In this document: one piece after another, positions 1-7,650 of the stretch
Position numbering within the stretch: the first letter of the stretch is position 1
Layout: every line of letters starts with the position of its first letter
Assembly (NCBI GenBank): GCA_020060485.1
Contig: JAGVAB010000008.1
Coordinates: 1 to 7,650 of the forward strand
Length of the DNA stretch: 7,650 bases
Source: Anaerolineales bacterium
GTDB taxonomy: Bacteria; Chloroflexota; Anaerolineae; Anaerolineales; Anaerolineaceae
Reading direction: 5' to 3'
Position numbers and translations under genes: made by a program
The notes under the pieces: generated by a model
What the model was told of the DNA's origin: nothing
Seen by the model: the letters and a program-made list of their open reading frames with translations, nothing else
Databases searched by the model: none

Positions 1-1
1 G

Positions 2-748
2 CTGACGGGACGCGGTTTGCGCGCTATCTCGAACGGCAAAACGATCTGGATCGGCAATCGCAAATTGATGGATGAAGTGATGGTGACGCTCTCCGCCGAA
101 GCGCTGCAAAAGGCGGACTCGTTCCAACAGGCAGGCAAGACCCTGATGTGGATCGCCGAAGATAAAACCGTCATTGGAATCATTGCCCTCGCCGATACCT
201 TGCGCCACGAAGCCGCGCCGACGATGAAAGCCCTCAAGCAAGCGGGTGTGGCTCATACCATCATGCTGACGGGTGACAATACGCGTTCTGCTTCTGCCAT
301 TGCCAAAGAAATCGGGCTGACCGAGTTTCGCGCCGAACTCATGCCCGAAGATAAGTTAACCATCATTCGCGAGTTGGTGAAGGAATATGGTCATGTCGCC
401 ATGATCGGCGATGGCGTGAACGACGCCCCTGCGCTGGCAAATGCAACCGTGGGGATTGCAATGGGCGGCGCGGGAACAGATGTCGCGCTTGAAACCGCCG
501 ATGTTGCCTTGATGGGCGATGATCTTTCAAAACTGCCGTTTGCTGTTGGGCTGGGACGCGCCACGCGTGCCATCATTGTGCAGAACCTGTTCATCTCGCT
601 CGGTGTGATCGCCTTTCTTGTCATCACCTCGTTGACAGGCATCGTCAGCATCGGAATTGCCATCATCTTCCACGAAGGTAGTACGCTGGTGGTTGTGGCA
701 AATGCATTGAGGTTGTTGGGATATAAGGGAAAGAGGATTGAAGAATGA
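2..748 (+). CDS. P1B-type heavy-metal-transporting ATPase, C-terminal part (5' end outside window)
   Basis: The frame is open from the left edge (codons start at base 2), so the N-terminus, the first six or so membrane helices and the DKTGT phosphorylation site lie upstream and only about 248 residues are visible. What is seen is the end of the P-domain: a GNRKLM nucleotide-domain stretch, ADTLR, the hinge LTGDN, MPEDK and MIGDGVNDAPAL, which coordinate Mg and the phosphorylated Asp in HAD-type ATPases. Two hydrophobic helices follow (near 565-645 and 640-700). The last one carries HEGST (671-685) before the NALRLLGYKG tail. HEG(G/S)T in the last helix is known from P1B-4 pumps (CoaT/CtpD, Co/Zn/Fe export), whereas ZntA/CadA types carry an Asp there and copper pumps differ again. 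The ion is therefore inferred, not shown. The stop overlaps the next start (ATGA, 745-748), indicating translational coupling. The internal TTG at 17 is not a real start. Confidence 0.93.
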   Translation: MTGRGLRAISNGKTIWIGNRKLMDEVMVTLSAEALQKADSFQQAGKTLMWIAEDKTVIGIIALADTLRHEAAPTMKALKQAGVAHTIMLTGDNTRSASAIAKEIGLTEFRAELMPEDKLTIIRELVKEYGHVAMIGDGVNDAPALANATVGIAMGGAGTDVALETADVALMGDDLSKLPFAVGLGRATRAIIVQNLFISLGVIAFLVITSLTGIVSIGIAIIFHEGSTLVVVANALRLLGYKGKRIEE

Positions 749-1203
749 GGATTCAAATCTCCACGGTGCTACACTCACAACCGGAGCGTATTTGGAAGGA
801 ACTGCAAATGTGCAGGCTGTTGTTCCACGTTGCAAGCCCGGTGGTCGTTTTTGAAGCCATTAACCCCTCTGTTTTTCCGGAATTTTGGAGCGATGGAAAA
901 TACCAGGTACGGATGTGGTTGTTTGGTTTTATTCCATTGGGTAAACAGTGGATTGTCATTCAACATCAATCCATGCAGACGGGGTATGGGCTTCTGGATG
1001 ATGGATATGGTGACATAATTCAAGTCTGGCGTCATTTGATCACACTCAACCCCACACCGGAAGGATTCACGCAATATACCGACACAGTTGATATCGAAGC
1101 AGGCTGGTTTACGATTGGCGTATGGCTTTTTGCGAGCCTATTTTATCGTCATAGACAAAATCGCTGGCGGCATCTTGTTGATGGGAACTTTAGATTTGAA
1201 TAA
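745..1203 (+). CDS. SRPBCC (START-like) small protein
   Basis: This is a 152-residue soluble protein. The ATG overlaps the stop of the ATPase gene by four bases and is preceded by AGAGGA (732-737) at good spacing. The N-terminus (MRIQISTVLHSQPERIWKEL) has the classic opening of SRPBCC or polyketide-cyclase-like folds: a first beta strand, then a helix starting with a 'xPERIW' type motif. Alternating strands follow (GKYQVRMWLFGFIPLGKQW, then VIQHQSMQTG and later TQYTDTVDIEAG), ending in a long amphipathic helix with the basic stretch FYRHRQNRWRHL. Such folds bind hydrophobic ligands; no ligand or catalytic residue can be named from the sequence. It overlaps the following oxidoreductase start by 23 bases, so the three genes are probably one transcription unit. 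The family call rests on pattern recognition; the function is unknown. Confidence 0.7.
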   Translation: MRIQISTVLHSQPERIWKELQMCRLLFHVASPVVVFEAINPSVFPEFWSDGKYQVRMWLFGFIPLGKQWIVIQHQSMQTGYGLLDDGYGDIIQVWRHLITLNPTPEGFTQYTDTVDIEAGWFTIGVWLFASLFYRHRQNRWRHLVDGNFRFE

Positions 1204-2269
1204 CACTGAACTGGATATTCTTGTAATTGGAGCCGGGCAGGCAGGGCTGGCAATGGGATTTCATCTTCGGAATACACCGTTGCGTTTCCAGATGATCGAT
1301 GGTCACGTCCGGGTAGGGGATAGCTGGCGCAAACGGTACGACTCATTAAAGCTTTTTACTCCGCGCATGTACAGCGCCCTGCCCGGAATGCCTCTGTCCG
1401 GTGATCCCTTGGGGTACGCAGGCAGAGATGAATTTGCAGACTACCTTGAGATGTATGCATCTCATTTTCAACTGCCTGTAGTTTTAAACACAACCATCCA
1501 GAAACTTCAGCGCCTGGACGGGCATTTTCAGGCATCCATTGATTCGGGACAGGTCATTAGGTCCAGGGTGGTCGTATTGGCAACGGGTGCTTTTCAAAGA
1601 CCCAATGTACCGGATATTTCCCGGAAATTCAGCCCTGAAATCAATCAATATACGACAGTAAATTATCGAACCCCCGCGCAGATTCCTGAAGGAACTGCCG
1701 TATTGGTGGTTGGCGATGGCGCCACTGGAAGGGATATTGCATGGGAACTTGCAGACCATCATCAGGTATTTCTCGCCGCTGGTCGCCCAAGGAGGCTGTT
1801 GCCTGATCGAATTCTTGGACGAAGCGCATGGTGGTGGTTTGATAAGATTGGTTTGTTACGTTTGTCGGCTGCCAATCCCTTGGGACAGTATCTTCAACGT
1901 TCTGATCCCTTTCCAGGGCGGAACAAAACTTTTAACCAACTGCTTGCCCGGGGAGTAAATGTAATGCCGCGCCTCATTGCTGTGGAAGGCGGTCAAATCA
2001 CGTTCTCGAATAATATCTCTGCAAAAGTGGCTTCGGTCGTTTGGGCAACGGGGTACCGTGATCATGGTGACTGGGTCGACATTCCCGCGGTCAAGGATGG
2101 ACGTGGACAATTCATTCATCGGGAGGGGATATCGCCGGTGGATGGGTTGTATTTCATTGGCCGCCCGTGGCAGAGAAATCGCGGTTCGGCATTGATCACG
2201 GGCGTTGGGGCGGATGCTTCCACTTTGCTTGCCCAGATTAACCGCAGGCATTTTTTCGGGGAGGGATAA
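1181..2269 (+). CDS. FAD/NAD(P)-dependent oxidoreductase, CzcO/flavin monooxygenase-like
   Basis: This protein has 362 residues. The ATG at 1181 was preferred to an in-frame TTG at 1088 because the FAD-binding Rossmann motif GAGQAG (residues 17-22) then sits near the N-terminus, as usual in the family. Further landmarks are RVGDSWRKRYDSLKLFTP, typical of CzcO/FMO-like proteins, VVVLATGAFQRPNVP, a second dinucleotide-binding motif GDGATG (residues 178-183) for NAD(P)H, WATGY (residues 288-292), and the closing GLYFIGRPW...GVGADA segment that contacts FAD. The canonical FMO/BVMO fingerprint normally has a conserved His between the two Rossmann motifs. Here that place reads NQYTTVNYRTP without a His, so classical monooxygenase activity is doubtful, and a plain flavin reductase or disulfide-type oxidoreductase is possible. 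CzcO-like proteins are often found beside metal efflux genes, which fits the ATPase upstream. The substrate is not predictable. Confidence 0.85.
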   Translation: MGTLDLNNTELDILVIGAGQAGLAMGFHLRNTPLRFQMIDGHVRVGDSWRKRYDSLKLFTPRMYSALPGMPLSGDPLGYAGRDEFADYLEMYASHFQLPVVLNTTIQKLQRLDGHFQASIDSGQVIRSRVVVLATGAFQRPNVPDISRKFSPEINQYTTVNYRTPAQIPEGTAVLVVGDGATGRDIAWELADHHQVFLAAGRPRRLLPDRILGRSAWWWFDKIGLLRLSAANPLGQYLQRSDPFPGRNKTFNQLLARGVNVMPRLIAVEGGQITFSNNISAKVASVVWATGYRDHGDWVDIPAVKDGRGQFIHREGISPVDGLYFIGRPWQRNRGSALITGVGADASTLLAQINRRHFFGEG

Positions 2270-2335
2270 GTACTGGATGATAAACTGGCATGCTGTAAAT
2301 TAACCGTCATATTGCACATTTTAGTTAAGGAAACC

Positions 2336-2941
2336 ATGAATACAAAAACTCAAAACAAACCTGTTTCTTCAAAAAGAACCATGCACCGTCAAAAACAGCA
2401 GAAAAACCGGACCATTCGAATTGTAGTCATGATCGTTGGGATGGTTGCAGTGATTGCTGTGTTTGTATTGCTCCTGTCATCCAATTCATCTGGATCCATC
2501 GGTTCGATTGAAGGAGTTCAATCCTACCCGACTCAGGAGCGAGGGCATACAGATGCACCGGTTGAATATGACATCATTCCTCCGGTAGGCGGAGTTCACA
2601 ACCCGGCATGGATGAATTGCGGCGTATATCCCCAACCTATTCAAAACGAAAATGCGGTCCATTCGTTGGAACACGGTGCGGTTTGGATCAGTTACCGGCC
2701 GGACCTGGACCCGCTTGAGATTGCAAAACTGGAAGATCTCACGCGCCAGAGCGGGTATCGTCTCCTGAGCCCTTATCCCGATTTACCCAGCCCAATCGTC
2801 ATCTCAGCATGGGGATATCAACTGCAATTGCAACAGGTGGATGATCCACGTCTGAAATCCTTTATCGAAAAATATGAACGCAGCCCGGAAAGCCCCGAGC
2901 CCGGCGCTCCCTGTACCGGCGGAATCGGTATTCCTGGATAG
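2336..2941 (+). CDS. DUF3105 domain protein, N-terminally membrane-anchored
   Basis: This protein has 201 residues. The ATG at 2336 follows TAAGGAAA (2325-2333) at suitable spacing; an upstream in-frame TTG at 2312 lacks such a site. The N-terminus is strongly basic (residues 1-28: many K/R/Q), followed by one hydrophobic helix (about residues 29-48), giving a signal-anchor topology with the rest outside. The outer part shows the DUF3105 hallmarks: EYDIIPPVGGVHNP, a single Cys in WMNCGVY, HSLEHGAVW, SPYPDLPSPIVISAWG, and a C-terminal E-P-G-rich tail with one more Cys. The His/Cys set suggests metal binding, but no function has been established for the family to my knowledge. DUF3105 genes frequently sit next to DUF305 genes, as here: the next Shine-Dalgarno (GGAGGA) begins on the last base of this stop codon. 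About 66 bases separate it from the oxidoreductase, enough for a promoter, but none is clear. Confidence 0.9.
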   Translation: MNTKTQNKPVSSKRTMHRQKQQKNRTIRIVVMIVGMVAVIAVFVLLLSSNSSGSIGSIEGVQSYPTQERGHTDAPVEYDIIPPVGGVHNPAWMNCGVYPQPIQNENAVHSLEHGAVWISYRPDLDPLEIAKLEDLTRQSGYRLLSPYPDLPSPIVISAWGYQLQLQQVDDPRLKSFIEKYERSPESPEPGAPCTGGIGIPG

Positions 2942-2949
2942 GAGGAACA

Positions 2950-3618
2950 ATGATTGAGGAACACAACCCGCAGGAAATTGAAACAAACGCTTTGCCTGCC
3001 AATTGGGCGATTATTTTCACAGCGGTCATTTCCATCCTGTTGGCGGGCGGAATTGGCTTTTGGCTGGGAAGCCGCCAGTCGGCAGGCCCGGGAACGGATT
3101 CGCCAGATGCTGGTTTTGCCCGTGACATGATGACTCACCATGCCCAGGCGGTTGACATGGCGACCATTATCCGTGATCGTACCGAGGATCCGCAGATTCG
3201 CCAGGTCGCCCTGGATATCATGTTGACCCAGCAGGCGCAGATCGGGCAAATGCAGGGCTGGCTGACGGTATGGGGATACCCCATTGCCAGTACCGATCCT
3301 GCCATGTCCTGGATGGGGACCCCCGGCGTCATGCCTGGTATGGCAACACCGGAACAGCTCAAACAGCTGCGCGATCTACAAGGAGTCGATGCTGATGGAT
3401 TGTTTTTGCAATTGATGATCATTCATCATCGTGGTGGAGTACAAATGGCGGATGCCGCACTTTCCAGGGCAAAAACCCATCAGGTGCTTTTGCTGGCACA
3501 GTCCATTCTTGATGCGCAGACCAGTGAAATCGAACTCATGCAGGACATGCTGAAGGAAAAAGGATTTCCACCTGTGCCGGAAGAACCTGACATGTTGCAT
3601 GACATGAATAGCCCCTGA
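2950..3618 (+). CDS. DUF305 domain protein (putative periplasmic copper-binding, CopM-like)
   Basis: This protein has 222 residues. Its ATG is placed by a strong GGAGGA at 2941-2946 that overlaps the preceding TAG. After a short cytoplasmic tail, one membrane helix (about residues 20-39) anchors the protein outside. The remainder is a helical, ferritin-like DUF305 repeat pair. The first half carries DMMTHHAQAVDMA (His-His at residues 63-64) and the second MIIHHRGGVQMADAAL (His-His at 159-160), each followed by a helix rich in Gln, Met and acidic residues. A Met/Gly/Pro linker (MSWMGTPGVMPGM) joins the halves, and the C-terminus adds more Met and His (PDMLHDM). The His/Met pattern is typical of the family, and the cyanobacterial relative CopM is reported to bind copper. 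The neighbouring Sco and PCuAC genes support a copper role. Copper binding by this protein is inference. Confidence 0.92.
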   Translation: MIEEHNPQEIETNALPANWAIIFTAVISILLAGGIGFWLGSRQSAGPGTDSPDAGFARDMMTHHAQAVDMATIIRDRTEDPQIRQVALDIMLTQQAQIGQMQGWLTVWGYPIASTDPAMSWMGTPGVMPGMATPEQLKQLRDLQGVDADGLFLQLMIIHHRGGVQMADAALSRAKTHQVLLLAQSILDAQTSEIELMQDMLKEKGFPPVPEEPDMLHDMNSP

Positions 3619-3627
3619 TCTATTAAT

Positions 3628-3954
3628 ATGATGAAATGGCATTGGTATATTTTACTGACAGGACTGGGACTCTACGGGCTTGCTGCCTTTCCTGGTCTAT
3701 TACCCCATGCGTTGGATAACATGGCATTGATTCTGGCAGGTATAACTATTGGGTCGGTTGCAGTCTTCGGTTTCGATCCAGTTCTTGTGGATCGCAGGTT
3801 GGGAACGCTCCTAATCTGGCTTGGGATCGCCATATTCAGCACAGGTATTGTCCTGGCTTGGTTTGGTCACCCGCATCTCTTAATACCGTTCTCCATACCC
3901 GCCGTGGGACTGTGCGTGTTCGGTCTGCGTATACTATATGAGAAAAAAGAATGA
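3628..3954 (+). CDS. Small four-helix integral membrane protein, unknown function
   Basis: I do not recognise this 108-residue protein as a named family. Four hydrophobic segments are visible at about residues 7-25, 31-50, 57-77 and 82-102, with a short basic loop (VDRRLG) between helices two and three and a charged tail (LYEKKE). Together with Trp/His in the N-terminal MMKWHWY and a His pair at GHPHLL these features look like a compact membrane subunit. There is no clear Shine-Dalgarno. Two tandem ATGs (3628 and 3631) offer alternative starts nine or twelve bases after the DUF305 stop, so coupled reinitiation is likely. Its stop overlaps the Sco start (ATGA, 3951-3954), which places it inside the copper operon and argues that it is a real gene. 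A role in copper delivery or oxidase assembly is only guilt by association. Confidence 0.72.
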   Translation: MMKWHWYILLTGLGLYGLAAFPGLLPHALDNMALILAGITIGSVAVFGFDPVLVDRRLGTLLIWLGIAIFSTGIVLAWFGHPHLLIPFSIPAVGLCVFGLRILYEKKE

Positions 3955-4565
3955 ACAGGAAACTTTCCTACACACCATTACTTTACATTGCTGGTATTTT
4001 GGCAATCACCACTGTGGTTGTTGTTTTGTTTCAAAAGCCGTACACATTTCATGGAACGGTGCTCACTCCGCCGCTTCCTGTGACGGACTTTACGCTTCAA
4101 ACTGGCGAAAGTGAAACCTTCAGCCTGAGCGCTGCCAGGGGAAAGCTTGTTTTGTTGTTCTTTGGCTACACCAGTTGTCCTGATGTGTGCCCGACAACAT
4201 TGGCAGAACTCAGGCAGGCTTCCGAAAACCTGGGCGATGACGCGCGGAATATTCAAGTTGTTATGGTCACCGCCGACCCTGAACGCGATACGCCTGAAAA
4301 AATGAAGGCGTATGTGGCGCACTTTGATCCGAATTTTATTGGAGTAAGCGGAAATCTCGCTGACCTTGAGGCAATCTGGGAGGAATTGGGAGTATTTGTT
4401 GAGAAGGAGGATACAGGGAGCGCGGCGGGCTACCTGGTGAGTCACACCTCCAGTGTGTATGTTCTTGACCGGAATGGGAATCTGATCCTGATGTTTCCCT
4501 ATGGAACCTCTGCGGTTGATATTGCAAGTGACTTGAGCGAACTGCTAAAGCAGACGAAACAATAA
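3951..4565 (+). CDS. Sco1/SenC family copper chaperone
   Basis: This protein has 204 residues and starts at the ATG overlapping the previous stop. An N-terminal membrane helix (about residues 9-27) anchors a thioredoxin-fold domain outside the cell. Key features are visible: the strand GKLVLLFFGYTSC leading into the CPDVC copper/redox motif (Cys76 and Cys80), CPTTLAELRQ, the MVTADPERDTPE segment that is diagnostic of Sco proteins, and the third copper ligand His165 in LVSHTSSVYVLD. Family members bind Cu(I)/Cu(II) through these two Cys and one His and help mature the CuA site of cytochrome c oxidase or act as thiol reductants for it. It is directly followed, three bases after its stop, by the spacer leading to the PCuAC gene, a known functional partner. 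All expected residues are present and length is normal, so it should be functional. Confidence 0.95.
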   Translation: MNRKLSYTPLLYIAGILAITTVVVVLFQKPYTFHGTVLTPPLPVTDFTLQTGESETFSLSAARGKLVLLFFGYTSCPDVCPTTLAELRQASENLGDDARNIQVVMVTADPERDTPEKMKAYVAHFDPNFIGVSGNLADLEAIWEELGVFVEKEDTGSAAGYLVSHTSSVYVLDRNGNLILMFPYGTSAVDIASDLSELLKQTKQ

Positions 4566-4582
4566 TTTTGATTGGAGAAATA

Positions 4583-5011
4583 ATGAAGACCAGACTGATA
4601 ATGATATTGACGTTCTTCGCTACTTTGTTGGGCGCCTGCTCTGCCTCACGAGAAATGTCCATCCGCGATGCCTGGGCGCGTCCTGCCAGTGCAGGCGATA
4701 ACGGAGCGGCGTATTTCGTCATCGAGAATGGCACACCCTCCGCCGACACCCTGTTGAGTGTCTCGTCTGATATCGCCTCAGCCACAGAGGTGCATCTCAG
4801 CATGGTGATGGACGGCGGTGTCATGTCCATGAAACAGCAGGAGTCTGTTTCTGTGCCTGCCAAAGACAAAGTGGAATTCAAGCCTGGCGGCCTGCATGTA
4901 ATGTTCGTTGGGTTGACGCAGGATTTGAAGGTTGGCGATACGATTACCTTGACGCTCAACTTTGAAAACGCAGGGAACCGGATAATCGAAGTTCCAATAC
5001 GCGAGCCCTAA
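4583..5011 (+). CDS. PCuAC-type copper chaperone, lipoprotein
   Basis: This protein has 142 residues. The ATG at 4583 has GGAG at 4574-4577 in front; an earlier in-frame TTG at 4568 has no such site and would spoil the signal. The N-terminus MKTRLIMILTFFATLLGAC is a lipoprotein signal with lipobox LGAC, so Cys19 would be lipidated and the protein tethered to the outer face of the membrane. The mature domain has the family opening (IRDAWARPASAGDNGAAYF) and the complete copper site H-L-x10-M-x21-H-x-M: His71, Met83, His105, Met107, at exactly the canonical spacing H(M)X10MX21HXM with Leu in place of the first Met. PCuAC proteins bind Cu(I) and pass it to Sco or to the CuA site. The adjacent Sco gene fits this. 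The Cu site is seen directly in the sequence; the transfer role is family knowledge. Confidence 0.94.
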   Translation: MKTRLIMILTFFATLLGACSASREMSIRDAWARPASAGDNGAAYFVIENGTPSADTLLSVSSDIASATEVHLSMVMDGGVMSMKQQESVSVPAKDKVEFKPGGLHVMFVGLTQDLKVGDTITLTLNFENAGNRIIEVPIREP

Positions 5012-5026
5012 GCAAACTTTCATCCA

Positions 5027-5071
5027 GGGAATTGCCGTCCAAAGTATAATGTCCCTGCGGATGGCAATCCC
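5027..5071. repeat. Long inverted repeat bracketing a TATAAT box
   Basis: GGGAATTGCCGTCC (5027-5040) and GGATGGCAATCCC (5059-5071) are near-perfect reverse complements: 12 Watson-Crick pairs plus one G-T, with a single extra A in the left arm. The 18-base spacer holds TATAAT. The half-site centres are about 31-32 bp apart, close to three helical turns, so a dimeric regulator could contact both on one DNA face. As RNA the arms would form a strong hairpin ending nine bases before the ATG at 5081. No T-run follows either arm on either strand, so it is not an intrinsic terminator. Whether it acts as an operator or as an RNA structure is undecided. Confidence 0.7.
5045..5050 (+). promoter_or_regulatory. 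Candidate -10 box (TATAAT)
   Basis: This is a consensus sigma-70-type -10 hexamer in the gap between the PCuAC gene and the small Cys-rich gene, centred between the arms of the inverted repeat. No good -35 hexamer lies 16-18 bases upstream (the region reads CATCCAGGGA) and there is no extended TGn, so an activator-dependent or repressor-controlled promoter is possible. A chance match is also possible. If used, transcription would start near 5057 and would omit the left arm of the repeat. Confidence 0.4.
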
Positions 5072-5080
5072 ATTGTAAAT

Positions 5081-5371
5081 ATGAACGTATCTCATCGCAT
5101 AATAATGATTGTGACACTGGCTCTTCTTCTGGTTGGGCTGTCTGCGCATATATTGCCAGCTGCATCCCTGTGCGACTGTGTATCCCAGTCTCAGGAAGAT
5201 GCCAGGGCATCAAACCTGGATACTTGCCTGGTGTGTCAGTTGCAAACTGGTATTCATTCTGCGCCATGCCCGGCTGATCCAAACCATGAAATCGTACAGC
5301 AAGTGAATATCCGGATCAATTTGCGATCATTGGAACGTGCCTTTCCGGTTTTACATCCCCCCATCGCTTAA
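5081..5371 (+). CDS. Small secreted Cys-rich protein, unknown function
   Basis: I do not recognise this 96-residue protein. Residues 1-28 look like a signal peptide (basic NVSHR, a hydrophobic run to about residue 22, then small residues AA at 27-28). There is no valid lipobox in front of the first Cys (ASLC has Leu at -1). The mature part begins with a CDC pair (Cys31, Cys33), followed by CLVC (Cys49, Cys52), His59, Cys63 and His69, giving five Cys and several His in about 40 residues. This looks like a metal- or thiol-redox site. The tail (about residues 70-96) is polar and ends HPPIA. The start is not backed by a Shine-Dalgarno, but the ATG directly follows the inverted repeat and the candidate promoter. 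Sitting between PCuAC and a rhodanese, it could be a copper-binding or redox accessory protein; that is inference. Coding status is likely but not certain. Confidence 0.62.
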   Translation: MNVSHRIIMIVTLALLLVGLSAHILPAASLCDCVSQSQEDARASNLDTCLVCQLQTGIHSAPCPADPNHEIVQQVNIRINLRSLERAFPVLHPPIA

Positions 5372-5410
5372 GTTTTCAATCGAATATTTTGCTGGATTAT
5401 TACACCCATC

Positions 5411-5437
5411 TCGATGTCCGTGCAACGGTTGCATCGA
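5411..5437. repeat. Stem-loop in the leader of the rhodanese gene
   Basis: TCGATG (5411-5416) pairs perfectly with CATCGA (5432-5437), and inside it CCG (5418-5420) pairs with CGG (5426-5428) around the loop TGCAA. The central TGCAACGGTTGCA (5421-5433) is in addition an exact odd palindrome, so two alternative folds compete. It lies in the 103-base gap between the Cys-rich gene and the rhodanese, about 38 bases before that start. No T-run follows directly, so a terminator is unlikely; an operator or leader hairpin is possible. The rest of the gap is AT-rich with only weak promoter-like words (TTTTCA at 5373, GATTAT at 5395, 16 bases apart). Confidence 0.45.
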
Positions 5438-5474
5438 CGATTTAACCTTAGCCTGATTTATTTTTGGAGTTCCT

Positions 5475-5945
5475 ATGAAAAAAAGAAAGAATCAGAAATC
5501 CCCTGTTTCGCTCTTCCTCGCACTTGGCGGCGGACTCTTGTTGATTGCCGCCGCAATCCTATTGGCGAATCAAAATGCTCCTGCTGTCCCGACGCCTGTT
5601 ACATCCCATGAAGAGGAGACATACCCCGATATTTCACGTGTAAGCCTGAACGATGCCAATTCTGCTTTGGAGGAAGGTGCCGCTGTTATAGTGGATGTAC
5701 GTTCTATAGAAGCTTATCAAGCTGCTCATGTTGCCGGTGCGATCAACATTCCGCTTGCCGAACTTGAAGCGCGCCTGGCGGAATTGGATAAGGCGCAATG
5801 GATCATTACCTACTGTACCTGACCGAGTGAAGAATCGAGCGCCCGTGCGGCGTCCATTTTGCTTGAAAACGGATTCAGTAAGGTCACCCCAATGCTCGGC
5901 GGTTTTGAAGCCTGGATGAATGCCGGTTATCCCGTTGAGCCATGA
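5475..5945 (+). CDS. Membrane-anchored rhodanese with in-frame TGA, probable selenocysteine (Sec116)
   Basis: Read through a single TGA at 5820-5822, this frame encodes 156 residues. The start ATG at 5475 has GGAG (5466-5469). A basic head and one hydrophobic helix (about residues 13-31) anchor it outside. The rhodanese domain follows: DISRVSLNDANSALEEG, then VDVRSIEAYQAAHVAGAINIPL, then the active-site strand ITYCT, the TGA, and PSEESSARAASILLENGF, with MLGGFEAWMNAGYP closing the fold at TGA 5943-5945. Rhodaneses of this subfamily normally read YCxCPxExSSARA, so TGA replaces the second Cys exactly (Cys114, position 116). Counted back from the conserved helix S-A-R-A-A, position 116 is where the catalytic residue of ordinary C(X)5 rhodanese loops lies. 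Sequence after the TGA is intact to the end of the domain. The alternatives are a recent nonsense mutation or a base error. The family transfers sulfane sulfur or acts as persulfide carrier; Sec would make a stronger nucleophile. Confidence 0.8.
5820..5822 (+). other. Candidate selenocysteine UGA codon
   Basis: This TGA sits in frame at codon 116 of the rhodanese, in the motif Y-C-T-[TGA]-P-S-E-E-S-S. A stop here would remove the catalytic-loop remainder and the last helix and strand, leaving a non-folding fragment. One base change from TGT or TGC would give it, so mutation must be excluded. The downstream frame shows normal family conservation, with no further stop until the expected end. 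Confidence 0.7.
5837..5855 (+). promoter_or_regulatory. Candidate bacterial SECIS hairpin
   Basis: Directly after the TGA, CGCC (5840-5843) pairs with GGCG (5849-5852) around the five-base loop CGTGC. A G-T pair (5839/5853), an A-C mismatch and a G-C pair (5837/5855) extend the stem. The loop starts 21 bases after the TGA and has G as its second base. This agrees with the loose bacterial SECIS rules: apical loop 16-37 bases downstream, short stem, G among the first two loop bases. The stem is short and lies in GC-rich coding sequence, so chance cannot be excluded. Confidence 0.5.
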
Positions 5946-5971
5946 ATTAAAGAAACAGTATTGGAGCTACA

Positions 5972-6397
5972 ATGTTTGCAAAATTAAATGTATGCCTGAT
6001 GCTAATTGGTATCGGCTTGTTTTCGCTTATCGCCTGCCAGTCACAGGAACAGATTGGCATCCAGGCTGAAATGAATGGCGTTCCTTATCGGGTGGTTTCT
6101 GTCCAGGAATTACAGACCATGCTCGAAAACAAGGATTTCACAATGATCAATGTTCACACGCCGTGGGAGGGCGACATTCCTCAAACGGATTTGCGCCTGT
6201 CGTATGATCAGATCGAGCAGAACCTGAACCAACTTCCGGCGGAAAAGGACGCGAAGATCGTTGTCTACTGCCTGACTTCTGGCATGGCGAAGAAAGCCGT
6301 TGCTACGTTGTTGAGTCAAGGCTACACAAACATCTGGATGTTGGAAGGCGGGACAACTGCCTGGCTGGAGGCGGGATTGACGATTGATAAGGAATGA
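5972..6397 (+). CDS. Rhodanese-like domain lipoprotein
   Basis: This protein has 141 residues. The start ATG at 5972 is preceded by GGAG (5963-5966), 26 bases after the end of the Sec-type rhodanese. The N-terminus ends in lipobox LIAC, making Cys22 the lipid-modified first residue. The domain is a variant rhodanese: YRVVSVQELQTMLENKDFTMINVHTPWEGDIPQTD takes the place of the usual DVR...GHIPGA segment, followed by IVVYCLTSGMAKKAVATLL with the presumed catalytic Cys100 and MLEGGTTAWLEAGL. The 'NVHTPWEGDIPxTD' form is known to me from other extracytoplasmic rhodanese lipoproteins, where it replaces the canonical one. The active loop CLTSGMA is one residue longer than the common CRSGNR. It probably carries persulfide or sulfane sulfur on the outer face. 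It sits directly after a second rhodanese with a membrane helix, so the two may work in series; their exact partners are unknown. Confidence 0.88.
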   Translation: MFAKLNVCLMLIGIGLFSLIACQSQEQIGIQAEMNGVPYRVVSVQELQTMLENKDFTMINVHTPWEGDIPQTDLRLSYDQIEQNLNQLPAEKDAKIVVYCLTSGMAKKAVATLLSQGYTNIWMLEGGTTAWLEAGLTIDKE

Positions 6398-6431
6398 GAG
6401 CAAACAAATGACAATCCCGGTGTGGAGAAGA

Positions 6432-6770
6432 ATGAAACGGAATTTATCACGCCGTGATTTTCTAAAATTTGCAGGTATGGGGCTGGGCGCAATTGCGCTC
6501 AGCCCTATCAATCTTGAGTCGGTCTACACACCTAAGCCTCTGCCGCAATTCCCGAACAATGAGATGCTTGGGCGCCTTCTTGGCACAACGCGGGTCACGA
6601 ATCGCCCAAGCAACGATCCCTTTCAGGCTTCCGCCTTGGGGACGTTATACGATGACAAGCTTGTCGAATGGGGGCGCGAGGTGGTGGGGAATGCTGTTGG
6701 TCTGACCAACCAAAGATTTTTCGCTGGACAACCCCACATGTTTCCCTCGCCCAAAGCGAACAGCGTATGA
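6432..6770 (+). pseudogene. Tat-signal protein, probable N-terminal remnant of an L,D-transpeptidase-like protein
   Basis: This open frame of 112 residues runs from the ATG at 6432, chosen because GGAG (6424-6427) precedes it and the Tat motif then lies near the start. An alternative ATG at 6408 adds eight residues. The head NLSRRDFLKFAGMGLGAIALSP is a clear twin-arginine signal. The short mature part (LGRLLGTTRVTNRPSNDPFQASALGTLYDDKLVEWGREVVG...LTNQRF) resembles the SH3-like N-terminal segment of Chloroflexota Tat-exported L,D-transpeptidases, but the catalytic YkuD domain (HxnSHGC) is absent. After NQR the sequence drifts and stops at 6770, with no continuation in any frame before the next gene. 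A truncated remnant is likeliest; a short functional domain protein cannot be excluded. A 26-bp palindrome lies in its signal-coding part. Confidence 0.5.
6480..6505. repeat. 26-bp near-perfect palindrome inside the Tat-signal coding region
   Basis: Left arm GGGCTGGGCGCAA (6480-6492) and right arm TTGCGCTCAGCCC (6493-6505) are reverse complements apart from one position that still pairs as G-T in RNA. The inner 12 bases GCGCAATTGCGC are an exact palindrome. Allowing another G-T it extends to about 6477-6508. It encodes the hydrophobic Tat-signal stretch GLGAIALSP. Confidence 0.75.
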
Positions 6771-6879
6771 CCTAACCCGACTTGTCCGTAACCAAAATAG
6801 AAGTTTGAAACGAAATATGTTAATCCAATGCCGTCAGAACGACACAAATCAGCAAATGAATTAACAGAATGGATTTTTG
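6771..6879. other. Intergenic gap with no clear element
   Basis: This 109-base gap lies between the Tat-signal remnant and the CcdA-like gene. No terminator hairpin with T-run, no convincing -35/-10 pair and no further conserved coding continuation of either neighbour was seen. The first helix of an ordinary CcdA (with its SPC motif) is not present here in any of the three + frames. The next ATG (6880) lacks a clear Shine-Dalgarno. Confidence 0.5.
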
Positions 6880-7650
6880 ATGACAAAAGTATCAAGCTCT
6901 ACACCTTCAGCGCCTCAGCCTGTTTTCAATGAACGCTTGCGGGTATTTCTCCATGCGCTCCTTTTTGTGCTTGGATTCTCGCTGGTCTTTGTGATCGGCT
7001 GGGGCGGATCGGTGACAGCGTTGGGGCAGTTATTTGGCGTCTATAAGCGGGTCATCGCGCAGATCGGCGGTGTGATTGTGATCATGTTTGGTTTGGCAAC
7101 CCTGGAAGTGATTCGTATTCCGTGGTTTTATGCCGATACCCGTGCCCAATACTCCGGTCAACGCGGAACGTATAGCGGGTCGGCACTTATGGGCATTTTC
7201 TTTGCCGCAGGTTGGAGCCCATGCATTGGCGCTACTCTGGGAGCAATCCTGACAATGGGACTGAACCAGCAAAGGGTGGGGGAAGCCATGTGGCTGTCAT
7301 CTGGATATTCGCTCGGCTTGGGCATTCCATTCCTGGTGATGGCAATTGGACTGGAACGCGCTACCGGCTGGCTCAAACGCATGCGACCCTATCAACAATA
7401 TTTCAAAATCGCCAGCGGCATCTTCATCATAGCGATTGGGATCTTGTTGTTGACAAACACCATGAGCCTGATCGCGATCTGGGCGTTCAAGAATGGATAC
7501 TACATTGATTCCTTTTCCCGTTATGCTGCCGCACCTACTTATCTTACAGCAATTGTCGCTGGGTTGCTTTCCTTCATTTCTCCCTGTGTTCTTCCGCTTG
7601 TACCTGCCTACCTCGGCTATCTGAGTGGACATACAATTCAGAAATCCTAA
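6880..7650 (+). CDS. ccdA: CcdA/DsbD-type thiol-disulfide electron transporter, apparently circularly permuted
   Basis: This protein has 256 residues. The ATG at 6880 follows a TTG in frame (6877) and is the simpler start, although a Shine-Dalgarno is weak. Hydrophobic helices occur at about residues 23-46, 60-80, 101-128, 135-157, 172-200 and 221-247. The CcdA helix HALLFVLGFSLVFV, normally the second, comes first; the helix FFAAGWSPCIGATLGAILTMG with Cys115 (normally TM4) is third. The end of the protein is GLLSFISPCVLPLVPAYLGYLSG with Cys236 (normally TM1), then a short tail and TAA. Both membrane Cys needed for electron transfer are present, only in reverse order, so function may be kept. 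CcdA moves electrons from cytoplasmic thioredoxin to periplasmic thiol proteins for cytochrome c maturation or Sco/rhodanese reduction. Alternatives are a hybrid of two broken ccdA copies or an assembly join. Confidence 0.85.
   Translation: MTKVSSSTPSAPQPVFNERLRVFLHALLFVLGFSLVFVIGWGGSVTALGQLFGVYKRVIAQIGGVIVIMFGLATLEVIRIPWFYADTRAQYSGQRGTYSGSALMGIFFAAGWSPCIGATLGAILTMGLNQQRVGEAMWLSSGYSLGLGIPFLVMAIGLERATGWLKRMRPYQQYFKIASGIFIIAIGILLLTNTMSLIAIWAFKNGYYIDSFSRYAAAPTYLTAIVAGLLSFISPCVLPLVPAYLGYLSGHTIQKS

Follow-up and report, generated by a model that had tools for sequence, protein, structure and literature searches.

Predictions of selenocysteine (Sec) rhodaneses go back to the Sargasso Sea survey (excerpts of PMC1088965) and recur in ocean metagenomes (excerpts of PMC2398784) and in a 2022 review (excerpts of PMC9312934). 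In the pertinent sections of a 2026 review, five forms are distinguished, with CxU as form 3 (PMC13188914). The protein analyzed here, encoded in a 7,650-nucleotide stretch of DNA from an Anaerolineales bacterium (hereafter, the window), finds its best NCBIfam match in NF041203 (rhodanese_LYCAU, form 3), with which it shares the rhodanese fold and the YC-x-U motif. However, it scores 77 bits against an equivalog cut-off of 115, and it differs in its YCTUP loop, an added membrane anchor and its Chloroflexota clade, as judged against the family model. With the same model, eight further Chloroflexota members score 60.3-86.9 bits; two Cys homologs reach 97.5 and 100.2 bits. By motif, the window protein resembles form 3; by NCBI's cut-off rule, it is not a member.

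The other described systems are further removed. TsoB (NF045694), which resembles a rhodanese/DsbD fusion, is also a Sec rhodanese, and a DsbD_TM protein is encoded in the window three genes downstream; however, TsoB carries two Sec residues in a UxxxxU motif, whereas the window protein reaches 30.2 bits against 805 and has a single domain with one Sec in CxU. Moreover, the rhodanese and the DsbD_TM protein are separate genes, and a CcdA neighbor is present only here and at one other locus (L020) in the flanks examined. Forms 1, 2 and 4 (UxxS, UxxG) likewise place Sec in a rhodanese-like protein but differ in motif, a comparison made from the table of PMC13188914 (seen in excerpt). The CxC rhodaneses (YCTCPxE, e.g. 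P0122-P0124) are identical in loop and column, with Cys in place of Sec and, in P0121-P0124, no membrane anchor discernible by eye. In the literature searched, which left most subscription papers outside its scope, we found no report of a Chloroflexota or Anaerolineae branch of Sec rhodaneses, although the groundwater survey cited in PMC13188914 may include it; the excerpts of PMC1794560 held no such report, and PMC12013277 has no mention of the terms searched for this branch. The original prediction had presented extracytoplasmic selenol chemistry at this locus as unusual, a claim that has to be narrowed given that Sec rhodaneses, CxU included, are already in print in the excerpts cited. Within the literature searched, CxU Sec rhodaneses are a known kind, and the membrane-anchored Chloroflexota branch and the UxU forms described below appear to be new.

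The window lies on contig C61 of a draft genome bin (3.94 Mb, 149 contigs, 84.2% complete, 3.85% contamination). The features of the rhodanese gene are as follows.

5475..5945, + strand: putative selenocysteine rhodanese gene, 156 residues with Sec at 116 (open reading frame plus read-through)
5466..5469, + strand: Shine-Dalgarno-like GGAG ahead of the ATG at 5475 (sequence)
5820..5822, + strand: TGA predicted to be read as selenocysteine 116 (sequence and aligned relatives)
5814..5816, + strand: TGT codon of Cys114, the Cys of the CxU motif (sequence and alignment of relatives)
5505..5576, + strand: predicted N-terminal membrane anchor, residues 11-34 (model helix and hydropathy)
5649..5921, + strand: rhodanese domain (PF00581, residues 59-149)
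5839..5853, + strand: candidate bacterial SECIS hairpin GCGCC-CGUGC-GGCGU (consensus fold, synonymous freeze and covariation)

The frame starts with ATG 5475, meets the in-frame TGA at 5820-5822 (residue 116) and stops at TGA 5943-5945, with 40 sense codons between the two TGAs, exactly as originally described. The length of this open stretch proves nothing by itself because 40 open codons would occur by chance with a probability of approximately 0.15; the weight is carried by the relatives. The further claim that read-through completes a rhodanese fold agrees with the Pfam result, in which PF00581 matches the read-through protein with 64.9 bits (cut-off 22.2), its match at residues 59-149 spanning the TGA. 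A structure model derived from 29 read-through sequences, including that of the window, has a mean pLDDT of 83.1, with means of 92-98 in ten-residue blocks from residue 51 onward. Among PDB structures, it is closest to the rhodanese domain of 3tp9 (1.3 A over 104 columns).

That an ordinary Cys rhodanese acquired its TGA through a nonsense mutation or an error in sequencing, which would make the gene a pseudogene or an artefact, has to be considered given that one base separates TGA from a Cys codon and that the bin is a draft. The decisive comparison is with the relatives, of which the closest among named genomes belong to Anaerolineae-type Chloroflexota. At the DNA level, named genomes supplied 16 loci, and the best matches in 101 genomes supplied more. 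In the first-round alignment of 57 rows, 51 rows have TGA at the same column, corresponding to 36 distinct sequences (the window's own included) from many genera; L061-L065 and L070, which make up the rest, have the CR[ST]G loop of ordinary rhodaneses. When 301 Chloroflexota genomes were drawn across the phylum, 39 of them had a match at 1e-18, among which TGA occupies the column in 29 and lies three codons later in one (G173, locus L111 near base 1076, YCTGATU); the other nine have no TGA there, six carrying YGDA and three (L062, L105, L107) ordinary loops. The presence of the TGA in other genomes, which the original prediction had named as a check, is thus borne out at both depths.

The sequence beyond the TGA was also compared, in 630 pairs of the 36 distinct TGA sequences. 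The pN/pS ratio was 0.40 over codons +11 to +35 (pN<pS in 626 pairs) and 0.30 over codons +24 to +39 (pN<pS in 627 pairs), against 0.36 over codons -14 to -1 upstream. By these substitution patterns, the sequence after the TGA is under purifying selection, the opposite of the downstream decay that had been named as a ground for refutation. With the TGA kept in 36 distinct sequences and 29 of the 39 phylum genomes, and with downstream pN/pS at 0.30-0.40, we consider mutation or error to be ruled out for practical purposes, an extremely improbable account of this gene.

Several observations on the distribution of the family can be recorded here. YGDA replaces YCTU in L095, L102, L103, L104, L106 and L113, all from one Chloroflexota family (f35), whose homologs lack both chalcogen residues yet come from genomes with selB. 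The host bin itself contains a second Sec rhodanese island (L075, contig C127) that shares 99.97-99.99% identity with L038 and L023 of other genomes across 3-6 kb, so that either recent transfer or a mis-binned contig is implied, and a third TGA rhodanese (L066/L076, contig C121) of approximately 50% identity, with none of the window's neighbor genes in the flanks examined. None of 28 pattern matches in viral contigs encodes a relative, and among 190 plasmid records no match reaches 60% identity or covers 80% of the query.

Could the UGA instead be a true stop, or be read through by an ordinary tRNA such as that for Trp, giving a 115-residue protein and a selenium-free read-through product? 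Among the best 120 of 307 protein homologs, a list that also counts the entry of the window itself, 109 terminate at YCT, directly before the TGA, as anticipated by the claim that a gene caller would end the gene at 5822; of the other 11, ten read on with W in this position, and P0072 has diverged upstream of it. At face value, these entries favor a stop or a Trp codon. Judging from the proteins only, we take the W-bearing entries to be gene calls made with a code in which TGA is Trp; a reading of these full-length homologs as possible non-Cys variants was dropped in favor of this one. More distant homologs carry Cys at the site. When only the post-TGA part served as the query, four YCTC proteins and one YCTW protein were found, and a search from the four YCTC proteins returned 179, of which the best 120 were listed. 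Among the matches listed, 119 proteins were new in these two later searches, and 77 of these have YCxC (58 have YCTCPxE); hence, the TGA falls on the second Cys of the YCxCPxE motif, as originally proposed, and Cys does occur at this column in homologs. In addition, the rhodanese gene and several of its neighbors end on TGA as a normal stop, which argues against read-through by an ordinary tRNA. Together with the nearly frozen, covarying SECIS codons and the sel genes described below, these results make a true stop or ordinary read-through highly unlikely, if slightly less so than mutation or error.

Another 32 of the 119 new proteins among the matches listed, 68-88 residues long, also end at YCT; they lie among P0168-P0225, and 29 of them have 68-69 residues. 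These are probably a second, soluble Sec lineage of unannotated Sec rhodaneses, a reading made at the protein level. The Cys forms P0121-P0124 (109-136 residues) show no membrane anchor by eye. In a tree joining the 36 Sec rows with 77 Cys rows, two changes account for the Sec label, compared to a mean of 31 under shuffling, with one Cys row (P0178) placed among the Sec rows. The direction from Cys to Sec is an assumption, the trees having few columns and arbitrary roots.

The machinery for Sec insertion is encoded in the host bin, where selA, selB, selC and selD are all present; a lack of selB/selC would have weighed against the prediction. SelB scores 344.8 bits (cut-off 242.25), SelD 352 bits (cut-off 125; L009, contig C31) and tRNA-Sec (selC) 69.3 bits (gathering threshold 47), with anticodon TCA (UCA); selA is split at contig ends into pieces of 424.3 bits (positions 1-302) and 102.1 bits (positions 310-453). 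The host selD carries an in-frame TGA of its own, in CAG-U-ASKLN. Because the bin is a draft with some contamination, single sel genes could stem from another organism. In the host and 100 relatives, selB is above the cut-off in 79 of the 101 genomes, namely in all 25 genomes with a TGA rhodanese (scored among the matches listed, down to about 1.6e-11) versus 54 of the 76 others (Fisher p 0.0014, uncorrected for kinship). At the depth of the phylum, selB does not discriminate because, in 25 of the 39 matching genomes, it exceeds the cut-off in 24, including all nine that lack TGA at the column.

A hairpin suited to direct Sec insertion follows the UGA. Its loop starts 21 nt after the UGA, with a 5-nt loop that has G in the second position, a 5-bp stem and, for the stretch that contains it, an MFE of -13 kcal/mol. 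The bacterial SECIS model, as laid out in the excerpts of PMC13188914 (Fig. 2 legend), describes a loop of 3-9 nt, a stem of 4-16 bp, G in the first two loop positions, a distance of 16-37 nt from the UGA and an MFE of at most -7.5 kcal/mol; the hairpin agrees with all four criteria published there. The hairpin codons +6 to +10 (AGC GCC CGT GCG GCG) show almost no synonymous variation: in pairs with the same residue, the same codon is used in a fraction of 0.89-1.0, versus 0.25-0.76 elsewhere up to +35, and upstream only codons -1 (ACC, 1.0) and -3 (0.84) come near this level. Taken alone, the window's hairpin is no more stable than shuffled sequences (z -0.95), and in the set of 34 distinct sequences that excludes L048 and L057, covariation is weak, with 33 of 500 shuffles scoring as high. 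When 19 members were added (53 sequences, 52 distinct), three of the five stem pairs had changed on both sides in a compensatory manner, in five cells. None of 500 shuffles matched the covariation score and one of 500 matched the count of double-change pairs, with kinship ignored. Seven plasmid Cys homologs all lack the hairpin sequence at that place, although they are too distant for a strong control.

Because the TGA is conserved, the downstream frame selected, the homologs carry Cys, and a SECIS and the Sec machinery are in the bin, we conclude from sequence comparison that the gene almost certainly encodes a selenoprotein, with UGA 5820-5822 decoded as Sec into a full rhodanese, and is not a truncated gene. 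SelB and tRNA-Sec would carry out the decoding, guided by the hairpin at 5839-5853. The wider explanation, which combines Sec decoding, an extracytoplasmic rhodanese and a CxU center, is very probable, marginally less so than Sec decoding taken by itself.

The product would be a rhodanese of 156 residues that is anchored through a single N-terminal helix and has its catalytic domain outside the cytoplasmic membrane. The helix is modeled at residues 11-34, at low pLDDT, and its best 19-residue Kyte-Doolittle mean is 2.63, downstream of a K/R-rich start. Because of this anchor and its charge pattern, the extracytoplasmic location appears likely.

The YC-T-U-P loop is two residues longer than the usual rhodanese loop, so that either Cys114 or Sec116 may occupy the place of the catalytic Cys, depending on the alignment. 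Aligned without gaps to 6mxv, residue 116 falls on the loop Cys; aligned to 3tp9 with a two-residue gap, Cys114 does. The original placement of the TGA at the catalytic Cys accordingly holds in the 6mxv register but not in that of 3tp9. Because either residue aligns on the loop Cys, we propose a two-residue center. Cys114, invariant in alignment A1, is encoded by the single Cys codon of the gene (TGT 5814-5816), where the original prediction had spoken of very few. In this proposal, the Cys114-Thr-Sec116 pair would form a selenol/selenenylsulfide center at the mouth of the rhodanese loop, with Sec116 as the nucleophile that takes sulfane sulfur or opens a disulfide and Cys114 as the resolving residue. 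The center would act on extracytoplasmic thiols, in the subgroup that includes the window near the copper-site proteins Sco and PCuAC. This exchange mechanism, derived from position and general Sec/Cys chemistry, is tentative, with a chance that we place a little short of even. A selenoprotein that is a plain thiosulfate or persulfide sulfurtransferase, with Cys114 catalytic and Sec116 only tuning the loop, would suit the 3tp9 register; given that the 6mxv register instead sets residue 116 on the loop Cys and that residue 116 is Sec in CxU and UxU forms alike, this reading is unlikely, albeit the strongest competitor to the exchange mechanism.

The neighboring genes were examined for indications of function.

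3951..4565, + strand: Sco/SenC copper chaperone (PF02630, 141 bits)
4583..5011, + strand: PCu(A)C copper chaperone (PF04314, 125.1 bits)
5081..5371, + strand: small Cys-rich protein, signal-like start by eye (no Pfam family)
5972..6397, + strand: second rhodanese, Cys-type, lipobox-like start by eye (PF00581, 41.3 bits)
2-748: P-type ATPase, heavy-metal type (Cd-type model 224 bits, copper model 153.5)
2950-3618: DUF305 protein, CopM-type metallochaperone (95.6 bits, cut-off 90)
6880-7650: CcdA/DsbD-type membrane protein (DsbD_TM), three genes downstream of the Sec rhodanese

The CcdA/DsbD-type protein looks circularly permuted, with residues 1-194 matching DsbD_TM positions 41-216 and the C-terminal 62 residues matching positions 6-36 below the cut-off; the DsbD_TM match at L020 is equal in length. 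A Tat-signal protein of 112 residues at 6432-6770 may be what is left of a larger protein. A label of CopA for the P-type ATPase was discarded, as Cd-type and Zn/Cd-type models outscore the copper model.

In the flanking DNA examined around the 36 distinct TGA sequences, Sco and/or PCuAC lie upstream of eight copies, seven of which are also accompanied by the small Cys-rich protein and the second rhodanese. A P-type ATPase alone is found upstream of three more (L042, L043, L054), and the other 25 have no Sco, PCuAC or related P-type ATPase in these flanks. The setting beside Sco, PCuAC and CcdA to which the original prediction drew attention is therefore recurrent in a subgroup as far as Sco and PCuAC are concerned; a conserved link to CcdA is unsupported, being limited to the window's contig and L020 in the flanks examined. 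Outside the copper subgroup, ten ORFs at seven members included no constant neighbor common to all: L032 and L035 have an M3 peptidase immediately upstream, L098 and L100 have a universal stress protein downstream, and the other ORFs are AAA/M41, M20, FeoB-like, Fe-S/CCG or of no family.

These contexts bear on whether the CxU pair of the selenoprotein might bind or buffer a metal (copper or mercury) with no sulfur transfer. The eight copies beside Sco and/or PCuAC and the three with an ATPase related to the window's heavy-metal ATPase are compatible with such a role, whereas the 25 of 36 copies with no such genes in the flanks examined and the peptidase, Usp, Fe-S, transport-type or unassigned ORFs at the seven other loci run against it, and we judge metal binding improbable. 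A role at copper sites is a lead for one subgroup only and a doubtful one, our low confidence in it having been reduced slightly further because the copper model is not the best for the neighboring ATPase; sulfur exchange at the CxU center is the mechanism that we prefer.

In some distant relatives, a second selenocysteine appears to accompany the first. In six Chloroflexota genomes from four families, TGA occupies the columns of both Cys114 and Sec116, giving YU[TA]UPxE, at the following loci.

L094:1690-1749, + strand: UxU locus
L096:3598-3657, + strand: UxU locus
L097: UxU locus
L098: UxU locus
L099: UxU locus
L100: UxU locus

The same hairpin is present in these genomes, its loop lying 27 nt after the first UGA and 21 nt after the second; in L097, both sides of one stem pair are changed, and two residues change along with them. 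The UxU frames show no membrane segment near the domain by eye. SelB passes in five of the six genomes, and in the sixth (G218) it is found in pieces only (positions 1-74 and 201-580). By well-supported branches of the tree, the UxU label requires at least two changes, which may be two gains or one gain and one loss, in a tree whose bootstrap had not converged. The universal stress protein genes downstream of two UxU rhodaneses are at L098:3557-4717 (+) and L100:2066-3307 (-). UxU is absent from the five rhodanese forms in the table of PMC13188914 (seen in excerpt), and a full-text literature search for selenoprotein with UxU, whose single hit concerned neurodegenerative disease, found no printed UxU rhodanese.

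Viewed across the phylum, these forms would fit a Chloroflexota-wide family of Sec rhodaneses in which CxC gave rise to CxU and CxU to UxU, perhaps repeatedly, with both UGAs decoded as Sec under one SECIS, and in which the membrane-anchored branch takes selenol chemistry outside the cell membrane and, in some genomes, into copper-site maturation. We regard this scenario as somewhat favored, well below the confidence that attaches to Sec decoding in the window.

The present results imply that an entire protein family is stored in the databases as 115-residue stumps devoid of the second half of the fold, a case of systematic misannotation. The unusually invariant SECIS would be well suited to testing how SelB recognizes its target in Chloroflexota. 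The UxU forms, if real, would be a naturally occurring example of one SECIS serving a pair of selenocysteines two residues apart, and the CxC, CxU and UxU proteins would then form a series in which to ask what each selenium atom buys.
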